Origin: Bradyrhizobium paxllaeri
GTDB taxonomy: Bacteria; Pseudomonadota; Alphaproteobacteria; Rhizobiales; Xanthobacteraceae
Reading direction: 5' to 3'
Length of the DNA stretch: 64,000 nt
Assembly (NCBI RefSeq): GCF_001693515.2
Contig: NZ_CP042968.1
Coordinates: 7,968,501-8,032,500, forward strand
The notes under the pieces were generated by a model that saw only the letters and a list, made by a program, of their open reading frames with translations, was not told the origin of the DNA and did not search any database. Shown one piece after another: positions 1-64,000 of the stretch (its first letter is position 1; every line of letters begins with the position of its first letter). Made by a program: the position numbers and the translations under genes.

Positions 1-666
1 CCGACACCGGGAATCTGCATGAAGCGCCGGCACAGCTCATGGCCGGCGACAAACCTGACCAGCAGCTCGTGCAGGCGGCAGTACTCCTTCCACAGCGCCG
101 CACGCGCATTGAGCATGGCGTCGATCAGCTCGGTGACCAACGCGTCGCCTGCAACCGCTGCACGGACCGCCTGCGCAAAGCCGCCGCGACCGGTGCCCTT
201 GATGCGGATACCGAAGCTCTTGATCGAATGCCGGATCGCGTTCTCGAGATCCAGAAACTTGCGCTTGAGGTTGCGCCGGTGCGTCAACAGCAGTCGTAGC
301 CGATAGCAGCTTTCGGTCTTGATATGGGCCTGGCGGAACCAGCCGGTGCGCATCAGGTGCGCCAGCCCGAGCGCGTCCGCCTTGTCGGTCTTGTTGCGCT
401 GCGCCGACATCGCCGCCCGCACATGCTGGGTCTCCAGACACACCGCCGGCAAGCCAAGCCGCAGCAGTTCGGGGGTGCAGCCAGGGCGACAGCGCGCCGG
501 CCTCGTGGCCGACCCGCCTGAGCCGGCCAAGATACGGCTTCAGCGCAAGCTTGATCGTGTCCGGGTCGGTCACCACCGTCACCTCCAAGGCCACCTCGCC
601 CTTGTCATCCACCACGCAAATCGCGGTCTCCTCCATCCCGACTTCCAGTCCGCAAAAGTATTCCAT
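1..666 (-). pseudogene. IS110-family transposase, frameshifted, cut by window edge
   Basis: Reading leftwards from the ATG at 666, the first 60 or so residues match the start of an IS110-type DEDD (RuvC-like) transposase. After the segment SPWLHP the frame breaks at a run of five G at 471-475: one base fewer restores the expected ELLRLGLP-type continuation. The later part, read in the corrected frame, ends at the window edge in a stretch encoding ELCRRFMQIPGVG, the usual start of the helix-hairpin-helix region. The first catalytic position reads GLEVG, where IS110 proteins normally have GLDVG, so a conserved Asp is Glu. Frameshift plus substitution point to a decayed copy; a sequencing error in the G run is the alternative for the frameshift only. 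Confidence 0.8.
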
Positions 667-1152
667 CGCGCGCCTCCCGTGTTGCCGAGACGGCTTCGGT
701 GGCGCCGCAACCGCGCCGTTTGATGGTCGCGGAGAAGGTTTTCCACCGCCTTGCCGATTACGGGCGGCATTCCTAATCGGGTGAGCAAAGTCAACTCATT
801 CCTACGCTTTTCTTCGACTCTTCGATCTTCCGCCATTTCCGCCTCCCTGCATCATCAACGCGCAAGCTTCACCACAGCCGCGACCGCGACGTGCATTCAC
901 CAGGCGGGGTCCATGCGTTCCTTCGCGTTCAGCACCAGGGCTGTCGCATGCTCTTCATCAGGTTCGTAAACAGGGCTGTCCAAGCAGTCCGGCGCTCTCG
1001 TCCCCGAAGGGCGGCAGCAGCAAGAGATAGCGGACATTCCCCGTTTCGCGGCCCCGCCAGGGGACGCTCACCGCGCGCGGATCTCTAATGTTGGCTCCTT
1101 TCAACAGGCTGGATGCAATCCCAGCGCTACCCTCTTGTGATGCACGCAGCAG
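667..1152. other. Gene-free stretch between two IS110 remnants
   Basis: No convincing gene is visible. Short open frames on both strands match no family I recognise and have no Shine-Dalgarno sequences. The segment probably contains the flank of the first IS110 copy and debris between the two elements. Confidence 0.5.
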
Positions 1153-1848
1153 CTACTGCGCCGGCTTCAACCGCAGCCGCTGCGTGACCTTGGCGCCAAA
1201 GCCGACGTGGAAGTCGGTTTCACTGACCCACATCCGATGCAATGCTCGCCAGCTTGCGCGCGACCGCGGTGATCGCGCACAGCATGCTCGAGCGTTTGGC
1301 GATCCGGAGGCCCCACGCCCGCAATGCCGACCATTTCCTAACCCGCAGCAGCAGGCTTGCAGCCGCCTCGCAAAGCGCCTCGCGCACAGCGACATCGCCT
1401 TGTTTGCTGATCCGACCTTCATTGCGCGCCGACCGTCCGCGATCGGGCAAAGCGACGGGGGTCGTCGACGCCGACCTTGAACGACAGGGCTGCAACGGGA
1501 CCGACGCCGGGAACTGTCATCAGACGTCGGCAGACAGCATCATGCTGGACCACCTGCAGGAGCACACGATGCAGCCGATCGTAGCCCTCGAGGATCGCGC
1601 GGCGCACGTCCAGCATGGCCTCGATACTCATCACAAAGATTGGATCGCTGCGCTCGATCAGCTCGCGGACGCGGGCTTCGTAGGCACCGCCGGCGACGGC
1701 TCCGACGAGCAACCCATAGGCCCGCAGCGCGCCACGAATGTGGTTTTCGAGGTCGATCAGTTTGCGCTTGAGCAGCTTCCGGTTGGTCAACGCTGCGGCA
1801 ACCCGCTCCTCAGCGACGTCGGTTGCTACCCGCAAGACAATGAAGACG
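1153..1848 (-). pseudogene. IS110/IS116-family transposase C-terminal remnant
   Basis: Translated leftwards from about 1848, the frame encodes the central part of an IS110 transposase (LTNRKLLKRKLIDLENHI, then PGVGPVAALSF, then DDPRRFARSRTVGA). The N-terminal catalytic half is absent. At about 1420-1440 the frame changes and the piece normally following TVGAH is missing, so GRISKQGDVAVREAL resumes directly. A second frame change at about 1240 leads to the terminal MWVSETDF segment. It is therefore 5'-truncated, internally deleted and at least twice frameshifted. It belongs to a different IS110 subgroup from the copy at 1-666. Its right edge lies immediately next to the stop codon of the large gene at 1849-5910. 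Confidence 0.8.
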
Positions 1849-4800
1849 TTACTCCCAGTCCAGACGCTCGGCACTCTGGTCATGGCGGAGTGCTTGAGCT
1901 TCGTAACTGTCTGCAAGCGTGTCGAGAGCCTTAGCGGTATGCGGATGGTCGAAGGAGATCGCCTTCGACCAGTTGCGGTACTTCGCAGCCTCCTTCCGCT
2001 CCAGATCTCCGCCATCGCGCGGCGATCGTGTTGTAACGCCGCGTCGATTACTTTTACCCGCTACAAAACCGTTGATCATCGGTTTGCTACGGAATAGATC
2101 GATCACATCGCGTACCGCCTCGGCCGGCCAGTTGCCGTCCGCTCCATTCTTGGATGCAGCCAAGACATTGCCTATCCGACTGTCGGCAATGTCTTCTCGC
2201 CCCGCTGCCTTGGCTAGCGAACGAGCTTCCTTGATCCAGGACTCCAGCGCTGTGCTATCGATTGTGCCGTCGTCCCGGGTTCCAGGAAGACGATCCCATT
2301 GTTCAAGCAACCGATAGGCGTGGCTGGCGACGGCGCGAGCCCGCTCGGGGTTTTCCGGTTCGGCGTCAACGACGCCGCTCTCCTCAGTCGCCTTGAATAC
2401 CACGCTGAGTATTTCAATGAAGAAGGATGGCTGTTCTGAGAGCGCTTTCATCAGAACTTTGGCTGGCCGGCGCGAACGAGCCAGGATCGGCAAATAGTCC
2501 CACTCGATCCTAATCAACGCATTACTGTCGACGTCGCCGCGTTCATCTAGATTCTGCAGGATCTCTGCGACGTAGTGCTGGAACATCGTTGCTTCGTTCA
2601 TGTCGCCCGTGTTTTCGAACGGCTGGCGTGCCGCCTCATGCAGGACCTCTAGGAGGAGATTGGACGGCAGATCAACCTTGCTATCGCGTCCCGCCAGCGA
2701 CAGGGCGTGACGAGCGCGTCCGACAGAAATGAGTTTGCGGATTGCGAACTCGACGTTTACATCCTCGCTCATCCAAAACACAGGCGTTCGACGCCAATAG
2801 CTTTCTTCGATTTCTGCACCAGCCTCGGTCGCTTGATTCCAGGTCCAGGGTTCAACCGGGAGAGCACGCAGGATTGTGAGCAGCGCCGTGTCGCCCCAGG
2901 TTTGCTCCTTTGCCCTAGCAATCAAGGCTGCGGCCCAAGGCTCTTTTCGATCTTGAAAGATATAGGCAATCAGACCGTGGGCGACGTCGCGTTCACGGCT
3001 ATTGTCGCTTCTAATGGCGGCTTCCAGCAACTGTTCGAGATCGGACTCAGAAAGGCCGCTCTCATAGAGAGCCTTGCCAATGTAGCCAGCGGCATCGACG
3101 AGGCGCGCGAGTGCAAGGACGGTTGCCACTCCACCTTCTGCGAATAGGACTTGTGCCGCTTCCTGCCGCGCCACGTCGACATCGCGTCGCTCTGCTTTCC
3201 AGCCTTCAGCAGATGGTCTTGGCAAAGCGACGGATTGCTCGAAGAGCCAAGCCACACGTTCAAGGGGATCGCTGGGCGCAAAGCGCGCGTAGATCGCATC
3301 AAGTCGGTCTAGTACCTCGCCAGGCAGAGACCATTCGGCATCCGGGAATTGCCGGTGGTGATGGAGCACGCGTCGCAGGCTTGTCCAAACGGCCGCGCGA
3401 TCAGCCTTCTTGGTGATCTTTGACTCTGCCGCATCCAGTGCCTCAAGCGCACGTTTAGTGTCGGGTACGAGATCGGCGAAACGATCGAGCAGCGCCGACC
3501 ATCTGGTGGAATCTGTGCCGACATCTGTGAGCAGGCGTTCAGTGATCGCCGTGGCCCCGCGAACCATCAGACCTCGAGTGACGATCTCGACCTCGTCGAC
3601 CGTGAAATCACGCCAACGCGGCATCGGTGACGGCGTGGACGTATCATGGCCTTGCGGCAGGACACCGAGCATCAACTTCCAGGCGGAGCCGCTCTCTTTT
3701 TTGCGGATCAGATCAAGCGCCTGAAGTCGTAGATCGAGAGGAGCATAGGTTTGTGGGATCCAGAGAAGATGGATCTCGCGAAGACTGTTCGCCGGTCTGT
3801 TCATGTATCGACCGGGTGGGTTGTCGATGGCGTCGAGACGAGCCAGGACGTGGGTCACTCGTGGCATTAGATGTGGCGACCAAGCCAGGGACTCCAGCGC
3901 CCAAAGCAAGTCAGACAGGTGTTCGGCACCGAATACACCTTCGCCGTCGGTGCCGAAAAGGGCACGAATGGGCGGATCGTGCAGTTCGAGGCTATCTTCA
4001 ATGGCGCTGAGAAACGCGGTAGGTGAAGCCTCCGCCAGCAGTTGGAAGTCCCGGGAAAGCGACCACCAGCGTTGTTGAGTCGCGTGAGCCAGGAGTTTAG
4101 CGACGATATTATTTGCGCGCCCTGGAGCATCGGGGACAGTACTGACTTCCTTACCCCAGAGGGCGAGCAGGATCAGCACTTGCCCGATTCCGTGACGCAT
4201 CATTCCCGAATAGGAGCGGCGGACGCCGCGGACGTCCGCCATCCAGCGTTCGTTCGGATCCATTTCGAAGCGTGGATCCGCAGAGCCGAGCACAGCGTGG
4301 GCCGAGGCTTCGAAACGTTGAATGTCGATGCGCGTCAGGTGCCGCGCGAGCAGGAACCATGCATCCTGCGGCGACGCGATGCGCCAGGTCGAACCGATCT
4401 TCTGCAATGGACTGTCAAATTTTCCGACGTAAGGCACAAGGGCGCGAATGACGGCTTCATACGGCTGGTCGGCGAGCTCTGCGAGCCGGGCTCGATCCGA
4501 CTCTGCGTCCTCGTCCCAGCCGCCCGCAAGTAGCGCCGCCAGCAAAGCTTGCGGCGGTGCCTCTTGCGCCCACTGAGGCAGGCGCCCCGGCGCGCTTGGA
4601 ATGAGACGGCGCAGGATTGCCAGATTGCGCGCACTGTCGCGCGCGTACGCCTCGGCACGAGGTTCGGCTATGCCTGCCGCGATCAAGGCGCTCGCGATCC
4701 CTTCGCGTGACGGTCGCGCGAGGGTGTGAACGTCGCCGCGGGAGACCGGTCGCTCATCATAAGCTTGCAGGACGTAGTGGCCGCGCTCCGCAAGCGACTG

Positions 4801-5910
4801 TGCCAGACCCGGTTCAGAGTCAGTCATAACTATAATCAAAGGCCCTGACGCCTGAGCCAGTGCCCGAGCGGCGGCAGCCGTCGTCGCCACCAAACAGCGG
4901 GCTCTATATGCCGCCGCCATATCTTCCGGCAGCATGGAGAGGGTCGCGTGGAAGAACGCCACAATTTCGTCTGTCGTGGTCGCTTGGAGAGAGAAAACAG
5001 ACGGCTCGTCGCGGAGCCAACGAAGAACGTCAGCGGCAGCTTGGTCCCGATCGCTCAGGGCCAGATCTTCTGTGAGCGGCCATTTGGTCGCCTGCGACCA
5101 TTCTTCCCAAATTTCTTCGAGCTCGCGTGTTCCTTCCGGTCGCTTCCCAAGGCGAACCGCCAGCCAAAGTCCGATCGCCGGTGTTTGTTCGATCCAATGA
5201 ACGAGGTCATCGGCGTCGTATGCGAGAACTTTCGCCCAAGGTCCTTCTGCCTCTCGCGCCTTGGCCCACTTATCCTTGCCGGGCCAGTGGCGGGGAGTGA
5301 CGAACACATAGGTGGCGTTGGTAGGATTGATCGGTTCGGGCGCCTTGGTTCGTTTGCGATAGTCCTCCGTTGCTTTCTTTTCGATTTCGCGACGCTGACT
5401 GCCGATCTCCCAGCCGGTTTCTCCCTGCGGGACGTAAGTGTTTCCGATCTCGATTTTGGTCCGTCCGTCCCAACCCGAGTGGAGAACACCCTCGCCGGCG
5501 GGGAATCGGAGGTATGCTGAGGGGCCAGACGTGGCGCGGATCAAATAAGCGAGGAGAGTTGGCAGGCTGGCGGCGCCATCAATTCGGTCTGCCCATTTTG
5601 AAAGATCTTCCGCATCCACCCATCGGATGGGCGCGCCAGGGCGTCCGGATGCGGTAATAATCGGGACGGCAGGCCCGATTACCGCTCCCGTTGGCAGGAA
5701 CCTGATACCGGCGCCCTCGAGCGCCGTGCGAATGGCTTGGGCATTGTTAGCGACCGGGGTCCGTTGCCCTCTCTCGAAATCGGCCACAGTCGAGGTCGAT
5801 ACACCGGCTTGCTTGGCCAAGTCCTGTTGGGACCACGCCAAAAGAGCACGAGCAGCCCGCACGAGCTTTGGGGAGAGGTCGAGTGGGGAACTTTGTTGCG
5901 CCATGGTCAT
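1849..5910 (-). CDS. Large HTH (XRE) protein with nuclease-like domain and helical C-terminus, putative defence protein
   Basis: 1353 residues. Residues 16-72 form an XRE-type helix-turn-helix (QQDLAKQAGVSTSTVADFER). Residues about 97-250 look like a restriction-endonuclease-like domain: an acidic E140, the GWDG motif with D148, then WEIG with E168 and lysines at 178-179, followed by YVFVTPRHW (201-209) and a YDADDLVHWIE stretch. This pattern occurs in large, poorly described nuclease proteins of defence islands. The middle (about 265-560) resembles the NTPase part of a STAND-type protein, but I see no GxxxxGK[ST] Walker A. The remaining 800 residues look all-helical, like a repeat scaffold. 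Start ATG at 5910; a second ATG at 5904 is possible and neither has a clear Shine-Dalgarno. It is divergent from abiEi, sharing an 85-base promoter region. Function in phage defence is inferred from context and architecture. Confidence 0.75.
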   Translation of the reverse strand: MTMAQQSSPLDLSPKLVRAARALLAWSQQDLAKQAGVSTSTVADFERGQRTPVANNAQAIRTALEGAGIRFLPTGAVIGPAVPIITASGRPGAPIRWVDAEDLSKWADRIDGAASLPTLLAYLIRATSGPSAYLRFPAGEGVLHSGWDGRTKIEIGNTYVPQGETGWEIGSQRREIEKKATEDYRKRTKAPEPINPTNATYVFVTPRHWPGKDKWAKAREAEGPWAKVLAYDADDLVHWIEQTPAIGLWLAVRLGKRPEGTRELEEIWEEWSQATKWPLTEDLALSDRDQAAADVLRWLRDEPSVFSLQATTTDEIVAFFHATLSMLPEDMAAAYRARCLVATTAAAARALAQASGPLIIVMTDSEPGLAQSLAERGHYVLQAYDERPVSRGDVHTLARPSREGIASALIAAGIAEPRAEAYARDSARNLAILRRLIPSAPGRLPQWAQEAPPQALLAALLAGGWDEDAESDRARLAELADQPYEAVIRALVPYVGKFDSPLQKIGSTWRIASPQDAWFLLARHLTRIDIQRFEASAHAVLGSADPRFEMDPNERWMADVRGVRRSYSGMMRHGIGQVLILLALWGKEVSTVPDAPGRANNIVAKLLAHATQQRWWSLSRDFQLLAEASPTAFLSAIEDSLELHDPPIRALFGTDGEGVFGAEHLSDLLWALESLAWSPHLMPRVTHVLARLDAIDNPPGRYMNRPANSLREIHLLWIPQTYAPLDLRLQALDLIRKKESGSAWKLMLGVLPQGHDTSTPSPMPRWRDFTVDEVEIVTRGLMVRGATAITERLLTDVGTDSTRWSALLDRFADLVPDTKRALEALDAAESKITKKADRAAVWTSLRRVLHHHRQFPDAEWSLPGEVLDRLDAIYARFAPSDPLERVAWLFEQSVALPRPSAEGWKAERRDVDVARQEAAQVLFAEGGVATVLALARLVDAAGYIGKALYESGLSESDLEQLLEAAIRSDNSRERDVAHGLIAYIFQDRKEPWAAALIARAKEQTWGDTALLTILRALPVEPWTWNQATEAGAEIEESYWRRTPVFWMSEDVNVEFAIRKLISVGRARHALSLAGRDSKVDLPSNLLLEVLHEAARQPFENTGDMNEATMFQHYVAEILQNLDERGDVDSNALIRIEWDYLPILARSRRPAKVLMKALSEQPSFFIEILSVVFKATEESGVVDAEPENPERARAVASHAYRLLEQWDRLPGTRDDGTIDSTALESWIKEARSLAKAAGREDIADSRIGNVLAASKNGADGNWPAEAVRDVIDLFRSKPMINGFVAGKSNRRGVTTRSPRDGGDLERKEAAKYRNWSKAISFDHPHTAKALDTLADSYEAQALRHDQSAERLDWE

Positions 5911-5995
5911 AAGAAATATATGACATCAGTTGAAGTTTCCCAACTGTTCTTTTTTGTCGACAAGCTACTTATTTTTGCCGACAATAGATAACAAC
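5911..5995. promoter_or_regulatory. Divergent promoter/operator region between HTH-nuclease gene and abiEi
   Basis: This 85-base gap must contain both promoters. It holds an inverted repeat, CAGTTG-N8-CAACTG, at 5927-5946, and two direct repeats, TTTTTGTCGACAA (5951-5963) and TTTTTGCCGACAA (5972-5984), differing at one base and spaced 21 bases apart, i.e. two helical turns on one DNA face. AbiEi-type antitoxins are known to repress their own operon by binding repeats in the promoter, and the divergent gene has its own HTH. Which protein binds which repeat is inference. Confidence 0.55.
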
Positions 5996-6610
5996 ATGGC
6001 TGAACGTCATATAAATCATCGTCAGAACGCACTCAGTCTCATCCGAGATCGAGGAATTGCGCGCGCACGCGATTTCAAGGCGGCAGGCATCCCGCTGGTC
6101 TATCTGAAACGCATGACCGATGCCGGCGACATTGTCCGTCTCGGCCGCGGCCTTTACCAAATCCCTGAAGGAGTCGGCGAGGATATCGCCCACGATCTGG
6201 CGGAAGCGGTGCGCCTCGTGCCGAACGGAGTCGTCAGCCTGGTCAGCGCACTTCGCCACCACGAACTGACCACCCAGCTCCCGCACGCAGTGTGGATGAC
6301 CATACCTCACAAAGCCCGGACACCAAACATCAAGGGCCTGCGGCTCGAGATTGTCCGCGCGACAGGCGCAGTCCTTACCGCGGGCGTCGACCATCTTCGA
6401 GTCGAAGGAGTTGATGTGCCGATCTACGGCGTTGCGAAAACAATCGCCGATTGCTTCAAACATCGCCGCCACGTTGGCGAGGATGTCGCGATCGAGGCGC
6501 TCCGAGACGCCCTGCGGCTCCGGAAGACCACGGCGAGCGAGCTCATGAAATATGCGGCCATCGATCGGGTCACCGCACGGATTGAGCCCTACATCAAGGC
6601 GATGCAGTAA
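5996..6610 (+). CDS. abiEi: AbiEi-family antitoxin / transcriptional regulator
   Basis: 204 residues from the ATG at 5996. An in-frame upstream start at 5930 exists, but the extra residues are not AbiEi-like and would run through the operator repeats. The N-terminal part (ALSLIRDRGIARARDF, then the GDIVRLGRGLYQIP strand-turn) is the winged helix-turn-helix of AbiEi antitoxins. The C-terminal half (VPIYGVAKTIADCFKHRRHVG, then EALRDALR) is the characteristic AbiEi antitoxin domain. The stop codon overlaps the next start by one base (TAATG), so toxin and antitoxin are translationally coupled. Family role: type IV toxin-antitoxin and abortive infection, with autorepression by the antitoxin. Confidence 0.9.
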   Translation: MAERHINHRQNALSLIRDRGIARARDFKAAGIPLVYLKRMTDAGDIVRLGRGLYQIPEGVGEDIAHDLAEAVRLVPNGVVSLVSALRHHELTTQLPHAVWMTIPHKARTPNIKGLRLEIVRATGAVLTAGVDHLRVEGVDVPIYGVAKTIADCFKHRRHVGEDVAIEALRDALRLRKTTASELMKYAAIDRVTARIEPYIKAMQ

Positions 6611-7530
6611 TGGCCAAGGTCCTCAGGAATCCTGCGGCGTCGATCAGGGCGCGCCTACTTGCTCACGCCAGACAGCACAATGACGACTATCAGCGCATCC
6701 TGACGCGTTATGCGATCGAGCGGCTGCTCTTCCGTCTCAGCCTGACGGAAGCCGCCGGGAGATACGTGCTCAAGGGTGCGATGCTGTTTGTGACCTGGCC
6801 GGAGCACGTCTTCAGGCCAACCGGCGACCTCGACCTCCTCGGCCAAGGTGACTCCGACCCCGCCGCAATTACTGAGCTCTTCAGCCGAATTTGCCAAGTG
6901 GAAGCCCCGGACGACGGCATCATCTTCGATCGAGCCAGCTTGAGGGTCGAGCAGGTGCGTGAAGAGGACAAGTATCAGGGCGTCCGGCTGAGCCTCAGGG
7001 GCGAACTGGCAAGGGCGATGATTCCAGTCCAGGTCGACATTGGTTTCGGCGATCACGTCTACCCGCGACCGACACGCCATATTTTTCCGAGCCTTTTGCC
7101 GGACCTGCCGGCGGCGAACATCCTGATGTACCCGCCCGAAACCGTCGTCGCAGAGAAGTTCGAGGCGATGATCCGCTTCGGGGTGACAAATGGCAGGATC
7201 AAGGATTTCTATGATATCTGGGTCACGCTCCGTACATTTCCATTCGACCTGTCGGGACTGGTGGAGGCCGTCGGCGGAACGCTTCGCCGACGAGAGACCG
7301 CCATCCCGGCCGAGATGCCTGTAGGCTTGATGGACGAGTTCGCGAGGATCACCGAAGAACGCGGTCATTGGACCGGCTTCCTTCGCCGAAATCCGCCGAC
7401 GATCGAGCCACCACCTTTTGCGGAGCTTCAGGTGGAGCTGCGACGCTTCTTCGGTCCCGTGATCGACGGCCTCGCCGTGCCGGAAGGCGCCCAGGGTCGA
7501 TGGGATCCGGCCGCCGGAGCTTGGCAGTAA
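6610..7530 (+). CDS. abiEii: AbiEii-family nucleotidyltransferase toxin
   Basis: 306 residues. The nucleotidyltransferase signature is intact: KGAML at 55-59, the metal-binding pair in TGDLDLLG (D73, D75), the VDIGFGD strand at 142-148, and the AEKFEAM (181-187) and KDFYDI (198-203) motifs typical of AbiEii/AbiGII toxins. The length fits the family. In known AbiE systems this toxin is bacteriostatic, is restrained by AbiEi without stable complex formation, and aborts phage infection. The ATG overlaps the abiEi stop. 84 bases downstream begins the large nuclease-like gene on the same strand, which could be cotranscribed. Confidence 0.92.
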   Translation: MAKVLRNPAASIRARLLAHARQHNDDYQRILTRYAIERLLFRLSLTEAAGRYVLKGAMLFVTWPEHVFRPTGDLDLLGQGDSDPAAITELFSRICQVEAPDDGIIFDRASLRVEQVREEDKYQGVRLSLRGELARAMIPVQVDIGFGDHVYPRPTRHIFPSLLPDLPAANILMYPPETVVAEKFEAMIRFGVTNGRIKDFYDIWVTLRTFPFDLSGLVEAVGGTLRRRETAIPAEMPVGLMDEFARITEERGHWTGFLRRNPPTIEPPPFAELQVELRRFFGPVIDGLAVPEGAQGRWDPAAGAWQ

Positions 7531-7614
7531 AGCTTGCTTGTTCTGAACTTCCACCCGGTGCGTTGTTCGCTACAAGAACCAACTCAGGCAGGCTCTGCAA
7601 CCTGAAAGAACAGC

Positions 7615-10600
7615 GTGAACGAAAACACAGATGACCCGTTCGAGGACATGCCAGTGCCTTTTAGTTTTGGCACAGTGCCGCTCGATGTTATTAGTCAAGA
7701 GTGCGCAGAGCTTCTAACAGCAATCGAAGCGTATGATCCCTTGAGGCTTGCAAGCTGCTTTGGCGGCCTTCTTTGCGAACCGTTGTTACAAAGTAACTGT
7801 GTGCGCCTGGAAACACTGGTGCATCTTTCTCTTGCCCGCGCCAAAGGATCAAAGAAGCCGAACGAGAAGATCGTCCAGCGCCTGTTCGAATGGATTGGAA
7901 GCAGTTCTGTCGGGATGCTCGAAGATCCCGCAGAGGATCTCTTCGTAAGCCTAATTGTAACACCCCGCGGAAACTTCAGGGTGCTGGAAGGCATTTGGGA
8001 ATCCGCGGGTTTTCATACCCAGCGCGTTGTGAAGGCCCTCGATCTGCTGCCGCCTTACCCCCGGTTCAATAGCATTAAGGATTACGTGTATGAGTTGCTA
8101 CGGCTTTCAGACCTTGTGTGCGAACGTGCATCGCTGAACCGCCTAACGGAAGGGAGCACGATTCCTCAGGAGAAGATTTCGTCGGCTGTCTTAGGGCGGT
8201 TGTCATCCGTTCGACGCCGTATTCGCTTTTCGGAAGCGGACCTTGCCGAAAGCGGGATATCGTTGGACCAGCTCGGTCCCTTCGCATTCGACCCTTCGAA
8301 GCGTGCTGACCTGACTACAGACAAGATAGGCCACTCAAGTCTAGAGCGTTATCCGTTGCTCTACCGCAACGGTGATCTCTACTTGCTTCTACCGACAGCG
8401 ATCACCTCTGCCATTCGTCGTTTTGTCATCGAACAGATGGATACGCCCCAATTGCGAGATGCTTTTGCGGGAACACTTGCCTTTGAGCTGGCGACATCAG
8501 TATCGAAGATTCCCTTACTCGGTGAAAGAACGGGAGCTCCGATAGAGTTCAAGAAAACGGACAACGGCCTTCTTGCTGGCATCATGACCGCTGCTGATCG
8601 TGGAATATATCTGAACTTCGTTTTCTTCGCTGACACGCTTGATCACTTCGAGGATGACGGTCTGGTTGGAGTTTATCCCCGCGACACCCCCGAGAGACTT
8701 GTTAAAGATATCGAGCGCTGGATTGATGAGGCATACGGAGCCGTTGTCGGCAGGCGCGACTTCAGAGCCGGGGTGACATTGCTGGTGAGCAGCGGGATCG
8801 GTCGTGCCATGCTGGATCTCACACCGAAGAAGTCTTGGGCGAGTTGGCAAGTTGAGGCCGTTGGGGCTTCCGATCTCTTCACGTTGAGTTGGTTGCCAGA
8901 TTTCAAGCAGATGTCGTTGTGGCGCTTGCTGAAGGGCCGAGAGAAACTGGAATCGATCGGCATCAATCTATTCAACGTAAACGGGCTTTTGAACCTTATT
9001 GCATGGTCACGAATGCTCGGCGGCCATCTTGTCCCTCACGCTAGTCTACCGGAACAATTTATCGATGCTAGCACGAAGCGCATGATCTTTGTTGAGCAGA
9101 ATGCGCTACTCAAAGTGCGCCAAGAAGCAATAACAACCTTCGACGAACATGCATGCCAGTTTATAGATGGCCGTTTCTTCGTTGTCCGTCGCACAGGGGA
9201 ATCCATCTTTGAAGAAGATCAAGCGCGGCCCTTCTATGTTGCGGAAGACTCAGACAGCCGCTGGCCAAAATCGGTTTACGAGACCACGCGCCGCGCTTGG
9301 TGGGTACAACTGGAGACGACCGATGCTACGGCGGGCCAGTGGGCCTACCAGCGCTTCCAGATGCTAAAGACGTGGATTTGCCTTTCTGCTCCGATACTAG
9401 ATACGGAATTCCCGGCGTTGCCGGAAGGGCCGATACTTTGGCGGGCGAAGTTTAGCGGGGAGCTGGGTGACAAGCTCGGAAGAGGCGAAAGGGAGTTCCT
9501 CGATCTAGAGAGGACTCTACCATTCATACGCGCAACTATCGACTCGCCGATCCTCGCAATGGAAATCGAAGAGGGTTTCGAGCAAGCGATATTCAACCCG
9601 GAGAACGTCGCAGAACGAGCACTTGTGACAAGGCTGGTGGAAGCCGTTTTCGAACTTGCGGGCCAACCTGTCGATGTCAGCAAGCGCGACAATATTATCG
9701 CAAGGATCGTGACCAGTCCGCAGGCGCGTCAAAGCCATGCATTCATGGCCCGGAACTTCCGCGATTACGTGCGCAGATCGATCAAGCCGTCACCAGTCAA
9801 GATCGATGTGGATGATGGCGCTATCGTGAAGCTCGGTTTAGGTTGGCGAGTTCGCAATCCATCCGAAGGAAGTGAAGTAAGGGGCCGCGAGGAATGCACG
9901 TCCTATCTTAACGCCGTCGTTCGCATCCTAGAAGACGAAATATGTGATGAACTGAGAACATTGGATCGGCGAGCGGTTATTGATTTTGCGCTCACGAACC
10001 ACGAGAGCGCAATGGCTGATCGAGACAACTGGCGCCGGACCTCCGCCGCTGTCGTCGCGCTTCATAGGGATAAAGCGGCCACGCTCTCGACAATCGCGAT
10101 CCATGAAGCAGAATTGAATGCCATCTTTCAGGCAACCCGCCTTATGATTGAATTTGCAATCTGCGAATGCCCTGAAACAGGCGGCAGGCGTCCCGGCAAC
10201 TTTGACATGTCCAGCATGATGTCGAAGATCATGCTGACTTGCGGACTGGGCGGATGGTCCGATGCGATACACTGGCAAGCCATGGAGCCTCTCGTCCGGA
10301 TCACCCCGCTTGGTGACATCCACGCCAATGTTTCGTTCCACGAGGAGATTCTTACGCCGTATGGGCAGGCTGCCACCGATCTTACGGTTCAGGACAGTAT
10401 AAAAAACTATGCCGTAAATCTGCAAGAACGAACGCTTGATGATGGCAGATCAGCGCAGATCGAGCCGGAATTCGTGGAGGCATTTGAAGAGCAGTTCGGG
10501 GCTTCGCTCGAACTCACGCGCCTCTTCGTAGACGGCATCGAAAATATGGGCTTCAAACGCGAGCGTGCGATTTTCCCAGTCAAACGTTCAGAGCTCGTCA

Positions 10601-11391
10601 GAGAAATGATCGACGGGGCGTCCCTTGACGAAAGGGCCGTGGAAAAGCTCTTGGAGTTTCTGACTTTTAAAAGCCGCCCGCGCTGGCGCGACGTTCCCGA
10701 CGGGTTTTCCGACAATGACATTTTCCCGTGGAGATTTAGGCGACGGCTGTCGCTATTGCGCAGACCACTTGTGCAAATGGACAACTCAGAAGACCCGATC
10801 GTCTTGATAGCGCCCGGCATTGTGCGCGATTCTTTCGGTTATATGTTCAGACAGTATTACACAGGCGATTTTCCACGATGGCAACTCACGGCGAAGATGA
10901 ATAGGTGGGCTGGCAGATCCCGAGACCGAATGGGTTCAAAGTTCAGCGAGGAAGTCGCGTCGAAGCTCCGAGAACTTGGCTGGAGCGCAGAAGCCGAAGT
11001 AAAAATCACGAAGCTGCTCCGCAAGGGTTTTGACCGCGACTACGGAGATGTTGATGTACTAGCATGGAAGCCCGGTACAGCACGCGTATTGCTGATCGAA
11101 TGCAAGGATGTCCAGTACCGGAAGACGGATGGCGAAATTGCGGAACAATTGCTCGACTTTCGTGGCGAGTTAAATGCGGAAGGCAAACCTGACCTCCTGC
11201 TCAAGCACCTGAACCGCGTCGCGATGATCGAACAGCATGTGCCAGAAGTAATGAAGTACGTGCGGCTCGATCAAACCCCGAAGCTTGAACCGTTGCTTGT
11301 GTTCAAGAATCCGGTGCCCATGAAATTTGCATGGGCGAGAATGGAGGAGCGGGTGCCACTACGCCTGTTTTCTGACCTAGCGAGCCTTTAA
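7615..11391 (+). CDS. Large protein with C-terminal PD-(D/E)XK nuclease motif, putative defence protein
   Basis: 1258 residues from a GTG at 7615, preceded by a weak purine-rich stretch. The first 1100 residues match no family I recognise; they look mostly globular with no transmembrane segments and no obvious Walker motif. From about residue 1107 to the end is a restriction-endonuclease fold: an acidic helix (FSEE, near 1112), GDVDVL with D1147, then LLIECKD with E1162 and K1164, i.e. a D-x14-ExK active site as in Mrr/VRR-type nucleases. The gene follows abiEii in the same direction after 84 bases. Codon use is visibly more A/T-rich than in the chromosomal genes to the right, consistent with horizontal transfer. 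A DNA-degrading defence effector is the best guess. Confidence 0.8.
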   Translation: MNENTDDPFEDMPVPFSFGTVPLDVISQECAELLTAIEAYDPLRLASCFGGLLCEPLLQSNCVRLETLVHLSLARAKGSKKPNEKIVQRLFEWIGSSSVGMLEDPAEDLFVSLIVTPRGNFRVLEGIWESAGFHTQRVVKALDLLPPYPRFNSIKDYVYELLRLSDLVCERASLNRLTEGSTIPQEKISSAVLGRLSSVRRRIRFSEADLAESGISLDQLGPFAFDPSKRADLTTDKIGHSSLERYPLLYRNGDLYLLLPTAITSAIRRFVIEQMDTPQLRDAFAGTLAFELATSVSKIPLLGERTGAPIEFKKTDNGLLAGIMTAADRGIYLNFVFFADTLDHFEDDGLVGVYPRDTPERLVKDIERWIDEAYGAVVGRRDFRAGVTLLVSSGIGRAMLDLTPKKSWASWQVEAVGASDLFTLSWLPDFKQMSLWRLLKGREKLESIGINLFNVNGLLNLIAWSRMLGGHLVPHASLPEQFIDASTKRMIFVEQNALLKVRQEAITTFDEHACQFIDGRFFVVRRTGESIFEEDQARPFYVAEDSDSRWPKSVYETTRRAWWVQLETTDATAGQWAYQRFQMLKTWICLSAPILDTEFPALPEGPILWRAKFSGELGDKLGRGEREFLDLERTLPFIRATIDSPILAMEIEEGFEQAIFNPENVAERALVTRLVEAVFELAGQPVDVSKRDNIIARIVTSPQARQSHAFMARNFRDYVRRSIKPSPVKIDVDDGAIVKLGLGWRVRNPSEGSEVRGREECTSYLNAVVRILEDEICDELRTLDRRAVIDFALTNHESAMADRDNWRRTSAAVVALHRDKAATLSTIAIHEAELNAIFQATRLMIEFAICECPETGGRRPGNFDMSSMMSKIMLTCGLGGWSDAIHWQAMEPLVRITPLGDIHANVSFHEEILTPYGQAATDLTVQDSIKNYAVNLQERTLDDGRSAQIEPEFVEAFEEQFGASLELTRLFVDGIENMGFKRERAIFPVKRSELVREMIDGASLDERAVEKLLEFLTFKSRPRWRDVPDGFSDNDIFPWRFRRRLSLLRRPLVQMDNSEDPIVLIAPGIVRDSFGYMFRQYYTGDFPRWQLTAKMNRWAGRSRDRMGSKFSEEVASKLRELGWSAEAEVKITKLLRKGFDRDYGDVDVLAWKPGTARVLLIECKDVQYRKTDGEIAEQLLDFRGELNAEGKPDLLLKHLNRVAMIEQHVPEVMKYVRLDQTPKLEPLLVFKNPVPMKFAWARMEERVPLRLFSDLASL

Positions 11392-11733
11392 TGCCGAGGG
11401 CAGGTGGAGATGGACATCTCCGAGGCCTGCTCGTCGGCGCCGAAGGCGGCCGATGCCCGCTTGGCATTCTCGATGGAGCCGGTCACACCTTTGCGCCGCG
11501 AGACCTATTCGATCGCTCGACGGACGTGCTTTCCTCACAAGAGCCAAGCCGTCCCGGCGGTTAGACTCGGACGGTGAGGAATATAACGAAAGTGGTTGCC
11601 GCCCTGTCTAACCGGTGATCGTTGGTATCGGCAGAAAAGACATTGATACTCTCCTTCATTTCCAAAATGATAAGTTGTCTTTTCAATGCCGGCCAGGTGG
11701 CTATTCTCACCTGAAGCCGCCAAACGGCGGTGA
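11392..11733. other. Gene-free stretch downstream of the nuclease gene
   Basis: No gene with a recognisable product or translation start is visible. The first 180 bases are G/C-rich and read as coding debris on the minus strand (a short segment GVTGSIENAKRASAAFG without a start); the rest is A/T-richer and featureless. It may be a decayed island gene. Confidence 0.4.
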
Positions 11734-11982
11734 TCATTTTCTATCGGATGCGGCGCGGCTGCGCCGAACCGCTTCTGCTGCCAGTCGGCGTTCGATGTAG
11801 TCGTTGATCGATTTGACTGTGATGCGTCGCGATTTGCCTTCGGTATAACTCTCCAACTCGCCCGTGTTGATAAGTTCGTACAGTTTTTTGCGCGAGACTT
11901 GGATCGCCCTCATCGCCTGATTCGGCGATGCTACGAGCGGGGCTTCCAACGCGATAGGCATGGCGCGAGACATACAAAGCAT
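11734..11982 (-). CDS. Helix-turn-helix protein, excisionase-like
   Basis: 82 residues from the ATG at 11982; the frame is open to 12033, and another ATG lies at 11973. The core (QAMRAIQVSRKKLYELINTG, then SRRITVKSINDYIERR) is the MerR-like winged HTH of excisionases and small DNA-binding proteins, in which the protein recognises DNA and often acts as recombination directionality factor. It lies 247 bases downstream of the integrase on the same strand, a usual position for such a gene. Whether it excises this island or regulates neighbours cannot be told from sequence. Confidence 0.75.
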   Translation of the reverse strand: MLCMSRAMPIALEAPLVASPNQAMRAIQVSRKKLYELINTGELESYTEGKSRRITVKSINDYIERRLAAEAVRRSRAASDRK

Positions 11983-12229
11983 CCTGTTGTTCCCGGATGT
12001 TTCTGAGCCTGCCAGAACGGATTGACGGCGCAAAGCCCTCAGGGGACTACGCGCATTTTCGGATGCTAAGTCGCATGGCTTCGCGCTCGTTACGGTCTAC
12101 GGCTTCCATTTTTGTTATGATCGAGTACTTCCCAATCGTCCCGAACCCGCTGACAAAACGATTGGGCAAAACCAAACGCCTTGCGAATTGGTTTTGCGTT
12201 TGAACGAAGGTCGAGCTGCCCAAGATAGA

Positions 12230-13453
12230 TCAACCCACCTCGCCAAGGCGGATAACGTCGGATCCTTGGAGGAATTGCGCCCAATCTTTCATGAGGGCGC
12301 GTCGCTTCTCGAGCTTTTGCCCGCGCTGGTAGGCTGCCGTGGTCTCCGATTTGTATTTGTGCGCCAGCGCTGCCTCGCGAACTCCATCAGGATAGTCCGT
12401 GCATTCTTCGGCCCAGGTTGCGAACGTCGAGCGAAAGCCGTGCACCGTGACGTGGCCGTAGCCCATGCGGTCCAGCACGGCGAGCATCGCATTCTCCGAA
12501 AATATTCCGCCCTCGGGATTCGGGAAGATCAATTCGCCCTCGGCGCCATCGTGGATCTCGTCCAGGATGGCAAGAGCGGGAGCCGACAACGGCACGACGT
12601 GGTCCTGGTTCATCTTCATACGTTCGCCGGGGATCTTCCAAGCGGAGGACAGCCGATCGATCTCGGACCGGCGGGCCTCTACTACTTCGTTGGTACGGCA
12701 GGCCGTGAGGATGACAAAGCGCAGCATCGTTGCGGCTGTGCCGACTGCCGCTGCAAGTTCAGTCACGAATTGCGGTGCCTCGGCATAGGGCAGTGCAGGA
12801 TGATGTCGGACGACGCGTTTCGGTCGCCTTGGAAGCTTCTCGCGCAGCTGTTTAGTGAGCCCGGCGGGATTTCGAAAATCGGTATCGTCAACATCGGCGT
12901 TCTTCGCGATGATGGTTTCGATCCGTCCGCGGACACGATTAGCCGTCTCTCGCTTCTCAACCCAGATCGGCCGCAACAATTCGTAGACGTGGCTGGGCTT
13001 GATTTCCGGGATCGTGAGTTTTCCGATTGTCGGGTAAGCGTACCGTTTGAGCGACGATGGCCATTGACTGCGATGCTTCTTGCTCCAGGTCGACCAGTGC
13101 TCGCGTATGTAGATTTCTGCGCACTGCTCGAAAGTAGGCAGGGTGACCTTGGTCTCGACGGCTTTCGCTTCCTCACGCGCCGCTCGCTTCTCCTGCACGA
13201 TGTCGACGCCGGGTGTGCTGCGATCGCCTTTGACGCGAAGACGCGCTGCATCGCGAGCAAACCGCGCGTCCTTTAGCGACACGTCCTTGACCGACCCTAG
13301 GCCGAGCCAGCGCTGCTTGCCGTCTTTCCAGTACCGGTAGCTCCAGTTCTTCGATGTGGCACTCGCGATGACAAGGTAGAGACCGTCGCCGTCGGGGTAT
13401 TTGCCGGGCCGAGTTTCGCGTTCGACGTCGAGCGGCTTGAGCTTGCCGGGCAT
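12230..13453 (-). CDS. Tyrosine-type site-specific integrase (P4-like)
   Basis: 407 residues. The N-terminal part (DGDGLYLVIA, then WSYRYWKDGKQRWLGLG) is the DUF4102 arm-binding domain of P4-type integrases, followed by a core-binding SAM-like region (about 105-195). The catalytic domain holds R253 (ACRTNE), the box H338-G-F-R341, H365 (LAHKYK) and the nucleophile Y375 (AAYQRG), so all active-site positions are present. It starts 165 bases from the 3' end of tRNA-Ser and is transcribed in the same direction as the tRNA, as expected for an island inserted there. It should catalyse integration and, with the HTH protein, excision. Confidence 0.93.
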   Translation of the reverse strand: MPGKLKPLDVERETRPGKYPDGDGLYLVIASATSKNWSYRYWKDGKQRWLGLGSVKDVSLKDARFARDAARLRVKGDRSTPGVDIVQEKRAAREEAKAVETKVTLPTFEQCAEIYIREHWSTWSKKHRSQWPSSLKRYAYPTIGKLTIPEIKPSHVYELLRPIWVEKRETANRVRGRIETIIAKNADVDDTDFRNPAGLTKQLREKLPRRPKRVVRHHPALPYAEAPQFVTELAAAVGTAATMLRFVILTACRTNEVVEARRSEIDRLSSAWKIPGERMKMNQDHVVPLSAPALAILDEIHDGAEGELIFPNPEGGIFSENAMLAVLDRMGYGHVTVHGFRSTFATWAEECTDYPDGVREAALAHKYKSETTAAYQRGQKLEKRRALMKDWAQFLQGSDVIRLGEVG

Positions 13454-13618
13454 GCGTTCTCCATCGCGAAAATCCGTCCTCCGAACCCACGGGCAAAAGC
13501 TACAGTTTGCGCGGTGACTAGGGGTAACATCGCGGCACTAGCCGCGACAGCCATTGTCGCGCTACTCGTTGTTTTTGCTGTCGATTCGAACAATCGGATA
13601 CAGAGGAGAACAGTGTAG

Positions 13619-13708
13619 TGGCGGAGAGAGTGGGATTCGAACCCACGGTACGGTTTCCCGCACACACGCTTTCCAAGCGTGCGCCTTAAGCCACTCGGCC
13701 ATCTCTCC
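13619..13708 (-). tRNA. tRNA-Ser (anticodon GGA)
   Basis: The reverse complement folds as a class II tRNA: acceptor stem GGAGAGA pairing with TCTCTCC, a D-arm with GAGTGGCTTAAGGC, anticodon loop TTGGAAA giving GGA, a long variable arm, a T-arm with GGTTCGAATCC, then an encoded GCCA end. Length is 90 bases with CCA. The anticodon and long variable arm identify serine. Its 3' end is the likely attachment site of the adjacent island and has been kept intact. Confidence 0.95.
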
Positions 13709-13908
13709 GGAGGCCCTCTCTTGAAGGGGCAGGAGTGATTTTGCAAGGGACGCCGGGCAACGCGGCTAAAATTTCCCCAATTCATTGAATTTGTTTGGCA
13801 ATTCGGAGCGTTCCGGCATCGGATAATTGGCGCTTTGCCGGGGCTTGAACCGGAATCCGGCCACGATCGATGGCGATAGATGGCAGCGCAACTGGTGGAG
13901 GACGCATA

Positions 13909-14253
13909 ATGATCGCACGGACGCTCTTGCTCTCGGCTCTGGCCGTAACTTTCGCAGGCACCGCGGCCAGCCCGGCGCTGGCGCAGGCCTGCACCAAGCA
14001 GGGCGTGGACGTGACCTGTGACGACGGCCGGCGCGGCATCTTTGCGGGCGACTCCATCGTGTGGGCCGACGGCTCGAAATCGAGGCTGGCCTCGCCGCAT
14101 CCGAGCGTCATCATCGGCAACAAGTCGTCCGTCGTCATCGGCCCCGGCGTGTTCGCCGGCAACGGCAAGGGCGGTTACGTGCCGATGGAAAATCCGAGCG
14201 CGCCGAACAAGGCGCGCTGCCCGGTGCTGGATGGCGTGTCGTATTGTTATTGA
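13909..14253 (+). CDS. Small secreted protein, unknown function
   Basis: 114 residues. The ATG at 13909 is chosen because a GGAGG lies seven bases upstream and the product then begins with a typical signal peptide (LLLSALAVTFAG, cleavage near PALAQA). The mature part contains four cysteines (CTKQGVDVTC near the start, RCPVLDGVSYC at the end) that could form two disulfides, and a repetitive VIIGNKSSVVIGPGVFAGN segment suggesting beta structure. No enzymatic motif is visible. It is the first gene outside the island, 200 bases from tRNA-Ser. Confidence 0.75.
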   Translation: MIARTLLLSALAVTFAGTAASPALAQACTKQGVDVTCDDGRRGIFAGDSIVWADGSKSRLASPHPSVIIGNKSSVVIGPGVFAGNGKGGYVPMENPSAPNKARCPVLDGVSYCY

Positions 14254-14328
14254 GCGGGGCCGGGGCGTGACCGCCTCGGGCTGAGGAGGCTATCCCAAGC
14301 AAAAGCGTATCAGGAGCGCACCGCCTTC

Positions 14329-14520
14329 TTACCCGCCCCTCGAGGGGGCCGAGACGAGCGAAGCTCGCTCGGGGGTCGGCTCGCATTGAGCGAAGCGAAA
14401 AGCGAGACGGGGTGGGGTGATCTCTCCACTCGGGCACTGTTGGACGCGGAGAGACCGTCACCCCACCCCGTCACGCATCTGCGATGCGTGACGACCCGCC
14501 CCCTCGAGGGGGCGGGTGAA
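14329..14520. repeat. Palindromic intergenic repeat, family A, copy 1
   Basis: About 190 bases with terminal inverted arms (CCCCTCGAGGGGG type) and a conserved centre, GTGATCTCTCCACTCGGG, flanked by GGGGTGGGG and CACCCCACCCC that pair with each other. The same centre recurs at 21529-21734 and 30549-30712. It folds into long hairpins in either orientation. It lies between the secreted-protein gene and the 3' end of otsA. Confidence 0.85.
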
Positions 14521-14540
14521 GCACGGCGGCTAGCCCCAAA

Positions 14541-16001
14541 CTAGTGATACCGCGCGCCGCCATTGGTGGCGGAGCGAACCGGCCATAGCGCGGGCTCCGT
14601 CATCACAGGCGCCAACTCGCTCTTGTCGAGCTGGCAGTCGTGCAGCGCTTCGGTGAAGTCGGCGAACCATTGCTGGATCGTATGGCCGCGCAGCTTCGCC
14701 ATCATCGCTTCCCAGCGCATCCGCCGTTCGGTGAGCGGCATCGACAGCGCGATCGCTATGGTGCGCGCCATGCCGTCGATGTCGTGCGGATTGACCAGCA
14801 ATGCCGTGTCGAGCTCGTTGGCGGCGCCGGCGAATTTCGACAGCACGAGCACGCCGGGGTCGACCGGGTTTTGCGCGGCGACATATTCCTTGGCGACGAG
14901 GTTCATGCCGTCCTGCAGCGGCGTTACCACGCCGACCTGCGCGGTGCGATAGAGGCCCGCCAGCACGGCCTGGCCGTAGCCCTTGTTGAGATAGCGGATC
15001 GGCGTCCAGTCGACCTCGCCATGCTGGCCGTTGACGTCGGTAACGAGCTTGGCGACCTCGCTCTGCAGATTGCCATAGGCCTCAATCGCGCCGCGCGAGG
15101 GCGTCGCGATCTGCAAGAGCGACACGGTGCGCGCCAGCTGCGGATGCAGCGTCCACATCTGGTCGAATGCCTTGATGCGGTTGATCAGGCCCTTGGAATA
15201 ATCCAGCCGGTCGACGCCGATCGCGAGTTTCTCGCCGTTCAGGCTGCGCCGCAGTCGCGAGACATCCGGATGGGTCGACGCCTTCGTCGCCAACTGGGCG
15301 AACTGCTTCGGATCGATGCCGATCGGAAATACCGCAGCGCGCGTCCGGCCGTAGCGCGAGATGATCACGCCGTCATGCACGACGAGGCCGAGATCGGACT
15401 GCGCATAGGATACGAAGTTCTCGCAATCTTCCTCGGTCTGGAAACCGATCAGATCATAGGCCAGCATCGCCTCGATCAGTTCGCGATGATGCGGCACGCC
15501 TGATATCACCGAACGCGACGGCCACGGCGTGTGCAGGAAGAAGCCGATCGGCTCGGTGACGCTGAGATCGCGCAACTCGGCGCCGAGCGCCAGGAAATGG
15601 TAGTCCTGCACCCAGAACGCGGAATCGGTTTTTCGGAATCGCAGCAGCGCGCGCGCCATGAAGGCGTTCACTTCGCGGTAGCTGAGATAGTCCTCCTGCG
15701 ACGCGCGAATCAGATCGGCGCGCGAATGCAGCGCCGGCCACAGCGCGGAGTTCGCAAAACCTTCGTAATAGCCGCCGTAATGCGCGGCCGGCAGATCCAG
15801 CATCGCCAGCGCGCCGGTACCCAGCGCCTCGACTTCGGCAAAGGGTTCCTTCTGGTTCCCGTCACGGACTCTTCCGCTGGAGCCAACCCAGATAGCACCC
15901 GACTTCTCGACGATCGGCAATAGCGCCGCGGCGAGTCCCCCCGTCATGGGTTCGTTGGGTTTTCCGCGCGAAACGCGGTTAGAAACGACGACGAGGTTCA
16001 C
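14541..16001 (-). CDS. otsA: Trehalose-6-phosphate synthase
   Basis: 486 residues, glycosyltransferase family 20. It transfers glucose from UDP-glucose to glucose-6-phosphate, giving trehalose-6-phosphate in the cytoplasm. Seen: N-terminal LVVVSNRVS and a GGLAAAL loop, WVQDYHFL, FFLHTPWPS, GVDRLDYSKG (the phosphate-binding Arg/Lys region) and DGMNLVAKEYVAAQ, all hallmark OtsA motifs, at the normal length. The start is a GTG at 16001 with GGGAGGGG just upstream. The phosphatase gene otsB lies upstream on the same strand, separated by 196 bases that contain an EcfG-like promoter, so otsA is probably transcribed from its own stress promoter as well. Confidence 0.96.
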   Translation of the reverse strand: MNLVVVSNRVSRGKPNEPMTGGLAAALLPIVEKSGAIWVGSSGRVRDGNQKEPFAEVEALGTGALAMLDLPAAHYGGYYEGFANSALWPALHSRADLIRASQEDYLSYREVNAFMARALLRFRKTDSAFWVQDYHFLALGAELRDLSVTEPIGFFLHTPWPSRSVISGVPHHRELIEAMLAYDLIGFQTEEDCENFVSYAQSDLGLVVHDGVIISRYGRTRAAVFPIGIDPKQFAQLATKASTHPDVSRLRRSLNGEKLAIGVDRLDYSKGLINRIKAFDQMWTLHPQLARTVSLLQIATPSRGAIEAYGNLQSEVAKLVTDVNGQHGEVDWTPIRYLNKGYGQAVLAGLYRTAQVGVVTPLQDGMNLVAKEYVAAQNPVDPGVLVLSKFAGAANELDTALLVNPHDIDGMARTIAIALSMPLTERRMRWEAMMAKLRGHTIQQWFADFTEALHDCQLDKSELAPVMTEPALWPVRSATNGGARYH

Positions 16002-16030
16002 AGGTCCCCTCCCGTTGGTACGCCGCGGTT

Positions 16031-16055
16031 AACAACCGTTCATCAATATGGTTCC
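16031..16055 (-). promoter_or_regulatory. EcfG-like (general stress) promoter upstream of otsA
   Basis: On the minus strand GGAAC (16051-16055) is followed after 16 bases by TGTT, close to the alphaproteobacterial EcfG consensus GGAAC-N16/17-CGTT, with one mismatch in the -10. Transcription would start about 10-20 bases before the GTG of otsA. Trehalose synthesis under the general stress sigma factor is known in several rhizobia. Confidence 0.5.
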
Positions 16056-16197
16056 TGATCACCCTTTCAACGAATTGAAACCAAATTCGGGCTGCGGTGT
16101 GCAGGAACTCACCGGAACTCACGAAAAATAAATTTTGTCGTGAACCTCGGCGCCAAGGGCGAGAATCTATGTTCGAATCTCGTCGAGACGAAAAACA

Positions 16198-17034
16198 TTA
16201 TGGCAGCGCTGCGTCCCTTTCGTCATCAAGCAGGTGTGTAAGGAATTCCCTGACATCGCTCGGCGCATCGAAATGTCCCGCAACGCCTTTGGCACGGCGG
16301 CCGACGGAAAAAGCGAGGCCATCGAGATCAGGCATGATCGCAAATACCGTTTCGTCGGTGACGTCGTCGCCGATGAAGAACGGACGGCGGCCCTTGAACG
16401 GCTCGCGCGTCATCAATTCGCGCACGCCGCTCGCCTTGGTGAAGCCGGAATGCTTGATCTCGCAAACGCATTTGCCGGGCAGCACCTCGATCGGCGCGTT
16501 GGGCAGGTCCGCCCTGATCAGCGACACCGCCGCATAGATCGCCTTCTCGGCGTGCGGCGCGAGGCGGTAATGCAGTGCCAGCGAATAACCCTTGTCTTCC
16601 AGCAATATTCCAGGGCTGAGTTTTGCAATCGCGGCCAGCCGCCGCTTCAATTCCTTGTCCAGTGGCGGCGCATGGGCGTCCACTGACTCGCTATCCGGCT
16701 CGATCCTCATCTCGGCACCGTGGCCGCCGACGGCCGGGAATTGATCCGGCGCGAAAATCAGATCGATGTCGTTGAGCGAGCGTCCTGAGACCAGCGCCAG
16801 CGCGCCATTGGTTCGCACAAGCAGGCGGTTCAGCGTCTTCACCAGCCCCGGCGGCACCCAGACTTCACGCGGCGTCGGCATCAGATCGAGCAGCGTGCCG
16901 TCGATGTCGAGCAGAACGGCGGTCTCGCTCAGATGCGGCACCAGCGAGCGCGGCACCGGAACGGTTTCCGGCGCGGCGTCGTCTTCGCGGACAATATCTT
17001 CTTCCAACGGCATTTCCAGCAGATCCTCGTTCAT
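16198..17034 (-). CDS. otsB: Trehalose-6-phosphate phosphatase
   Basis: 278 residues, HAD superfamily. It dephosphorylates trehalose-6-phosphate made by OtsA. Catalytic motif I is LLDIDGTLLD with nucleophile D43, D45 and T47; motif II/III elements (ALVSGRSLND) and the C-terminal IGDDVTDE metal-binding motif are present. The first 35 residues are an acidic extension before the core. It lies between the MFS gene (6 bases upstream end-to-start) and otsA on the same strand, so the MFS gene, otsB and otsA may form one transcription unit. Confidence 0.95.
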   Translation of the reverse strand: MNEDLLEMPLEEDIVREDDAAPETVPVPRSLVPHLSETAVLLDIDGTLLDLMPTPREVWVPPGLVKTLNRLLVRTNGALALVSGRSLNDIDLIFAPDQFPAVGGHGAEMRIEPDSESVDAHAPPLDKELKRRLAAIAKLSPGILLEDKGYSLALHYRLAPHAEKAIYAAVSLIRADLPNAPIEVLPGKCVCEIKHSGFTKASGVRELMTREPFKGRRPFFIGDDVTDETVFAIMPDLDGLAFSVGRRAKGVAGHFDAPSDVREFLTHLLDDERDAALP

Positions 17035-17040
17035 CTCATC

Positions 17041-18543
17041 CTACTCCACAAATGCAAGCGGCCGTGCGACGGATTCGAGCGATTTGCGCTCGGCCGCCAC
17101 GGCATATCGCCACGCAACGAGCGCGGCCACGATCATCAACGTCGACCCGAACAGGTAGCCGGCGAAGACACTGTTGCGCGATCCGGTATCGATCAACGCG
17201 CCGAACAGCGCGGGCCCTGCCACGCCGCCGATGCCTGTTCCGATCGCATAGAACAGCGCAATGGCCAGCGCGCGCACCTCCAGCGGAAACGTCTCGCTGA
17301 CGGTGAGATAGGCCGCGCTCGCCGCGGGCGAGGCAAAGAAGAAGATCACCATCCAGGCGATGGTCTGGGTCTGCGCGGTCAGAACGCCGATCGAGAACAG
17401 GTAGCCCGACAGCGCGAGCAGAATTCCCGAAACGCCGTAGGTGGTGGCGATCATCGCGCGCCGGCCGAGCGTATCGAACAGGCGGCCGAGCAGCAGCGGC
17501 CCGAGGAAGTTACCGGCCGCAAAGGGCAGGATGTACCAGCCGACATGGCTGGCCGGGATGTCGAAGAAATCGGTCAGTATCAATGCGAAGGTGAAGAAGA
17601 TCGCATTGTAGAAGAACGCCTGCGAGGCCATCAGCACCAGGCCGACCAGCGAACGTTGCCGATAGGTCGTGAACAGCGTGTGCGCCACTTCGCCAAGCGG
17701 CGTGTGGCTGCGCATCTTCAGCCTGATCTTCGGGAATATTTCATCGGCCGGATGATCCGGATGCCGCGTCGACGCCCGCTCGATGTCGTCGACGATCGCG
17801 TGCGCCTCTTCGGGACGGCCATGAATCATCAGCCAGCGTGGACTTTCCGGAATCCACATCCGCATCACGAACACGATCAGGCCCAACGCTGCGCCGATGA
17901 AATAGGCGAGCCGCCAGCCTATGTCGGGCGCGAACATACTGGGATCGAGCAGCACGATGGCGGCGACCGCGCCGATCGCGGCCCCGATCCAGAAGCTGCC
18001 GTTGATCACGAGATCGGTCCAGCCGCGATAACGCGCCGGCACCAATTCCTGGATCGTCGAGTTGATCGCGGTATATTCGCCGCCGATGCCCGCTCCGGTC
18101 AGGAAGCGAAACAGCGCGTAACTCGCGACGTTCCACGACAGCGCGGTGGCCGCAGTCGCGGTGAGATAGACCGCGAGCGTTATGAAGAACAGTTTCTTGC
18201 GCCCGATCCGGTCCGTCAGCCAGCCGAAGCCGAGCGCGCCGAGCACGGCGCCGGCGAGATAGGCGCTGTTGGCAAGGCCGACGTCGAAATTCGAGAATTG
18301 CAGCGTCGGGCTTTCCTTCAGCGCGCCCGACAGAGCGCCCGCAAGGGTGACTTCCAGCCCGTCCAGAATCCAGGTGATGCCGAGCGCGGCCACGACGCGG
18401 GTATGAAAACCGCCCCACTGCAAGCAATCGAGCCGTGCAGGTATACTGGTCTCGACGACGCGGTCATTGCCCTGCGCCGCCGGTGCGGAGATCGAGACAC
18501 TCTCACTCACTGCCGCACCGTGCCGTATTGCTGTCGGACCCAT
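17041..18543 (-). CDS. MFS transporter, sugar/organic-acid porter type
   Basis: 500 residues from the ATG at 18543; the frame is open to 18714 but the extra part is basic and unlike a transporter start, and a GTG at 18510 is a further alternative. Twelve hydrophobic segments are apparent. The signature GFGWLTDRIGRKKLFF after TM2 and GRLFDTLGRRAM after TM8 are the paired MFS motifs, and the ESPRW after TM6 is typical of the metabolite:H+ symporter/sugar porter group. Substrate cannot be read from sequence. Its close spacing to otsB suggests cotranscription, perhaps carrying a sugar linked to trehalose metabolism; that is inference. Confidence 0.88.
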   Translation of the reverse strand: MGPTAIRHGAAVSESVSISAPAAQGNDRVVETSIPARLDCLQWGGFHTRVVAALGITWILDGLEVTLAGALSGALKESPTLQFSNFDVGLANSAYLAGAVLGALGFGWLTDRIGRKKLFFITLAVYLTATAATALSWNVASYALFRFLTGAGIGGEYTAINSTIQELVPARYRGWTDLVINGSFWIGAAIGAVAAIVLLDPSMFAPDIGWRLAYFIGAALGLIVFVMRMWIPESPRWLMIHGRPEEAHAIVDDIERASTRHPDHPADEIFPKIRLKMRSHTPLGEVAHTLFTTYRQRSLVGLVLMASQAFFYNAIFFTFALILTDFFDIPASHVGWYILPFAAGNFLGPLLLGRLFDTLGRRAMIATTYGVSGILLALSGYLFSIGVLTAQTQTIAWMVIFFFASPAASAAYLTVSETFPLEVRALAIALFYAIGTGIGGVAGPALFGALIDTGSRNSVFAGYLFGSTLMIVAALVAWRYAVAAERKSLESVARPLAFVE

Positions 18544-18752
18544 CAGATTGGACCAATGAAAAAACACCCCGGAACGCCCCAGCCCCAGGGTTTTCTCGCT
18601 CAATTGCGGCAAACATGCTGCCCGCCACCGAGATAACGCCCTCGGTTGGCAGGGGTTCCGACGATTTTCGCGCCGCGAAAATGCATAGCTGTCATGGTGT
18701 GCTGGGGCATGCAAGATATTTGCTGCGGCCTTTCTGCGTCATTGCGAATGAA

Positions 18753-18777
18753 GGAACAGAACCACCGACCGCCCGTT
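18753..18777 (+). promoter_or_regulatory. Perfect EcfG-type promoter for the DUF3175 gene
   Basis: GGAAC (18753-18757), 16 bases, CGTT (18774-18777): an exact match to the general stress sigma factor consensus. Transcription would start at about 18784, leaving a short leader before the ATG at 18805. This also argues against the longer open frame that begins upstream at 18646. Confidence 0.7.
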
Positions 18778-18804
18778 CTTCGGCGAAACAGCATGGAGCC
18801 GATC

Positions 18805-19158
18805 ATGGCCGAACGTCGGAAAACATCCCGTCCGCGCAAGACCGCCGCTCGCAAAAGCAGTCGCACGACAGCGACGAGGAAATCATCACCGAAGCGGTGG
18901 TCGCAGCGCGTGACACGGGAAAGCGACGCGCTCGATCTGAAGCGCGGCGTGTTCAAGCAGACCAGCGCGAAGAAGATCGCGGCCTCGCTGAAGCGTTCTG
19001 CCGAGCATAGTTCACGCAGAAAGAGCGGCGCCTATCGCTCGGCGCTGTCGATGCTGACCTTCTACATCAACCGCGCCGGCAAGACCCTGCCGAAGACGCA
19101 GCGCGCGCGGCTGGAGCGCGCGAAAGTGGAGTTGAAGCATCAGTTCGGGAGGGAGTGA
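18805..19158 (+). CDS. DUF3175 protein, likely stress-induced
   Basis: 117 residues. The start at 18805 is preferred because GGAG lies six bases upstream and the EcfG-type promoter ends at 18777; ATG 18793 is also possible. The first 35 residues are very basic (Lys/Arg/Thr/Ser-rich, like a histone tail). The rest, from RWSQRVTRESDALDLK through GVFKQTSAKKIAASLKRSA to LPKTQRARLERAKVELK, is the DUF3175 domain. Function is unknown in the family; the basic tail and the stress promoter suggest a nucleic-acid-associated stress protein. Confidence 0.88.
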   Translation: MAERRKTSRPRKTAARKSSRTTATRKSSPKRWSQRVTRESDALDLKRGVFKQTSAKKIAASLKRSAEHSSRRKSGAYRSALSMLTFYINRAGKTLPKTQRARLERAKVELKHQFGRE

Positions 19159-19201
19159 AGCCGGCTTCTCACTAGAGCAGCGATAGTGTCCCTCCTCTAA
19201 C

Positions 19202-19304
19202 CGTCATGCCCCGCGAAAGCGGGGTATCCAGTACGCCGCGGCTTCTCGGTTAAGCACAGCCGTCTCTGGAATACTGGATCGTCCGGTCGAGCCGGACGAT
19301 GACA
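19202..19304. repeat. Palindromic intergenic repeat, family E, diverged copy
   Basis: Starts CCGTCATGCCCCGCGAAAGC and ends in a GGACGATGACAG segment. It contains internal inverted pairs (CCCCGCGAAAGCGGGG; GTCCGGTCGAGCCGGAC; ATCCAGTA/TACTGGAT). Related in plan to the copies at 52672-52786 and 56788-56873. Lies between convergent genes and may act as a terminator in both directions. Confidence 0.65.
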
Positions 19305-19354
19305 GCCTTGGATGGGATTGATCCGCCTCGCCGGAGCGATATACTGGACCCCGC

Positions 19355-21424
19355 TCACGCCGCCCGGATATTCCCCATGAAGCGATCGAGCTCTTCGCGC
19401 AGCCGCGTGCTTTCGCTCGACAACGTTCGCGCCGAATTCAGCACCTCCTCGGAGGCTGAGCCGGTTTCGGTCGCGCCGCGGTTGACGTGCATGACGTTGG
19501 CGGCGGCCTCCTGGGTGCCTTGCGCGACGTTCTGGACGCTGCGCGCGATTTCCTGGGTCGCCGAGCTTTGCTGCTCGACGGCGCTCGCGATCGTCGAGGC
19601 GATGTCGGAGATTTTTCCGATGGTACCGCCGATCTCCTTGATCGCGGCGACCGATTCCTGCGTCGCACCCTGCATGCCCGTGATGTGATTTGAAATCTCG
19701 TCGGTCGCCTTCGCGGTCTGGCTGGCGAGCGATTTGACTTCGGATGCGACCACGGCAAAGCCGCGGCCGGCATCGCCGGCGCGGGCCGCCTCGATGGTGG
19801 CGTTCAGCGCCAGCAGGTTGGTCTGCTCCGCAATCGCCGTGATCAGCTTGACGACGTCGCCGATCTCCTGCGCGGCGCGCGACAGCTTTCCGATCCGCCC
19901 GTCGGTCTGTTCGGCCTGACGCACGGCCGCTTCCGCAATCTGGCTGGATTCCTTGACGCGCCGTCCGATCTCGTCGACGGAGGCCGACAATTCCTCGGTC
20001 GCCGACGCCACCGACTGCATGTTGCTGGAAGCCTCTTCCGAGGCGCCGGCAACCTGGCTGGACAGGCTCTGGGTGGTTTCAGCCGTCCGTGTCAACGTGC
20101 CTGCGGCGGCTTCAAGCTGCACGGCCGAGGACGACACGTTGGAGACGATGGCGCCGACGGCGGCTTCGAACTCATCGGCGAAGCGGATGAGCTCGGCGCG
20201 GCGCGCGGCGCTCGCCGCCTTGTTCTGCGCTTCCTGGGCGGCGGCGTCGCGCTCGGCGCGAGCGATCGCCTGCACCTTGAACTCTTCGACCGCGCTTGCC
20301 ATCTCGCCGAGTTCGTCCTTGCGGCCGAGACCGGGCAGCACGACTTCGAAATTGCCGGCGGCGAGTTCGCGCATCGCCTTGCACATCGCAATCATCGGCC
20401 GGGAAATGCCGGTGCCGAGCAGGAACGCCCAGACGCAGCCGAGCAGGAAGCCGCCGGCGGCAAGGATCAGGATCAGCCGCTCGGTCTCGCCGATGGTCGC
20501 GTTCGATTCGGCCTCGAGCCGCTTCTGATCGGCCAGCAAGTCCGACTTCATCGCAAGCGAGCCCTTGTTGATGGCCGCCGCCGATTCAGCCATTTCCTGG
20601 ATCAGGTCATCGATCTCCTTGGCATTGTCGACCAGCTTGGTGAGCGCCTTCTGGTATTCTTCCAGCAGAGCCGCGATCTCCTGGACTCCCTGGCGGATCT
20701 TGTCATTGTTCGCCGGGATCGCCTTCAACGAGTTGCCGAGAAATTTCAGGCGCGCGAGCGCGCTGGAGGCGACCGTCTTGTCCGAATTGATGACAAAGGT
20801 GTTGGCGAGCCCCACCACGGCCTGAAACTCATCGGCCACTTTTTTTGCACTGAAGGTGACCGCCTGAAGCTCGGATTCATCAGCGTTGCTGGGGAGATCG
20901 TCGAGCTTGTAATAAAGCGACTGGCCATTGCGCGTCAGCTGGTTTTGCGCAACCCGCGCGCTCTCGTCCTTGACCTTGAGGATGTCGGCGAAAATTTTCG
21001 TAAAGGTGCGGAACTCGCGTTCCAGCTTCGCGACCTGCTCGAGCCGGGTCGGGTTGGTGGTCCCCTTCATCGAGGCGATGATCGCGTCCTTCAGGCCGGC
21101 CTCGGCTGCCAGCGCCGCCTTGCCGTCCTCTTCCTTGCCCGTCGCCACGAAATAGCGGGCGAGCGAACGATAGGAGATCAGCTCGCGATCGATGTCGCGC
21201 GACAGGTCCGCCTCCAGCACGCTGCGCCGATAGGAATCGACGCCAGCAGAAACATGTTCGAACCCAAGATAGGCAAACCCCATGCTGGCGGCCGAGATCG
21301 CCAGCACGACGGCAAAGCCGAGCATGATCTTGGCGCGGAACCGCAGGGTCAGGATCTTGAAAGACGAGCCGCTACGTTTCGGAAATCGCACGTCACCCCC
21401 CGTTTTCGTTCTAAAAACAGGCAT
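19355..21424 (-). CDS. Methyl-accepting chemotaxis protein
   Basis: 689 residues. One transmembrane helix near residues 33-53 ([20 protein letters not shown]) and a second near 313-335 bracket a helical periplasmic sensor domain. A HAMP linker follows (about 336-390, with [18 protein letters not shown]), then a coiled-coil signalling domain whose hairpin tip reads [20 protein letters not shown] and [16 protein letters not shown], the invariant CheA/CheW contact region. Alternative start: a GTG at about 21391 preceded by a G-run. It is monocistronic, with no che genes nearby. The ligand cannot be predicted. Confidence 0.93.
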
Positions 21425-21528
21425 CGGCGGCCCCCGCCCCCGATCCGGTGCGCAAACTTAAGGCACAATGGATAAAGGTGGGTAAATCCGGGCAAAAGTT
21501 GCAAGGGGGTGCGGAGTGACCGGTCTCG

Positions 21529-21734
21529 CACCCTCCCCTGGAGGGGTCCGGACGAGCGAAGCTCGCTCGGGGGTCGGTTCGCATGAGCGAAGCGAAATGC
21601 GAAACGGGGTGGGGTGATCTCTCCACTCGGGCACTGTTGGATGTGGAGAGACCGTTACCCCGCCCCGCCGCGCGTTACACGCGCGTCGACCCACGAGCGA
21701 GCTTCGCTCGTCCGGACCCCTCCAGGGGAGGGTA
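21529..21734. repeat. Palindromic intergenic repeat, family A, copy 2
   Basis: Terminal arms CCCTCCCCTGGAGGGG and the matching CCCCTCCAGGGGAGGG, inner inverted GACGAGCGAAGCTCGCTCG elements on both sides, and the shared centre GTGATCTCTCCACTCGGG. It fills most of the 450-base gap between the chemotaxis receptor and the CO dehydrogenase-like operon. No gene is seen in the remainder. Confidence 0.85.
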
Positions 21735-21876
21735 AGAAAAGGCTCTCCGCGAGAATCCTTGGGCGCACATCGCGCCGATGTCATCACAATGACCCGGCCC
21801 ACAAAAATCCCAGTTGCAAGTTCCCTCGCCGCTGTTTCTAATTGGAATAATTATAAAACATCGGGAGGTACCACGC

Positions 21877-22362
<486 letters not shown>

Positions 22363-22449
22363 ACCGCCTGCCAGCAATTTCTCGAATTCAAGACCGCGTT
22401 TCGACGGAAATGGCGGGAAACAAATAACTCCGGTTGGGAGGATCAGGAC

Positions 22450-24789
22450 ATGGGCGTTGAAGGCATTGGCGCAAGCGTCGTGCGCAAGGAAGACCGCCGT
22501 TTCATTACCGGCAAGGGACGTTACGTCGACGACATCAAGCTGGTGGGCATGACCCACGCACACTTCATCCGCAGCCCGCATGCACATGCCAAGATCAAGA
22601 GCATCGACACGTCGGCGGCAAAGGACATGCCGGGCGTGGTCGGCGTGCTGACCGGCCAGCAGATTGTCGACGACAAGATCGGCAATCTGATCTGCGGCTG
22701 GGCCATCACATCGAAGGACGGCACCGGCATGAAGATGGGCGCATGGCCGGCGATGGCGCCGGAGACGGTGCGCTTCGTCGGCCAGGCCGTCGCGGTCGTG
22801 ATCGCCGAGACCAAGAACCAGGCCCGCGATGCGGCGGAAGCCGTCGTGGTCAATTACGAGGAGCTGCCCGCCGTTCCGGATATCCGCGCCGCGATCAAGC
22901 CGGGCGCGCCGCAATTGCACCCGGAAGCCCCAGGCAATGTGATCTACGACTGGGTCATCGGCGACGAAGGCGCAACCGATGCCGCCTTCAAATCGGCAGC
23001 CAATGTCGTCTCGCTCGACATCACCAACAACCGCCTGGTGCCGAACGCGATGGAGCCGCGCGCCGCGATCGCCGAATATAACGAGCCGGAAGAGCACTTT
23101 ACGCTCTACACGACCTCGCAGAACCCGCATGTCGCCCGCCTCGTGCTGTCGGCGTTCTACAACATCGCGCAGGAGCACAAGCTGCGCGTGGTGGCGCCCG
23201 ACGTCGGCGGCGGCTTCGGCTCAAAGATCTTCATTTACCCTGAGGAAATGGTGGCGCTGTGGGCCTCCAAGAAGGTGGGACGTCCGGTGAAGTGGACCGG
23301 CGACCGCACCGAAGCCTTCCTCACCGACGCCCATGGCCGCGACCACCTCACCAAGGCGGAGATGGCGTTTGACAGGGATAACAAGGTCACCGGGTTGCGC
23401 GTCAAAACCTACGCCAATCTCGGCGGCTACATGTCGCTGTTCTCGTCCTCGGTGCCGACCTATCTCTACGCGACGCTGCTGTCGGGCCAGTACAACATCC
23501 CGAACATCTTCGCCGAGGTGATCAGCGTCTACACCAACACCGTGCCGGTCGACGCCTATCGCGGCGCGGGCCGCCCCGAAGCCAGCTTCGTGGTGGAACG
23601 GCTGATGGAAACGGCCGCGCGGCAGTTGAAGGTCGATCCGGCGGAGTTGCGCCGCAAGAACTTCATCACCCAGTTCCCGCACCAGACGCCCGTCATCATG
23701 GCCTATGACATCGGCGATTTCGGCGCCTCGCTCGATGCGGCGATGAAGGCGATCGACTACGCCGGTTTCGCAGCGCGCAAGGCGAAGGCGAAATCCGAGG
23801 GCAAGCTGCGCGGCATCGGCGTCTCCTGCTACATCGAGGCCTGCGGTATTGCGCCGTCGAAGGCCGTCGGCAGCCTCGGCGCCGGCGTCGGCTTGTGGGA
23901 ATCGGCGGAAGTGCGCGTCAACCCGGTCGGCACCATCGAGATCCTCACGGGATCGCACAGCCACGGCCAGGGTCACGAGACCACGTTCTGTCAGCTGATC
24001 GCCGATCGTCTCGGCGTTCCCATCAGCCAGGTCTCGATCGTCCATGGCGACACCGACAAGGTGCAGTTCGGCATGGGCACCTATGGCTCGCGCTCGGCGG
24101 CCGTGGGCCTCACCGCGATCCTGAAGGCGATGGAGAAGGTCGAGGCCAAGGCCAAGAAGATCGCGGCCCATCAGCTCGAAGCTTCCGAAAACGACATCGT
24201 CATCGAGAACGGCGAGTTGAAGGTTACCGGCACCGACAAGTCGCTGGCCTTCCCGATGGTCGCGCTCGCGGCTTACACCGCGCACAACCTGCCTGACGGT
24301 ATGGAGCCGGGGTTGAAGGAAACCGCGTTCTACGACCCGACCAACTTCACCTTCCCGGCCGGCGCGTACATCTGCGAAATGGAAGTCGACGCCGCGACCG
24401 GCAAGAGCACCTTCGTCAACTTCGTGGCGGCGGATGATTTCGGGCGGCTGATCAACCCGATGATCGTCGAGGGCCAGGTCCATGGCGGCCTTGCCCAGGG
24501 CATCGGCCAGGCGCTGCTGGAGGGCGTGGTGTATGACGCTTCCGGCCAGCTCCTGACGGCCTCGTTCATGGACTACACCATGCCGCGCGCGGACGACCTG
24601 CCCTCGTTCAAGCTGTCGCACACGACAACGCTGTGTCCAGGCAATCCGCTCGGCGTCAAGGGCTGCGGCGAGGCCGGTGCGATCGGCGCTTCCGCCGCCG
24701 TGATCAACGCGATTACGGATGCGATCGGCAACAACAAACTCGAAATGCCGGCGACGCCCGATCGCGTCTGGCATGCGATCCACGGCTAG
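22450..24789 (+). CDS. Molybdenum hydroxylase large subunit, form II CoxL-like
   Basis: 779 residues, xanthine oxidase family, binding the molybdopterin cytosine dinucleotide cofactor. Seen: the N-terminal [19 protein letters not shown], the Mo-binding GGGFGSK region, and the active-site loop AYRGAGR at 369-375, which marks form II rather than the AYxCSFR of genuine CO-oxidising form I enzymes. The catalytic glutamate lies in GCGEAGAIG (E741). GGGAGG precedes the ATG. Form II enzymes oxidise CO poorly or not at all in several tested organisms and may act on other small aldehydes or heterocycles; the true substrate is unknown. Confidence 0.93.
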
Positions 24790-24863
24790 CGCGCAGCCCG
24801 CAAAAGTGGGCACCGGTTTTGCGACCGGGCTTCGCGCAACAATAAAAGATTTGGAGAAACATC

Positions 24864-25664
24864 ATGCACCAGACAACCTATCATCGCCCCTCCTCGGTCG
24901 ACGAAGCCGCAAGCCTGTTCACCAAGGGTTCGGATGCGAAGTATCTGGCCGGCGGCCATACGCTGATCCCTGTCATGAAGCAGCGGCTGGCCTCGCCGTC
25001 CGACGTCATCGATCTCGGCAAGATCAAGGAACTAATCGGCGTCGAAGCAACCGGTGACGGAATCGTCGTCAAGGCGGCAACGACCCATTACGACGTCGCT
25101 TCGAGCGAAACGGTACGGAAGGCAATCCCGGCGCTGGCCTACCTCGCCTCGCTGATCGGCGATCCGGCCGTGCGACATCGCGGCACCATCGGCGGCTCGC
25201 TCGCCAACAACGATCCGGCGGCGGACTATCCGGCGGCGGTGCTGGCGCTCGGTGCCACCGTGAAGACCAACAAGCGCTCGATCTCGGCGGATGATTTCTT
25301 CAAGGGCCTGTTCTCCACGGCGCTTGAGGACGGCGAAATCATCACCGCGGTGTCGTTCCCGGTTCAGGCCAAAGCGGGCTACGCCAAGTTCAACCATCCG
25401 GCCTCGCGCTTCGCGCTAACCGGCGTATTCGTCGCCAAGACCCCGGCAGGCGACGTTCGCGTCGCCGCGACCGGTGCATCGCAAAGCGGCGTCATGCGTG
25501 TCGGCGCGATCGAGGCGGCGCTGAAGGCGAACTGGTCGCCCGGCGCAATCGACGGCGTCAAGATTTCGGCGGACGGGCTTCTGAACGACATCCATGGCAC
25601 CGCCGATTACCGCGCCAACCTGATCAAGGTGATGGCGCAGCGCGCGGTGCAAGCAGCCGGCTGA
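24864..25664 (+). CDS. CO dehydrogenase-like FAD subunit (CoxM type)
   Basis: 266 residues. The FAD-binding loops are present: YLAGGHTLIPVMKQR in the first domain and TIGGSLANNDPAADYPAA in the second, followed by the CODH flavoprotein C-terminal domain. It accepts electrons from the [2Fe-2S] subunit and passes them to the quinone pool or another acceptor. The ATG has GGAG nine bases upstream. It is the third gene of the S-L-M operon. No cox maturation genes (coxDEF, MoxR-like ATPase) follow; instead a CoA-transferase gene starts 141 bases downstream. Confidence 0.93.
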   Translation: MHQTTYHRPSSVDEAASLFTKGSDAKYLAGGHTLIPVMKQRLASPSDVIDLGKIKELIGVEATGDGIVVKAATTHYDVASSETVRKAIPALAYLASLIGDPAVRHRGTIGGSLANNDPAADYPAAVLALGATVKTNKRSISADDFFKGLFSTALEDGEIITAVSFPVQAKAGYAKFNHPASRFALTGVFVAKTPAGDVRVAATGASQSGVMRVGAIEAALKANWSPGAIDGVKISADGLLNDIHGTADYRANLIKVMAQRAVQAAG

Positions 25665-25805
25665 TCTATCCCTCCTTGAGCCATGCATGCGGCGCGCAGC
25701 GATGCGCGCCGCATTGCTTTTGGGCCAAGATTTGCTTGCCACTCGGCCGCGAAGGCGAGACAATTTAGCTAATCGGCTAATTAAAAGATCATTCGAGGAA
25801 GCACC

Positions 25806-26912
25806 GTGCTCGACAAACCAGCCACCCAATCTGCTACCCGCACCTCCGGTCCGCTCGCCGGCTTCCGCATCGTCGAATTCGCCGGCATCGGCCCGGGTCC
25901 GTTCGCCTGCATGATGCTCGCCGACATGGGCGCGGAAGTCGTGACGCTCGATCGCGTCGGTGCGAAGAAGAATTTGAAGTCGGTGGCGGGACGCGGACGG
26001 AAGGTGGTCGAACTCGATTTGAAGGACAAGGCCGCAGTCGCGCAGGTGCTCGATCTGCTCGCCAATGCCGACGCGCTGATCGAAGGTTTTCGGCCCGGCG
26101 TGATGGAGCGGCTGGGTCTCGGGCCCGATGTGGTGATGGCGCGCAACCCGCGGCTGGTGTTCGGCCGCATGACCGGCTGGGGCCAGGAAGGCCCGCTGGC
26201 GCATGCCGCCGGCCATGACATCAACTACATCTCGGTGACCGGCGCGCTGGCTGCGATCGGCACGAAGGAGAAGCCGGTGCCGCCGCTCAACCTCGTCGGC
26301 GATTTCGGCGGCGGTGCGCTCTATCTCGTGGTCGGCGTGCTCGCCGCGCTGCTGGAAGCGTCGAAATCCGGCAAGGGCCAGGTGGTCGATGCTGCGATGT
26401 GCGACGGCGCAGCCTCGCTGATGTCGATGTTCTTCGACATGACCGCGATCGGCCGCTGGGTCGAGGGGCGCGAGCAGAATTTCCTCGACGGCGGCGCGCA
26501 TTTCTACGGCATCTATGAATGCTCCTGCGGCAATTTCATTTCGATCGGCTCGATCGAACCGCAGTTCTACGCGCTGCTGCGCCAGCATGCCGGCCTCACC
26601 GACGCCGATTTCGACGCGCAGATGGACCGCAAGGCCTGGCCCGCGCTGAAAGACAAGCTGACGAAGGTGTTCATGAGCAAGAGCCGTGAGGACTGGTGCA
26701 AGATCATGGAAGGCACCGACATCTGCTTCGCGCCGATCCTGACCATGGCGGAAGCGCCAAAGCATCCGCACAACGCCGCACGCAACATTTTCGTCGAGCG
26801 TCACGGCGTGACGCAACCGGCGCCGGCGCCGCGGTTCTCGCGGACGCCGTCGGCGATCCGGGATGCGGAGAAGGCGGAGATTGCCGAACTGACGAGTGCG
26901 TGGAAGAGATAG
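25806..26912 (+). CDS. CaiB/BaiF family CoA-transferase or alpha-methylacyl-CoA racemase
   Basis: 368 residues from a GTG with GAGGAAG upstream. The N-terminus [20 protein letters not shown], the [19 protein letters not shown] stretch and [10 protein letters not shown] are typical of the class III CoA-transferase fold; the GHDINY and GDFGGG motifs match the His and Asp positions used by alpha-methylacyl-CoA racemase. It either racemises 2-methylacyl-CoA or moves CoA between carboxylic acids. It is on the same strand as the CO dehydrogenase-like genes, though the 141-base gap makes cotranscription uncertain. Confidence 0.88.
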
Positions 26913-26913
26913 C

Positions 26914-27010
26914 CGTCATTCCGGGGCGCTCGCGAAGCGAGCGAACCCGGAATCCAGAGGTCGTAACATCGAGATTCCGGGTTCGATGCTGCGCATCGCC
27001 CCGGAATGAC
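26914..27010. repeat. Palindromic intergenic repeat, family D, copy 1
   Basis: Begins GTCATTCCGGGGCGC and ends GCCCCGGAATGAC, the exact type of inverted ends shared with 36060-36141 and 61538-61641. Inner pairs include GCTCGCGAAGCGAGC and CCCGGAATC/GATTCCGGG. Lies between convergent genes and can serve as a bidirectional terminator. Confidence 0.8.
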
Positions 27011-27021
27011 AGCGGCGGGTT

Positions 27022-28140
27022 CTACGCCGCATTCCCCACCTTCAACACGCCCCGCCGGATCTGATCCTCCTCAATCGATTCGAACAGCGCCTTGAAATTG
27101 CCCTCGCCGAACCCGTCGTCGCCCTTGCGCTGGATGAATTCGAAGAAGATCGGCCCGATCGCATTGGCAGAAAAGATCTGCAGCAGCACCTTGGTGTGGC
27201 CGCCATCGACCACGCCCTCGCCGTCAATGAGGATGCCGTTGCGCTGCAGGCGCGCGACTTCCTCGCCATGTCCCGGCAACCGCGCGTCGATCCTCTCGAA
27301 GTAGGTATCCGGCGGCGACGGCATGAACGGAAGGCCGGAGGCGCGCAAGGTCTCGACGGTGCGGTGAATGTCGCGCGCGCCGCAGGCGATGTGCTGGATG
27401 CCCTCGCCGCGGTAGATGTTGAGATATTCCTCGATCTGCCCGGAATCGCCGGCGTCCTCGTTGATCGGAATCCGGATCTTGCCGTCGGGGCTCGTCAGCG
27501 CGCGCGAGAACAGGCCGGAGGCGCGACCCTCGATGTCGAAGAAGCGAATCTGGCGGAAGTTGAACAGTTTTTCGTAGAAGCCGGTCCACACATCCATGCG
27601 GCCGCGATGGACGTTGTGGGTGAGGTGATCGATGTAATAGAGCCCGGCGCCCGCGGGCCGCGGATCTTTCGCTCCGAGCCATTCGAACTCGAGGTCATAG
27701 GCCGATCCCTTGGCGCCGTAGCGGTCGACGAAATAGAGCACGCTGCCGCCTATGCCCCTGATGGCGGGAACATCGAGTGTCTTCTGCGCGGCGGAGATAT
27801 CGGCGGCTTCCGCGCCGAGCGACAGCGCCCGCTCATAGGCCCGCTTCGCATCGACGACACGAAACGCCATCGACGGCGCGCACGGCCCGTGGGCGGCGAC
27901 GAAGCCATATCCATGCGTGCCGGGCTCCTCGTTGACGAGATAGTTGATGTCGCCCTGACGATAGACCGTGATCTTCTTGCTCTTGTGGCGCGCGACCGGC
28001 GCATAGCCCATCAGGCGGAGCAGTGCGTGCAGTTCCTCAGGCTTCGGGTGCGCATATTCGACGAACTCGAACCCGTCGGTGCCCATCGGATTGTCTGATG
28101 TGATGGTGGCGGCCGGCGCGTCGTGCGGAAACGGACCCAT
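27022..28140 (-). CDS. hppD: 4-Hydroxyphenylpyruvate dioxygenase
   Basis: 372 residues. It converts 4-hydroxyphenylpyruvate, the transamination product of tyrosine, to homogentisate with Fe(II) and O2. Vicinal-oxygen-chelate fold in two halves; metal ligands are the His in YYIDHLTHNV, the His in GIQHIACG and the Glu in FFEFIQRKGD. The ATG at 28140 is chosen because GGGAG lies eight bases upstream; the frame runs on to 28668, but that extra part overlaps the divergent Lrp-type gene and is not enzyme-like. Homogentisate made here is degraded by the hmgA and fahA products encoded 1-4 kb away on the same strand. An FNR/FixK-type palindrome sits just upstream of the ribosome binding site. Confidence 0.95.
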   Translation of the reverse strand: MGPFPHDAPAATITSDNPMGTDGFEFVEYAHPKPEELHALLRLMGYAPVARHKSKKITVYRQGDINYLVNEEPGTHGYGFVAAHGPCAPSMAFRVVDAKRAYERALSLGAEAADISAAQKTLDVPAIRGIGGSVLYFVDRYGAKGSAYDLEFEWLGAKDPRPAGAGLYYIDHLTHNVHRGRMDVWTGFYEKLFNFRQIRFFDIEGRASGLFSRALTSPDGKIRIPINEDAGDSGQIEEYLNIYRGEGIQHIACGARDIHRTVETLRASGLPFMPSPPDTYFERIDARLPGHGEEVARLQRNGILIDGEGVVDGGHTKVLLQIFSANAIGPIFFEFIQRKGDDGFGEGNFKALFESIEEDQIRRGVLKVGNAA

Positions 28141-28157
28141 GGCGAAATCTCCCGAAA

Positions 28158-28173
28158 ATTGATCTGGATCAAT
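28158..28173. promoter_or_regulatory. FNR/FixK-type palindrome between hppD and the Lrp-type gene
   Basis: ATTGATCTGGATCAAT is a perfect inverted repeat containing TTGAT-N4-ATCAA, the FNR/FixK consensus. Its centre is 25 bases from the hppD start codon and 98 bases from the Lrp-type start. At that distance it would more likely repress hppD (it abuts the Shine-Dalgarno) or activate the regulator gene, with transcription starting near 28207. Confidence 0.55.
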
Positions 28174-28263
28174 ATCGGGCGAAATGGACGCAAAGTGCAT
28201 GCAAATGGAGGCGCATTCGGCTATCGTGACGCACGATCCGTGCACCAAACCGGTAATTTGCGC

Positions 28264-28731
28264 ATGATCTCCGTAGACGCCTTCGATCTCAAAATGCTGG
28301 CCGCCCTGCAGGACGACGGCCGGCTGACCAACCAGCAGTTGGCCGACCTCGTCGGCCTCTCCGCCTCGCAATGCTCGCGGCGGCGAATGCGGCTGGAGGA
28401 GGAAAAGGTCATCGCCGGCTACCACGCCGACCTCTCCGGTGAGGCGCTCGGCTTCAACCTGATCGCCTTCGTCCACATCACGCTGGCGACGCATTCGCCC
28501 GACAATGCCAAGAAATTCCGCGCGCTGGTCAACCGCGTCGACGATATCCAGGAGGCCTATTCGCTCACCGGCGATGCCGACTACGTGCTGAAGGTGGTGC
28601 TGCGCGATCTGAAGGACCTCTCCGACCTCGTCAACAACGTGCTGATGCCGCACCAGAGCGTGGCACATGTGCGCTCGTCGATCGTGCTGGACCGGCTGAA
28701 GGAGAGTTCGAGGCTGCCGTTACGGAAGTAG
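28264..28731 (+). CDS. Lrp/AsnC family transcriptional regulator
   Basis: 155 residues from the ATG at 28264. The N-terminal helix-turn-helix (FDLKMLAALQDDGRLTNQQL, then VGLSASQCSRRRMRLEEE) and the C-terminal RAM effector-binding domain (FNLIAFVHITLAT, then YSLTGDADYVLKVVL) are both complete. Such regulators sense amino acids. Being divergent from hppD with 123 bases between the start codons, it probably controls tyrosine catabolism, with an aromatic amino acid as likely effector; this is inferred from context. Confidence 0.93.
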   Translation: MISVDAFDLKMLAALQDDGRLTNQQLADLVGLSASQCSRRRMRLEEEKVIAGYHADLSGEALGFNLIAFVHITLATHSPDNAKKFRALVNRVDDIQEAYSLTGDADYVLKVVLRDLKDLSDLVNNVLMPHQSVAHVRSSIVLDRLKESSRLPLRK

Positions 28732-28816
28732 CATGGCGCAATTGGAGGGAAATTCGTCATTCGCGTTTTCCAGCCGATTTGCAATGATCCCCGAGGAATC
28801 AACCTACGAGGCGACG

Positions 28817-29128
28817 ATGGCGCTGCAACTCCGCCCCAACTGCGAATATTGCGACAAGGACCTGCCGCCGAACGCGACCGATGCGCTGATCTGCTCCTAT
28901 GAATGCACGTTCTGCGCTGATTGCGTGGAGAACAAGCTGCACAATGTCTGCCCGAACTGCGGCGGCGGCTTTGAGCGGCGGCCGATCCGGCCCGCCACCG
29001 AGCGGCGGCCGGGTGTATGTGTCACCAAGCAGTTGCCGTCGGACAAGCGGGTGCATTTGAAATACAGCGTCGAGGATGTCGCCGCGCATTGTGCGCGAAT
29101 GCAGGATATTCCGCCGCAGGAGCGGTAA
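28817..29128 (+). CDS. DUF1272 cysteine-rich protein
   Basis: 103 residues from the ATG at 28817 (GAGG five bases upstream); the frame opens at 28733. The pattern CEYCDKDLPP, ICSYECTFCADCVENKL and CPNCGGGFERRP is the DUF1272 domain, with eight or nine cysteines arranged like two small zinc-binding knuckles. The last 30 residues contain no cysteine. Molecular function is unknown. It follows the Lrp-type gene by 85 bases on the same strand. Confidence 0.85.
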   Translation: MALQLRPNCEYCDKDLPPNATDALICSYECTFCADCVENKLHNVCPNCGGGFERRPIRPATERRPGVCVTKQLPSDKRVHLKYSVEDVAAHCARMQDIPPQER

Positions 29129-29130
29129 CT

Positions 29131-29225
29131 TCGTAGGGTGGGCAAAGCGAAGCGTGCCCATCATTTCGCAGCGTGCTCGACGACGGATGGTGGGCACGTC
29201 GCTCCGCTCCTTTGCCCACCCTACG
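29131..29225. repeat. Palindromic intergenic repeat, family B, copy 1
   Basis: CGTAGGGTGGGCAAAGC at the left pairs with GCCCACCCTACG at the right; inner segment GTGGGCACG. Copies also at 55784-55877 and 63378-63469. Lies between the convergent DUF1272 and fahA genes. Confidence 0.85.
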
Positions 29226-29231
29226 GCTCCG

Positions 29232-30503
29232 CTATTCAGCCGCCAATATCGTCCCCTCGACTTCGCCAAAGCCGACGCGGTAGCCGTCGCCCTGGCACCA
29301 GCCGCGCATGACCAGCGAATCGCCATCCTCAAGGAAGGTTCGCTTCACGCCTTCGGCCAGTTCGACCGGCTCGGTGCCGTTCCAGCTTATCTCCAAAAGG
29401 CTGCCGCGCTGGTCCTTCTCCGGGCCGGAGATGGTGCCGCTGCCTAAGAGATCGCCGACATTCATGGCGCAGCCGCAGGCCGCGTGGTGCACGAGCTGCT
29501 GCACCGACGACCAGTACATGTATTTGAAATTGGTGCGGCTGATATTTTTCGGCGCATTCATGGGCGCCGCACGCATCCCGACCTCCAGCGCCATGTCGTA
29601 ATTGTTCGGCTGCGCCTGCTGCAGATAGGGCAGCGGCTTCGGGTCCTGCGCCGGACCATGCAGCCGGAACGGCTCCAGCGCCTCGCGCGTCACCACCCAC
29701 GGGCTGATCGAGGTCGCGAACACTTTTGCCTGGAACGGTCCCAGCGGCACATATTCCCATTGCTGGATGTCGCGCGCGCTCCAGTCGTTCAGGATGACGA
29801 AGCCGAAGATCATGTCTTCGGCCTGCTTCTCGGTGAGCATCTCGCCCATGTCAGATGGCTGGCCGACCACGACGCCCATTTCGAGCTCGAAATCGAGCCG
29901 CTTGCACGGCCCGAAGCTCGGTACGTCGGCGCTCGGCGGCTTCAACTGTCCGCGCGGCCGGCGCACCGGCGTGCCGCTGACGACCACCGTCGAGGCGCGG
30001 CCGTTATAGCCGATCGGCATGTGCAGCCAGTTCGGCTGCAGCGCATTGTCCTTGCCGCGGAACATGACGCCGACATTGGTGGCGTGCTCCTTGGACGAAT
30101 AGAAATCGGTATAGCCGGAGACGGCGAACGGCAGATGCAGCTTTACATCGGCCATCGGCACCAGCGCGCGTTGGCGCAGTTTCTCGTTGTCGCGCAGCTC
30201 CGGATTATCATGACGCAGAAGTTCGCTGATCCGCGCCCGCGTGCTCGACCACACCTTTGGCCCCAGCGCCATGAATGGATTGAGCTGGGACGCTGCGAAT
30301 ACCGCGGGCTCGACGAGGTCGAAGCGACAATCCTGCGCGAGCTGCCAGAGATCGAGCACGTAATCGCCAATTGCAACGCCAATGCGCGGGGCAAGGCCGT
30401 CCTTGGCGGAGAATACACCGTAGGGGAGATTCTGGATCGGGAAGTCGGACGTGGCGTCGACCGGGATGAAGGAACGGAGCTTGGGATCGTTGGGATGGGG
30501 CAT
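29232..30503 (-). CDS. fahA: Fumarylacetoacetase
   Basis: 423 residues from the ATG at 30503. It hydrolyses fumarylacetoacetate to fumarate and acetoacetate, the last step of tyrosine breakdown. Visible are the N-terminal SH3-like domain (NLPYGVFSAKDG, GVAIGDYVLDL) and the catalytic FAH domain with metal ligands in LDFELEMGVVVG and NDWSARDIQQWE, the GTISGPEKDQRGSLLE loop and the C-terminal FLEDGD. Length is normal. It lies downstream of hmgA, separated by 213 bases filled by a family A repeat. No maleylacetoacetate isomerase gene is seen in the cluster. Confidence 0.95.
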   Translation of the reverse strand: MPHPNDPKLRSFIPVDATSDFPIQNLPYGVFSAKDGLAPRIGVAIGDYVLDLWQLAQDCRFDLVEPAVFAASQLNPFMALGPKVWSSTRARISELLRHDNPELRDNEKLRQRALVPMADVKLHLPFAVSGYTDFYSSKEHATNVGVMFRGKDNALQPNWLHMPIGYNGRASTVVVSGTPVRRPRGQLKPPSADVPSFGPCKRLDFELEMGVVVGQPSDMGEMLTEKQAEDMIFGFVILNDWSARDIQQWEYVPLGPFQAKVFATSISPWVVTREALEPFRLHGPAQDPKPLPYLQQAQPNNYDMALEVGMRAAPMNAPKNISRTNFKYMYWSSVQQLVHHAACGCAMNVGDLLGSGTISGPEKDQRGSLLEISWNGTEPVELAEGVKRTFLEDGDSLVMRGWCQGDGYRVGFGEVEGTILAAE

Positions 30504-30548
30504 GGTTTTCCCGATGGAGCATGAATACCAGTGCGGCGGCTTTCTCTT

Positions 30549-30712
30549 CACCCTCCCCTGGAGGGGGAGGGTCGGCACGGATCGAGCGAAGCGAGATTCG
30601 TGACGGGGTGGGGTGATCTCTCCACTCGGGCACTGTTGGATGTGGAGAGACCGTCACCCCACCCCGCCGCTCATTTCATGAGCGTCGACCCTCCCCCTCC
30701 AGGGGAGGGTAA
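30549..30712. repeat. Palindromic intergenic repeat, family A, copy 3
   Basis: Arms CCCTCCCCTGGAGGGGGAGG and the matching CCCTCCCCCTCCAGGGGAGG, with the shared centre GTGATCTCTCCACTCGGG. It ends five bases from the hmgA stop codon and lies between hmgA and fahA on the same strand, so it would be transcribed within a joint mRNA and could form a processing or attenuation hairpin. Confidence 0.85.
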
Positions 30713-30716
30713 GAAA

Positions 30717-32063
30717 CTAAGGCTTGTTTGGATCGAACCGTTTCTCCAAACCCTTCCAGCAGTCCGCATAATCGTCCTGCAGCGTTGCCGACGTCGCCGC
30801 GTGTTGGGTCACCCGCTGCGGAAAGCGGGTTTCGAACATGAAAGCCATCGTGCCGGTCAATTTCACCGGCTTCAACTCGCCATTGCTGGCGTGATCGAAC
30901 GCCTGGCGGTCCGGGCCGTGCGGCAGCATCATGTTGTGCAGGCTGATACCACCGGGGACAAAACCTTCCGGCTTGGCGTCGTAGACGCCGTAGATCAGCC
31001 CCATGAACTCCGACATGATGTTCATGTGATACCAGGGCGGACGGAAGGTGTTCTCGGCGACCGCCCAGCGCTCCGGGAAAATGACGAAATCGATGTTGGC
31101 AGTACCGGCGGTTTCCGACGGTGAAGTCAGCACCGTGAAGATCGAGGGATCTGGGTGGTCGAAGCCGATGGCGCCGACGGGAGAGAAGGTGCGCAGATCG
31201 TATTTATAGGGCGCGTAGTTGCCATGCCATGCGACGACATCGATGGGCGAATGCGGCAGCGTGGTCTTGAACAACGAGCCGCCCCACTTCACGTAGAGTT
31301 CGGTTGGCGTGTCCTTGTCTTCGTACGACGCCACCGGCGTCAGGAAGTCGCGCGAGTTGGCAAGACAGTTGGCGCCGATCGGCCCGCGCTCCGGCAGTGT
31401 GAACGCGCCGCCGTAATTTTCGCAGAGATAGCCGCGCGCCGGCCCGTTCAGAATCTCGACGCGGAATTTCACGCCGCGCGGGATCACCGCAATCTCGCCG
31501 GGCTCGATGTCGATGCGGCCGAACTCGGTGACGAGGCGCAGATTGCCCTGCTGCGCCACGAACATCATCTCGCCGTCGGCATTGTAGAAATGCTGATCCA
31601 CCATCGACTTGGTGATGAGGTAGACATGTGCGGCCATGCCGGCCTGCGTATTGGCATCGCCCGCCGTCGTCATGGTCTGCACGCCCTGCAGGAAGGTCGT
31701 ATCCTCCTTCGGGATCGGCGCCGGATCCCAGCGCAGTTGCGCGATCGGCAGCTCATATTCATGGCACGGCGCGGTGCGCCACAGTCCGGCGTCCGCTTTT
31801 TCAAAGCGGCCGGAGTGCTTCACCGACGGGCGGATGCGGTAGAGCCAGGAGCGCTCATTGGTGCCGCGCGGCGCGGTGAAGGGCGAGCCGGACAATTGCT
31901 CGGCATAGAGCCCGTAGGCGCAGCGCTGCGGCGAGTTGCGGCCCATCGGCAGCGCGCCGGGCAAGGCCTCGGTCTCAAAGCTGTTGCCGAAGCCGGACAT
32001 GTATCCGGGCGTTATCTGCGCCGTGCTTCGGACGATCTGATCAGGCGAGGTATTGATATTCAT
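30717..32063 (-). CDS. hmgA: Homogentisate 1,2-dioxygenase
   Basis: 448 residues. It opens the ring of homogentisate to maleylacetoacetate using Fe(II) and O2. Iron ligands are in [13 protein letters not shown] (His, Glu) and the later [11 protein letters not shown] (His). The N-terminal [19 protein letters not shown] and [17 protein letters not shown] are hallmarks. The ATG at 32063 is preferred to 32069 because AAGGAGG lies nine bases upstream of it, and three bases from the other. The start lies next to the stop of the metallo-hydrolase gene, so translation is probably coupled. Confidence 0.96.
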
Positions 32064-32065
32064 GG

Positions 32066-33022
32066 TCATCCTCCTCCTTGCAGGGCGGCCCACATTTCCT
32101 GGTCGCGCTTGTCGGTCCAGATCACGGGATCGTCGATCCCCGATGCTTCGTCGAACGCGCGCGAGACGTTGAACGGCAGGCAGTGTTCGTAAATGGCGAA
32201 GCTGGAAAACTTGGGGTCCATCACCTCGCGCGTCGCGGCAAAGGTCTCTTTCAGCGTACGACCCCTGGCGACCGAACTTTCCGCCGCGCCATAGAGCGAG
32301 GTGACGAAATCGCGCGTCATGGCGATCGCATCGCGCCCGGTCGATAATCCCTTCAGCGCGTCACCACGGCCCGGCGCGATCGCCTTCGGATTGAAGGCAC
32401 GGATTTCATTCAAGGTGGAAGGCCATTCGCGCAAATGCGCATCGCCGCAATAGCAGGCCGAGTGATATTCGATGAGGTCGCCGGAGAACATCACCTCCGC
32501 ATCCGGCACCCAGGCAACGATATCGCCGGACGTATGCCCGGCGCCGAGCTGTATCAGCCGCACCTCACGTTTGCCGAGATAGATCGACATCTCGCCTTCG
32601 AAGGTGAGCGTCGGCCAGGTCAGGCCGGGAATGCTCTCTGCATCCTGGAACAGGCGCGGGAAGCGGCCGTATTCGGAATCCCAATCCTGCTGGCCGCGCT
32701 CCTCGATCAGCCGGTAGGTTTCCACCGACGCCACGATGCCCTGCGCCTTGTAGGCGGAGGCGCCCAGCACGCGGACGGCATGATAGTGCGACAGCACGAC
32801 ATATTTGATCGGCTTGTCGGTCACGGTGCGCACGCGCTCGATTACCTTGTTGGCCATCGCCGGCGTCGACTGCGCGTCGAACACCAGGCAGCCGTCGTCG
32901 CCGACGATGATCGCCGAGTTCGGATCGCCCTCGGCGGTGAAGGCATAGAGATCGGTGCCGATTTCGGAGAAGGTGATCTTCTTCTCCGCGAGATCGGTGG
33001 TGGACGCGAAACCTTTGGCCAT
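32066..33022 (-). CDS. Metallo-beta-lactamase-fold hydrolase with altered metal motif
   Basis: 318 residues. The fold is recognisable from [16 protein letters not shown], the [18 protein letters not shown] segment with its His, and [16 protein letters not shown] with its Asp. The first metal motif, normally HxHxDH, reads HYHAVR: both leading histidines are there, but the Asp and the last His are Val and Arg. The second metal site should therefore be lost or altered. The gene ends one or two codons from the hmgA start and follows the FAD monooxygenase and DUF2783 genes, so it is part of the homogentisate operon. Its substrate is unknown. Confidence 0.87.
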
Positions 33023-33055
33023 CGATTCGATTCCTGACTTCGTTCGGGACGTGAA

Positions 33056-33286
33056 CTATTGCTGCTGTTGTTGCGCTTGCTGCTGGCTCGCACCGAGCAT
33101 GCGCTGGGCGGCGAGCGCGATGGCCTCCTTCAGCACATCGAGATCGCCGATGTGATTGGCGAGAATGAGAACCAGCGCCGCATCGAGATCGGCGCTTTGC
33201 TCGTCGTTGAGCCCATGATGCGCCTCGACGATGGCGCGGAACGCGTCGTCGGGCTTGGCAAAGTTCGAACGGGTCGATAGCGCCAT
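33056..33286 (-). CDS. DUF2783 protein
   Basis: 76 residues. The segment DAFRAIVEAHHGLNDEQSA, then LDAALVLILANHIGD and VLKEAIALA, is the short helical DUF2783 domain found beside aromatic monooxygenase genes in proteobacteria. The C-terminus is a glutamine-rich tail (SQQQAQQQQQ). It lies 9 bases after the monooxygenase stop and 33 bases before the metallo-hydrolase start, all on one strand. Its role is unknown; it may be an accessory subunit of the neighbouring enzymes. Confidence 0.85.
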   Translation of the reverse strand: MALSTRSNFAKPDDAFRAIVEAHHGLNDEQSADLDAALVLILANHIGDLDVLKEAIALAAQRMLGASQQQAQQQQQ

Positions 33287-33295
33287 GACGAAACC

Positions 33296-34909
33296 TCAAA
33301 TATGGCCTGCGGCGCGCGCCAGCGCGGCATCGAGCGCCGCCCGCGTCGGGTGGCGGAAGCGTGCCGCGACATAGCCGTCGGGGCGCAGCAGATAGGCGGT
33401 GCCGGGCTCGGCATCGTAACGCCGGGCGGCAAGGCCCGCAGAATCGGCCAGACCGCCCTTGCCGCCGATCCGGATCGTGCCCAGTCCGTCGGGCCGTTCC
33501 GACGCGGCGCCATTGCTAAACTCCAGCAGCGTGAACCCTGTTCCGGCGCCGATGAAAGCTTCGGTGAGATAGATCGGTTCGCCGCCCTGCCCTGTTATCG
33601 GCGCGTCCGGCATCGAGGCGCCGGGACGCGGCCCGCCGCGCCAAGGGTCGCCATCGGCGGTCGACAGCGGCGTCTCGTAGATCGAGGGCGTCGAGAGCCG
33701 TCCGCCATTCACCATGCGTTTGCCGAACTCGGTTTCCCTGGCGAGCGACAGCACCGCCTTGCGCAGCCGCCCCTCCTGGTGGGAGTTCGGCGCCATGAAG
33801 TCGGTCGAGCGGGTGGATTCACGGATGTTCTCGTCGGCCGCGGCGCTTCGCTCGATGTGGTAGCTGCCGAGCAGCGCCTCGGGCGATGTTCCCCGCAGCA
33901 CGCGGTCGAGCTTCCACGCCAGATTTTCGGCATCCTCCAGCCCGGAATTGGCGCCACGGGCGCCGAACGGCGACACCTGATGCGCGGCATCGCCGGCAAA
34001 GATCACCCGGCCGTGGACGAACTTGTTCATTCGCCGGCACTGGAATTTGTACAGCGATATCCATTCGAAATCGAACTTGTCGTGCCCGAGCATGCGGGCG
34101 ATGCGCGGCCGAACGTTTTCCGGCAGCTTTTCGACGGCGGGATCGGCAAAACGATTGAGCTGCAGGTCGATCCGCCAGATGTCGTCGGGCTGCTTGTGCA
34201 ACAGCGCCGAGCGTCCGGCATGGAACGGCGGATCGAACCAGAACCAGCGCTCGGTCGGGAATGCCGCGGTCATCTTGACGTCGGCGATCAGGAACTGGTC
34301 CTCGAACACCTGGCCGGCAAATTCCGCACCCACCATCTGCCGCAGCGAGGATCGGGCACCGTCGCAGGCGATGACATATTGCGCCGCCAGCCGATAGGGC
34401 CCGTCAGGCGTCTGGACCGTCAGCACCACACCGTCGTTGCGCGGCTCAAGCCCCGTCACCTTGTTGCGCCAGCGCAGGTCGATGGCGGGCAGCTCCTCGA
34501 CGCGATCGACCAGATAGGCCTCGGCATAGAATTGCTGCAGGTTGATGAAGGCCGGCCGCTTGTGGCCTTCCTCCGGCAACAGGTTGAATTGATAAAGCTG
34601 GGACTCGCCGTGAAAGATCTTGCCGACGCTCCACACCACGCCCTTGTCGACCATGCGCTGGCCGATGCCGAGCCGGTCCCAGAATTCGAGCGAGCGTTTG
34701 GAGAAGCAGATCGCCCGCGACCCCTCGCCGATCCGGTCGGCGTCGTCGAGCAGCACCACCGATTGCCCGCGCTGCGCCAGATCGATCGCCAGCGACAGGC
34801 CAACGGGACCCGCGCCGACCACGACCACGGCATGTTCGGCGATATCGGCGCCCGCCCGATCCTGATCGGGGTGGCGACGATAGCCGAACTGGGTTTTAGT
34901 CAGCGCCAT
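33296..34909 (-). CDS. FAD-dependent aromatic monooxygenase
   Basis: 537 residues, PheA/TfdB-like class A flavoprotein. Seen: the Rossmann GAGPVGLSLAIDLAQRG near residue 32, the DG motif YVIACDGARSS, and the FAD-ribityl motif VIFAGDAAHQVSPFGARGAN; the C-terminal part resembles the thioredoxin-like domain of phenol hydroxylases. It hydroxylates an aromatic ring using NAD(P)H and O2. As first gene of a run that continues with hmgA and fahA, it probably feeds a hydroxyphenylacetate-type compound into homogentisate, for instance as a 3-hydroxyphenylacetate 6-hydroxylase; the substrate is inferred only from context. Confidence 0.88.
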   Translation of the reverse strand: MALTKTQFGYRRHPDQDRAGADIAEHAVVVVGAGPVGLSLAIDLAQRGQSVVLLDDADRIGEGSRAICFSKRSLEFWDRLGIGQRMVDKGVVWSVGKIFHGESQLYQFNLLPEEGHKRPAFINLQQFYAEAYLVDRVEELPAIDLRWRNKVTGLEPRNDGVVLTVQTPDGPYRLAAQYVIACDGARSSLRQMVGAEFAGQVFEDQFLIADVKMTAAFPTERWFWFDPPFHAGRSALLHKQPDDIWRIDLQLNRFADPAVEKLPENVRPRIARMLGHDKFDFEWISLYKFQCRRMNKFVHGRVIFAGDAAHQVSPFGARGANSGLEDAENLAWKLDRVLRGTSPEALLGSYHIERSAAADENIRESTRSTDFMAPNSHQEGRLRKAVLSLARETEFGKRMVNGGRLSTPSIYETPLSTADGDPWRGGPRPGASMPDAPITGQGGEPIYLTEAFIGAGTGFTLLEFSNGAASERPDGLGTIRIGGKGGLADSAGLAARRYDAEPGTAYLLRPDGYVAARFRHPTRAALDAALARAAGHI

Positions 34910-35121
34910 GCGGGCTCAACCCCGTGACTAGAGATCTTGTTTTGACGCGTTTTCTTGGCGCGAACCGGTATCCATCCACGGATCAAGTCCGAGGACATGC
35001 TTCGCCTGAAAACGCTAGCTAGTAACCTGTGGTCCTGCTAAATTAGTCTCACCTGCAACTATCTTAAACCCCGGGCCGGGTCCGGCGTCAACCGAAATCG
35101 AGGCTGTTCTTGCCAAAAGCG

Positions 35122-35649
35122 ATGTCAGGCGAAATGGCGGCCGGTCCGCAGGAGGAGAGTGCGCCGAAGAAGGTCGCGCGGCTGGATCTCTTCAAATTCG
35201 TGCCGTTCCAGCTCAACCGGCTGGCGGCGGAAGTCAGCTCCGCACTCTCGGTCGAGTATGCGGCCCGCTACGGCCTCGATATTCCGGAATGGCGCGTGCT
35301 GGCGACGCTCGGCTTCCGACACGATGCCTGCAGCGCGCAATATATTGCCCACTGCACCCGCACCCACAAATCCACCATCAGCCGCGCCGTCACATCGCTG
35401 ATGAAGCGGCAGATCATCGAGCGCGTCGAGAACGAGGATGACCGCCGCGAGTTCCGCCTGCGCCTGACACGCAAGGGCGCACAGCTCTACGAGGAACTGA
35501 TCCCGCGCCTGTTGCGCAAGGAGCAGGAGATTCTCTCGTGCCTTTCCGCGCAGGAGCGTCGGGATTTCGCGCGGCTGCTCGGCAAGATCGAAGAAAGCCT
35601 AGAGCTGGTGCAGACCAGCGAAGAGGCGGATGCGAAAGAGGCTTACTGA
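35122..35649 (+). CDS. MarR-family regulator of the homogentisate operon
   Basis: 175 residues from the ATG at 35122; a TTG at 35110 would add four residues. It has the MarR winged helix: LDIPEWRVLATLGF, the recognition helix region TRTHKSTISRAVTSLMK and the wing VENEDDRREFRLRLTRKG. It is divergent from the FAD monooxygenase, with 212 bases between them, and so most likely represses the monooxygenase-DUF2783-hydrolase-hmgA-fahA run and is released by an aromatic acid. I did not find a clean palindrome in the intergenic region that I would assign as operator. Confidence 0.92.
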   Translation: MSGEMAAGPQEESAPKKVARLDLFKFVPFQLNRLAAEVSSALSVEYAARYGLDIPEWRVLATLGFRHDACSAQYIAHCTRTHKSTISRAVTSLMKRQIIERVENEDDRREFRLRLTRKGAQLYEELIPRLLRKEQEILSCLSAQERRDFARLLGKIEESLELVQTSEEADAKEAY

Positions 35650-35674
35650 CCGGCTCGAGCGCGGGCCTCGCGGC

Positions 35675-36019
35675 TCACTTCACCGCCGTCACCACGATCT
35701 CCACGATATGCGGCGGTTCGAGATCGACGCCGAGGCAGGCGCGCATCGGCGGATTCTTGCGGTCGACCCATTCGTCCCAGGCGCGGTTCATCTCGGCCTT
35801 CTGCTTGATGTCGGCGATATAGACGATCGCCGACAGGATCTTGCTCTTGTCCGTGCCGCACAGAGCGAGGCTTTCGTCGATCCGGGCGAGCGCCTTGACG
35901 CTCTGCTCGTACATCGAGGGACTGACCGGATCGGGCGCGACCGCCACCGTGAAAATCAGATCGTCGTGCGCGACGGCACGGCTGCGGGTGGGTGTGAGCC
36001 CTGCAAAGCGTTGAATCAT
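35675..36019 (-). CDS. RidA-family (YjgF) protein
   Basis: 114 residues. Full-length RidA fold: DDLIFTVAVAP, SVKALARIDESLALCGTDKS and the C-terminal NPPMRACLGVDLEPPHIVEI, which includes the conserved Arg that binds imine or carboxylate substrates. RidA proteins hydrolyse reactive enamines and imines; members in catabolic clusters often act on pathway intermediates. It is on the same strand as the dehydrogenase and lactonase-like genes upstream, but a perfect palindrome separates it from them. Confidence 0.92.
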   Translation of the reverse strand: MIQRFAGLTPTRSRAVAHDDLIFTVAVAPDPVSPSMYEQSVKALARIDESLALCGTDKSKILSAIVYIADIKQKAEMNRAWDEWVDRKNPPMRACLGVDLEPPHIVEIVVTAVK

Positions 36020-36059
36020 GATCGTCTCCGGTTAACAGCTATCAGAGTATGGTGTGCAC

Positions 36060-36141
36060 CGTCATTCCGGGATGGTCCGAAGGACCAGACCCGGAATCTC
36101 GAGATTCCGGGTCTGGTCCTTCGGACCATCCCGGAATGACG
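36060..36141. repeat. Perfect 82-base palindrome, family D, copy 2
   Basis: Both arms are 41 bases and match with no mismatch; the outer ends are CGTCATTCCGGG and CCCGGAATGACG and the centre is GAATCTCGAGATTC. It relates to the family D copies at 26914-27010 and 61538-61641. It begins four bases after the 3-hydroxyacid dehydrogenase-type gene ends and could act as a strong hairpin terminator. Confidence 0.9.
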
Positions 36142-36145
36142 ACGT

Positions 36146-37027
36146 TCATAACCGATCAATATGTTTCGCGATGACCGGGAAATAATTATCTCCCGATCCC
36201 GCATCGATCGCTTCCTGCAACACGGTGCCGATCAGTTCTGCGCCACGGATCCTGATGCCGGCGTCGGACGCGAGCTCCAGCGCGTAGGACAGATCCTTCA
36301 GCGCATATTCGGTCGAGAACGCGCGCTCCGGGTAATTACCCGGCACGATCGCCTTCATGCCGTGATTGCGCAGCGCAAAGCTGTCGGCTGAACCCTTTGA
36401 GAGTGTATCGAGCAGCAGCTTTGGATCGACGTCATTATGCTTTGCGACCGCCACCGCTTCGGCCAGCGCGTTGACGGTTTCGAACAGCACCATGTTGTTG
36501 AGGATTTTTGTCACCTGTCCCGCGCCGACATCGCCGCAATGGGTAACGTCGGTGGCAAAGCAGCGGATCAGCGGTTCGATATCGGCGTAAAGCGAAGGCG
36601 TCGTTCCAACCATGACGCTGAGCGTGCCGACCTGCGCCGCCTGCCGCGTGCGCGCGATTGGCGCATCGGCCCAGGCTGCGCTCCTGGCCTGCAATTGACG
36701 CGCGAAATCGCGGGTCTGGCTGACCGAGGACGTACCGAGGTCGACCACGATCTGGCCGCTGCGAACATTCTTGAGAATGCCGTCGCCCTCGTACACGGCG
36801 CGCACATGCTTGGCGCTCGGCAGGCACAGAAACAGCAGATCGCTTTGCTTGATCACGTCGGCAACGGAGGCCGCCACCTCGGCACCGTCGGCCTTGAGCC
36901 GCGCCAGCGGCTCCGCCGACAGATCGAAGGCAAGAACGCGCTTGCCGCTCTTCTTCACGAGATTGCGGCAGATCGGCTCGCCCATCACGCCGAGGCCGAT
37001 GAAGCCGATTGTCTTGTATTCCGGCAT
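36146..37027 (-). CDS. NAD(P)-dependent beta-hydroxyacid dehydrogenase (3-hydroxyisobutyrate dehydrogenase family)
   Basis: 293 residues. Rossmann motif IGFIGLGVMGEPICRNL at the start, the substrate-binding segment WADAPIARTRQAAQVGTLSV, and the catalytic lysine in GAGQVTKILNNM are all as in the 3-hydroxyisobutyrate/tartronate semialdehyde reductase family. It oxidises a beta-hydroxyacid or reduces the semialdehyde. It lies 12 bases downstream of the lactonase-like hydrolase on the same strand, so the two form an operon. The exact substrate cannot be assigned. Confidence 0.9.
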   Translation of the reverse strand: MPEYKTIGFIGLGVMGEPICRNLVKKSGKRVLAFDLSAEPLARLKADGAEVAASVADVIKQSDLLFLCLPSAKHVRAVYEGDGILKNVRSGQIVVDLGTSSVSQTRDFARQLQARSAAWADAPIARTRQAAQVGTLSVMVGTTPSLYADIEPLIRCFATDVTHCGDVGAGQVTKILNNMVLFETVNALAEAVAVAKHNDVDPKLLLDTLSKGSADSFALRNHGMKAIVPGNYPERAFSTEYALKDLSYALELASDAGIRIRGAELIGTVLQEAIDAGSGDNYFPVIAKHIDRL

Positions 37028-37039
37028 TTTTAGCTGAGC

Positions 37040-37846
37040 CTATTTTGCAAAGGACCGCGAGGGCACGAGATGCAGCGCGAACGCATCGACCTTGTCGCTG
37101 GCGCGCGGGTAGATCTCGCTGACGATCGGATCGTGGCCGGGAATGAAGCGGTCGGGATGGCCGGCCAGCCGCTCGACGGTTTCCCAGCCCTGCGCCATGT
37201 CGCCGACATTGTAGACGATCGGAAACGGGCTGCGCTTGTGCAGATTGGCGTAGTAATGCGCCGCGTCCGACGCCAGCACGACCGGACCGCGCGCGGTTTC
37301 CACGCGCACCACCTGCAAGCCGTCGGAATGGCCGCCGACCCGATGCACGCTCACGCCGGGCGCGATCTCGCCATCGCCGGAATGAAAGGTGACGCGGTCG
37401 CCATAGACATGACGCACCATGGTCGTGACGTGCTCGACCGAAAACGGATGCCGCAGCATGCCGTTGCACATGCAGCGTCCGGTGGCGTAGCTCATCTCGC
37501 GCTCCTGCAGATGAAACCGCGCGTTCGGGAAACGATCGAGATTGCCGGCGTGGTCATAGTGCAAATGGGTGACGATCACGTCGCGGATCGTATCGGCGGC
37601 GACGCCGAAATTCGCCAGCGCATCGACCGGATTGAGCGTGAGCTTGCGCGCACGCGCTTTCGCCTCTTCGGCGTTGAATCCGGTATCGACCAGGATGTCG
37701 CGGCCGACCCCTCGGACCAGCCAGACGAAATAATCGAGGTCCTGCGCCGTGGTGTCGTGCGGATCGGGGACCAGAAAATTCAAATGGGGGGTGCGCGGCG
37801 ACATCGTCGCATAGCGCAGCGCGTAGATTTCGTAGGCATTTCCCAT
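37040..37846 (-). CDS. Metallo-beta-lactamase-fold hydrolase, N-acyl homoserine lactonase-like
   Basis: 268 residues from the ATG at 37846; the frame opens at 37909 but the extra part is not family-like. The dinuclear zinc motif HLHYDHAGN is complete, with the later GGHSDGLQVV and LASDAAHYYAN ligands, and the C-terminal FIPGHDP motif: the pattern of AttM/AiiA-type lactonases. It opens lactone rings; the substrate may be acyl-homoserine lactone or a metabolic lactone. It is followed at once by the hydroxyacid dehydrogenase, consistent with opening a lactone and then oxidising the hydroxyacid. Confidence 0.88.
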   Translation of the reverse strand: MGNAYEIYALRYATMSPRTPHLNFLVPDPHDTTAQDLDYFVWLVRGVGRDILVDTGFNAEEAKARARKLTLNPVDALANFGVAADTIRDVIVTHLHYDHAGNLDRFPNARFHLQEREMSYATGRCMCNGMLRHPFSVEHVTTMVRHVYGDRVTFHSGDGEIAPGVSVHRVGGHSDGLQVVRVETARGPVVLASDAAHYYANLHKRSPFPIVYNVGDMAQGWETVERLAGHPDRFIPGHDPIVSEIYPRASDKVDAFALHLVPSRSFAK

Positions 37847-37958
37847 CGGTGTCGCTTTTCTTTTGTTGTGAACCTGGGCGATGCGGCAGCAAGCCATTGT
37901 CATTCGCAAAGGTCAAACGCAGCGCGCGAATGACGACCGCGTAACAATTGCAGAGCTA

Positions 37959-37974
37959 TGTGAGAGGGATCACA
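37959..37974. promoter_or_regulatory. CRP-type palindrome TGTGA-N6-TCACA
   Basis: TGTGAGAGGGATCACA matches the CRP consensus at all ten informative positions. It is centred 120 bases before the lactonase-like start codon and about 397 bases before the pseudo-caspase start. A Crp-type regulator with a CRP-like recognition helix is encoded at 45287-45961. Confidence 0.6.
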
Positions 37975-38177
37975 ATACCATCGGCGGTTGCCACTGAGGA
38001 CGATCCGCAATTCCAGAGCAGCGGCGATCAACTCGACAGGCGGCGTATCGGACCCCCGCCTTCGCAGAGCAGACCGTCATATTCGGACGCGGCCGGCGAT
38101 GGACGAAAGCATGGTCGAGCGGATCGGGAACCAGTTGCAATGGCCCAATCACGCCTCAGGTGTTGCCGCCGGTCCAC

Positions 38178-38201
38178 ATTGTTAACTCGATTGTTAACTC
38201 G
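38178..38201. repeat. 12-base tandem direct repeat, ATTGTTAACTCG twice
   Basis: Two identical copies side by side, each holding the palindrome GTTAAC, 163 bases before the pseudo-caspase start. It could be a regulator binding site; the TTAA spacing is 8 bases, not the 7 of CtrA sites. Confidence 0.6.
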
Positions 38202-38363
38202 GCTTCATTCGCGACGTGCGGTCGCGGTTATTTGTCGCAATTAGTGATGCGATCGCAAGCGGTTGACGGGCAATGCGCGCGGTTTGATAATGCAGGGAGC
38301 GTAGAGTATGGTCGCCGCGGCGCAAGCTGGTATCGGCGCCATTTTGGCTGGATTGCCGTCAAT

Positions 38364-39851
38364 ATGAAAACCCGCCTCGTATTGTTTTTCTCCCTGTTTT
38401 TTGCGGTGGCGTCGGTCGCCCCGTCGTTCGCAGCCGGCGAACGTTATGCACTGGTGATCGGCAACGCGAAATATCCGGACGCCGAGGCGCCGCTCAAGGA
38501 GCCGATCAACGATGCGCGCGACATCGCCGAAGAGCTCAAGCGCGACGGCTTCAACGTCGACATCGGCGAGAACCTGACCGGCGAGCAGATGCGCCGCGCC
38601 TTCGAGCGCCTTTATGGCAAGATCAAGCCGGGGTCGGTCGCACTGATCTTCTTCTCCGGCTTTGGCGTGCAGTCGAGCCGTCAGAGCTACATGATCCCGG
38701 TCGATGCGCAGATCTGGACCGAGCCCGACGTTCGTCGTGACGGTTTCAGCCTCGAGACCGTGCTCGGCGAGATCAACAGCCGTGGTGCCGGGGTCAAGAT
38801 CGCGCTGATCGACGCCTCCAGGCGCAATCCGTTCGAGCGCCGGTTTCGCAGCTTTTCCGCCGGCTTGGCGCCGGTGATCGCGCCGAACGGCACGCTGGTG
38901 ATGTATTCGGCGGCGCTCTCGTCGGTCGTTTCCGACAATGGCAGCGACCGCAGCTTGTTTGTGAAAGAGCTGCTGAAGGAAATCCGCACCCCCGATCTGA
39001 TGGCGGAAGAAACGCTGAACCGCACCCGCGTCGGCGTCACCCGCGCCTCGCGCCAGGAGCAGGTGCCGTGGATCTCGTCGTCGCTGGCGGAAGATTTCTC
39101 CTTTATCCCTGGTGGCGCCGGTCCGCGACCGGCGAGCCCGCCACCAGCTCCCGTGGCCGCCGCGCCACCTTCACCTCCCGCACCGGCCCCCGCCCCTCCT
39201 CCGCCGGCTCCCGCACCTGCCGCGCCCCAGGTAGCTGCGCCTGCGCCCGCACCACCTCCTCCGGCGCCGCCAAAGCCGGTTGAGGCCGCGATTCCGCCAC
39301 CTCCACCGCCGGCCAAGCCGGTCGAGAGTCCCAGCCCGAGCGTGCTCGCGCTGGCCGACGACCCGACGATCAAGAGCCTGACCACCAAGCTCAATGACAA
39401 TCCGGACGACGCTGCCGCGCTGTACCGACGCGGGCAGGTCTATGCCAGCAAGGGCGCTTACGAACTCGCCATCAAGGACTTCAACAATTCGCTGCGGCTG
39501 AACCCGAAGGATGTGGAAGCCTACAACAACCGCTGCTGGGCCCGCACGGTGATCGGCGACCTGCAGGCGGCCCTGAAGGATTGCAACGAGGCGCTGCGGC
39601 TGCGGCCGAATTTCGTCGACGCGCTCGACAGCCGCGGTCTCGTCAACCTGAAGAGCGGCCAGAACAAGAATGCAATCGCTGATTTCGATGCGGCCCTCAA
39701 GATCAACCCGAGATTGACCTCGTCGCTGTACGGCCGCGGCCTTGCCAAGAAGCGCAATGGCTCGATCCCGGAAGGTGATCTGGACATCAATAACGCGAAA
39801 GCGATGGACCCCAACATCGTCAAGGAGTTCGCTGATTACGGGGTGCAGTGA
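38364..39851 (+). CDS. Secreted caspase-fold protein lacking catalytic His/Cys, with TPR repeats
   Basis: 495 residues from the ATG at 38364. A signal peptide (LVLFFSLFFAVASVAPSFAA) is followed by a caspase p20-like domain from about residue 26 (RYALVIGNAKYP). Where active homologues have SGHG and DACR, this protein has SGFG (F100) and DASR (S152), so both catalytic residues are gone while surrounding residues (MIPVD, RRNPFERR) are kept. A proline/alanine-rich linker of about 80 residues follows, then at least three tetratricopeptide repeats (ALYRRGQVYASKGAYELAI, and so on). The likely role is periplasmic, in binding or scaffolding rather than proteolysis. Relative at 52843-53682. Confidence 0.88.
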   Translation: MKTRLVLFFSLFFAVASVAPSFAAGERYALVIGNAKYPDAEAPLKEPINDARDIAEELKRDGFNVDIGENLTGEQMRRAFERLYGKIKPGSVALIFFSGFGVQSSRQSYMIPVDAQIWTEPDVRRDGFSLETVLGEINSRGAGVKIALIDASRRNPFERRFRSFSAGLAPVIAPNGTLVMYSAALSSVVSDNGSDRSLFVKELLKEIRTPDLMAEETLNRTRVGVTRASRQEQVPWISSSLAEDFSFIPGGAGPRPASPPPAPVAAAPPSPPAPAPAPPPPAPAPAAPQVAAPAPAPPPPAPPKPVEAAIPPPPPPAKPVESPSPSVLALADDPTIKSLTTKLNDNPDDAAALYRRGQVYASKGAYELAIKDFNNSLRLNPKDVEAYNNRCWARTVIGDLQAALKDCNEALRLRPNFVDALDSRGLVNLKSGQNKNAIADFDAALKINPRLTSSLYGRGLAKKRNGSIPEGDLDINNAKAMDPNIVKEFADYGVQ

Positions 39852-39995
39852 CGATTTTTTTAAGTGAAGGCTGGCGGCCACTCGAACCCTGTGGCCAGCG
39901 CATAGACTAAAGCATAGCAGCCGGCCGCCATCACGCCCCGGCAGCTCATTTGGACAATACGGAACCGCGTGGGAAGCCCGCAGGAGGGAACAGCA

Positions 39996-40667
39996 ATGGC
40001 GAATTTCTCGGCAACGAAAACCCTAACCGCAATCGTCTCGGTCGCGGTGCTCGGCGCCGCCGTTTCCTTGAGTGCGGGAACCGCCCTGGCCCAGGACAAG
40101 AACGTCACCGAGGATCAGATCATCCGCGCGCTGGCGCCCGAAAAGAAGCCGCTCACCCGCGGCCTCTCGGTTGGCCCGCAGCAGACCGTCGATCCGACCG
40201 TGACCGCCGCCGAAAGCAAATTCGTCCAGAAGTTCCGCGGCCGCTCCACGCGGTCGCTCTCGAGCGCCGAGCGCGAGGAAATCGCCACCATCGTCAAGGA
40301 CAAGCCCAAGATCGATCTGGAGATCAATTTCGACTACAACTCGGCCGATATCAGTGCGAGGTCGCTGCCGTCAGTTCAGGCGCTGGGTCGCGCGCTCACC
40401 AACAATGACCTCAAGGGCTCGACCTTCGTGGTCGCTGGCCATACCGACGCGGCCGGCGGCGAGGCCTACAACCAGGACCTCAGCGAGCGCCGGGCCGATG
40501 CGATCAAGCGCTATCTCGTCGACAAATATGGCATCAACGGCACCGACCTCGTCACTGTCGGATACGGCAAGAGCAAGCTCAAGGATGCGAGCCAACCGCT
40601 GGCGGAAGTGAACCGCCGCGTCCAGGTCGTGAACATGGAAAACAAGGCGACGGCGTCGGCCAAGTAA
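39996..40667 (+). CDS. OmpA-family peptidoglycan-binding protein
   Basis: 223 residues; ATG at 39996 with GGAGGG seven bases upstream. The signal peptide ends near GTALAQ. The C-terminal OmpA domain begins at IDLEINFDYNSADI and includes VVAGHTDAAGGEAYNQDLS and ERRADAIKRYL, with the Asp and Arg that hold diaminopimelate. There is no beta-barrel, so it is a soluble periplasmic anchor protein like those of cell-envelope complexes. It lies between the TPR pseudo-caspase and the RND operon, all on the plus strand. Confidence 0.93.
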   Translation: MANFSATKTLTAIVSVAVLGAAVSLSAGTALAQDKNVTEDQIIRALAPEKKPLTRGLSVGPQQTVDPTVTAAESKFVQKFRGRSTRSLSSAEREEIATIVKDKPKIDLEINFDYNSADISARSLPSVQALGRALTNNDLKGSTFVVAGHTDAAGGEAYNQDLSERRADAIKRYLVDKYGINGTDLVTVGYGKSKLKDASQPLAEVNRRVQVVNMENKATASAK

Positions 40668-40699
40668 GGGCGTGGCGCCGAGCAACCGTTTCCGGCTAC

Positions 40700-40733
40700 A
40701 ATACGTCCCGCAGCCCCGCGTGCGGGACGTATT
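40700..40733 (+). terminator. Hairpin terminator after the OmpA-family gene
   Basis: AATACGTCCCGCA (40700-40712) pairs perfectly with TGCGGGACGTATT (40721-40733): a 13-base stem with an 8-base loop, followed by CGTTTTGGG. It lies 33 bases after the OmpA stop and 80 bases before the RND adaptor start, so it should separate the two transcripts. Confidence 0.75.
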
Positions 40734-40812
40734 CGTTTTGGGCTTCATTGCAGGCCGTCGGCCGGCTCAATGAGCCCGTTTAATTTGACTTTCAGTCTGG
40801 ATTGATGCGGCG

Positions 40813-41736
40813 ATGAAATTCTCCGAATACCTCAAACCTGCGCTCGGAACGACCTTCGTTGTCGTTGTCGCCGCTGGTTATTACTGGTTCGAGCACCGTC
40901 CGCGGGCCGAACCAAAGGATACGCCGGGCCAGGCGCTGGTGATCGTGACCAAATCCACCAATGCCTGCTTCTCCGACATGGTCCGCGTTACCGGCTTCAT
41001 CGTGCCGCGCCGCGAGGCGCAGGTCGGCGTCGATCAGGAAGGCTCGAGGGTAACCGACCTCTTCGTCAAGGAAGGCGACACGGTTACCGAAAACCAGGAG
41101 ATGGCGCGCCTCACCGCGCCGCCGCAAATGCCAGGCGCCCCCGCCGGCCGGCCCGGGCCGATCTCGCTTCGCGCGCCGGCGGCCGGCCTCGTAACCGAGG
41201 CGCGGACCGCGATCGGCGCGCCGGCCTCGCCGCAGGCCGGCCCGATGTTCCGCATTTCCGTGAACAATGAAATCGAGCTGGAAGCCGAAGTGCCGAGCGT
41301 TCATCTGCTCAAGCTCAATCCCGGCGCTACGGTTCGCATCAGCCGTGACGATGCGCCCGATGTCGTCGGCAAGGTCCGGCAGATCTCGCCGCAGATCGAC
41401 CGCACCACCCAGCTCGGCAAGGTGCGGATTTCGCTCAACAACAATCCCTCGCTCAAGGTCGGCATGTTTGCCCGCGCCAATATCGACGCCAAGCGTTCCT
41501 GCGGCGTCGCCGTCCCGCGCACCGCCATCGACCGCCTGACCCTGCAGGTGGTCAAGGGCAACACGATCGAGACGCGAAAGGTGCGGGTCGGCCTGACCTC
41601 CGAAACCTCAACTGAAATTCTTGAAGGCCTCGACGTCGGCGAAATCGTCGTGGCTGATGCTGGTACCTCGCTGCACGACGGCGACCAGGTCAAGACCATG
41701 TTCGCCGACGAACTCGAACGCACGCGGGCACGCTAA
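40813..41736 (+). CDS. RND efflux periplasmic adaptor (HlyD/MexA family)
   Basis: 307 residues. An N-terminal hydrophobic anchor (LGTTFVVVVAAGYYWFEH) is followed by the adaptor core: the barrel-sandwich segment VTDLFVKEGDTVTENQEMARL and VRISRDDAPDVVGKVRQISP. The coiled-coil hairpin is nearly absent, so the adaptor is short. Its stop overlaps the permease start by one base (TAATG), giving translational coupling. It couples the inner-membrane pump to an outer-membrane channel; no outer-membrane factor gene is nearby. It is clearly related to the adaptor at 51768-52664 (shared SCGVAVP motif). Confidence 0.9.
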   Translation: MKFSEYLKPALGTTFVVVVAAGYYWFEHRPRAEPKDTPGQALVIVTKSTNACFSDMVRVTGFIVPRREAQVGVDQEGSRVTDLFVKEGDTVTENQEMARLTAPPQMPGAPAGRPGPISLRAPAAGLVTEARTAIGAPASPQAGPMFRISVNNEIELEAEVPSVHLLKLNPGATVRISRDDAPDVVGKVRQISPQIDRTTQLGKVRISLNNNPSLKVGMFARANIDAKRSCGVAVPRTAIDRLTLQVVKGNTIETRKVRVGLTSETSTEILEGLDVGEIVVADAGTSLHDGDQVKTMFADELERTRAR

Positions 41737-44700
41737 TGGCTTTGAATATCTCGGCTTGGTCGATCCGGAACCCGCTTCCATCGGTCGTCTTTTCAATCAT
41801 TCTCCTGGTCCTGGGCTGGGTCAGCTTCACCAAGCTCGCGGTGACGCGGCTGCCTAGCGCCGACATCCCGGTGATTTCGGTCGCCGTCGCGCAGTTCGGC
41901 GCCGCTCCCGCGGAGCTGGAATCGCAGGTCACCAAGACCATCGAGGACGGCGTATCCGGCGTCGAAGGCGTGCGGCATATTTCGTCGTCGATCACCGACG
42001 GCCTGTCGGTGACGACGATCCAGTTCGCGCTGGAGACCAACACCGACCGCGCCCTGAACGACGTCAAGGACGCCGTCACCCGCGTTCGCGCCAACCTGCC
42101 GCAAAACGTCAACGAACCGCTGATCCAGCGCGTCGACGTGATCGGCCTGCCGATCGTGACCTATGCCGCGATCTCGCCGGGCAAGACGCCGGAGCAGCTC
42201 TCCTATTTCGTCGACGACGTCGTCAAGCGCGCGCTGCAGGGCGTGCGCGGCGTGGCGCAGGTCGAGCGCATCGGCGGTGTCGAGCGCGAGATCCTTGTGT
42301 CGCTCGATCCCGACCGCCTGCAGGCGGCCGGGCTCACCGCCGTCAATGTGAGCCAGATCCTGCGCGGCACCAATGTCGACCTCGCCGGCGGCCGCGCCGA
42401 AATCGGCAAGAACGACCAGGCGATCCGCACGCTGGCCGGCGCCAAGACGCTGAACGAACTCGCCGGCACCATGATCCCGCTGTTCGGCGGCGGCGAGGTA
42501 CGGCTCGACGATCTCGGCACCGTCACCGACACCATCGCCGACCGGCGGACCTTTGCCCGCTTCAACGGCGAGCCCGTGGTGGCGCTCGGCATCAAGCGCT
42601 CCAAGGGCGCCAGCGACGTGGTGGTGGCGGCCGCCGTGCAGAAGCGTATCGATGCGCTGAAAGTCGCCTATCCCGACGTCGACCTGAAGATGATCGACAC
42701 CTCGGTCGACTTCACCAAGGGCAATTATGAAGCAGCGATCTCGACCCTGTTCGAGGGCGCGATCCTTGCCGTCATCATCGTGCTCCTGTTCCTGCGCGAT
42801 ATCAGAGCCACCATTATCGCCGCGATCTCGCTGCCGCTGTCGATCTTCCCGGCGTTCTGGGTGATGGACCTGCTCGGCTTCTCGCTCAACCTGGTCTCTT
42901 TCCTCGCTATCACGCTGTCGACGGGTATTCTGGTCGACGATGCCATCGTCGAGATCGAGAACATCGTGCGCCACATGCGCATGGGCAAGTCGCCCTACCG
43001 TGCGGCACTCGAAGCTGCCGACGAAATCGGCCTCGCCGTGATCGCGATTTCGCTGACCATCATCGCGATCTTTGCACCCGCCAGCTTCATGTCAGGTATA
43101 GCCGGGCAGTTCTTCAAGCAGTTCGGCATCACGGTGTCGGTGCAGGTGTTCTTCTCGCTGCTCGCCGCGCGCTTCGTCACGCCGGTGCTCGCGGCCTACT
43201 TCCTCAAGGATCACCCGCACGACGACCCGCCGCCCGGGCGCATCCTGCAGACCTACACCAGGCTCGTGACCTGGTCGGTGAAGCACTACTTCATCACCGT
43301 GCTGATCGGCTTCGGCGTGTTCGCGGCGTCGATCTGGAGCATCACGCTGCTGCCGCAAGGCTTCCTGCCGGCGCAGGACACCGCGCGCTCGCTGCTCGCG
43401 ATGGAATTGCCGCCCGGCTCGCAGCTCGCCTACACCGAAAAGGTGACGGAAGAAATCGTCGCCCGCCTGCGCAAGCGGCCCGAAGTGAAGAGCATCTTCG
43501 TCGATGGCGGAAGGGTGCCGCCGGGAACGCAGGAAGTTCGCCGCGCCGCGCTGATCATCAACTACACGCCGAAAGCCGATCGCAAGATTACCCAGCGGCA
43601 GCTCGAGCTCGAGATCGGCCAGGAACTCGAAAACGTTCCCGATATCCGTTTCTGGTTCCTCGACGAAAACGGCCTGCGTGCGATTTCGCTTGTTGTGACC
43701 GGCGTCGACAGCAACATCGTCAACAACGTCGCCAGCGAATTGGCGACGCAGATGAAGCGGATTCCGATCATCGCCAACGTGATCTCGGAAACCGCGCTCG
43801 ACCGGCCCGAGCTTCGGATCCGGCCACGCGCCGAACTGGCGGCGCGGCTCGGCGTCTCCACCGAAAGCCTGTCGCAGACGATCCGCGTCGCTACCATCGG
43901 CGACGTCGGTCCGGCCTTGGCGAAATTCGACGCCGGCGACCGTCAGGTGCCGATCCGCGTCCAGCTCGAGGACAGCGCGCGCAGCGACCTGCAGATGCTG
44001 CAGCAGTTGCGGGTACCGCTCGGCCAACGCGGCGAACGCGGCGGCGTGCCGCTGTCGGTCGTTGCCGACATCCAGCTCGATCAGGGCCCGACCAGCATCA
44101 ACCGTTACGACCGCGAACGGCAGGCGACGGTGGCCGCCGACCTCGTGGGCAACGCAGCGCTCGGCGACGCGACCAGGATGATATATGAGCTCCCGGTCAT
44201 GAAGAGCCTGCCGAAGGGCGTGAGGGTGAGCCCGTCCGGCGACGCCGAAAGCCTCAACGAGCTGTCGGAAGGTTTTGCCACCGCCATCACCGCCGGCCTG
44301 ATGATGGTCTACGCAGTGCTGGTGCTGCTGTTCGGCACCTTCCTGCAGCCGATCACCATCCTGTTCTCGCTGCCGCTCTCGATCGGCGGCGCGATCATTG
44401 CGTTGCTTCTGACCGGCAAGCAGCTCACCACGCCGGTGTGGATCGGCATCCTGATGCTGATGGGCATCGTCACCAAGAACGCCATCATGCTGGTCGAATT
44501 CGCCGTCGAGGCAATTCGCGAGGGCAAGAAGCGCGACGAGGCGATCATCGACGCCGGCATGAAGCGCGCCCGCCCGATCGTGATGACGACGATCGCGATG
44601 GCCGCCGGCATGATGCCGTCAGCGCTCGCCTTCGGCGCTGGCGGCGAATTCCGCTCGCCGATGGCGCTCGCGGTGATCGGCGGCCTGATCTTCTCCACCA

Positions 44701-44900
44701 TCCTGTCGCTGGTGTTCGTGCCGGCGATGTTCATGGTGATGGACGATATCGGCGCCCTGTGCTGGCGCTTGGGCCAGAAACTACTCGTCTCCAGCGGCGA
44801 GAGCGAGCCCGCCGGTCACGAGGCGGATCATCATGGCGAGCCGCCCGCCACCAAGGGCCCGCCCTCCCCGCCACCGGCGATGTGGCCTGCGGCGAAGTGA
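41736..44900 (+). CDS. RND efflux pump inner-membrane permease (HAE1 family)
   Basis: 1054 residues, the normal AcrB size. Twelve transmembrane segments in two sets of six with two large periplasmic loops. The proton-relay Asp pair lies in STGILVDDAIVEIENIVRHM, and the second half has LMGIVTKNAIMLVEFA and the GAGGEFRSPMALAVIGG end motif. It exports drugs, lipids or other hydrophobic compounds by proton antiport; the substrate is not predictable. It is coupled to the adaptor gene upstream. Its stop codon abuts the remnant of a parE gene on the other strand. Confidence 0.95.
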   Translation: MALNISAWSIRNPLPSVVFSIILLVLGWVSFTKLAVTRLPSADIPVISVAVAQFGAAPAELESQVTKTIEDGVSGVEGVRHISSSITDGLSVTTIQFALETNTDRALNDVKDAVTRVRANLPQNVNEPLIQRVDVIGLPIVTYAAISPGKTPEQLSYFVDDVVKRALQGVRGVAQVERIGGVEREILVSLDPDRLQAAGLTAVNVSQILRGTNVDLAGGRAEIGKNDQAIRTLAGAKTLNELAGTMIPLFGGGEVRLDDLGTVTDTIADRRTFARFNGEPVVALGIKRSKGASDVVVAAAVQKRIDALKVAYPDVDLKMIDTSVDFTKGNYEAAISTLFEGAILAVIIVLLFLRDIRATIIAAISLPLSIFPAFWVMDLLGFSLNLVSFLAITLSTGILVDDAIVEIENIVRHMRMGKSPYRAALEAADEIGLAVIAISLTIIAIFAPASFMSGIAGQFFKQFGITVSVQVFFSLLAARFVTPVLAAYFLKDHPHDDPPPGRILQTYTRLVTWSVKHYFITVLIGFGVFAASIWSITLLPQGFLPAQDTARSLLAMELPPGSQLAYTEKVTEEIVARLRKRPEVKSIFVDGGRVPPGTQEVRRAALIINYTPKADRKITQRQLELEIGQELENVPDIRFWFLDENGLRAISLVVTGVDSNIVNNVASELATQMKRIPIIANVISETALDRPELRIRPRAELAARLGVSTESLSQTIRVATIGDVGPALAKFDAGDRQVPIRVQLEDSARSDLQMLQQLRVPLGQRGERGGVPLSVVADIQLDQGPTSINRYDRERQATVAADLVGNAALGDATRMIYELPVMKSLPKGVRVSPSGDAESLNELSEGFATAITAGLMMVYAVLVLLFGTFLQPITILFSLPLSIGGAIIALLLTGKQLTTPVWIGILMLMGIVTKNAIMLVEFAVEAIREGKKRDEAIIDAGMKRARPIVMTTIAMAAGMMPSALAFGAGGEFRSPMALAVIGGLIFSTILSLVFVPAMFMVMDDIGALCWRLGQKLLVSSGESEPAGHEADHHGEPPATKGPPSPPPAMWPAAK

Positions 44901-45016
44901 GGGAACGCACCGCTTCACGCAAACTTGCCGCGACATTTGCCGCACCAGTTGCGGATCGCTCTCTCAAATATTCGCTCTCGATCGGAGAACGCCGCGGGCG
45001 TATAGCATACCCTCAT
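44900..45016 (-). pseudogene. ParE-type toxin gene, frameshifted and truncated
   Basis: The ATG at 45016 overlaps the antitoxin stop (ATGA). The first frame reads MRVCYTPAAFSDRERIFE, a typical ParE start. After about 14 codons the ParE sequence continues in another frame as YLRERSATGAANVAASLREA and VRSL, so there has been a small indel near 44975. Similarity ends at 44900, exactly where the RND permease gene stops, and the C-terminal half of the toxin is missing. The toxin is therefore dead. Confidence 0.7.
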
Positions 45017-45240
45017 CCGTCGTGGCGCTTGTCGGCTTCGGCAATCAGCTCGTCCGACACGAATTCCCCACGATCGGCCTCAGCCAGCCCCCTGCTGACC
45101 GCCACCCGCTCGTCGTCTGACATCGTGTAAACGCCTGTCCGGCGCGCCTCGATCTCGCGGGCGTATTCGGCAAGCTCCTGCTGGTCCTCGAGCGGCCAGG
45201 TCTCGGCATGCTCGATCATTTCCTTGAGTATCCTGTTCAT
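45013..45240 (-). CDS. ParD-like antitoxin, orphaned
   Basis: 75 residues. The segment WPLEDQQELAEYAREIEARR and the following YTMSDDERVAVSRGLAEADRGEFVSDE are typical of short antitoxins paired with ParE-type toxins in rhizobia; the C-terminal acidic part would bind the toxin. The gene is intact and still overlaps the start of the broken parE. Without a live toxin it is either neutral or protects against other ParE toxins in the genome. It has no classical ribbon-helix-helix that I can point to with certainty. Confidence 0.75.
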   Translation of the reverse strand: MNRILKEMIEHAETWPLEDQQELAEYAREIEARRTGVYTMSDDERVAVSRGLAEADRGEFVSDELIAEADKRHDG

Positions 45241-45286
45241 GCGATCATTGTACGGCAGCAGGCGATACCTGACGACGGACAGTAAC

Positions 45287-45961
45287 CTACTCGTTCCTCG
45301 CCACCGCCGTCAGCTTGGTCATGTTCTGCAGCAATATCCGTCCGCGCTGCAGGTCCAGGATGCCGTCCTTGCGCCAGAGCTGCAGCTGACGGTTGACGCT
45401 TTCGCGGGCGGCGCCGACGAAGACGCCGAGCTGTTCCTGCGAGATATGGACTTCGGAACCGAAATCGGAAGCCAGCGCGCAGAGGCGCCGCGCCAACCTG
45501 ACCGGCAGCGGTTGCAGCACCGATTCTTCCATCCGTTCGCTCTGCCAGCGGATGCGCTGGCACAACAGCATGATGATCTTGATCGCGACCTTGGGCTCGC
45601 GCTCAAGGAAGGCGAGGAAATCCTCGCGCCGCAGCACGAACAGTTCCGACGGCTCGCCGGCGGTAGCGTCCGCGGTGCGGCTCTGGCCGTCGAGCACGGC
45701 GACCTCGCCGAAGAGGTCACCGGGGCCCATGAAATTCAGCGTCAGGCGGCTGCCGTCGGAGGCGCCGGTCTCGATCCGGATCTGGCCGCGGCGGACGCCG
45801 TACAGGGCGTCGCCAGGATCGCCCTTCTGGAACAACATTTCGCCGATGCCGAGCTGCTGGGTGTGGCAAAGGCCGGAAATGCGCTGCAATTCGTCAGCGC
45901 CCAGATCGGCGAACATCGGGTTCATTTTCAAAATGACCGCAAATTCGGCCTGTTTGCTCAT
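45287..45961 (-). CDS. Crp/Fnr-family regulator, CRP-like with cyclic-nucleotide cassette
   Basis: 224 residues from the ATG at 45961 (GGAAGG upstream); the frame runs on to 46231 without family similarity. The cyclic-nucleotide-binding domain has the full phosphate cassette, GE at 85-86 and RTA at 95-97 (FGEVAVLDGQSRTA), so it should bind cAMP or cGMP. No Fe-S cysteine motif is seen, arguing against FNR. The C-terminal HTH has recognition helix RESVNR (186-191), matching E. coli CRP RETVGR at the bases-reading Arg, Glu and Arg; TGTGA-type targets are expected. A near-match site lies 67 bases upstream, suggesting autoregulation, and a class III cyclase is encoded 2.5 kb away. Confidence 0.92.
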   Translation of the reverse strand: MSKQAEFAVILKMNPMFADLGADELQRISGLCHTQQLGIGEMLFQKGDPGDALYGVRRGQIRIETGASDGSRLTLNFMGPGDLFGEVAVLDGQSRTADATAGEPSELFVLRREDFLAFLEREPKVAIKIIMLLCQRIRWQSERMEESVLQPLPVRLARRLCALASDFGSEVHISQEQLGVFVGAARESVNRQLQLWRKDGILDLQRGRILLQNMTKLTAVARNE

Positions 45962-46027
45962 TGTCTTGCCTTCCAGATCGGCTTTACCGCCCCCGAACGC
46001 CGTTAGCAGGTTTCTCCTGCCGGCAAG

Positions 46028-46043
46028 TGTGTCATAAGTCACA
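46028..46043. promoter_or_regulatory. CRP-type site upstream of the Crp-family gene
   Basis: TGTGTCATAAGTCACA matches TGTGA-N6-TCACA at nine of ten positions. It is centred about 75 bases before the regulator start codon (minus strand) and 143 bases before the AsmA-family start (plus strand), so it could serve both. Confidence 0.5.
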
Positions 46044-46178
46044 TAACTTTGCAGCAGCTGCGGAATATTTTTGGCTGCTTTGGGCGCTATCCCTTTCCGG
46101 GATAAGCTCGCCTGACCGGTTGCGACGGCGTGTCGAGCCACCGAAATAAGAGCCGTTTGCGCGGTCTGGAATATCGAT

Positions 46179-48257
46179 ATGAGAGCACTGAAAATTGCCG
46201 GCGCCGCCATCGTCGCCGTGGTCGTCGTCATCGCGCTGCTGCTGGTGATCGGCGTCCCCTCCGGCTACCTGACGGCGCAGATCCAGGAGCGGGTCGAGCG
46301 CGAGACCGGCTACAAGCTCGCCATCAATGGCGGCGCCAAGGTCGGCCTGTGGCCGCAGCTTAACATCCGGCTGTACGACGTCACGCTGCAGCCGCCGAGC
46401 GATCGCGACATCAACCGCCGCTTCGCGGCCTCGGTCATCGAGGCCGACGTGACGCTTGCGAGCGTGTGGGCCGGCAAGCCCCAAATCACCGACCTCGTGA
46501 TCATCCGCCCGGTGGTGAATCTGCCGCTGCAACGCGAGCGCGCGAGGGACGCTACCTCCGCCGCGAAGCCCGCAAGCGGCAAGTCCGCCGCCGACTTTTC
46601 GATCGAGCATATCAGCGTCACCGGCGGCACCATCGTGTTCTCCAATGTGCGCGACCGCGTCGAGCGAAGAATCGAGACCGTTAACGCCGACATCACCATC
46701 GATGCCGACCGCAAAGTGGTGGTGACCGGCAGCGGACGCAGCAGCAGCTCTCCGCTGAAATTCGAGATCAAGGCGGCGCTGCCCGCAAGCCCGGTCGAGC
46801 GTCAGAACATCCCGGCCGAGATCAAGATCGACGCACCCGACCTCCTGCCTGCGCAGCTCACGGCCAAGGCCGAAGCCCGGCTCAACGGCTCGGTCGTGAT
46901 GATCAACAGCGTCACCGGCGCGCTCGGCGACGGCGCATTCAACGGCTGGGCCTCGGTCGATCTGTCGAGCAAGCCGCTGGTCAAGCTCGACCTCGATTTC
47001 CAGCGGCTTACGGTCGCGATGTCGCGCAGCACCGATTCTTCCTCGGCGCAGCCCTGGAGCAATGCGACGATCGACGTCAATGGCCTCAATTACGTCGACC
47101 TGCAGGCGCGCATTTCCGCGGCCGAACTCAAGGTCGGCGACGCGCGCTTCACCCCCGCCGCGATCGAGGCCAACCTCACCAACGGTGTCTTGAAGGCGCA
47201 GGTTTCCAATCTCGGCGCCTATGAGGGCAACGCCAGCGGCGACCTGACCGCCGACGTCTCGACCGCCACTCCCACCTATGCGATGCGCGCCGACCTCACC
47301 GGCGTGCGCGCGCTACCGCTGCTGAGCGGCCTTGCCGATTTCGACAAGCTTGACGGCAAGATGCAGGCGAAGATCAGCGTGCGCTCCTCCGGCACCAGCC
47401 AGCGCGCGATCATGTCGAACATGGCCGGCACCGCCTTCGTCGTGTTTCAGGACGGCGCGATCAAGGGGCTCAATGTCGCGCAGATGATCCGCTCGCTGAC
47501 GGCGAGTACTTTGTCGGGCTGGCAGGAGGGCGCGGAGAAAGCGACGGATCTGTCGCAATTGTCGGCGTCGTTCAGGATCGACAAGGGCCAGGCGCAGACC
47601 ACCGACCTCAATCTCGTCGGGCCGCTGGTGAAGATGACCGGCGTCGGCACCATCGATCTCGGCACCAAGCAGATCGGTTTTCGCGTTGAGCCAAAACTCG
47701 TGATGACCACCGAAGGCCAGGGTCGCGCCGGCGATCCGGTCGGGTTCGGCATTCCCGTGATGATCGAAGGCCCATGGGGGAGTCCGCGGATCTATCCGGA
47801 ATTGCAGGGCATCCTCGACAATCCGGAGGCGGGCTATGCCAAGCTGAAAGAAATGGGCAAGGGCCTGTTCGGGCCCAATGGCGCCGGGCTTGGCGCTGCG
47901 ATCGGCAACCTGCTCGGCGGACAGCCGGGGACGGGTGGCGGACAGGGCAATGCACCCGGCACCGGCCAGGCCGGCAAGCCGAACGAGCCGCTCGGCGGCC
48001 AGCTCGGCGAGACCATCGGCAATCTGATTCAGCAGGGTCTGAGCGGATTGGGCCAGAGCCAAGGACAAGGGCAAGGCCAGAGCGGCGCGCGGCCGGGCGG
48101 TCAACGCAGCCTGACGCCAACCTCGCCCGCCGAGGCGCCGACCCAGGCTGCGCCAGCGCCGGCCGAACCCGCCGCTCCGGCGCCGCCCGGCGATACGACC
48201 GCGCAGCAGGACAGCCAGCCGATGAACGAAGTGTTGCGGCAGTTGTTCAATCGGTGA
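46179..48257 (+). CDS. AsmA-family envelope protein
   Basis: 692 residues. One N-terminal transmembrane segment (IAGAAIVAVVVVIALLLVIG) anchors a long periplasmic part beginning RVERETGYKLAINGGAKVGL, the AsmA/TamB-like N-terminal repeat, and ending in the AsmA C-terminal domain (FRIDKGQAQTTDLNLVGPLV, then GVGTIDLGTKQIGFRVEPKL). The last 120 residues are a Gly/Gln- and Pro/Ala-rich low-complexity tail closing with MNEVLRQLFNR. AsmA-like proteins are thought to move phospholipid between membranes. The gene is divergent from the Crp-type regulator. Confidence 0.92.
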   Translation: MRALKIAGAAIVAVVVVIALLLVIGVPSGYLTAQIQERVERETGYKLAINGGAKVGLWPQLNIRLYDVTLQPPSDRDINRRFAASVIEADVTLASVWAGKPQITDLVIIRPVVNLPLQRERARDATSAAKPASGKSAADFSIEHISVTGGTIVFSNVRDRVERRIETVNADITIDADRKVVVTGSGRSSSSPLKFEIKAALPASPVERQNIPAEIKIDAPDLLPAQLTAKAEARLNGSVVMINSVTGALGDGAFNGWASVDLSSKPLVKLDLDFQRLTVAMSRSTDSSSAQPWSNATIDVNGLNYVDLQARISAAELKVGDARFTPAAIEANLTNGVLKAQVSNLGAYEGNASGDLTADVSTATPTYAMRADLTGVRALPLLSGLADFDKLDGKMQAKISVRSSGTSQRAIMSNMAGTAFVVFQDGAIKGLNVAQMIRSLTASTLSGWQEGAEKATDLSQLSASFRIDKGQAQTTDLNLVGPLVKMTGVGTIDLGTKQIGFRVEPKLVMTTEGQGRAGDPVGFGIPVMIEGPWGSPRIYPELQGILDNPEAGYAKLKEMGKGLFGPNGAGLGAAIGNLLGGQPGTGGGQGNAPGTGQAGKPNEPLGGQLGETIGNLIQQGLSGLGQSQGQGQGQSGARPGGQRSLTPTSPAEAPTQAAPAPAEPAAPAPPGDTTAQQDSQPMNEVLRQLFNR

Positions 48258-48456
48258 GGCTGCGAAGCTCACACCGGAACGACGAATATGGCGTGATTTC
48301 TGCCTAAAATCGCGGCTAACCATGCCGGCGAACGGTCGGCCGGCCCTCTCGATTCGTGCTAAAAAGGCCCTCATTTCGGGGCGCCAATTGTGGCATGCCC
48401 CACAAGCGACGAACGGCTGCGCGCGCTATTCTTGGGCGTGGCGCACGAGGGTCCGG

Positions 48457-50910
48457 ATGAGCGAGGGCAAGGACAGGGTCTGGTTTCTGCGCGAGGGGCT
48501 GTTCGCCAAATACGTCGTCGCGCTGGTCGGGCTCGTCGTGTTCGTGCTGGCCGTCAACGGCGCGATGGAAATCTGGATCACCTATCGCGGCATCAAGAGC
48601 TCGATCCACGACGGCATGTCGGAAAAGGCGGAGGCGACCGCCAAGCGAATCCAGCAATCGATGTCCGACCTCGAGCGGCAGATCAACTGGGTGACGCGTG
48701 CTTCCTCCAACACGACGGACCTGCGCCGCGACGATTATGCGCAATTGCTGCGGCAGGTGCAGCAGGTGAGCCAGCTCTCGCTGCTCAATGCCCAGGGCCG
48801 CGAACAGCTTCGCATGACGCGCCAGATCGTCACGCCCGGCAGCAACGCGGACTTCTCCCGGGACGTCAGGCTGACCGAGACCGCCGCACGCGGCACCAGT
48901 TTTGCCCCAGCCTACTTCCGCGGCGAGCGGCCGTTCATGTCGATCGTGCTGTCGCATGCCGATGGCAGCATCACCGTCGCCGAGATCGATCTTGATTTCC
49001 TGTCCGAGTTCCTGATCGACGCCCAGATCGGCAGGGTGGCGTACGCCTATGTCACGGACGCCAGGGGCGACGTGCTGGCCACGTCCTCGACCGGGCCCGA
49101 GGTCAGCAAGAATTTGTCGAAGCTGCCGCAGGTCGCAGCCGTCAGCAGGCCCGGCGGCGTCGCGCCGGCGTCGGGCAGCGATATCAGGGGCGATGCCGTG
49201 CTGACGACATCGAGCGTGGTGCCGAAACTCGGCTGGCGCGTGTTCTTCGAGCAGCCGACGGCGCAGGCGCTGACGCCGATCCGCGATCAGCTGGTACGGA
49301 TCGCGCTTCTGATCGGGCTCGGTCTCGTGGTCGCGATCATCGCCGGCACCATCATGGCGCGGCGCATGCTGGTGCCGATCACGGCGCTGCAGGCCGGCGC
49401 GCGGCGGCTCGGCGCCGGCGATTTCGGCCACCGCATCGAGGTGAAGACCGCGGACGAGCTGGAGGAGCTCGCCAACCAGTTCAACGGCATGGCCGGGCAA
49501 CTCGCCGAGACCTATTCGAACCTCGAATCGAAGGTCAAAGAGCGGACGCGGGACCTGGCGCAATCGATCAACGAGCTCAAGGTGCTCGAGGAGGTCGGCC
49601 GCGCGGTCGCCTCCTCGCTCGACCTCAACGCTGTGCTGCCGACGGTCGCCGCGCGCGCGCTCGAAATCACCCACGCCGACGCCGTGCTGATCTATGGCTA
49701 TGACGCCGGCAATCATCAGTTCAACCTCACCGAGGCGATCGGCATCGACAAATCGGCCGAGGGCCGCCATCGCGCCATCGACGCCGACCACTCTCCGCTC
49801 GGCGAAGCCGCCACCAGCGGCGAGCCGATCGCGATTCCTCAGCTCAGCGCGATATCGGAACATCCGCTGCGCGATGTCGCGATCGAAGCGGGCTTCCACT
49901 CGGTGCTGGTGGTGCCGCTCGTCGACCAGACCGGCATTCTGGGATCGCTGGTGGTGCTGCGGCGGAACGAGGGCGACTTCTCCGCCAACCTGATCGGCCT
50001 GATGAAGACCTTTGCGCACCAGGCGGTGCTGGCGATGCGCAATGCGCGGCTGTTCACCGAAGTGGACCACAAGAGCCGCGAGCTGCAGGACGCCAACAGC
50101 ATCGTCAGCCAGCAGGCGAGCAAGCTGCAGGAGCAGACCGACCAGCTCCGCGACTGGAACCGCTCGCTGGAGGAGCGCGTCGAGACGCAGCTCGGCGAGA
50201 TCGAGCGCATCCGGCGTCTGGAGCGTTTCCTCGCGCCGCAGGTGGCGCAACTGATCGCCTCCTCCGACGGCCATGAGGGCCTGCTCGACAGCCACCGCCG
50301 CGAAGTGACCGTGGTGTTCTGCGATCTGCGCGGGTTCACCGCGTTCACCGAGACCACCGAGCCGGAAGAGGCGATGAACGTGCTACGCGAATATCATGCA
50401 GCCCTGGGCGAGTTGATCTTCAAGTATGAGGGCACGCTCGACCGCTACGCCGGCGACGGCGTGATGATCCTGTTCAACGCGCCGATCCAGTTCGACGACC
50501 ACACCGCGCGCGCGGTGCGGATGGCGGTGGAAATGCGCGACACGGTCGGCGGCCTGACCGAGAAATGGCGCAACCGCGGCCACAATCTCGGCTTCGGCAT
50601 CGGCATCGCGCTGGGTTATGCGACGCTCGGCCAGATCGGTTTCGAGCAGCGGCTTGAATATGCGGCGATCGGCAGCGTGACCAATCTGGCCTCGCGGCTG
50701 TGCGATGAGGCGAAGGCGAACCAGATCGTGGTGTCCAGGCGCGTCTACGGCATGGTGGAGCAGTGGGTTGAGGGTCGGCCGATCGATGATTTGAACCTGA
50801 AGGGATTCAATCATCCGATTTTGGCGGCGGAGATCGTGAGCTGGCGCGAGGCGGTGGATAATGTGGTGGATGCCGCGTCCGCCGCGGCAAGGTTGAAGAA
50901 AAAATCCTAA
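48457..50910 (+). CDS. Class III adenylate/guanylate cyclase with sensor, HAMP and GAF domains
   Basis: 817 residues; the ATG at 48457 is chosen because the membrane helix (YVVALVGLVVFVLAVNGAM) follows at the usual distance. A periplasmic Cache-like sensor (about 45-270) is closed by a second helix (LVRIALLIGLGLVVAIIAG), then HAMP, a coiled coil (ESKVKERTRDLAQSINELK), a GAF domain (about 385-540), another coiled coil and the catalytic domain. Metal-binding aspartates lie in VVFCDLRGFTAFTET and YAGDGVMILF, and the transition-state Asn/Arg in GSVTNLASRLCDEA. It should make cAMP (or cGMP) in response to an external signal, and may supply the Crp-type regulator nearby. Confidence 0.92.
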   Translation: MSEGKDRVWFLREGLFAKYVVALVGLVVFVLAVNGAMEIWITYRGIKSSIHDGMSEKAEATAKRIQQSMSDLERQINWVTRASSNTTDLRRDDYAQLLRQVQQVSQLSLLNAQGREQLRMTRQIVTPGSNADFSRDVRLTETAARGTSFAPAYFRGERPFMSIVLSHADGSITVAEIDLDFLSEFLIDAQIGRVAYAYVTDARGDVLATSSTGPEVSKNLSKLPQVAAVSRPGGVAPASGSDIRGDAVLTTSSVVPKLGWRVFFEQPTAQALTPIRDQLVRIALLIGLGLVVAIIAGTIMARRMLVPITALQAGARRLGAGDFGHRIEVKTADELEELANQFNGMAGQLAETYSNLESKVKERTRDLAQSINELKVLEEVGRAVASSLDLNAVLPTVAARALEITHADAVLIYGYDAGNHQFNLTEAIGIDKSAEGRHRAIDADHSPLGEAATSGEPIAIPQLSAISEHPLRDVAIEAGFHSVLVVPLVDQTGILGSLVVLRRNEGDFSANLIGLMKTFAHQAVLAMRNARLFTEVDHKSRELQDANSIVSQQASKLQEQTDQLRDWNRSLEERVETQLGEIERIRRLERFLAPQVAQLIASSDGHEGLLDSHRREVTVVFCDLRGFTAFTETTEPEEAMNVLREYHAALGELIFKYEGTLDRYAGDGVMILFNAPIQFDDHTARAVRMAVEMRDTVGGLTEKWRNRGHNLGFGIGIALGYATLGQIGFEQRLEYAAIGSVTNLASRLCDEAKANQIVVSRRVYGMVEQWVEGRPIDDLNLKGFNHPILAAEIVSWREAVDNVVDAASAAARLKKKS

Positions 50911-50911
50911 C

Positions 50912-51035
50912 CGTCGTCCCTGCGAACGCAGGCACCCATAACCACTGCTCTGAGTTGTTGAAACAAAGCCGTCTCCCCGCGTGCCCGTTACGCTGGCCGC
51001 GGCGTATGGGTCCCTGCGTTCGCAGGGACGACGAC
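50912..51035. repeat. Palindromic intergenic repeat, family C, copy 1
   Basis: CGTCGTCCCTGCGAACGCAGG at the left (the first 20 bases shown in reverse on the right as TGCGTTCGCAGGGACGACG) with CCCATAACCAC inside; second copy at 59127-59246. Lies between the cyclase gene and the convergent DUF1127 gene. Confidence 0.85.
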
Positions 51036-51077
51036 GAAGTAACGCGCGCCGCACAGCGCCGCCGCCTCCCATCCCCC

Positions 51078-51344
51078 TCAATGCCACCCCGGCTGCTGCA
51101 GTCGCGCGCGGGTCTGCGCAAGGTCTTCAAGGTTGCTCTCGATCTGCCCGCGGCAGATGCCGATATCCCTGAGTTCGCGGTCGTCGAGCTGGTAGAGCGC
51201 GGCGCGCACGGCGTTAGCCTCATGGCGCGCGATCACGCCTGCGAAGAAGCGGTTGATGAAACGGCGCAGGTGCGCCAGCCTAACCGCAGTTCGCAACGCA
51301 AATGGCCTGGTGGCGGAACTCTGTATGCTGGTCAGAACAGTCAT
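51078..51344 (-). CDS. DUF1127 (YjiS-like) small protein
   Basis: 88 residues from the ATG at 51344 (GGAG nine bases upstream); a TTG at 51359 is the alternative. The C-terminal half, VRAALYQLDDRELRDIGICR, is the DUF1127 motif; the N-terminal half is basic. Small arginine-rich DUF1127 proteins in alphaproteobacteria take part in phosphate and carbon metabolism and some bind RNA. It is a single gene, convergent with the cyclase and divergent from the orphan adaptor. Confidence 0.88.
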   Translation of the reverse strand: MTVLTSIQSSATRPFALRTAVRLAHLRRFINRFFAGVIARHEANAVRAALYQLDDRELRDIGICRGQIESNLEDLAQTRARLQQPGWH

Positions 51345-51359
51345 TGCTGTGTTCTCCAA

Positions 51360-51767
51360 AGCCGGAACCCGTTGGCCCTGCCTGTCCTCCCTTTCTACCG
51401 AAGGCCTGCTGCCAGCATGGTGTCAGCAGCGTCGCGCCGGGGAGATATGGCGGGCCCGCTTCCGCCTTCGCTCTGGCGAGCTACGGCGGACAGGTCGCTT
51501 TGCTACTAATGCGCCATTGATTTCAAACAGCACGATCTCGATCCGTCATCTCAGGCAATAAGCGCGCTTGCGCTTGTTCCGAAGGAACGCGGAACGCACG
51601 TCTCGAAACACGACGAGTTGAACATTTCTCCACGTGCCAAAACAAAATCAATGAGCGCGGGAATGTGGCGCCGACAGAAATCGCTGCTGGCGACAGCCAT
51701 TAATCCCGCTTGGCGCCAACGTGCCCTTTCTGGTATCCAAGGCCCTGAATTTGAGAAGGAATTGCCG
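51360..51767. other. Divergent intergenic region, no gene seen
   Basis: The only open frame (from 51618) is an upstream extension of the adaptor gene without a signal peptide. Promoters of both flanking genes must be here; I see no palindrome or consensus box that I would assign. Confidence 0.5.
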
Positions 51768-52664
51768 ATGCCCGTTCTTGCTGCGCGCGATCTCACGCCG
51801 AAGCTCACTGCCGTGATTGTCGCAAGCGCGCTCTGCCTTTCCCCCACCGCCCTCCTCGCTGCCGACGAGGACGCCGCCCCCAAGGGCGCCGCGGTCACCG
51901 TGCTCAAGGCCGCGAAATCCTGTTTTGCCAATATCGTCGAGGTCTCCGGCACCATCATTCCGCGCGAGGAGACGCAGGTGCGGCCCGAGCGGATGGGGCT
52001 GAAGGTGGCCGAGGTGATGGTGGATGCGGGCGACAGCGTTACCGCGGGGCAGGCGATGGCGAAGCTGAATTTGCCCGAGGGCGGATCGATCACGGTGCAG
52101 GCGCCGGTGGCGGGGGTGGTCTCGGCCTCCACCGCGTCGGTCGGCGCGATGGCCTCAGCCAAGGGCGAGGCGCTGTTCTCGATCATCGCGCGCGGCGAGT
52201 TCGACCTGGTCGGCATGGTGCCGACGCGCGATATCCAGAAGCTGCAGGTGAACCAGACCGCGCGGATCAAGGTGATCGGCGCCGGCGAGGTCGACGGCAA
52301 GGTGCGGCGGCTCTCGACCACCGTGGAGCCGAACAGCCAGCTCGCGCAAGTGTTCGTCGGCGTCACCACCAACCGCCGCCTGCTGGTCAATTCATCGGGC
52401 CGCGCGCAGATCAAGACCGGGCAGAGCTGCGGCGTCGCGGTGCCGCTGACCGCGATCCTCTACGGCACCGCCGGCACCGTGGTGCAGGTGGTGCGGCGCG
52501 CCCGCGTCGAAACGCGGCGGGTGGAGACCGGACTGATGGCGGCCGGCCAGGTCGAGATCACCTCCGGCCTGCAGGAAGGCGACATCGTGGTGGCGCGCGC
52601 CGGCGCGCTGCTGCGCGAGGGCGATCCGGTGCGGGCGGTGACGGCGAGCGCCGACGCGAAGTAG
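51768..52664 (+). CDS. Orphan HlyD/RND-type periplasmic adaptor
   Basis: 298 residues; the ATG at 51768 has AAGGA seven bases upstream and gives a signal peptide (LTAVIVASALCLSPTALLAA). The adaptor core is present: VSGTIIPREETQVRPERMG, VAEVMVDAGDSVTAGQAMAKL, APVAGVVSASTASVGAM, then SCGVAVPLTAILYG. It resembles the adaptor at 40813-41736 throughout and, like it, lacks a long hairpin. No permease gene follows; the next gene is a pseudo-caspase on the other strand. It may serve the RND permease at 41736 or another pump elsewhere. Confidence 0.87.
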   Translation: MPVLAARDLTPKLTAVIVASALCLSPTALLAADEDAAPKGAAVTVLKAAKSCFANIVEVSGTIIPREETQVRPERMGLKVAEVMVDAGDSVTAGQAMAKLNLPEGGSITVQAPVAGVVSASTASVGAMASAKGEALFSIIARGEFDLVGMVPTRDIQKLQVNQTARIKVIGAGEVDGKVRRLSTTVEPNSQLAQVFVGVTTNRRLLVNSSGRAQIKTGQSCGVAVPLTAILYGTAGTVVQVVRRARVETRRVETGLMAAGQVEITSGLQEGDIVVARAGALLREGDPVRAVTASADAK

Positions 52665-52671
52665 AGGCCAC

Positions 52672-52786
52672 CGTCATGCCCGGGCAGAAGCGCGAAGCGC
52701 GTTCGCGCCAGATGTCCCGGGCATCCACTTTCTACATTTCGGCGGATGCAAAGACGTGGATGGCCGGGACAAGCCCGGCCATGACG
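52672..52786. repeat. Palindromic intergenic repeat, family E, copy
   Basis: Starts CCGTCATGCCCGGGCAGAAG, ends GGGACAAGCCCGGCCATGACG-type, with an inner GCGCGAAGCGCG hairpin and the segment GACGTGGATG shared with 56788-56873. Lies between convergent genes. Confidence 0.8.
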
Positions 52787-52842
52787 AAAGAGAGCGATGT
52801 CTTGATGGGTGCGCGGGTCAAGCCCGAGCATGACAGCCCGAA

Positions 52843-53682
52843 TTACCCGCCGATGCGGACGTCTTCCATCAGGGACGAGGAGACCTGCGGCACCTGCTCG
52901 CCATCGGAGGCGCGGGAGATCGAGATGCGGGTCTTGTTGAAGGCGCTGGCGGCGCCGGACTGCGAACTGAGATTGTTCAGCAGCTCGGTGACGAGCACGC
53001 TGTACTGGCCCTTGCCGTCATCGGCGACCTTGCCCGGCGTCGCCGAGGTCAGGATCAACGCGTTCTCCGGCGCCGAGATCGGGGCGAGGCCGTGGGAGTA
53101 AGAGCGGAAGCGGCGCTCATAGGGATTGCGGCGGGACGCGTCGACGACGACGAGCTTGGCCTTGGCGCCCTTCTCGGTCATCGCGTCCAGCACCTGCTCA
53201 ATCGAGACGCCGTCGCGGCGGACGTCGCCCTCCTTCCAGATCGCGGCATCGACCGGGATCATGAAGCTCTCGCGGCCGACCTGGACGCCAAAGCCGCCGA
53301 AGAACAGCATCGCGACCGTGTCCGGCTTGATCTTGTCCTTCAGGCGGGCGACGGCGCGGGCCATGTCGTCCTTGGTGGCATCCTCGACCACGTCGACGTC
53401 AAAACCCTTGGCGCGCAGCGCAGCGGTGAGGCCGCGGGCATCGTTGATGGGCTGGGACAGCGGCGCTGACGCATCCGGATAATGGCCGTTGCCGATGACC
53501 AGCGCGACGCGGTTGCCGGAAGCCCCGATCGAGCCGGTCTGCTCGGTGCCAACAGCCTTGGCGGCGTCGAGCGAACGCTTGTTCAGCGCGGCATGGGCGC
53601 CGATCGCCAGCGACACCAGGCCGACAAACGCCACGGCAATGGTGACGCTGCGGCGGGAAATGTGGAGCTGACCGAGGTTCAT
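52843..53682 (-). CDS. Caspase-fold protein lacking catalytic His/Cys
   Basis: 279 residues from the ATG at 53682. An N-terminal hydrophobic segment (SVTIAVAFVGLVSLAIGAHA) is a signal peptide or anchor. The caspase p20-like domain starts near residue 57 (RVALVIGNGHYPDASAPL). The catalytic His position reads GGFG (F131) and the Cys position DASR (S183), the same double loss as in the protein at 38364-39851; both also share MIPVDA-IW and RRNPxERRFRS. There is no TPR tail. It ends convergent with the orphan adaptor. A CRP-like site lies 232 bases upstream of the start codon. Confidence 0.87.
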   Translation of the reverse strand: MNLGQLHISRRSVTIAVAFVGLVSLAIGAHAALNKRSLDAAKAVGTEQTGSIGASGNRVALVIGNGHYPDASAPLSQPINDARGLTAALRAKGFDVDVVEDATKDDMARAVARLKDKIKPDTVAMLFFGGFGVQVGRESFMIPVDAAIWKEGDVRRDGVSIEQVLDAMTEKGAKAKLVVVDASRRNPYERRFRSYSHGLAPISAPENALILTSATPGKVADDGKGQYSVLVTELLNNLSSQSGAASAFNKTRISISRASDGEQVPQVSSSLMEDVRIGG

Positions 53683-54060
53683 CGCGTTACCATTCCCAAG
53701 TTTCTGTCTGAAGGCGCCGAGCAAGACCGCGCCAGTTAGTCGCGTGAGCAGCATTCAGGTTTGAAGGGGTTGCACGGTGTGTGCCGCCCAATTGCGCTCA
53801 ATTTGCGGCACCGCAACAACCCGGCTTTTAGCCTGTCAGCCCCTCCCGAACAACCTCATTTGATGCATGGGGCCGCCCGCGACAGACGATGGATAAAGGT
53901 TAAGATTTGCTATGTGACCTGCATCACTGTTTGTGTTTTCTGCCGATTTGTATAGTTTTCAAGGGCTTGCAGGCCCGAATCCGGCCGGCGGTGGCCGCGC
54001 TAAGCTATTTGCCATGCTCAACGCGGCCCTCCCTTCACCGTTCCGGCGGAAAGAAACTGC
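53683..54060. other. Divergent intergenic region with CRP-like site
   Basis: No gene seen. It contains a CRP-like palindrome at 53914-53929 and otherwise nothing I can assign; both flanking genes must be transcribed from here. Confidence 0.5.
53914..53929. promoter_or_regulatory. CRP-type site between pseudo-caspase and DCDTTA-protein genes
   Basis: TGTGACCTGCATCACT matches TGTGA-N6-TCACA at nine of ten positions. It lies about 240 bases before the pseudo-caspase start (minus strand) and 139 bases before the plus-strand gene at 54061. Confidence 0.5.
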
Positions 54061-55788
54061 ATGGGTTTTCACACCATCGCCGGCGCCGCATTTCGGGCGC
54101 TGACCGCGCGGAAAGACGGCCCGTCGCTCTACGACGTCTGCGACCCCGTGCTGCTGAAATACCGCGGCGGCGACCCGCACCTGGGGAAGTTCTATCGTAC
54201 CGCGCTCGGTAACCCGGCGCTGCGGCCGCTGTTGCGGCGGACCGGGCATCCGGCCCTGCAGGACGAGAAGCGGCTTGGCGCCCTGCGCGAGGCGCTGGTC
54301 CGGGCCCGCGACGATGCCGAGCCGGACTGGGCCGCGGTCGGCCAGCCGATCGCCGAGCTGATGGCCGACATCGACGTCCGCCACCCCTCCCCGCCTCATG
54401 TGAAGGCGCCGGCGCAGGCGCCCGGTGCCGCCGAGATCGACCGGGTGATCCGCCGCTGCGGCGCGCATCTGCTGGGCTCGTTTTCGAAAAACGGCTTCCT
54501 GCCGACCTACGCCGCCTTCAACCTGATCGGCGATGCCGACATGGGCGGGCGCGAAATGCTGATGGCGCTGACCGGGCTGAACTCGCGCGGCTACAAGAAC
54601 TCGACGCTGTTGTTCAGCCTGGCGCGGATCTTCATCGCGCATTCGCCGGCCCGCGCGCTGATCAACCCTCCTTGGACGGGTATCGCCGAGCCGATGTGGG
54701 AGCCGGTGCAGATCCGCCACCGCTCCGCCTATTACGACGCCTTCTTCACCGAGGCGCTGCTAAGCTATCTCGAGACCGGGCTGGCGTCGAAGGAAGAGAC
54801 CGTGGCGTCAAAGCGCGCGATCGACGAGATGGTGGATTTCTGCCTGAAGACTTCGGCCGAGGAAGTGCCCTCGCATGACGGCTCGACGGTGCGGGTGATC
54901 ACCGCGCTAGCGCCGCTGCCGCATCCGCGCTTCTCGCGCTTCTTCGCCCAGATCAAGCAGGACCTGGGCTTCGGCATCTACGTGCCGGACTGCGACACCA
55001 CCGCGTGCTCGTTTTCGGCGGCGACGCAAGCGGGTTCGACCGACCCGATCCTCGACCAGCCGCTGCTCGATTTCTACCGCGGCTATCAGGTGCGCGAGGG
55101 CGCCAACGAGCCGCGCGTCACCGTGCCCCTCAACGACAATATCGATTACGAAGGCGGCGTCGTCACCTGGATCGACAATATCAAGGGCGAGCGCCCCTAC
55201 GGCAACGACCTCGATCCCACCCTCAATCTCGATATTCTCGAAGTCTCTTTCCGCAACCTTGCGCGCTGGAAGATCCTGGAGACGCCGCAGCGGCTGGAGA
55301 CCGTGCATCGCATCATCGGCTTCCAGCGGAGGCTCGCCGAAAGCGGCGCCTTCGCCGATCCGCGCTCGCATATCTACTATCTGCCGGAACTGTACTCCGC
55401 CTATTTCGGCCGCTGCCATGCCGCATTCATGGCATTGCCCGAAGCCGCGCGGCGGAGAATCGATCCAGACGGCGCGTTCGAATTCATCCGGGGCAAGGTG
55501 CTCGCCTATGTCGAGGGTGAATTGATCGCGCGCGAGATGAATCCGTTCGACGCCGCGCTGGCGTTGATGGCGCTGGCGCATCTCGGCGCCGACGCCTCGA
55601 CGTTCGCGCCAGCGCTCAACTGCATCGTCGCCCAGCTCGGCGAAGGCGGCCGGCGCGGGCCGTACCGCGCCTATGAGTGGAACAAGATGAAGACGCCGAC
55701 GCGGATTCTGGTCGGCGGCCCCGAGGTGACGTCGGCGTTCGTGCTGATGGGCCTGGCGCTGGCGCGGCGGGTGATGGGGAATTCGTAG
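54061..55788 (+). CDS. Unknown protein with class II terpene cyclase-like DCDTTA motif
   Basis: 575 residues, no signal peptide or membrane segment. I do not recognise the family with certainty. The protein appears largely helical, and residues 310-315 read DCDTTA in the setting YVPDCDTTACSFSA. DxDD/DxDTT followed by Ala is the general-acid motif of class II terpene cyclases and of the alpha-alpha barrel fold they share. No second (class I, DDxxD) motif is seen, and no isoprenoid genes are nearby. It could equally be a glycosidase-like or prenyl-transferase-like helical barrel. The stop codon is contributed by the first bases of a family B repeat, so the original C-terminus may have been a little longer. 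Confidence 0.6.
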   Translation: MGFHTIAGAAFRALTARKDGPSLYDVCDPVLLKYRGGDPHLGKFYRTALGNPALRPLLRRTGHPALQDEKRLGALREALVRARDDAEPDWAAVGQPIAELMADIDVRHPSPPHVKAPAQAPGAAEIDRVIRRCGAHLLGSFSKNGFLPTYAAFNLIGDADMGGREMLMALTGLNSRGYKNSTLLFSLARIFIAHSPARALINPPWTGIAEPMWEPVQIRHRSAYYDAFFTEALLSYLETGLASKEETVASKRAIDEMVDFCLKTSAEEVPSHDGSTVRVITALAPLPHPRFSRFFAQIKQDLGFGIYVPDCDTTACSFSAATQAGSTDPILDQPLLDFYRGYQVREGANEPRVTVPLNDNIDYEGGVVTWIDNIKGERPYGNDLDPTLNLDILEVSFRNLARWKILETPQRLETVHRIIGFQRRLAESGAFADPRSHIYYLPELYSAYFGRCHAAFMALPEAARRRIDPDGAFEFIRGKVLAYVEGELIAREMNPFDAALALMALAHLGADASTFAPALNCIVAQLGEGGRRGPYRAYEWNKMKTPTRILVGGPEVTSAFVLMGLALARRVMGNS

Positions 55789-55877
55789 GGTGGGCAAGGC
55801 GAAGCGTGCCCACCATCCAGACGATGCGTTGCGGATAGATGGTGGGCACGGCGCAAGAGCGCCTTTGCCCACCCTAC
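55784..55877. repeat. Palindromic intergenic repeat, family B, copy 2
   Basis: CGTAGGGTGGGCAAGGCG pairs with CGCCTTTGCCCACCCTACG; inner GTGCCCACCATC and GATGGTGGGCAC also pair. The TAG inside its first bases (55786-55788) is the stop codon of the preceding gene. Confidence 0.85.
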
Positions 55878-56010
55878 GATTCCGGCGCTTGCGGAAGGGC
55901 TCACAAATGACAGGAAGTTGAAAGCGATGCGACGCTGCGGCTCTGGCACGTCGGCCGCTTTGTCCGCACAATCCGCCGAATTGGTGCGCATCATTCCGCT
56001 GGGACCGCTG

Positions 56011-56742
56011 ATGACATTACGGAGATTGCTGTCCGCGCTCTTGCTGCTGTCGCTTCCCGCCGTCTCCCACGCGGCCGACATCACCGGCGTGCCGAAGATC
56101 CGCGAAGGCGATCAGCTGCAGATCGGCAACCACCGCATCCGCCTCGGCGGTATCGACGCGCCGGCCGTCGATCAGCTCTGCCTCAATACCAAGGCCGAGC
56201 GCTGGACCTGCGGTGCTGCCGCGCGCGACGAACTGACAAAACGCTTCGGGGGCAAGAGCTGGACCTGTCAGGCGCGCAACGTCGTCGATCGCCGCGGCCG
56301 CATCGTGGCGCGCTGCCAGGCGGATGGCGAGGACATCCAGAAATGGCTGGTGTCGAACGGCTGGGCACTGGCGCTGACGCGGATCTCGCGCGATTACGAG
56401 GCGGACGAAAAGGCCGCGCGCGAGGCCAAGGTCGGGATGTGGCAGGGCGCGTTCATCGCGCCGTGGGACTGGCGCGTCCGCAACAAGAAGACCGCCGTTC
56501 TCGGCGCCGTCACACCGCCCGAAAATGCCAGGGCGGTTCTGCTGGCATCGGCATCCGGCCCGGTCGCGCCATCGCCCGATTGCACCATCAAGGGCAACGT
56601 CAACCGCTCCGGCGAGTGCATCTATCATCAGCCGACCAGCCGCTGGTATGCGAAGATCGAGATGAAGATTTCGAAGGGCACGCGCTGGTTCTGCTCGGTC
56701 GAGGAGGCCGAAGCCGCGGGCTGCAGAGAGACGCGGCGGTAG
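56011..56742 (+). CDS. Secreted thermonuclease-family (SNase-like) protein
   Basis: 243 residues from the ATG at 56011, which starts a signal peptide (LLSALLLLSLPAVSHA); the frame opens at 55918. The SNase-like OB fold spans about residues 27-145: HRIRLGGIDAPAVDQLC contains the first catalytic Arg and metal Asp region, CGAAARDEL the strand-helix turn, and VVDRRGRIVARCQADGEDI the second Arg; LVSNGWALAL and YEADEKAAREAKVGMW close the domain. A cysteine-containing tail of about 75 residues follows. It probably cleaves nucleic acid in the periplasm or outside. Flanked by two repeats, so monocistronic. Confidence 0.88.
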   Translation: MTLRRLLSALLLLSLPAVSHAADITGVPKIREGDQLQIGNHRIRLGGIDAPAVDQLCLNTKAERWTCGAAARDELTKRFGGKSWTCQARNVVDRRGRIVARCQADGEDIQKWLVSNGWALALTRISRDYEADEKAAREAKVGMWQGAFIAPWDWRVRNKKTAVLGAVTPPENARAVLLASASGPVAPSPDCTIKGNVNRSGECIYHQPTSRWYAKIEMKISKGTRWFCSVEEAEAAGCRETRR

Positions 56743-56787
56743 TTTTCTTTCTTGCCTCGCCCCGCTTGCGGTAGGCTTATCGCCTAT

Positions 56788-56873
56788 CGTCATGGCCGGG
56801 CTTGTCCCGGCCATCCACGTCTTTTGGCGCGGAGATTAAGACGTGGATGCCCGGGACAAGCCCGGGCATGACG
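56788..56873. repeat. Palindromic intergenic repeat, family E, copy
   Basis: CGTCATGGCCGGGCTTGTCC at the left is mirrored by GGACAAGCCCGGGCATGACG at the right; the inner ACGTCTT and AAGACGT also pair. Lies between two plus-strand genes and is a probable terminator. Confidence 0.85.
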
Positions 56874-56937
56874 AGTTTGTGGACACACAGAACCCTCTCC
56901 CCGCGAAGAGGAGCAGGGAGAGAGAGCGGCAGCGACG

Positions 56938-57774
56938 GTGCCTGATCAACGCATCGAAAAGCGATTGCGGCGGCAACGGCGGGGCGGATGGCGTCGCGCC
57001 TTCATGCTCGCGGCCGTCATCCTCGGCGGGTACGGTCTCCTCGCCTACCTGGTGCTGCCGGGTTTCTGGACGCATTACGAGCATCAGCGCGGGCTCGCCG
57101 AGATGCCGATGGTGACGCGCACCGCCCAGGGTATTCCGGGCGACCCCATGAATGTCGGGCTGATCGGCGACACGAGCGACATCGTCTGCGCGATGCACGC
57201 GGCCGGCTGGTATCCAGCCGACCGGATCACGCTGAAATCCTCGATCGAGATTGTCGGCAGCGTGCTGCTCGACCGTCCCTACAAGGACGCGCCGGTCAGC
57301 AATCTCTATTATCTCGGCCGCCGCGAGGATCTTGCGTTTGAAAAGCCGATCGGGACCAGCGCCGACCGCCGCAATCATGTGCGCTACTGGAAGGTGCTGG
57401 AGAGCGGCGAGGAGAAGCGTCCGGTCTGGCTCGGCGCCGCGACGCAAGATCGCGGCGTCGGCGTCAGCCACTACACCGCCGCCGTCACGCACCACATCAG
57501 CCCCGATCTCGACGCTGAGCGCGCGTTGCTTGCGGCTGACCTGGAAAATGCCGGCATGGTGGAAGCGAAATACCAGGTCACCGGGATCGGGCCGACACTC
57601 GCGGGGCGTAATGGCGGCGGCGACCTCTATTACACTGACGGCGAAATCTGGGTGCTGCGGCTGGTGGAAGCCTGCAAGAAGCGCGAGGGACCCGCGGTTG
57701 CGATCCCGAGCCCGCCGGCGACCCAATTGAAGGACCAGATCTGGCGCGCGATCGCGGATGCCGTGGGGAAATAA
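56938..57774 (+). CDS. LssY C-terminal-domain protein, membrane anchored
   Basis: 278 residues from a GTG. A basic N-terminus precedes one transmembrane helix (AFMLAAVILGGYGLLAYLVL). The rest, from MNVGLIGDTSDIVCAMHAAG through WYPADRITLKSS to PVWLGAATQDRGVGVS, is the LssY C-terminal domain, first described in a Legionella secretion-associated locus. Its biochemical role is unknown; the domain faces the periplasm here. It stands alone between a repeat and the aminotransferase gene. Confidence 0.82.
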   Translation: MPDQRIEKRLRRQRRGGWRRAFMLAAVILGGYGLLAYLVLPGFWTHYEHQRGLAEMPMVTRTAQGIPGDPMNVGLIGDTSDIVCAMHAAGWYPADRITLKSSIEIVGSVLLDRPYKDAPVSNLYYLGRREDLAFEKPIGTSADRRNHVRYWKVLESGEEKRPVWLGAATQDRGVGVSHYTAAVTHHISPDLDAERALLAADLENAGMVEAKYQVTGIGPTLAGRNGGGDLYYTDGEIWVLRLVEACKKREGPAVAIPSPPATQLKDQIWRAIADAVGK

Positions 57775-57936
57775 CGTGCGGCGCAGTTTCGAGGCGCGGA
57801 GCAATCAGAACAATTTGATCCTCTTTTGCGACCCTGGATTGCGTCGCTGCGCTCGCAATGACGGTTCCGATCGAATATTATCTCGGCCAAACCTCACGCC
57901 TCGATTCCGCGTGCTTGCCCATAAGGAAAACCAACA

Positions 57937-59121
57937 ATGACCGTTCGCGCGGGCCGGGAGTTTCTGGCCATCCCGGGACCTACCACCATGCCCGACGAAG
58001 TGCTGCAGGCGATGCATCGCCCGGCGCTCGACATCTATTCCAGCCAGATGGTGGAACTGACCGAAAGCCTGCTCGCCGATCTATCAAAACTGTTCGCGAC
58101 CAAGGGCAAATCCTACATCTATATCGCCAACGGCCATGGCGCGTGGGAGGCCACGCTCTCCAACGTGCTGTCGCGCGGCGACAAGGTGCTGGTGCTGGAA
58201 AGCGGGCGCTTTGCGATCGGCTGGGGCCAGGCCGCTGCCGCGATGGGCGCCGAGGTCGAGGTGCTCAAGGGCGACTGGCGGCGTGCGATCCGAGCGGCCG
58301 AGGTCGAGGCGCGGCTGAGGCAGGACAAGGATCACACCATCAAGGCGATCGTGGCGGTGCAGGTCGATACGGCTTCCGGCGCCTATAACGACATCGAGGC
58401 GATCGGCAAGGCGATCAGATCGACCGGACATCCGGCGCTGTTCATGGTCGACACCGTGGCGTCGCTCGGCTGCATGCCGTTCGAGATGGACAAATGGGGC
58501 ATCGATGTCGCGATGTCCGGCTCGCAGAAGGGCCTGATGACGCCGCCGGGCTTAGGCTTCGTCGCCGCCAACGAGCGCGCGCTGCAGGTTCACAAGAAGG
58601 CCGATCTGCGCACGCCCTATTGGGACTGGACCGAGCGCGAAGGCAGCGAGCACTACCGCAAATATGCCGGCACCGCGCCGGTGCATCTGCTGTTCGCGCT
58701 GCGCAAGGCGATCGACATGCTCCATGCCGAGGGGCTGGAGAACGCGCATCTGCGCCATCGCCTGCTCGGCGAAGCGGTGCGCCGCGCGGTTGCGGTGTGG
58801 GGCGAGGGCCAGGTGCTCGGCTTCAACATCGCGGAAGCCAATGAGCGCTCCAACACGGTGACGACGGTGACCATGAACGGGCACGATCCCGCCGCGCTGC
58901 AGCGCTACTGCAAGGAGAAATGCGGCGTGGTGCTCGGCACCGGAATCGGCGAACTCTCCGGCCAGGCGTTCCGCATCGCCCATATGGGCCATGTGAATGC
59001 GCCGATGATTTTGGGCACGCTCGGCGTGGTCGAAGTCGGCCTCAACGCGCTCGGCATTCCCCACGGCAAGGGCGGAACCGAAGCCGCGATCGAATATCTC
59101 GGCGAGAACGTCGGGGCGTAA
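57937..59121 (+). CDS. Class V aminotransferase (serine-glyoxylate/alanine-glyoxylate type)
   Basis: 394 residues; AAGGA lies ten bases before the ATG. PLP enzyme of fold type I: FLAIPGPTTMPDEVLQAM at the start, the NGHGAWEATLSNVLSRGD phosphate loop, VDTVASLGCMPFEMD with the ring-pairing Asp, and the Schiff-base lysine in SGSQKGLMTPPG. The end GTGIGELSGQAFRIAHMG is typical of serine-glyoxylate aminotransferases. It moves the amino group from serine or alanine to glyoxylate or a similar acceptor. It lies upstream of the ABC transporter on the same strand but is separated by a family C repeat. Confidence 0.9.
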   Translation: MTVRAGREFLAIPGPTTMPDEVLQAMHRPALDIYSSQMVELTESLLADLSKLFATKGKSYIYIANGHGAWEATLSNVLSRGDKVLVLESGRFAIGWGQAAAAMGAEVEVLKGDWRRAIRAAEVEARLRQDKDHTIKAIVAVQVDTASGAYNDIEAIGKAIRSTGHPALFMVDTVASLGCMPFEMDKWGIDVAMSGSQKGLMTPPGLGFVAANERALQVHKKADLRTPYWDWTEREGSEHYRKYAGTAPVHLLFALRKAIDMLHAEGLENAHLRHRLLGEAVRRAVAVWGEGQVLGFNIAEANERSNTVTTVTMNGHDPAALQRYCKEKCGVVLGTGIGELSGQAFRIAHMGHVNAPMILGTLGVVEVGLNALGIPHGKGGTEAAIEYLGENVGA

Positions 59122-59126
59122 GAGCT

Positions 59127-59246
59127 GTCGTCCCTGCGAACGCAGGGACCCATAACCACGATTTCACATTGTGAGAGACGCCATCTCCTCGCGTGCCACT
59201 TCCGCGGGGCCGCGGCGTATGGGTCCCTGCGTTCGCAGGGACGACA
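59127..59246. repeat. Palindromic intergenic repeat, family C, copy 2
   Basis: GTCGTCCCTGCGAACGCAGG at the left is mirrored by CCTGCGTTCGCAGGGACGAC at the right; same CCCATAACCAC and CGGCGTATGGG segments as 50912-51035. Confidence 0.85.
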
Positions 59247-59328
59247 ACGTCGTTTTCGTTCCGGAGCCAACTCTCTTTCCCTACACGCATTAGTGCGTAT
59301 ACTGGCATACCAAGCCGGGCGCTGATCC

Positions 59329-60420
59329 GTGCACGAACAAAGAGTGGGAGTGAGGCGATTGGCGTCCGTTGGTTTGCGCGGCCTGACCAAGCGATTTGGC
59401 TCGCTTGCGGTGGTCGATAACGTCTCGCTGAAAATCGACCATGGGCAACTGGTCTGCCTGCTCGGCCCTTCCGGCTGCGGCAAGACCACAACGCTGCGGC
59501 TGATTGCGGGCTTCCTCGAACCTTCCGACGGCGAGATCCATGTCGGGGAACGGCTGGTGTCGTCGAAAACGCGCACGCTGCCGCCCGAGCAGCGCAACAT
59601 GTCGATGATCTTTCAGAGTTACGCGCTGTGGCCGCACATGACGGTGACGGAAAACATCGTCTACGGCCTGCGCCTGCGCAAGCTCGATCGCGACACCATC
59701 GCCAAGAAGCTGGCGGCAATCCTGGCCACGACAAAACTCGAGGCGCTGGCGCAGCGTTATCCCGGTGAACTCTCCGGCGGGCAGCAGCAGCGCGTGGCGC
59801 TGGCGCGCGCGCTGATCGTCGAGCCGGAGACGCTGTTGCTCGACGAGCCGCTTTCCAATCTCGATGCCAATTTGCGCGAGGAGATGCGGTTCGAGATTCG
59901 CCGGCTGCACGACGAATATCGCTACACCACCGTCTATGTCACCCACGACCAGTCCGAGGCCATGACCACGGCCGACCTGATCGCAGTCATGAACGGCGGC
60001 CGGGTCGACCAGATCGGTACGCCCGAGGACATTTACGCGCGGCCGGAATCCGAATTCGTCGCGCGCTTCATCGGCGCCAGCAACGTCATCAAGGGCACCG
60101 CGCGCGACGCCAACCATGTCGCCTTCGCGGGCGCGACATTGAAGGTCGTCGGCGCGCCGCTCACAGCGGGCCAAGACGCTGTGGTCGCGATACGGCAACA
60201 CGATATCGGGCTTTCGACGCAGGCGCCGGCTTCAACAGAAAATGCGATCAAGGCGGTCGTTACGCGGCAGGTCTATCTCGGCGCGGCGCGCGACTACATG
60301 GTGGAGGTCGCCGACGGCACCAGCTTGCGCGCCACCACGCCGACCGAAACCAATGTGCCGAAAGGCAGCGAGGTCTGGCTGACACTCCCACCCGAGCGCT
60401 GCCGGGCGCTCAGCCGATAA
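59329..60420 (+). CDS. ABC transporter ATPase, iron(III)/polyamine importer type
   Basis: 363 residues from a GTG at 59329; GTG codons at 59344 and 59350 are alternatives. Walker A GPSGCGKTT, Q-loop MIFQSYALWPHM, signature LSGGQQQRVALARAL, Walker B LLLDEPLSNLD and the switch His in YVTHDQSEAM are complete; a C-terminal TOBE domain follows. It energises uptake through the permease at 61651. The order ATPase, binding protein, two-domain permease is that of FbpABC/AfuABC-like importers, though the ligand could also be a phosphonate or polyamine. A TGGCATACCA near-palindrome at 59303-59312 may be a regulator site. Confidence 0.93.
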   Translation: MHEQRVGVRRLASVGLRGLTKRFGSLAVVDNVSLKIDHGQLVCLLGPSGCGKTTTLRLIAGFLEPSDGEIHVGERLVSSKTRTLPPEQRNMSMIFQSYALWPHMTVTENIVYGLRLRKLDRDTIAKKLAAILATTKLEALAQRYPGELSGGQQQRVALARALIVEPETLLLDEPLSNLDANLREEMRFEIRRLHDEYRYTTVYVTHDQSEAMTTADLIAVMNGGRVDQIGTPEDIYARPESEFVARFIGASNVIKGTARDANHVAFAGATLKVVGAPLTAGQDAVVAIRQHDIGLSTQAPASTENAIKAVVTRQVYLGAARDYMVEVADGTSLRATTPTETNVPKGSEVWLTLPPERCRALSR

Positions 60421-60444
60421 ACAGGAATAACACGGGAGGACGCG

Positions 60445-61512
60445 GTGAGGAGACGAAAACTTTCGAGACGCGATATCCTGCAGGGCGCGGCCACGCTTAC
60501 CGCGGGAAGCGTGTTTGCCACTCCCCTTCGCGCGCAGGCGCCGGAGCCGATCGCGGTGACATCAGCGCTGGTGGAGGCGGCGAAGAAGGAAGGCAAACTG
60601 ATTTTCTATTCCTCGATGGACCTGCCGGTTGGCGAGAAGCTCGGCAAGGCGTTCGAGGCGGCCTTTCCGGGCATCACCATCCAGATCGAGCGTTCCGGCT
60701 CGGAGCGGCTGTTCCAGCGGATCGACCAGGAATTTGCGAGCAACATTCGTGCCGCTGATATCGTCAACTCCTCCGACGCCTCGCATTTCATCAGCTGGAA
60801 GAAAAACGGCTGGCTGATGCCGTTCGTGCCGGAGGATGTCGCAAAGCATTTTCCGGAAAATTATCGCGATCCCGACGGCCTGTTCGCGACCTCGCGGGTG
60901 TGGCTGTCGTCGATCGCCTACAACACCAATCTGGTGAAGCCGGAGGACGCGCCAAAGAGCTTTGCCGACCTGCTCGATCCCAAATGGGCCGGCAAGATGG
61001 TGAAGGGACACCCGGCCTATAGCGGCACCATCATGACCGCAACGTTCCAGATGGTGCGCGAGCTCGGCTGGGAATACATGGAGAAACTGGCGAAGCAGCG
61101 CGTGATGCAGGTGCAGTCGTCGACCGATCCGCCGAAGAAGCTGTCGCTCGGCGAGCGCGCCGTGATGGCCGACGGCAACGAATACGGCATCGTGCTTTTG
61201 AAGGAGGCCGGCCAGCCCGTAGAGCCGGTGTACCCGACCGAGGGAACGCCGACGATTTCGGGGCCAACCGGCATCTTCAAAACCGCACCGCATCCCAATG
61301 CCGCAAAGCTGTTTCAGGCCTGGCTGCATACCCGCGAGACGCAGCAGTTCTTTGTCGACTTCACCGCGCAATATTCGGTTCATGCGCAGGTACAGTCGAA
61401 GCCGGGGCGTCGGAAGATCTCCGATATCAAGCTGATGAAGGAGGATGCCGAGGGCGTGGAAAAGATGACGGAAGAAATCAAGACGCGCTATGCGCGGCTG
61501 TTCAGGGTTTGA
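60445..61512 (+). CDS. ABC transporter periplasmic substrate-binding protein, Tat-exported
   Basis: 355 residues from a GTG with GGGAGG upstream. The N-terminus RRRKLSRRDILQGAATLTAG is a twin-arginine signal, with cleavage near LRAQA, so the protein is exported folded. The mature part (KKEGKLIFYSSMDLPVGEKL, then EAAFPGITIQIERSGSERLF, then DIVNSSDASHF) is the type II binding fold of iron(III)/sulfate-like binding proteins. Ligand not assignable; a Tat signal often goes with a metal-loaded protein. Starts 24 bases after the ATPase stop, so they are cotranscribed. Confidence 0.92.
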   Translation: MRRRKLSRRDILQGAATLTAGSVFATPLRAQAPEPIAVTSALVEAAKKEGKLIFYSSMDLPVGEKLGKAFEAAFPGITIQIERSGSERLFQRIDQEFASNIRAADIVNSSDASHFISWKKNGWLMPFVPEDVAKHFPENYRDPDGLFATSRVWLSSIAYNTNLVKPEDAPKSFADLLDPKWAGKMVKGHPAYSGTIMTATFQMVRELGWEYMEKLAKQRVMQVQSSTDPPKKLSLGERAVMADGNEYGIVLLKEAGQPVEPVYPTEGTPTISGPTGIFKTAPHPNAAKLFQAWLHTRETQQFFVDFTAQYSVHAQVQSKPGRRKISDIKLMKEDAEGVEKMTEEIKTRYARLFRV

Positions 61513-61537
61513 GGATGCTGTTCGCCGGATATACCAC

Positions 61538-61641
61538 CGTCATTCCGGGATGGTCCGAAGGACCAGACCTCAGATGCGCAAATTTGCGCATCGGGGAATC
61601 TCGAGATTCCGGGTTCGCGCTAAGGCGCGCCCCGGAATGAC
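61538..61641. repeat. Palindromic intergenic repeat, family D, copy 3
   Basis: CGTCATTCCGGGATGGTCC at the left and CGCCCCGGAATGACGG at the right, with GGGGAATCTCGAGATTCCGG and GATGCGCAAATTTGCGCATC as inner palindromes. It lies inside the ABC operon between binding protein and permease; the permease Shine-Dalgarno GGAGAG follows it directly. Confidence 0.85.
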
Positions 61642-61650
61642 GGAGAGAGC

Positions 61651-63366
61651 ATGACCACCATCACCGCCACCGACACTCCCAAACGCCGCATCGACTTCAC
61701 GCGCCCCGTCCTATGGCTGTTCGCGGCCTTCATGATCGTGCTGATCGTGCTGCCGCTGTCGTGGCTGGTGGTGTTTGCCTTCACCGACAAGGCGCGGCGG
61801 CCGACGCTGCAGAATTTCGTCACGCTGTTCACGGATCCCGCATTCCTCGATCCGTTGATGACGACCGCGATCATCGCCACCACGTCGGCAACGATCTGCT
61901 GCCTGGTCGCCGCTCCGATCGGCTGGCTGGTGTCGCGCACCGACATGCCGGGGCGGCAGATCATCCGGGCGCTGGTGACGGCTTCTTTCGTCACCCCGCC
62001 GTTTCTCGGCGCTGTCGCCTGGGAACTGCTGGCGGCGCCGAACAGCGGCATGCTGAACCAGCTCTATCGCTATCTCACCGGCGCCGAAGATCCCCTGTTC
62101 GACATCTATTCGCTGACCGGGCTGATTTTCGTGATCTCCTGCTACACCTTTCCGTTCGTGTTCGTGCTGGTCGCCAACGCGCTCGACAACATGCCGGGCG
62201 AACTGGAAGACGCCTCCGCCATTCTCGGCGGCAAGGCCTGGACCACGGCGCGGCGCGTCACGATTCCGCTCGCCCTGCCCGCACTGGTCGCCGGCGCGCT
62301 GATCGCGTTCCTGCAGGCGATGACGCTGTTCGGATCGCCCGCAATCCTGGCGCTGCCGGCAGGCTTCCACACCATGACGACGAAAATCTGGAGCCTGTTC
62401 CAGTATCCGCCCAAGCTCGAGCTCGCCGCCGCCGCCGCCGTGCCGTTATTGCTGCTGACGATCCTGCTGCTGCAGGGCCAGAAATTCCTGCTCGGCCGCC
62501 GCGGTTTTTCCGTGGTCGGCGGCAAATACGGCGCACCGCGGCCGATCGAGATGGGGGTATGGCGCTGGGCGGCGCTGGCGTTCTGCCTCCTCGTGCTGCT
62601 CAATCCGGTGTTCCTGCCCTACTTCGCGCTGCTCAACGCGGCGTTTTCGCCGAACGCGACCACGCTGGTGACGCCATCGACGGCCACGCTGCACAATATC
62701 GTGTTCGTGTTCACCGAATTGTCGTCGACCCAGCTTGCGCTCAGGAACACGGTGATCCTGGGCGCATCGACAGCGACCGTCGGCACCATCCTCGCGCTCG
62801 TGGTCGCCTATGTCACGACCCGCCGCGTGATCGCGACCCATCGCCTGCTCGGCTTTCTCGCCACCGCCCCGGTCGCCGTGCCCGGCATTGTCCTCGGCGT
62901 CGGATTATTCCTGAGCTACACGCGGCCGCCTTTCGTGCTCTACGGCACGCTGTGGATCCTGCTGCTGGCGTTCCTCACCATCAATCTTCCTTCTGCCTAT
63001 CAGCAACTGCAGGCCGCATTCGCCACCATTCACCCCGAGCTGGAAGACGCCAGCCGCATCCTCGGCGCGACGCGGCTGCAGGCGCTGCGCCAGATCACCG
63101 CGCCCTTGTTGCGCACCGGCGTGATCGCGACCTGGTGCTTCATCTTCATCGGCGTGATGCGGGAACTATCCGCCGCGATCGTGCTGTTTACCTCGCAGAC
63201 CAAGGTGCTGTCGGTTTTGATCTACGACCTCAACGAGAGCGGCGACCTCGCCGCGATTGCGGTGCTCGGCATCGCGATGCTGGTGATCACCTTTACGGTG
63301 GTGCTGGCGGTGAACCGGATCCCGATGTTCGGGGGCGGCGCCGGGGCGAGGTTAAGGAACAGTTAG
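61651..63366 (+). CDS. ABC transporter permease, two fused domains (FbpB-like)
   Basis: 571 residues, two tandem six-helix permease halves. Each half has an EAA-type loop: GELEDASAILGGKAWTTARR in the first and PELEDASRILGATRLQALRQ in the second, both contacting the ATPase. This fused arrangement is normal for iron(III) importers. The ATG is preceded by GGAGAG. A family D repeat separates it from the binding-protein gene, which may lower its relative expression. Confidence 0.93.
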   Translation: MTTITATDTPKRRIDFTRPVLWLFAAFMIVLIVLPLSWLVVFAFTDKARRPTLQNFVTLFTDPAFLDPLMTTAIIATTSATICCLVAAPIGWLVSRTDMPGRQIIRALVTASFVTPPFLGAVAWELLAAPNSGMLNQLYRYLTGAEDPLFDIYSLTGLIFVISCYTFPFVFVLVANALDNMPGELEDASAILGGKAWTTARRVTIPLALPALVAGALIAFLQAMTLFGSPAILALPAGFHTMTTKIWSLFQYPPKLELAAAAAVPLLLLTILLLQGQKFLLGRRGFSVVGGKYGAPRPIEMGVWRWAALAFCLLVLLNPVFLPYFALLNAAFSPNATTLVTPSTATLHNIVFVFTELSSTQLALRNTVILGASTATVGTILALVVAYVTTRRVIATHRLLGFLATAPVAVPGIVLGVGLFLSYTRPPFVLYGTLWILLLAFLTINLPSAYQQLQAAFATIHPELEDASRILGATRLQALRQITAPLLRTGVIATWCFIFIGVMRELSAAIVLFTSQTKVLSVLIYDLNESGDLAAIAVLGIAMLVITFTVVLAVNRIPMFGGGAGARLRNS

Positions 63367-63377
63367 AGGTTCGGAGC

Positions 63378-63469
63378 CGTAGGGTGGGCAAAGGCGCTCT
63401 TGCGCCGTGCTCACCATCAAGCATCCCGCAAAAGGAATGGTGGGCACGCTTCGCTTTGCCCACCCTACG
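63378..63469. repeat. Palindromic intergenic repeat, family B, copy 3
   Basis: CGTAGGGTGGGCAAAGGCGC at the left pairs with GCCCACCCTACG at the right. It begins 12 bases after the permease stop. Confidence 0.85.
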
Positions 63470-63538
63470 GATCGCATCTGGTAATCCGCCACATTCACCC
63501 CGATATAAGGCTCAATCATTGAGCCATACGAGGACCGC

Positions 63539-64000
63539 GTGACCCAAGCCGCCGCCAGAAAAACTGCCCTGTCGCCCCCCGTAGCGCCGAAGCACCCGCA
63601 TACCTTCACCACACACGGCATCACGGTGACAGACGATTACGCCTGGCTGAAAGACGCCCGCTGGCAGGAAGTGCTGCGCGACCCCTCGATCCTCGATCCG
63701 GATATCCGAAAATATCTGGAAGCCGAGAACGACTACACCGAGAGCCTGCTCGGCCACACCGCGCCCTTGCAGAAGAAGCTGGTCGCGGAAATGCGCGGGC
63801 GGATCAAGGAAGACGATTCCAGCGTGCCGGCGCCGGACGGCCCGTTCGCTTACTTGCGAAAATTCCGCGAGGGCGGACAGCACGAAATGTTCGGCCGCAC
63901 GCCGCGCGATGGCGGCGACGTGCAGATCGTTCTCGACGGCGATGCGCTGGCCAAGGATCATGAATATTTCAAGTTCGGCAGCGCGCGGCATTCGCATGAC
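63539..64000 (+). CDS. ptrB: Oligopeptidase B / prolyl oligopeptidase-family peptidase, N-terminal part
   Basis: The frame opens with a GTG at 63539 and runs uninterrupted to the window edge (154 codons). The sequence PPVAPKHPHTFTTHGITVTD, DDYAWLKDARW, then KYLEAENDYTESLLGHTAPL and IKEDDSSVPAPDGPFAYLRK is the beginning of the S9A propeller of oligopeptidase B, which cuts small peptides after basic residues. The catalytic Ser/Asp/His lie in the C-terminal half, outside the window. GAGGA lies upstream of the start. Confidence 0.88.
   Translation, partial: MTQAAARKTALSPPVAPKHPHTFTTHGITVTDDYAWLKDARWQEVLRDPSILDPDIRKYLEAENDYTESLLGHTAPLQKKLVAEMRGRIKEDDSSVPAPDGPFAYLRKFREGGQHEMFGRTPRDGGDVQIVLDGDALAKDHEYFKFGSARHSHD

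Follow-up and report, generated by a model that had tools for sequence, protein, structure and literature searches.

A long protein with a C-terminal nuclease domain in Bradyrhizobium paxllaeri belongs, by its sequence, to the Upx anti-phage family, as a divergent and stand-alone member

An intact open reading frame of 1258 codons is located between abiEii and an integrase gene in a stretch of 64,000 nucleotides of Bradyrhizobium paxllaeri (NZ_CP042968.1, positions 7,968,501 to 8,032,500; this whole stretch is referred to as the window). An earlier note on this DNA recognised a nuclease motif at the end of the encoded protein and reported that its first 1100 residues matched nothing, which raises the question of whether the gene is an orphan and what such a protein may do. 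The reading frame of that length could be verified; its true start is uncertain. The database copy of the protein consists of 1245 aa and begins at residue 14, with GTG at 7654. Because the database copy begins there and GAGGA occurs 7 bases before it, GTG 7654 is probably the true start, giving a protein of 1245 aa. The G+C content of the gene was 53.5%, compared to 61% in the element that carries it and 63–64% in the flanks.

Table 1. Coordinates of the features of the locus (window positions)
Feature	Position	Strand	Remarks
AbiEi antitoxin/regulator	5930..6610	+	neighbour; no sign of partnership with upx
AbiEii nucleotidyltransferase toxin	6610..7530	+	neighbour
upx-like gene	7615..11391	+	1258 codons; PADLOC Upx, NCBIfam Upx and 9wuf matches
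N-terminal and middle regions, residues 1-1080	7615..10854	+	same fold as 9wuf from residue 59
Possible zincin (M1/M61 peptidase)-like fold without HExxH, residues 515-704	9157..9726	+	
Possible winged-helix-like part before nuclease, residues 945-1105	10447..10929	+	
PD-(D/E)XK nuclease domain (predicted), residues 1093-1258	10891..11388	+	
Nuclease motif	11053..11106	+	D1147 (11053-11055), E1162 (11098-11100), K1164 (11104-11106)
Tyrosine integrase of element	12230..13453	-	
tRNA-Ser(gga)	13619..13708	-	insertion site; shared chromosome stops at 13619

Profile searches against defence collections, which the earlier note had proposed, revealed a match to a defence family and not to a non-defence family. 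The PADLOC Upx model (PDLC02221) aligned with 833.8 bits (E 4.9e-251) over residues 22–1244 and profile positions 29–1255 of 1271, and the NCBIfam model NF042954, 'anti-phage protein Upx', aligned with 949.7 bits over residues 21–1239 and profile positions 10–1223 of 1240, so that the protein matches the family profile over its full length. The sole PDB chain matched by sequence was 9wuf (E 4.4e-174; profile E 6.9e-277), which is titled 'Cryo-EM structure of Upx' and was released on 2026-02-11. The predicted model of the window protein has the overall fold of 9wuf in common from residue 59 on, and structure alignments gave 28–30% identity to this solved protein. The description of the first 1100 residues as unrecognisable could thus not be upheld, since PADLOC, NCBIfam and 9wuf assign the whole length to a described defence family with a solved structure. 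This settles that the gene is no orphan. No Pfam family could be assigned using a library without PF28173.1, in which three matches (E 0.05–0.1) were all below the cut-offs; the listed homologues bear the precomputed label PF28173.1.

The NF042954 score did not reach the equivalog cut-off of 1900 bits, and the protein is therefore filed as a divergent Upx-family protein rather than as an NF042954 equivalog; at a score so far below the cut-off, a function identical to that of the equivalog is not guaranteed. Three of the seven homologues tried passed this cut-off (L041, L060 and L062, of Xenorhabdus, Photorhabdus and Achromobacter), and it was missed by L027 (1688.2 bits) and by L010, L056 and L073 (455–882 bits). 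In sequence, the Upx family reaches much further than the proteins named by the equivalog model. On the strength of these sequence comparisons, the window protein belongs to the already described Upx anti-phage family, in which it is divergent but otherwise ordinary and stands alone. Upx, which we take to stand for 'uncharacterised (P)D-(D/E)-XK defence protein', was reportedly first described by Gao et al. in 2020. Among the literature matches listed, Upx occurred in survey mentions, none of them on its mechanism or on 9wuf. According to an excerpt of PMC12629846, nearly all Upx lies in a single hotspot of PAGI-1 islands, a table in PMC10855318 mentions it, and an excerpt of PMC12824646 reports upx together with qatABCD in ICE/IME. 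The matched excerpt of PMC11300592 concerns upxY/upxZ, which are unrelated to Upx, and the main text of PMC13367071 contained no occurrence of Upx.

The C-terminal nuclease proposed from the sequence was supported by both fold and motif conservation, and the positions given for D1147, E1162 and K1164 were right. As a D-x(14)-E-x-K string by itself says little, conservation served as the test. Among 186 aligned proteins, one of which is that of the window, all 185 rows with a letter at the respective position keep D1147, E1162 and K1164; the remaining row is P0089, a 1120-aa protein. Loci fetched with two patterns, one covering ECKD, contributed 63 of the 186 rows; the 119 database homologues were not chosen by motif, and all except P0089 retain it. 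G1144, D1145 and R1201 were equally constant (185/185), and E1174 and H1198 were kept in 183/185 and 184/185 rows, respectively. The AF2 model of the domain alone (pLDDT 87.5) revealed an alpha-beta-beta-beta-alpha-beta core with D1147 on the second and E1162 and K1164 on the third core strand, which, together with the VIA rows, puts the D, E and K at the canonical places. The model thus shows a predicted PD-(D/E)XK fold with intact motif residues.

When PDB sequences were searched with a profile of the nuclease domain, 9wuf was recovered with E 9e-61; the other three rows (E 0.07 or worse) look like chance and were discarded. Foldseek matches of the domain outside 9wuf had E-values of 3e-3 or worse, and its fold neighbours included 1y88, FokI, McrC, MspJI, NucS/EndoMS, Hjc, LmuA and CRISPR ancillary nucleases. 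The resemblance to restriction and other nucleases (1y88, FokI, McrC and MspJI rows) would suit a modification-dependent, type IV-like restriction, in which the N-terminal part reads modified phage bases and the C-terminus cuts without autoinhibition. It would also be suited by the winged-helix-like match preceding the nuclease, which was weak in the structure comparison of the whole model, and by the finding that no methyltransferase gene recurs as a partner in 66 loci. However, no CARF/SAVED or modified-base-reading fold for the N-terminus was present among the 50 listed whole-model rows, which are mostly filled by two regions and barely probe the N-terminal parts, and the window's copy contains no Walker A string. 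Type IV-like restriction is regarded as possible, though rather unlikely. Given no Walker A string and no recurrent methyltransferase partner, the protein would be expected to need neither ATP-driven translocation nor its own modification-based self mark.

A search of the viral structure library gave no match below E 1e-3. In the middle region, a zincin (M1/M61) peptidase-like fold is possible, but the window protein contains no HExxH zinc motif; the string occurs anywhere in 4 of the 186 aligned proteins. N664, E667, R705 and H708, located in or just after residues 515–704, are each kept in 183–186 of the 186 proteins. Upx might have a second conserved site formed by these residues on a degenerate zincin-like module, serving as an infection sensor or as a second enzyme which switches the nuclease on, and this proposal is considered doubtful.

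Among 7991 scored candidates, 377 homologues were found at E up to 1e-3, the best 120 of which were listed. The scan of genome contigs gave 75 loci (from the best 80 of 84 matches), mostly in Proteobacteria, with single ones in Verrucomicrobia, Acidobacteria, Planctomycetes, Gemmatimonadetes, Spirochaetes and others. In a FastTree phylogeny built on 107 of the 186 alignment rows, the protein nearest to that of the window was P0003 (89% identical), followed by a Rhizobium protein and others. Among relatives, the family was patchily distributed: it was present in 4 of 60 relatives' genomes, own included (the own genome, 3 of 35 congeners and none of 24 others). In the same tree, the copies of the four carriers did not form one clade, that of G009 being placed with a Methylocapsa copy and that of G022 with Sphingomonadales copies. 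G032 and the Bradyrhizobium sp. dw_411 record look like one genome, with identical upx copies and the same integrase places. No tblastn match was obtained in phage records, and 7 of 72,556 plasmid records matched, none covering 80% of the query.

The gene-neighbourhood survey suggested in the earlier note was conducted with the two closest ORFs on either side, picked mechanically with a minimum length of 100 aa, which yielded 234 ORFs from 66 loci. Phage_integrase was matched by nine of them (6/117 and 3/117 in the two batches) against 0.61 expected (Poisson 2e-8), a conservative comparison because the threshold behind the background density was looser than that of the neighbour scan. The expectation was derived from 354 matches across 34 genomes (176.4 Mb), namely those behind 31 loci and same-genus genomes, with one duplicate dropped. 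Defence families were counted from the best 25 of 364 and 25 of 402 matched families, as raw counts without a matched control: type I methyltransferase (6/117), specificity subunits (4/117) and mad5 (4/117) in one batch, and mad3 (3/117), GajA (2/117) and capP (2/117) in the other. Ordinary neighbours were also present, including alpha-amylase/CBM_48 and outer membrane efflux protein (2/117 each) and photolyase, ribonucleotide reductase, glutamate-type dehydrogenase and enoyl-CoA hydratase (1/117 each), and these do not fit a picture of defence alone. A nuclease serving DNA repair or another housekeeping function, with no relation to defence, would agree with such neighbours and with the repair nucleases NucS/EndoMS and Hjc among the fold neighbours, but the patchy distribution, the mobile element, the integrase enrichment and the description of the family as anti-phage in PADLOC and NCBIfam argue against it, and it is judged very improbable. 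No single housekeeping context was common to the homologues, although some single neighbours are housekeeping genes. Of the two results named in the earlier note as refuting its reading, namely mainly housekeeping contexts and a profile match to a non-defence family, neither was obtained. No neighbour cluster within 10 kb was found in more than 9 of the 66 loci, and the largest one, in nine, holds ORFs matched by the window's integrase; upx thus occurs as a single gene without an obligatory partner.

Two groups of loci showed arrangements of their own. In L056 and L058 (Verrucomicrobia), distant Upx homologues of 24–25% identity are surrounded by genes common to both loci, and the neighbour batch containing these loci is also the one with the matches to type I methyltransferase and specificity subunits; a link of Verrucomicrobia Upx to type I restriction is possible. 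In L073 (Sphingomonas), a 1375-aa Avs2 protein lies directly downstream of a divergent Upx, and an Avs2 homologue occupies the same place in L071 (Sphingomonadales).

The position of upx behind the AbiE genes could suggest one functional AbiEi-AbiEii-Upx operon, as abiEii and upx share a strand with an 84-base gap and a consensus scan revealed no plus-strand promoter-like site between them. However, the window's AbiEi and AbiEii had no match at E 1e-5 in 78 other Upx loci, some of which have short flanks and where a distant AbiE would escape, and AbiE recurs with a 1353-aa HTH gene in three relatives. The operon is very improbable and was rejected, as AbiE was not found at these 78 loci.

The 1353-aa protein (1849–5910, minus strand) is encoded divergently beside AbiEi-AbiEii (5930–7530, plus strand), and only an N-terminal XRE HTH could be recognised in it. 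It had 640 homologues at E up to 1e-3, the best 120 listed being 68–100% identical, with named hosts in Alpha-, Beta- and Gammaproteobacteria. Three of eight other relatives' loci (L099, L100 and L101; 1353-aa homologues 67–69% identical) contained AbiEi and AbiEii of 74–78% identity in the same divergent arrangement, one locus being in another family of the order. No match to the window's AbiE turned up at the other five loci, which have short flanks and homologues that are partial or 30–52% identical. The 1353-aa XRE protein is a candidate third component of an AbiE-type locus.

The position of the gene in an integrase-bearing island, directly after abiEii, was confirmed, with the AbiE genes, integrase and tRNA as in Table 1. 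Comparison with congeners revealed that the shared chromosome ends at the 3' end of tRNA-Ser. In G001 and G024 it resumes near window coordinate -54100, preceded by 2.2 kb and 1 kb, respectively, of sequence that is not shared, and in G023 it resumes at -56317. These ends (13619 and near -54100) give an element of about 67.7 kb. A search of the window for an att repeat, allowing up to 3 mismatches, gave no second copy of the tRNA 3' end, and the sole other place of this sequence in the genome, at 4.33 Mb, has 3 mismatches; in the absence of a clear direct repeat, the left end was placed by the comparison with congeners. Rfam analysis of window positions 1–14000 returned nothing but the tRNA. 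The window's upx copy is located on an integrative element at tRNA-Ser. In G019 (L091), the same tRNA-Ser is occupied by a related integrase region, approximately 85% identical over 12261–14253 and 11731–12111, and the rest of the 19.9 kb examined there had no match to the window's element; insertion therefore seems to recur at this tRNA-Ser. Outside the window, at about -52333 to -49075 (L095:7667-10925), the far end of the element contains an IetS subtilase (E 1.2e-112), and an IetA-type match was present among the element's ORFs, presumably adjacent to IetS.

The defence role proposed in the earlier note is supported by Upx membership together with the mobile-element context. The protein is probably a divergent stand-alone Upx anti-phage protein in which the N-terminal and middle part restrains the nuclease and senses infection, and the nuclease cuts DNA. 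This mechanism reaches beyond the nuclease fold and the family membership. The part of roughly 1080 residues would keep the nuclease inactive and would recognise an infection-specific cue, either a phage protein or some form of phage DNA. Once freed, the nuclease would cut DNA, with phage DNA as the most likely substrate. Many large defence proteins that carry a nuclease at the C-terminus are abortive-infection effectors. By analogy, the nuclease could, on sensing infection, degrade host DNA so that the cell dies before phage release, and the CRISPR ancillary nucleases and LmuA among the fold neighbours would be consistent with this; however, the former align over the nuclease only and not over the CARF sensor, and abortive infection is offered as a tentative alternative. 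It and type IV-like restriction partly overlap with the restrained-nuclease mechanism, and the probabilities given are not meant to sum to one. The alignment is deep enough to point to mutable residues outside the nuclease (E103-D108, N664, E667, R705, H708, E846 and R1043), and mutating these could ask how Upx senses phage.

Compared to known systems, the AbiE type IV toxin-antitoxin resembles the arrangement at this locus in lying directly upstream of upx on the same strand, but it belongs to a different protein family and was not found beside other Upx genes. AF1548 (1y88), XisH-like proteins, the CRISPR ancillary nucleases (Can2/Card1/Cdn1) and FokI are alike in the nuclease core, whereas all these PD-(D/E)XK nucleases are comparable to the window protein in the C-terminal part only; the Can2, Card1 and Cdn1 rows of the whole-model alignment cover the nuclease and not the CARF sensor. 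From the described Upx (PADLOC PDLC02221, NCBIfam NF042954, PDB 9wuf), the window protein differs in its 28–30% identity to the solved member, in a score of half the NCBIfam equivalog cut-off and in its position in a mainly alphaproteobacterial branch, separate from that of Photorhabdus, Xenorhabdus and Achromobacter. It is like Upx in its full length, overall fold and nuclease motif residues, as well as in having no recurrent partner gene and in its mobile context.
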